Source: Solirubrobacteraceae bacterium
GTDB taxonomy: Bacteria > Actinomycetota > Thermoleophilia > Solirubrobacterales > Solirubrobacteraceae
Reading direction: 5' to 3'
Length of the DNA: 8,172 bases
Assembly: GCA_024710825.1 (NCBI GenBank)
Contig: JANJUA010000252.1
Location: 1-8,172, forward strand
Below, one piece after another: positions 1-8,172 of this stretch (positions are counted from its first letter, which is position 1; each line of letters begins with the position of its first letter). The position numbers and the translations under genes are program-made. Below the pieces are notes generated by a model, which did no database searches, had not been told where the DNA came from, and worked only from the letters and a program-made list of their open reading frames with translations.

Positions 1-374
1 ACCCGGCACGCTTCGGCGACGCTCGCGGCCGGGCGCCGGCGGGCAATCCCCATCATGGGGAACCCGGACCCGCCGGCGCCCAGCGCGATCGCCGCCCGTC
101 CTCCCGAGAGCTCGTGCAACGTCGCCAGCCCCTGGGCCGTCACCGCCGGATGGACCGCGTACGGCTCGGCGATCGCGCCGCCGATGCCGATGCGCTCGGT
201 GGCGAGCGTCGACACCGTCATGCGGACGAGCATGTCGCGGTAGAAGCGCTCGTTGGAGTGCCAGAGGCAGTCGTAGCCGAGGGCCTCCGCGTCGCGGGCG
301 ATGCCGGCCCAGTCCGCGGTCGGCACGTCCGCGATGCTCGGTGACGGGAGCCCGAGGTGGAACGTCAGAGCCAT
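1..374 (-). CDS. LLM-class flavin/F420-dependent monooxygenase, N-terminal part (runs off the window)
   Basis: About 124 codons are present, from the ATG at 374 to the window edge, where the frame is still open. The protein starts MALTFHLGLPSPS, a first beta-strand typical of bacterial luciferase-like TIM barrels. It continues through a helix with ALGYDCLWHSNE and a segment around TERIGIGGAIAEPYAVHP, then LGAGGSGFPMMGIARRRP, which resembles the glycine-rich loop of F420-dependent Mer-like and FMN-dependent members. Family enzymes oxidise or reduce small substrates using FMNH2 or F420. RutA, the uracil ring-opening monooxygenase, is one example, but orthology to RutA is not claimed. The start lies five bases after the M20 stop codon, so it is the fourth protein gene of the regulator operon. 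No strong ribosome site is seen, and coupling to the M20 gene is likely. Cofactor and substrate remain open because the C-terminal two thirds are missing. Confidence 0.85.
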   Translation of the reverse strand, partial: MALTFHLGLPSPSIADVPTADWAGIARDAEALGYDCLWHSNERFYRDMLVRMTVSTLATERIGIGGAIAEPYAVHPAVTAQGLATLHELSGGRAAIALGAGGSGFPMMGIARRRPAASVAEACR

Positions 375-379
375 CGCTG

Positions 380-1651
380 CTAGGCCCCGGCGGCCGCCGC
401 GTGCCTGACCGGTTTGATCTCGTTGCAGACGTTGAGGGCGATCTGCGCGTAGACCTCGGCGCAGCTCACCAGGTCGTCGATCTCCATCGAGCGGTTGCGG
501 ATGCCTCGCGGCGGGCCGTACGTGATGCTGGGGATCCCCATCTCGTTGAAGATGAGGACGTCGCGCCACATGCTCGAGATGACCGGCTCGGCCTGCTCGA
601 CGTCGGCCTCGAACACCTCGCGGTGCGCGGTGCGGATGCCCCCGAGCAGCGGCCCGGTGTCGCCCGCCGGATACGAGCGCCGATACACGAACAGCTCGAC
701 GTCGCCGGCCACGCCCTCGGACTCCAGCAGCTCCAGCAGCTCCCGCCGGATGGCGAGCGGATCGCTCTCGGGCGTCAGCCGGCAGTCGACGTACATCGCG
801 CACAGCTCGGAGGTGCGGGTGATGTGGTACGGGTTGCCGGCGCGGATGGCGCCGATGACGACCTTGGGGACGATCGTGCCGTCCTTGGACTCGTAGCGGA
901 AGCGTCGCTCGTACTCGCGCCCCCAGTTCTGCAGCGCGGGGATCACGAGCGCCGCCCGCACGATCGCGTTCGGGTGGTTGACGTCCACCTCGGCGTCCGG
1001 CGTGAACGGCGTGTACCACTGCTCGTCGCCGTAGACGACGATCTTGAAGAAGGCCTTGCCCGCCTCGATGGAGGCCACCCGGAAGTCGGTGCCCTCGGCG
1101 ACCAGCGCGTAGTCCGCCACGCCGCCGTGCTGGATCAGGTAGCGGGCTCCGGTCTCCTTGCTCATGTACTTCGGCGCCTCGAACTCGTCGACCGGCTCGT
1201 AGCCGATCTCGCCGGTCACCGCGGAGAGCAGCAGGTCGCCGCGCAGCTCGGCACCGGCCCGGCGCAGCGCCGCGGCGGCGATCATGAAGGCGGCCATCGG
1301 ACCCTTGTCGTTGACGATCCCCTCGCCGTGGAGGGTGTCGCCCTCGCGCCACGCGCCATGGTTGCGGTCCTCGTCGGGGTCGCGCAGGCTCCAGCGGTCC
1401 TCGCGGCTGCGGCCCGTGTCCATGTGGCTGTTGAAGATCAGGCTGTAGCCGTCGCCCTGTCCCGGCAGCCGGCCGAGCACGTTGAAGCGCTCCGCGGACA
1501 TGCCGATGCGCCGAGGAGCGAAGCCCTCCCGCCGCATCCACTGGTAGACGAACTCGCCGACCTCGCCCTCGCCGCCGGGCGGGCTCTCGATGTTGCAGAT
1601 GTCCAGCGCGAGCTCGACGAGCTCGTCACGGTCGATGCGCAGATCCGTCAT
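380..1651 (-). CDS. M20-family metallohydrolase (ArgE/DapE/YlmB-like) with atypical active site
   Basis: A 423-residue cytoplasmic enzyme of the M20 zinc amidohydrolase fold, the usual length for deacylases such as ArgE or YlmB. Recognisable elements are FNSHMDTG (H76, D78), GEGIVNDKGPMAA (D115, the bridging ligand position), VTGEIG (E148), AEGTDF (E186) and a C-terminal ITYGPPRG turn. Two expected residues are not where they should be. The pair Glu-Glu of the DEE motif is Gly147-Glu148, so the general-base Glu is replaced. The C-terminal ligand His of the A-H-x-x-x-E motif appears as Met389 in SMEIDDLV. The enzyme may belong to a divergent subfamily. The ATG at 1651 overlaps the stop codon of the cysteine hydrolase (ATGA) and is preceded by a purine-rich GGGGAGAGG, which decides this start over the longer open frame upstream. 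Hydrolysis of an amide or carbamoyl bond is inferred; the substrate is unknown. Confidence 0.88.
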   Translation of the reverse strand: MTDLRIDRDELVELALDICNIESPPGGEGEVGEFVYQWMRREGFAPRRIGMSAERFNVLGRLPGQGDGYSLIFNSHMDTGRSREDRWSLRDPDEDRNHGAWREGDTLHGEGIVNDKGPMAAFMIAAAALRRAGAELRGDLLLSAVTGEIGYEPVDEFEAPKYMSKETGARYLIQHGGVADYALVAEGTDFRVASIEAGKAFFKIVVYGDEQWYTPFTPDAEVDVNHPNAIVRAALVIPALQNWGREYERRFRYESKDGTIVPKVVIGAIRAGNPYHITRTSELCAMYVDCRLTPESDPLAIRRELLELLESEGVAGDVELFVYRRSYPAGDTGPLLGGIRTAHREVFEADVEQAEPVISSMWRDVLIFNEMGIPSITYGPPRGIRNRSMEIDDLVSCAEVYAQIALNVCNEIKPVRHAAAAGA

Positions 1652-2304
1652 GCCTCTCCCCCCGCCCCGACCGGGACCGACGAGCTCTCCAGCAGCGTCT
1701 GGAACTCGTCGAGCTCGAACGCGTCGCCGAAGTAGATGTCGAAGTTGCGCAGGAACGCGTCGTGCAGGTCGTCGAACGAGCCGCCGATGCACTCCTTGAC
1801 GATGACGACGTCGAACTCGCGGAAGTACGCGTCGCGCACCGTCGAGTCGACGCAGTAGCTGCTGTTGACGCCGCAGACGATCAGCACCTGCGTGCCGAGC
1901 GCGCGCAGCGTCGTCTCCAGCGTGGTGTTGTAGAAGCACGACGAGCGCCGCTTGGTGAAGACGATGTCGTCGGGGTGCACGCTGTCGGCGAGGCCCTCGC
2001 AGAAGTCGACGTCGCTCGTGCCGCGGATGCAGACCTCGAGCCCGCGCTTCTGGTGGTGCGTCGGGATCTTCCGACGGCGGACCGTCGCGTCGTTGGGGAT
2101 GTGCTCCTGGCGCGACCAGAGGATCGGGAAGCCGGCGCCGCGGCACAGCTCGATCAGCCGGCGCACCTGCGGGACGATCGCCGACTGGTTGGCGATGCTC
2201 ACCCCCGCGCGGTCGAGGCCGCCGCCGGGGTCGATGAACCCCTTCTGCATGTCGACGACCACCAGGGCGGTGTCCTCTTTGCTGAGCGATGTCAGGTAGG
2301 TCAA
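1648..2304 (-). CDS. Isochorismatase-like cysteine hydrolase (TTG start)
   Basis: A 218-residue protein with the complete isochorismatase-like catalytic triad: Asp18 in VVVDMQKGF, Lys118 in FTKRRSSCFYNT and Cys151 in CGVNSSYCVDSTVRDAYF. The family includes nicotinamidase, N-carbamoylsarcosine amidase and the ureidoacrylate hydrolase RutB. The layout, with a long segment between the Asp and Lys and an FYNT after the Lys, fits the amidase/carbamoylase side rather than isochorismatase proper. The start is placed at the TTG at 2304 because an AGGAGG sits four bases upstream and the homologous strand begins shortly after. The longer open frame upstream is arginine-rich and would overlap the regulator gene. 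The stop overlaps the M20 start by four bases, so the two hydrolases are probably made together and may act on successive intermediates. Substrate specificity is not assignable from sequence. Confidence 0.88.
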   Translation of the reverse strand: MTYLTSLSKEDTALVVVDMQKGFIDPGGGLDRAGVSIANQSAIVPQVRRLIELCRGAGFPILWSRQEHIPNDATVRRRKIPTHHQKRGLEVCIRGTSDVDFCEGLADSVHPDDIVFTKRRSSCFYNTTLETTLRALGTQVLIVCGVNSSYCVDSTVRDAYFREFDVVIVKECIGGSFDDLHDAFLRNFDIYFGDAFELDEFQTLLESSSVPVGAGGEA

Positions 2305-2345
2305 GACGCCTCCTCGTGGTCTCTGCGATCGGCCGCCTGGCTCAT
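2301..2345 (-). CDS. Possible 14-residue leader ORF coupled to the cysteine hydrolase
   Basis: In the 61-base gap between the regulator stop and the cysteine hydrolase start there is a short frame, MSQAADRRDHEEAS, beginning with ATG. A strong GGGAGG (2351-2356) lies five bases upstream. Its TGA overlaps the TTG start of the hydrolase (TTGA), an arrangement typical of translational coupling, and the hydrolase's own AGGAGG lies inside it. The peptide has no recognisable motif and no run of one amino acid that would suggest attenuation. It may be a translated leader, a start relic of a longer hydrolase after a frameshift, or chance in a short gap. The ribosome site is the best argument for translation. 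Confidence 0.35.
   Translation of the reverse strand: MSQAADRRDHEEAS
2309..2315 (-). promoter_or_regulatory. Ribosome binding site fixing the TTG start of the cysteine hydrolase
   Basis: In the transcribed sense this reads GAGGAGG, followed by CGTC and the TTG start at 2304. It is a near-perfect anti-16S match, and no in-frame ATG lies close by, so it decides the unusual TTG start. Confidence 0.7.
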
Positions 2346-2365
2346 CGTTGCCTCCCGTTCGTTCC

Positions 2366-3103
2366 TCACAGCGCCTCCGGGTCCAGTGGACTGACGTCGA
2401 CGCGGTCGGCGAGCAGCAGCTCGACCGCCGCAAGATGGTCGGTCATGGCCTCGCGCGCGCCCTCTACGTCGCGGTTGGCGATGGCCTGCATGATTCGCTT
2501 GTGCTGCTCGATGCGCTCGGCCAGCTCGTAGCCCGGATGCGCGAGCGGCCGGCGCGTGGTGAGCAGGGCGCGCTGGATCGGCTCGGTGAGGCGGGCGAGG
2601 ACGCGGTTGCCCGAGGCGTCCAGGATCGCCTGGTGGAACTCGATGTCGGCGGTGTAGAAGATCTGCTCGGCCGAGCGGTTCACCGCGGCGCGGCGGCCGC
2701 TGGACTCGAAGTGGGCGAAGACGCTGGCCAGGCGCGCCAGGTCCGCCTCGGTGGCGCGCGACGCGGCACGGGCCGCCGCCTCGACCTCGATGATCCGGCG
2801 GGCGTCGATGTACTCGGCGAGGACGGTCGCGCTGTGCTCGCTCTGGAGCACGACCGTGAGGACGTCGGTGTCCAGGATGTCCCAGCGTCGCCGCTCCGTG
2901 ACGATGGCGCCGGGCTTGCCGTGCTGCACGACGATGAGGCCGCGATCCTCCAGCGCCCGGAGGGTCTCGCGGATCACGCCTCGGCTGACCTCGAACTGCT
3001 GCGCCAGGTCGCTCTCGCGCGGCAGCGGGTCGCCCTCCTTCAGGAGGCCTTCGACGATGTCGACCATCAGGAGGCGCATCGGTTCTCTGGAGCGTCGGGA
3101 CAT
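2366..3103 (-). CDS. GntR-family transcriptional regulator, FCD (FadR) subfamily
   Basis: A 245-residue regulator. The N-terminal winged helix-turn-helix spans about residues 10-70, with PRESDLAQQFEVSRGVIRETLRALEDRGLI as the DNA-recognition region and a wing near QHGKPGAIV. The C-terminal all-helical FCD ligand domain covers about residues 90-232. It has the expected metal/ligand residues Asp153 and His157 (ADIEFHQAI), His201 (EQHKRIMQAI) and His223 (MTDHL). Such domains usually bind small carboxylates or sugar acids, often through a metal, and release DNA on binding. The ATG at 3103 is preferred because a predicted -10 hexamer sits exactly six bases upstream, giving a leaderless transcript. 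Met9 is an alternative with a weak AGAGA upstream. The gene heads an operon with two hydrolases, an M20 enzyme and a monooxygenase. An operator-like palindrome in its own promoter points to autoregulation. Confidence 0.93.
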   Translation of the reverse strand: MSRRSREPMRLLMVDIVEGLLKEGDPLPRESDLAQQFEVSRGVIRETLRALEDRGLIVVQHGKPGAIVTERRRWDILDTDVLTVVLQSEHSATVLAEYIDARRIIEVEAAARAASRATEADLARLASVFAHFESSGRRAAVNRSAEQIFYTADIEFHQAILDASGNRVLARLTEPIQRALLTTRRPLAHPGYELAERIEQHKRIMQAIANRDVEGAREAMTDHLAAVELLLADRVDVSPLDPEAL

Positions 3104-3109
3104 AGAGAG

Positions 3110-3138
3110 ATTGAATCAGTCAATGACAGCCCTGACAA
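3110..3138 (-). promoter_or_regulatory. Promoter with operator A, upstream of the GntR gene
   Basis: Transcribed sense: -35 TTGTCA (3138-3133), 17-base spacer, -10 TTCAAT (3115-3110). Transcription would start at the A of the regulator ATG at 3103. Overlapping the -10 and spacer is a perfect inverted repeat, ATTGA-CTGAT-TCAAT (3124-3110), with five-base arms and a five-base centre. The T-N-N-ACTGAT-N-N-AAT core recurs in the two other unit-start regions. Occupancy by a dimer would block RNA polymerase, so autorepression by the GntR protein is the natural inference. The hexamers match consensus 5/6 and 4/6. Start site and binding are not proven. Confidence 0.65.
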
Positions 3139-3166
3139 GGGCGGGCCCGAACCTTCGGGCCCGCCC
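3139..3166 (-). terminator. GC-rich hairpin terminator after the ABC importer operon
   Basis: A perfect 13-base inverted repeat, GGGCGGGCCCGAA at 3139-3151 against TTCGGGCCCGCCC at 3154-3166. It begins nine bases beyond the binding-protein stop codon. As folded RNA it gives about 12 pairs around a four-base loop. The bases following it in the transcript are TTGTCAGGG, so there is no real U-tract. This is common for actinobacterial terminators but makes efficiency uncertain. The last stem base directly abuts the -35 hexamer of the next unit. Confidence 0.75.
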
Positions 3167-3175
3167 CGGTCGGGG

Positions 3176-4246
3176 TCAGCCGTCGATGTAGTCGTTGGTG
3201 TAGTAGTCCGTGGCCGGCTTGGCCTCTTCGACGAGCCCGGAGGCCGTCAGGTTCTTGATCGTGGCGTCCCAGTCCTCGGGCGCCATCCAGCCGGTCGCCT
3301 TGCCCTCGGAGGCCGGGGTGTGGCCGAGCGACAGGCTCGTCTCCACCGTCTCCTGGACCTGCTCCAGCGGCGCGTTGGCGAGCATCGGCTGGATCGCCTT
3401 GGCGGCGGCCTCGGGGTTCGCCTCGGCCCACTCCCATGCCTCGGCCAGCGCGGCGGTCATCTTGCGCACCGTGTCCTCGTTGGCCTCCAGGTACTCTGGC
3501 AGCACGATGAGGTTCTCGGCGACGTTGAGCTGGCCCGCCTCCCAGTCCTGCGACGGCAGCCTCACGAACGTCTTCCCCGCCTGCTCCTCGAGCGGCGCGA
3601 TGCTCTGCGTCTGGTACAGGTTCACCGAGTCGCCCTTGCCGGAGGCGAACGTCGCCGCCTTGGCGGACGAGTCGACGCGTCGCACGGTCACGCTCTCCGG
3701 ATCGAGTCCGTTCTGCTCGAACAGGTACGGGTAGTACAGCGCGAACCCCTCGGTCGACGAGGTGATCAGCGTCTTGCCCGCCAGATCCTTGATCGTGTTG
3801 ACCGGATCGTCCTCGAACGACACGATCATCTGCGGATCCTGCTGGATGATCCCGTAGACCGCGATGCCCTGAGCGCCCTCGCCGAGCGCCTGGACGTAGG
3901 AGGCGACGTTGACGTAGGCCATGTCGGCCGCACCGCCGTTGAGCACCTGCATCGCGAGCACCGAGCCCTTGCCCGGGTTGAGCGTGAGGTCGATCCCGTG
4001 CTTCTCGAAGATCCCCTCTTCCTTCGCCCCGTACAGGAAGCCGTACTCCTCCTTCGGGATCCAGTCGAGCTGGAGCCGGACGTCGGTCAGATCGGCGGCG
4101 GCGGCGCCCGCCGTCGCGGTGCCGGCGGTCTCGCCGCCCTCGTCCGACCCGCCGCACCCGACGATCGCCGCGAGCGCGACGACACAGCCGACGACGGCGA
4201 GCCTACGGGCCCGTGCGAGCACGGGCAGATCCTGCAAACCCTGCAT
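3176..4246 (-). CDS. ABC importer substrate-binding lipoprotein, NMT1/THI5-like
   Basis: A 356-residue extracytoplasmic binding protein. Residues 1-31 form a lipoprotein signal: arginines near 12-15, a hydrophobic stretch AVVGCVVALAAIVG and the lipobox IVGC with Cys31 as the lipidation site. A low-complexity Gly/Ala/Thr linker follows. The mature part begins VRLQLDWIPKEEYGFLYGAKEEGIFEKHGIDL, the characteristic first lobe of NMT1/THI5-like proteins (ThiY, SsuA and relatives), and continues with a GGAADMAYVNVASY segment and an AGKTLITSSTEGF hinge region. Relatives bind pyrimidine precursors of thiamine, sulfonates, nitriles, hydantoins or other small heterocycles. The ligand cannot be chosen here, although a zwitterionic or heterocyclic nitrogen compound suits the neighbours. 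The ATG at 4246 has AGGAGG (4255-4260) eight bases upstream. It is the last gene of its operon, after the permease. Confidence 0.93.
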   Translation of the reverse strand: MQGLQDLPVLARARRLAVVGCVVALAAIVGCGGSDEGGETAGTATAGAAAADLTDVRLQLDWIPKEEYGFLYGAKEEGIFEKHGIDLTLNPGKGSVLAMQVLNGGAADMAYVNVASYVQALGEGAQGIAVYGIIQQDPQMIVSFEDDPVNTIKDLAGKTLITSSTEGFALYYPYLFEQNGLDPESVTVRRVDSSAKAATFASGKGDSVNLYQTQSIAPLEEQAGKTFVRLPSQDWEAGQLNVAENLIVLPEYLEANEDTVRKMTAALAEAWEWAEANPEAAAKAIQPMLANAPLEQVQETVETSLSLGHTPASEGKATGWMAPEDWDATIKNLTASGLVEEAKPATDYYTNDYIDG

Positions 4247-4270
4247 GGCTCTCTCCTCCTGCTTTGCTCC

Positions 4271-4300
4271 GGCGGCCCGGCCGCCCGGCTCCCAGCCGGG
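4271..4300 (-). repeat. Tandem stem-loops between permease and binding-protein genes
   Basis: Two back-to-back inverted repeats fill most of the 54-base gap. One is CCCGGCT-CCC-AGCCGGG (4284-4300), which starts immediately after the permease stop codon. The other is GGCGGC-CCG-GCCGCC (4271-4285), and the two overlap by two bases. They lie upstream of the binding-protein ribosome site. In importer operons such hairpins often limit read-through or protect a segmental transcript so that the binding protein exceeds the membrane parts. That role is inferred. In sequence this GC-rich, short palindromes can also arise by chance. Confidence 0.55.
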
Positions 4301-5146
4301 TCAGCCCTCGTGCGAGCCGCCCTCCTGTGCCGCCGCACGGGCGGCGAAGTACCAGTGGATCGTGATGCGCTCGACGATCTCGACGATGTAGAAGAGGATG
4401 ATCCCCAGCACCGCCATGAGCGTCACGGACGCGAAGATGAGCGGGGTGTTCAGCGTGCCCTGCCCCTGCAGGACGAGGTAGCCGAGCCCCGACTCCGAAC
4501 CGACGAACTCGCCGACGATCGCCCCGATCACCGCGAGCGCGACGGCGACCTTGAGCCCGCCGAAGATGTTCGGCAGCGCCGTCGGCAGCCGCACCTTCAG
4601 GAAGGACTGCAGCGACGTCGCCCGCATCGAACGGATCAGGTACATCGTGTCGCGGTCGACGGACTGGAGGCCCACGACCGTGGCGACGACGAGCGGGAAG
4701 AACGCGATCGAGAACGCGATCAGCACCTTCGGCAGGATCCCGAAGCCGAACCACAGCACCATCAGCGGCGCGATCGCCACGCGCGGGATCGCCTGCGAGG
4801 CGACGAGCAGCGGGTAGAACACGTTGCGCAAAAACGACGAGTAGACGATCGCGACCGCCAACGGGATCGCGACGACGACCGTCAGCGCGAGGCCCAGCAG
4901 GATCTCGGTCAGCGTCACCCACGTGTCCGCCATCAGCGTCGAGAACTGCGCGACGATCTCCGAGGCGACGGCCGACGGCGGCGGGAGCACGTACTCCTTG
5001 ACGTCGAAGACGACGACCGCCAGCTCCCAGAGCCCGATCAGCGCGGCGAGCGCGAGGACCGGCCCGAGCCAGCCGAACGCGCGCCGGACGTGCTCCATGC
5101 CCAGCCGGCGCCTGGCCGGGGCGGCGGCCAGATCGATGGTCGTCAT
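4301..5146 (-). CDS. ABC importer permease, SsuC/TauC/ThiX-like
   Basis: A 281-residue inner-membrane permease of the binding-protein-dependent type. Hydrophobic segments lie at roughly residues 27-47, 82-104, 111-132, 139-160, 196-213 and 236-256, giving six membrane helices. The cytoplasmic EAA-type loop that contacts the ATPase is visible around 173-195, as RSMRATSLQSFLKVRLPTALP followed by NIFGGLKVA, with the conserved glycine replaced by Ser178. The motif EYVLPPPSAV near residue 51 is characteristic of the nitrate/sulfonate/taurine permease class. The ATG at 5146 overlaps the ATPase stop codon (ATGA), and GAGGGGG lies about ten bases upstream. The much longer open frame upstream simply runs antiphase to the ATPase gene. 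The protein presumably works as a homodimer with the adjacent ATPase and lipoprotein. Confidence 0.93.
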   Translation of the reverse strand: MTTIDLAAAPARRRLGMEHVRRAFGWLGPVLALAALIGLWELAVVVFDVKEYVLPPPSAVASEIVAQFSTLMADTWVTLTEILLGLALTVVVAIPLAVAIVYSSFLRNVFYPLLVASQAIPRVAIAPLMVLWFGFGILPKVLIAFSIAFFPLVVATVVGLQSVDRDTMYLIRSMRATSLQSFLKVRLPTALPNIFGGLKVAVALAVIGAIVGEFVGSESGLGYLVLQGQGTLNTPLIFASVTLMAVLGIILFYIVEIVERITIHWYFAARAAAQEGGSHEG

Positions 5147-5967
5147 CGGGTCAGCACCCCCTCGCGGACGAACAGCTCGCGCACGTGGGCGACGTGGCCG
5201 GCGAACTCGGGCGCGCTCTCCAGAGCGGGGGTGCGCGGCCGCGGCAGGTCGATGTCGATGATCTCCGCGATCCGACCGGGGCGGCTCGTCATCACCACGA
5301 CGCGGTCCGAGAGGAGCACGGCCTCCGGGATGCTGTGGGTGATGAAGAGGACGGAGACGCCCGAGCTCTGATGGATCTCCAGCAGGTCGGCGCTCATCCG
5401 CTCTCGCGTGAGCGCGTCCAGGGCGCCGAACGGCTCGTCCATGAGGAGCAGCTCGGGCTCGTGGAGCAGCGCTCGGCAGATCGACACGCGCTGGCGCATG
5501 CCGCCGGAGAGCTCGTAGGGATAGCGGTCGTCGAAGCCCTCCAGGCCGGCGAGTCGCAGCAACTCGGCGGCGCGCGCTCGGTGCTTGTCCCCGTTGAGGC
5601 CGCGCACCTCCGACTGGAGCATCACGTTGCGCAGAACGGTGCGCCACTCGAGCAGCGCGTCGCGCTGGAAGACGACGCCGAGCCGCGGATGCGCGCCGTC
5701 GACCGGCTCGCCGTCGATCTCGATGTCGCCCGACGACGCCTGGACGAGACCGGCGACCATCGTCAGCAGCGTGCTCTTGCCGCAGCCGCTCGGGCCGACC
5801 ACCGAGACGAACTCGCCGCGCGCGATCTGAAATGACGCGCCCGCGACCGCGTCCACCGTTCCCCGCCGCGACTTGTAGGTCTTGGTCACGTCCCGCAGCG
5901 CAAGGTGCGCCGGCGGGTCCGGACGGTCCTGCACCGTCGCGGGCGCTGAGCTCTCCGCCATGCTCAT
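5143..5967 (-). CDS. ABC importer ATPase, SsuB/TauB/ThiZ-like
   Basis: A 274-residue nucleotide-binding subunit with every diagnostic motif: Walker A GPSGCGKST (58-66), Q-loop Gln101 in VVFQRDALLEW, signature LSGGMRQRV (153-161), Walker B LLLMDEPFG (173-181), D-loop ALDALT and switch His211 in FITHSI. The Q-loop and the SRPGRI segment near residue 228 place it in the nitrate/sulfonate/taurine group. The start is chosen at the ATG at 5967 (MSMAESS), with Met3 equally possible. A GTG at 6087 would add 40 arginine-rich residues unlike the family and is disfavoured. The chosen ATG has no clear ribosome site but overlaps the stop of a small upstream frame, which may supply ribosomes by coupling. 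It is the first gene of the importer operon and overlaps the permease start by four bases. Confidence 0.93.
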   Translation of the reverse strand: MSMAESSAPATVQDRPDPPAHLALRDVTKTYKSRRGTVDAVAGASFQIARGEFVSVVGPSGCGKSTLLTMVAGLVQASSGDIEIDGEPVDGAHPRLGVVFQRDALLEWRTVLRNVMLQSEVRGLNGDKHRARAAELLRLAGLEGFDDRYPYELSGGMRQRVSICRALLHEPELLLMDEPFGALDALTRERMSADLLEIHQSSGVSVLFITHSIPEAVLLSDRVVVMTSRPGRIAEIIDIDLPRPRTPALESAPEFAGHVAHVRELFVREGVLTR

Positions 5968-6056
5968 GCGCGCTCGAAGCGCCCGGGGACCTGCGCGCGC
6001 ATCGCGGTTCGTCGACTCGTGCGGCGGCGCGCTGCGTTGGCGTACCTGAAGGCCAT
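5964..6056 (-). CDS. Possible 30-residue upstream ORF coupled to the ABC ATPase
   Basis: Within the 5' leader of the importer operon an ATG at 6056 opens a 30-codon frame. It starts MAFRYANAARRRTS, is strongly arginine-rich, and its TGA overlaps the ATPase ATG (ATGA). AGAGGGG lies nine bases before the ATG. No domain is recognisable, and the composition resembles that of chance frames in GC-rich DNA. The overlap with a start codon that itself lacks a ribosome site is the only real support for translation. A regulatory leader is possible but unproven. Confidence 0.25.
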   Translation of the reverse strand: MAFRYANAARRRTSRRTAMRAQVPGRFERA

Positions 6057-6110
6057 ACCCCGGTTCCCCTCTCCTCGCTCCCGGCACCTACCCCGGATGC
6101 CGTGCGAGAG

Positions 6111-6139
6111 ATTCGATCAGTTGAGGTCCGCTCTGTCAA
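6111..6139 (-). promoter_or_regulatory. Promoter with operator B, upstream of the ABC importer operon
   Basis: Transcribed sense: a perfect -35 TTGACA (6139-6134), 17-base spacer, -10 TCGAAT (6116-6111, four of six to consensus). The predicted start near 6103 leaves a leader of about 136 bases before the ATPase ATG. The spacer and -10 contain CTCAACTGATCGAAT (6125-6111), which shares the T-N-N-ACTGAT-N-N-AAT core with the elements at 3110-3124 and 8154-8168, plus the following CTCTC with the first of these. The arms are less symmetrical than in operator A. The promoter begins only four bases beyond the aldolase stop codon. Confidence 0.7.
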
Positions 6140-6143
6140 CCCC

Positions 6144-7175
6144 TTATGGCGAAGAAATCGCCGCGGCGATGGCCGGCACCGCGCGATCGACTTCCCCGGG
6201 CCCGATGTCGAGGTGCGTCCACAGCCTCACGGCCTCCCCGCCCGACCCGGGCGACGCCAGGACGCCGCGCGACGCGAGCCGGCCGATCGCGTCCGCGCCG
6301 GCGAGTCCCATGCCCGAGGCGTCGATCAGCACGCAGTTCGTCTCGACCGCGGCAGGATCGACCGCCACGCCGGCGGCGGCGAGGCCGTCGGCCAGGCGGC
6401 GGGCGTTGACGTGGTCGTCCTCGAGGCGGGTGACGTGCTCGTCGAGCGCGTACACGCCCGCCGCCGCGACGACGCCCGCCTGGCGCATCGCCCCGCCCAG
6501 CAGGCGCCGGCGCTCGCGCGCCTCGTCGATCAGGCTCGCCGAGCCGGCGAGCAGCGCACCGAACGGGCAGCCCAGGCCCTTCGTGAGGCACAGCGTGACG
6601 GCGTCGAAGGCGCCTCCCCAGGCGCTCGCCGGCGTCGCCGTCGCCACGGCGGCGTTCAAGAGGCGGGCGCCGTCGAGGTGCGCGGTCAGGCCGAGCTCGC
6701 GGGCCGCCGCGACGACGTCGAGGGCGAGGCGCACCGGCCACACGCGCCCGCCGGCGTCGGCGTGTGTGTTCTCGATGGTCACGACGCCGCTCGGCTCCAC
6801 CGCTCCCGTCTGCGAGCGCGCGGCCCGGTGGAGGTCCTCGGGCTCGAACGTCCCGCCGGTGCCCTCGACCCCGCGGGCCATGAGCCCCGCGACGACGGCC
6901 GCGCCGCCGAGCTCACGCTGGAAGACGTGCGACGCGGCGTCGCCGATCAGGTCGTCGCCGGGCTTCGCCAGCGTCCACAGCGCGATCAGGTTTCCCATCG
7001 TCGCCGAGGTGACGAAGACGGCCGCCTCCTGTCCGAGCAGCCCCGCCGCCCGCTCCTCGAGCGCGCGCACCGTCGGGTCCTCGCCCCTCTGCTCGTCACC
7101 GACCTCGGCCTCGGCCATCGCCCGGCGCATCGCCGGCGTCGGCTTCGTCGCCGTGTCGCCGCGGAGGTCGATCAC
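6144..7175 (-). CDS. Low-specificity threonine aldolase-like PLP enzyme
   Basis: A 343-residue fold-type I PLP enzyme of the beta-eliminating lyase/threonine aldolase family. It starts IDLRGDTATKPTPAMRRAMAEAEVGDEQRGEDPT, very close to the family N-terminal signature. Further marks are SHVF with His83 (cofactor-stacking position), ENTHADAGG (135-143), HLDGARLLNA with Asp168 and Arg171, the Schiff-base lysine Lys199 in LCLTKGLGCPFG, and GGAMRQAG (228-234). Family enzymes split threonine or other beta-hydroxy amino acids into glycine and an aldehyde; the preferred side chain is not predictable. The GTG at 7175 overlaps the ureohydrolase stop (GTGA) and lacks its own ribosome site, so translation is probably coupled. 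The frame extends open far upstream, but that part is a shadow of the ureohydrolase gene. The TAA stop lies four bases from the importer promoter. Confidence 0.9.
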   Translation of the reverse strand: MIDLRGDTATKPTPAMRRAMAEAEVGDEQRGEDPTVRALEERAAGLLGQEAAVFVTSATMGNLIALWTLAKPGDDLIGDAASHVFQRELGGAAVVAGLMARGVEGTGGTFEPEDLHRAARSQTGAVEPSGVVTIENTHADAGGRVWPVRLALDVVAAARELGLTAHLDGARLLNAAVATATPASAWGGAFDAVTLCLTKGLGCPFGALLAGSASLIDEARERRRLLGGAMRQAGVVAAAGVYALDEHVTRLEDDHVNARRLADGLAAAGVAVDPAAVETNCVLIDASGMGLAGADAIGRLASRGVLASPGSGGEAVRLWTHLDIGPGEVDRAVPAIAAAISSP

Positions 7176-8104
7176 GCGGCGGCGTCGTGCCGGGCGGCCA
7201 GGAAGGTGAGGAGGGCCGAGGCCGCCAGATGCGCGGTCATCCCGCCGAGGTCGTGCTCCGGAGCCACCTCCATGACGTCGATCCCGAGCGCCTTGGGATG
7301 CCGTCCGAACGCCCAGGCGATCTCCAGCAGCTGGTGGCCCGTGAGCCCGGCGACGGCGGGAGTCCCCGTCCCGGGCGCGTGGGCCGCGTCGACAGCGTCG
7401 ATGTCGATCGACAGCCAGATCCCGGTCGTGCCGTCGCCGGCGAGCTCGAGCGCGCGCGCGACGTGCGCGTCGACGCCGTCGCGGTGCAGCTCGCGGGCCG
7501 AGACCACGCTCGCGCCCGCGTCGCGCAGGTAGCGGCGGTAGACGCCGCTGTTGTGCCAGCCGCCGATGCCGAGCTGGACGACGTTGCGGCCCGCGACGTA
7601 GCCGTCGAGCCGCTCCATGGCGTAGCGGAACGGCACGCCCGCCGAGACCTCGCCGTGCTGGGAGACGCGGACGTCGTGGTGCGCGTCGATCGAGATCACG
7701 CCGATCGGGCCGGCCACCGTCCGCGCCAGCCCGCGGAGCACCGGGAAGGTGAGGCCGTGGTCGCCGCCGAGGACCACGAGCGGCGCGTCGTCGCCGGCCA
7801 GCACGGCGACGACCTCCGACACCCGGTCCCACGTCTCGTCGATCCGCGTCTGGATCACGTCCACGTCGCCGTGGTCCGCGACGCGCGGGGCATCGGCGAG
7901 GTCGACGTCGAAGTTGGCGTCGTAGCACAGGCAGGTCGCGAGGGCGGCGCGGTTGGCGCCCGGCCCGAAGCGCGACCCGCGCCGGCCGAGCGTCGTCGTG
8001 TCGAACGGCAGCCCGACCACGTTCGCGAGCGCACGCTCGACCTCGGCGGCCGGCCGGACGAGGTCGGCGACCGGGTCGTCGTGCTCGTCGCGCAGCGCGG
8101 GCAC
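7172..8104 (-). CDS. Ureohydrolase family protein (agmatinase/guanidino-acid hydrolase type)
   Basis: A 310-residue Mn-dependent hydrolase of the arginase/agmatinase superfamily. The binuclear metal ligands are all present: His116 in GGDHGLTFP, Asp140-His142-Asp144 in SIDAHHDVR, and Asp234-Asp236 in SIDIDAVDAAHAPGTGTP, with Glu279 in DVMEVAPEHD. In the third motif the usual DP is Asp239-Ala240. The PGTGTP and GVPFR features favour the agmatinase/guanidinobutyrase/proclavaminate-amidinohydrolase branch over true arginase. The reaction would release urea (or, less likely, formamide) from a guanidino (or formimino) compound. The GTG at 8104 is the only conventional start near the homologous region. 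The frame stays open to the window edge and no ribosome site precedes the GTG, so the N-terminus is uncertain. It heads a two-gene unit with the aldolase and has its own operator-bearing promoter. Confidence 0.9.
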   Translation of the reverse strand: MPALRDEHDDPVADLVRPAAEVERALANVVGLPFDTTTLGRRGSRFGPGANRAALATCLCYDANFDVDLADAPRVADHGDVDVIQTRIDETWDRVSEVVAVLAGDDAPLVVLGGDHGLTFPVLRGLARTVAGPIGVISIDAHHDVRVSQHGEVSAGVPFRYAMERLDGYVAGRNVVQLGIGGWHNSGVYRRYLRDAGASVVSARELHRDGVDAHVARALELAGDGTTGIWLSIDIDAVDAAHAPGTGTPAVAGLTGHQLLEIAWAFGRHPKALGIDVMEVAPEHDLGGMTAHLAASALLTFLAARHDAAA

Positions 8105-8153
8105 GAGCCCGGGCGCGGCGATGAGATGTGGAGCGGACGGCGACAGGCGGCTT

Positions 8154-8172
8154 ATTGGATCAGTGGACGAGT
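8154..8172 (-). promoter_or_regulatory. Partial promoter with operator C, upstream of the ureohydrolase gene
   Basis: Transcribed sense GTCCACTGATCCAAT (8168-8154) matches the T-N-N-ACTGAT-N-N-AAT core of the other two sites. Its last six bases, TCCAAT, correspond to the -10 of the complete promoters. The matching -35 would fall at 8177-8182, outside the window. Transcription would begin near 8147, giving a leader of about 43 bases to the GTG at 8104. Confidence 0.55.

Follow-up and report, generated by a model that had tools for sequence, protein, structure and literature searches.

A 15-bp dyad enclosing the -10 hexamer as the predicted operator of an FCD-GntR regulator in a small catabolic gene cluster

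Gene cluster and promoter elements

The window, i.e. the whole stretch of DNA analyzed, is one entire contig of 8,172 bp from an assembly of 444 contigs that is 90% complete. Its nine Pfam-recognised genes all lie on the minus strand and form three units: unit A (gntR, isochorismatase, M20 and LLM oxidoreductase), unit B (ATPase, permease and binding protein) and unit C (ureohydrolase and GntG-type aldolase).

3..374, minus strand: LLM-class (Bac_luciferase) oxidoreductase, unit A; Pfam 4.1e-20; cut by the contig end
383..1651, minus strand: M20 peptidase/deacylase-like hydrolase, unit A; Pfam 2.2e-11
1648..2307, minus strand: isochorismatase-family hydrolase, unit A; Pfam 5.2e-39; nearest solved structure RutB, 2.4e-22
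2366..3103, minus strand: FCD-GntR regulator, unit A, predicted to repress all three units; Pfam FCD 6.1e-27 and GntR 4.1e-15, both above cut-off
3176..4246, minus strand: NMT1-type binding protein, unit B; Pfam 7.5e-30
4301..5146, minus strand: ABC transporter permease, unit B; Pfam 2.9e-30
5143..5967, minus strand: ABC transporter ATPase, unit B; Pfam 5.3e-33
6144..7175, minus strand: GntG/threonine-aldolase-type PLP enzyme, unit C; NCBIfam NF041359, 331 bits against a cut-off of 230
7172..8104, minus strand: ureohydrolase (arginase family), unit C; Pfam 1.3e-65

The enzymes suggest hydrolysis of a small molecule with an amide or amidine, a guanidino or ureido substrate being one candidate.

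A sequence-only reading of this DNA had pointed to a shared 15-mer on the minus strand in front of all three units (3110-3124, 6111-6125 and 8154-8168). All three copies were found at these positions, with T-N-N-ACTGAT-N-N-AAT common to them and 10 of the last fourteen columns invariant, as had been claimed. The elements are given below in the frame of the dyad that is conserved in other genomes, whose centres in the window are 3113, 6114 and 8157.

3106..3120, minus strand: operator 1 (predicted), ACTGAT-TCA-ATCTCT; over the gntR promoter, ending 2 nt before the gntR ATG
3110..3115, minus strand: -10 hexamer TTCAAT, within operator 1 and 7 nt upstream of the A of the gntR ATG
3133..3138, minus strand: -35 hexamer TTGTCA of gntR; 5/6, 17-bp spacer
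3138..3167, minus strand: 13-bp hairpin between the binding-protein gene and the gntR -35; -41.4 kcal/mol, z -5.2
6107..6121, minus strand: operator 2 (predicted), ACTGAT-CGA-ATCTCT; covering the promoter of unit B
6111..6116, minus strand: -10 hexamer TCGAAT, inside operator 2
6134..6139, minus strand: -35 hexamer TTGACA of the transporter unit; 6/6, 17-bp spacer
8150..8164, minus strand: operator 3 (candidate half-site), ACTGAT-CCA-ATAAGC; before the ureohydrolase-aldolase unit
8154..8159, minus strand: -10-like hexamer TCCAAT at operator 3, in the same register as in copies 1 and 2; the -35 position is beyond the contig end

At copies 1 and 2 the proposed register against -35 and -10 hexamers with a 17-base spacer agrees with the DNA (TTGTCA-17-TTCAAT and TTGACA-17-TCGAAT). 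On the other hand, the conserved element is not confined to the spacer, where the sequence-only reading had placed ACTGAT: it encloses the whole -10 hexamer, which takes up dyad positions 6-11 in copies 1 and 2. None of the three -10 hexamers has A at its second position, and none was listed by the consensus promoter scan, which demands that A. Upstream of the gntR -35, the hairpin is likely the end of unit B (0 of 200 shuffles fold as well; no T-run follows it).

Copies 1 and 2 are full dyads with a C in one half of each, fitting ASWGATNNNATCWST at 12/12, and share the continuation CTCT. Copy 3 has one intact half and lacks that continuation (10/12 fit); with four mismatches against ACTGATNNNATCTCT it went unlisted in a scan that allowed up to three. 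The symmetry drawn by the sequence-only reading, ATTGA-N5-TCAAT about 3117, lies 4 bp off the dyad conserved elsewhere. Copy 1 is indeed a good inverted repeat about 3117, but this symmetry is absent from copies 2 and 3, and in other genomes the sites have theirs about the conserved centre, which makes it very improbable that the 3117-centred dyad is the operator. Nor is there support for the argument that copy 1, in gntR's own promoter, is the most symmetrical one about 3117.

As had been noted by eye, ACTGAT occurs in only three places in the window, all within the element copies. The count itself is ordinary (3 against 1.71 expected, with at least 3 in 53 of 200 shuffles), and three such hexamers in 8 kb could be read as a chance resemblance of three promoters. 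The longer pattern speaks against this: TNNACTGATNNAAT has exactly three exact matches in the 3,038,914-bp assembly, every one in this contig, and its reversed control has none in the same assembly. Because TNNACTGATNNAAT was drawn from these three copies its genome count is descriptive, while the cross-genome tests below are independent of the pattern. Furthermore, the looser form A[C/G][A/T]GAT-N3-ATC[A/T][C/G]T at no more than one mismatch picks out copies 1 and 2 alone in the assembly.

The dyad in other genomes

A search of 201 genomes (the window's own and 200 others; cut-off E<=1e-30) turned up relatives of the regulator in 12 of the others, at 34-51% identity; 15 gntR-bearing stretches (258 kb) were examined around them. 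The conserved dyad is a 15-mer, AG[A/T]GAT-N3-ATC[A/T]CT, and is often perfect (e.g., AGTGAT-TAG-ATCACT). Sites of at least 11/12 occurred in 9 of the 15 gntR-bearing stretches (18 sites) versus 0 of 21 control stretches (343 kb), the consensus having been chosen with these data in view. The controls were seven same-order stretches chosen by their M20 gene, one of which (L086) carries a 33%-identical GntR piece, and 14 distant-bacteria loci with distant GntR relatives (27-36% identity) that came from a scan of genome contigs for the regulator and served as controls only. The six gntR-bearing stretches without such a site include the examined DNA of four of the 12 genomes (G014, G076, G080 and G094).

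Exact AGWGATNNNATCWCT was present at 18 places in 13 of the 201 genomes, and its reversed control at one place. It occurred in 7 of the 12 other gntR genomes versus 6 of the 188 genomes without gntR (Fisher p 5e-7); each of these six, which lack a homologue at E<=1e-30, had one exact dyad. Nine of the 12 exact sites in gntR genomes were within 20 kb of a gntR gene. The window's own genome has no exact form, because of the C in one half of each of its two full copies. Over whole stretches, two untargeted counts of exact dyads did not bring the dyad out, being swamped by coding bias. The version restricted to the intergenic parts of the gntR-bearing stretches was informative: GTGAT-N3-ATCAC and AGTGA-N5-TCACT ranked second and third of 1,179 exact dyads; these are the same sites (3 copies), and a GC-rich dyad ranks above them.

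A 23-column matrix was built from 20 non-redundant sites of other genomes, which had been picked with the consensus, and held no window sequence; in its symmetrised rows A5 T6 and A10 T11 stood in 40 of 40. On the window it ranked 3106 first (28.3 bits), 6107 second (20.2 bits) and 8150 third (8.1 bits, tied with 3114, which overlaps copy 1). Markov shuffles matched the ranks of copies 1, 2 and 3 in 0, 0 and 1 of 300 cases respectively, and 0, 4 and 47 positions scored as high in 459 kb of other loci, a set that includes nine loci chosen for holding an exact motif. This matrix result already argues against a chance origin of copies 1 and 2. Together with the genome-wide rarity of TNNACTGATNNAAT, the rarity of the dyad at no more than one mismatch and the 9/15 versus 0/21 stretches, the matrix ranks leave chance resemblance of the three promoters a negligible probability. 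The observation is real and beyond chance, and copies 1 and 2 are secure as sites.

Copy 3 calls for separate weighing. Only copies 1 and 2 might be operators, copy 3 being a chance half-match and the ureohydrolase unit standing outside the regulon: copy 3 differs from the other two at four positions, scores only 8.1 bits and has its -35 position beyond the contig end. Several points run the other way: i) copy 3 is one of the three genome-wide matches of TNNACTGATNNAAT, on the same strand and directly before a unit; ii) homology to the ureohydrolase runs on past the GTG at 8104 in the upstream direction and ends close to a CTG at 8146; this CTG lies 3 nt from copy 3, a spacing found at other sites too; iii) in two cases a gntR homologue and a ureohydrolase homologue have longest contigs of identical length (17,652 for regulator P0006 and ureohydrolase P0058; 19,418 for P0017 and P0059), which suggests, but does not show, that the two genes stay linked in relatives. 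No in-frame ATG, GTG or TTG was found between 8104 and the contig end; the true start of the ureohydrolase is likely upstream of 8104, near CTG 8146, and a leaderless CTG start is possible. We regard the restriction to two operators as unlikely, though it keeps some weight, and take copy 3 as a candidate site because of its shared half, its register and how seldom the longer pattern occurs.

In the other genomes, a -35 of at least 5/6 stood 16-19 bp from the same hexamer at 7 of the 20 sites (control 1.25%), leaving 13 without a good -35. At 8 of the 20 (control 4.8%) the dyad is followed after 2-3 nt by a start codon with at least 100 open codons; the other 12 have none at this distance. In the window, the gntR mRNA is predicted to be leaderless, since the ATG at 3103 coincides with the expected transcription start; at copy 2, unlike copy 1, ~50 nt separate the dyad from the first likely start.

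A conserved part that includes the -10, a TTGAC-like -35 at 9 of 23 sites and an IclR-type regulator gene near gntR in one stretch (L040) would also suit a signature of promoters read by a special sigma factor, or a binding site for a regulator other than this GntR. Against a sigma signature, the element has two-fold symmetry, with exact palindromes at many sites, a property that promoters do not require, and 14 of the 23 sites have no -35 of at least 5/6 on either strand; against both versions, the dyad tracks the gntR relatives across genomes. This explanation is therefore improbable, and an operator of the FCD-GntR regulator remains the preferred reading.

The genes around these relatives differ from those of the window. 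At E<=1e-60 the ureohydrolase was found among the 201 genomes in the window's own only, and the 15 gntR stretches of relatives had no counterpart of its hydrolase, permease, binding-protein, aldolase or ureohydrolase genes; the only matches to window genes there, gntR apart, were ATPases of 29-36% identity. M20 matches occurred in five other genomes, with transporter or hydrolase matches as well at L082 and L086; the M20 loci (L080-L086) held no site of at least 11/12. A scan of 30 proteins from 6 of the 15 stretches returned a 2-hydroxyacid dehydrogenase, an HpcH aldolase, histidinol-dehydrogenase-like, short-chain dehydrogenase and gluconolactonase-like proteins, a TPP enzyme and sugar-type ABC proteins. 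In these bacteria of the same order, the relatives' regulators thus sit among genes whose predicted nutrients are quite different. Closer homologues came from sequence collections, at 97, 89, 87, 80, 79 and 75% identity for the regulator and 91, 78 and 71% for the ureohydrolase. No new gntR homologue was found in 232 genomes of the order (1e-30) or in sampled genomes of the class (399) and phylum (396; both 1e-40).

The regulator and the proposed repression

The regulator combines a GntR winged helix with an FCD effector domain by Pfam, which places it in the FCD subfamily. It scored below the cut-offs of the NCBIfam equivalogs NanR (104.6 vs 260 bits), LldR (96.1 vs 311) and PdhR (88.2 vs 330). 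The best 50 of its 71 PDB matches (E<=0.001) include the FCD regulators McbR, NanR, Atu1419 and FadR; the top match was 7c7e (2.1e-27), which we take to be DgoR. An alignment of 52 sequences (the window's regulator and 51 of 55 homologues; P0001 and P0053-P0055 left out) kept D153 in 47, H157 and H201 in 52 each and H223 in 50, residues that are presumably the FCD metal ligands. In the same alignment, the position of FadR Arg35 is S, T, A, V, M, L or Q and Arg in none of the 52; that of FadR Arg45 (here R41) is Arg in 51, and the Arg49 and Gly66 positions are kept in all 52. The AlphaFold model (pLDDT 88.4) has seven C-terminal helices after residue 78. Six such helices mark the VanR group (PMC12042122), and by the predicted model the protein falls with the FadR group and not with VanR.

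One regulator (L043, genome G160) carries Thr where FadR has Arg45, and its gene is followed by a perfect dyad in intergenic DNA, AGTCAT-CGT-ATGACT, as if G had changed to C in step. This is only a hint of covariation and proves nothing, because the same C-bearing half-sites also adjoin Arg45 regulators (L041 at 5031, L044 at 2932 and 4402, L087 at 2364).

We consider it highly probable that the three elements serve as operators for the FCD-GntR regulator whose gene lies in their midst, through a 15-bp dyad enclosing the -10, which the bound regulator would occlude until an effector brings release. A dimer of this protein on the dyad would cover the -10 and likely keep RNA polymerase off; release from the dyad by the effector would switch the units on. 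GntR itself would be among the repressed units, and its autorepression by occlusion is likely, since the dyad encloses the -10 and often ends 2-3 nt before the start codon. Repression by occlusion is the simplest reading, under which this GntR would bind the dyad, binding would repress, and the three units including gntR would answer to one signal. Conservation of the FCD metal ligands suggests as effector a small acid that is likely metal-coordinated.

The sequence-only reading had proposed that the regulator's operator precedes all three units and that they form a complete small regulon. This core claim is well supported by the rarity of the element in its own assembly and by the association of the dyad with regulator relatives elsewhere. 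With its dyad 4 bp off, the element placed in the spacer and copy 3 only a half-site, that interpretation is partly supported as a whole, and its predicted regulon is very likely right in substance.

Relation to known FCD regulators

Among open PubMed Central papers, our searches found no published description of the dyad as a GntR operator, none containing the motif in any of five forms, and none joining three of five cluster terms. A motif of three sites drawn by eye has become a defined predicted operator that can be carried to other genomes, and it allows a prediction of which genes of this catabolic cluster one regulator controls. A broader proposal seems to us evenly poised: that an FCD-GntR subfamily of one order (in the genomes searched), lacking Arg35, has departed from the FadR reading code and reads AGWGAT-N3-ATCWCT with Arg45 on a G one base pair outward, that its operator is fused with a leaderless -10, and that this code is reused for unrelated pathways (an amidine/amide-type cluster here; sugar-acid or polyol clusters).

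DgoR, the D-galactonate repressor of E. coli, is likewise an FCD regulator with inverted repeats that overlap the promoter, whereas its IR1 (TTGTAGTACAA) has a GT-N3-AC core and its regulon serves a sugar acid (PMC12288454). Atu1419 of Agrobacterium, a member of the VanR group, resembles the present system as an FCD regulator with palindromes overlapping a -10 box; it differs in its operator (ATGTATACAT), its tetrameric form and its hydroxycinnamate genes (PMC7797058). It is a repressor whose Arg45 reads an essential G, a change of which to A abolished binding (PMC7797058); a comparable role is predicted for Arg45 here. AlkR of Pseudomonas, also an FCD repressor, acts at a dyad that, as here, lies across the -10 region in front of the start codon, but its operator ATTGTCAGACAAT has the usual GT/AC core (PMC12042122).

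The FadR subfamily shares with the present regulator the GntR winged helix and FCD domain, the 3 bp between half-sites, the Arg45 and Gly66 positions and a local catabolic regulon, predicted in our case (PMC4494728). FadR-type operators follow TKGT-N3-ACMA with a GT/AC core, the Arg35 position is tied to the G/C of TKGT/ACMA, and the Arg of the recognition helix is the main base-reading residue (PMC4494728). The dyad of the window does not match TKGT-N3-ACMA: FadR sites have a GT-N3-AC core (PMC4494728) and here it is GAT-N3-ATC, and FadR has Arg35 where the 52 aligned proteins have no Arg. Because the core has AT where FadR sites have GT, the equivalent of FadR Arg45 (R41) would read the G of GAT, a base pair farther from the centre than the one it contacts in canonical FadR sites. 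The group thus offers a natural test of FadR-type DNA choice, in which the link between Arg35 and G/C can be examined among proteins that lost that Arg. The regulon is a local one of the ordinary kind, and its operator code is a variant.

Small features at the unit boundaries

Upstream of the regulator gene, the window carries a GC-rich inverted repeat that abuts the gntR -35 hexamer and resembles a terminator, without a T-run:

3138-3167: GC-rich hairpin of 13 bp, with the gntR -35 on one side and the binding-protein gene on the other

Ahead of the ATPase gene lies a short reading frame that is preceded by a purine-rich stretch:

5964-6056, minus strand: Arg-rich reading frame of 30 residues, MAFRYANAARRRTSRRTAMRAQVPGRFERA

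The TGA of this frame shares bases with the ATG of the ATPase gene, and through this ATGA stop/start overlap translation of the two might be coupled. As for the ureohydrolase frame in the region towards the contig end (8104-8172), no ATG, GTG or TTG was found upstream of 8104; its homologues are longer than a frame starting there, and the closest start that fits a longer frame is the CTG at 8146.

Dyads and clusters found apart

One exact dyad each was detected in G007, G030, G050, G068, G135 and G143 (loci L092-L097), genomes in which no gntR homologue was found at E<=1e-30; these dyads may be either chance occurrences or sites of other regulators. In two stretches fetched for the M20 gene, ABC-transporter genes lie near M20 hydrolase genes, accompanied by LLM and isochorismatase matches (L082) or by a GntR piece (L086); the make-up of these clusters is similar, and neither stretch contains an operator of the window type at 11 of 12 positions or better.

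Related predicted operators and a regulator variant

Predicted operators of the same kind lie inside gene clusters at L038, L040-L042, L044 and L045, whose genomes carry up to three gntR paralogues each. In L040-L042, L044 and L045, which the family scan covered, these clusters include genes for 2-hydroxyacid dehydrogenase, HpcH aldolase, histidinol-dehydrogenase-like, SDR, TPP and gluconolactonase-like proteins. A further locus encodes a regulator altered at two positions (FadR numbering):

L043, 13530-14344: GntR relative, Thr replacing Arg45 and Leu replacing Glu34

This gene is followed by a perfect dyad, AGTCAT-CGT-ATGACT, and the homologous protein P0025 likewise has Thr at the position of Arg45, the residue that in FadR reads the key G of the operator.
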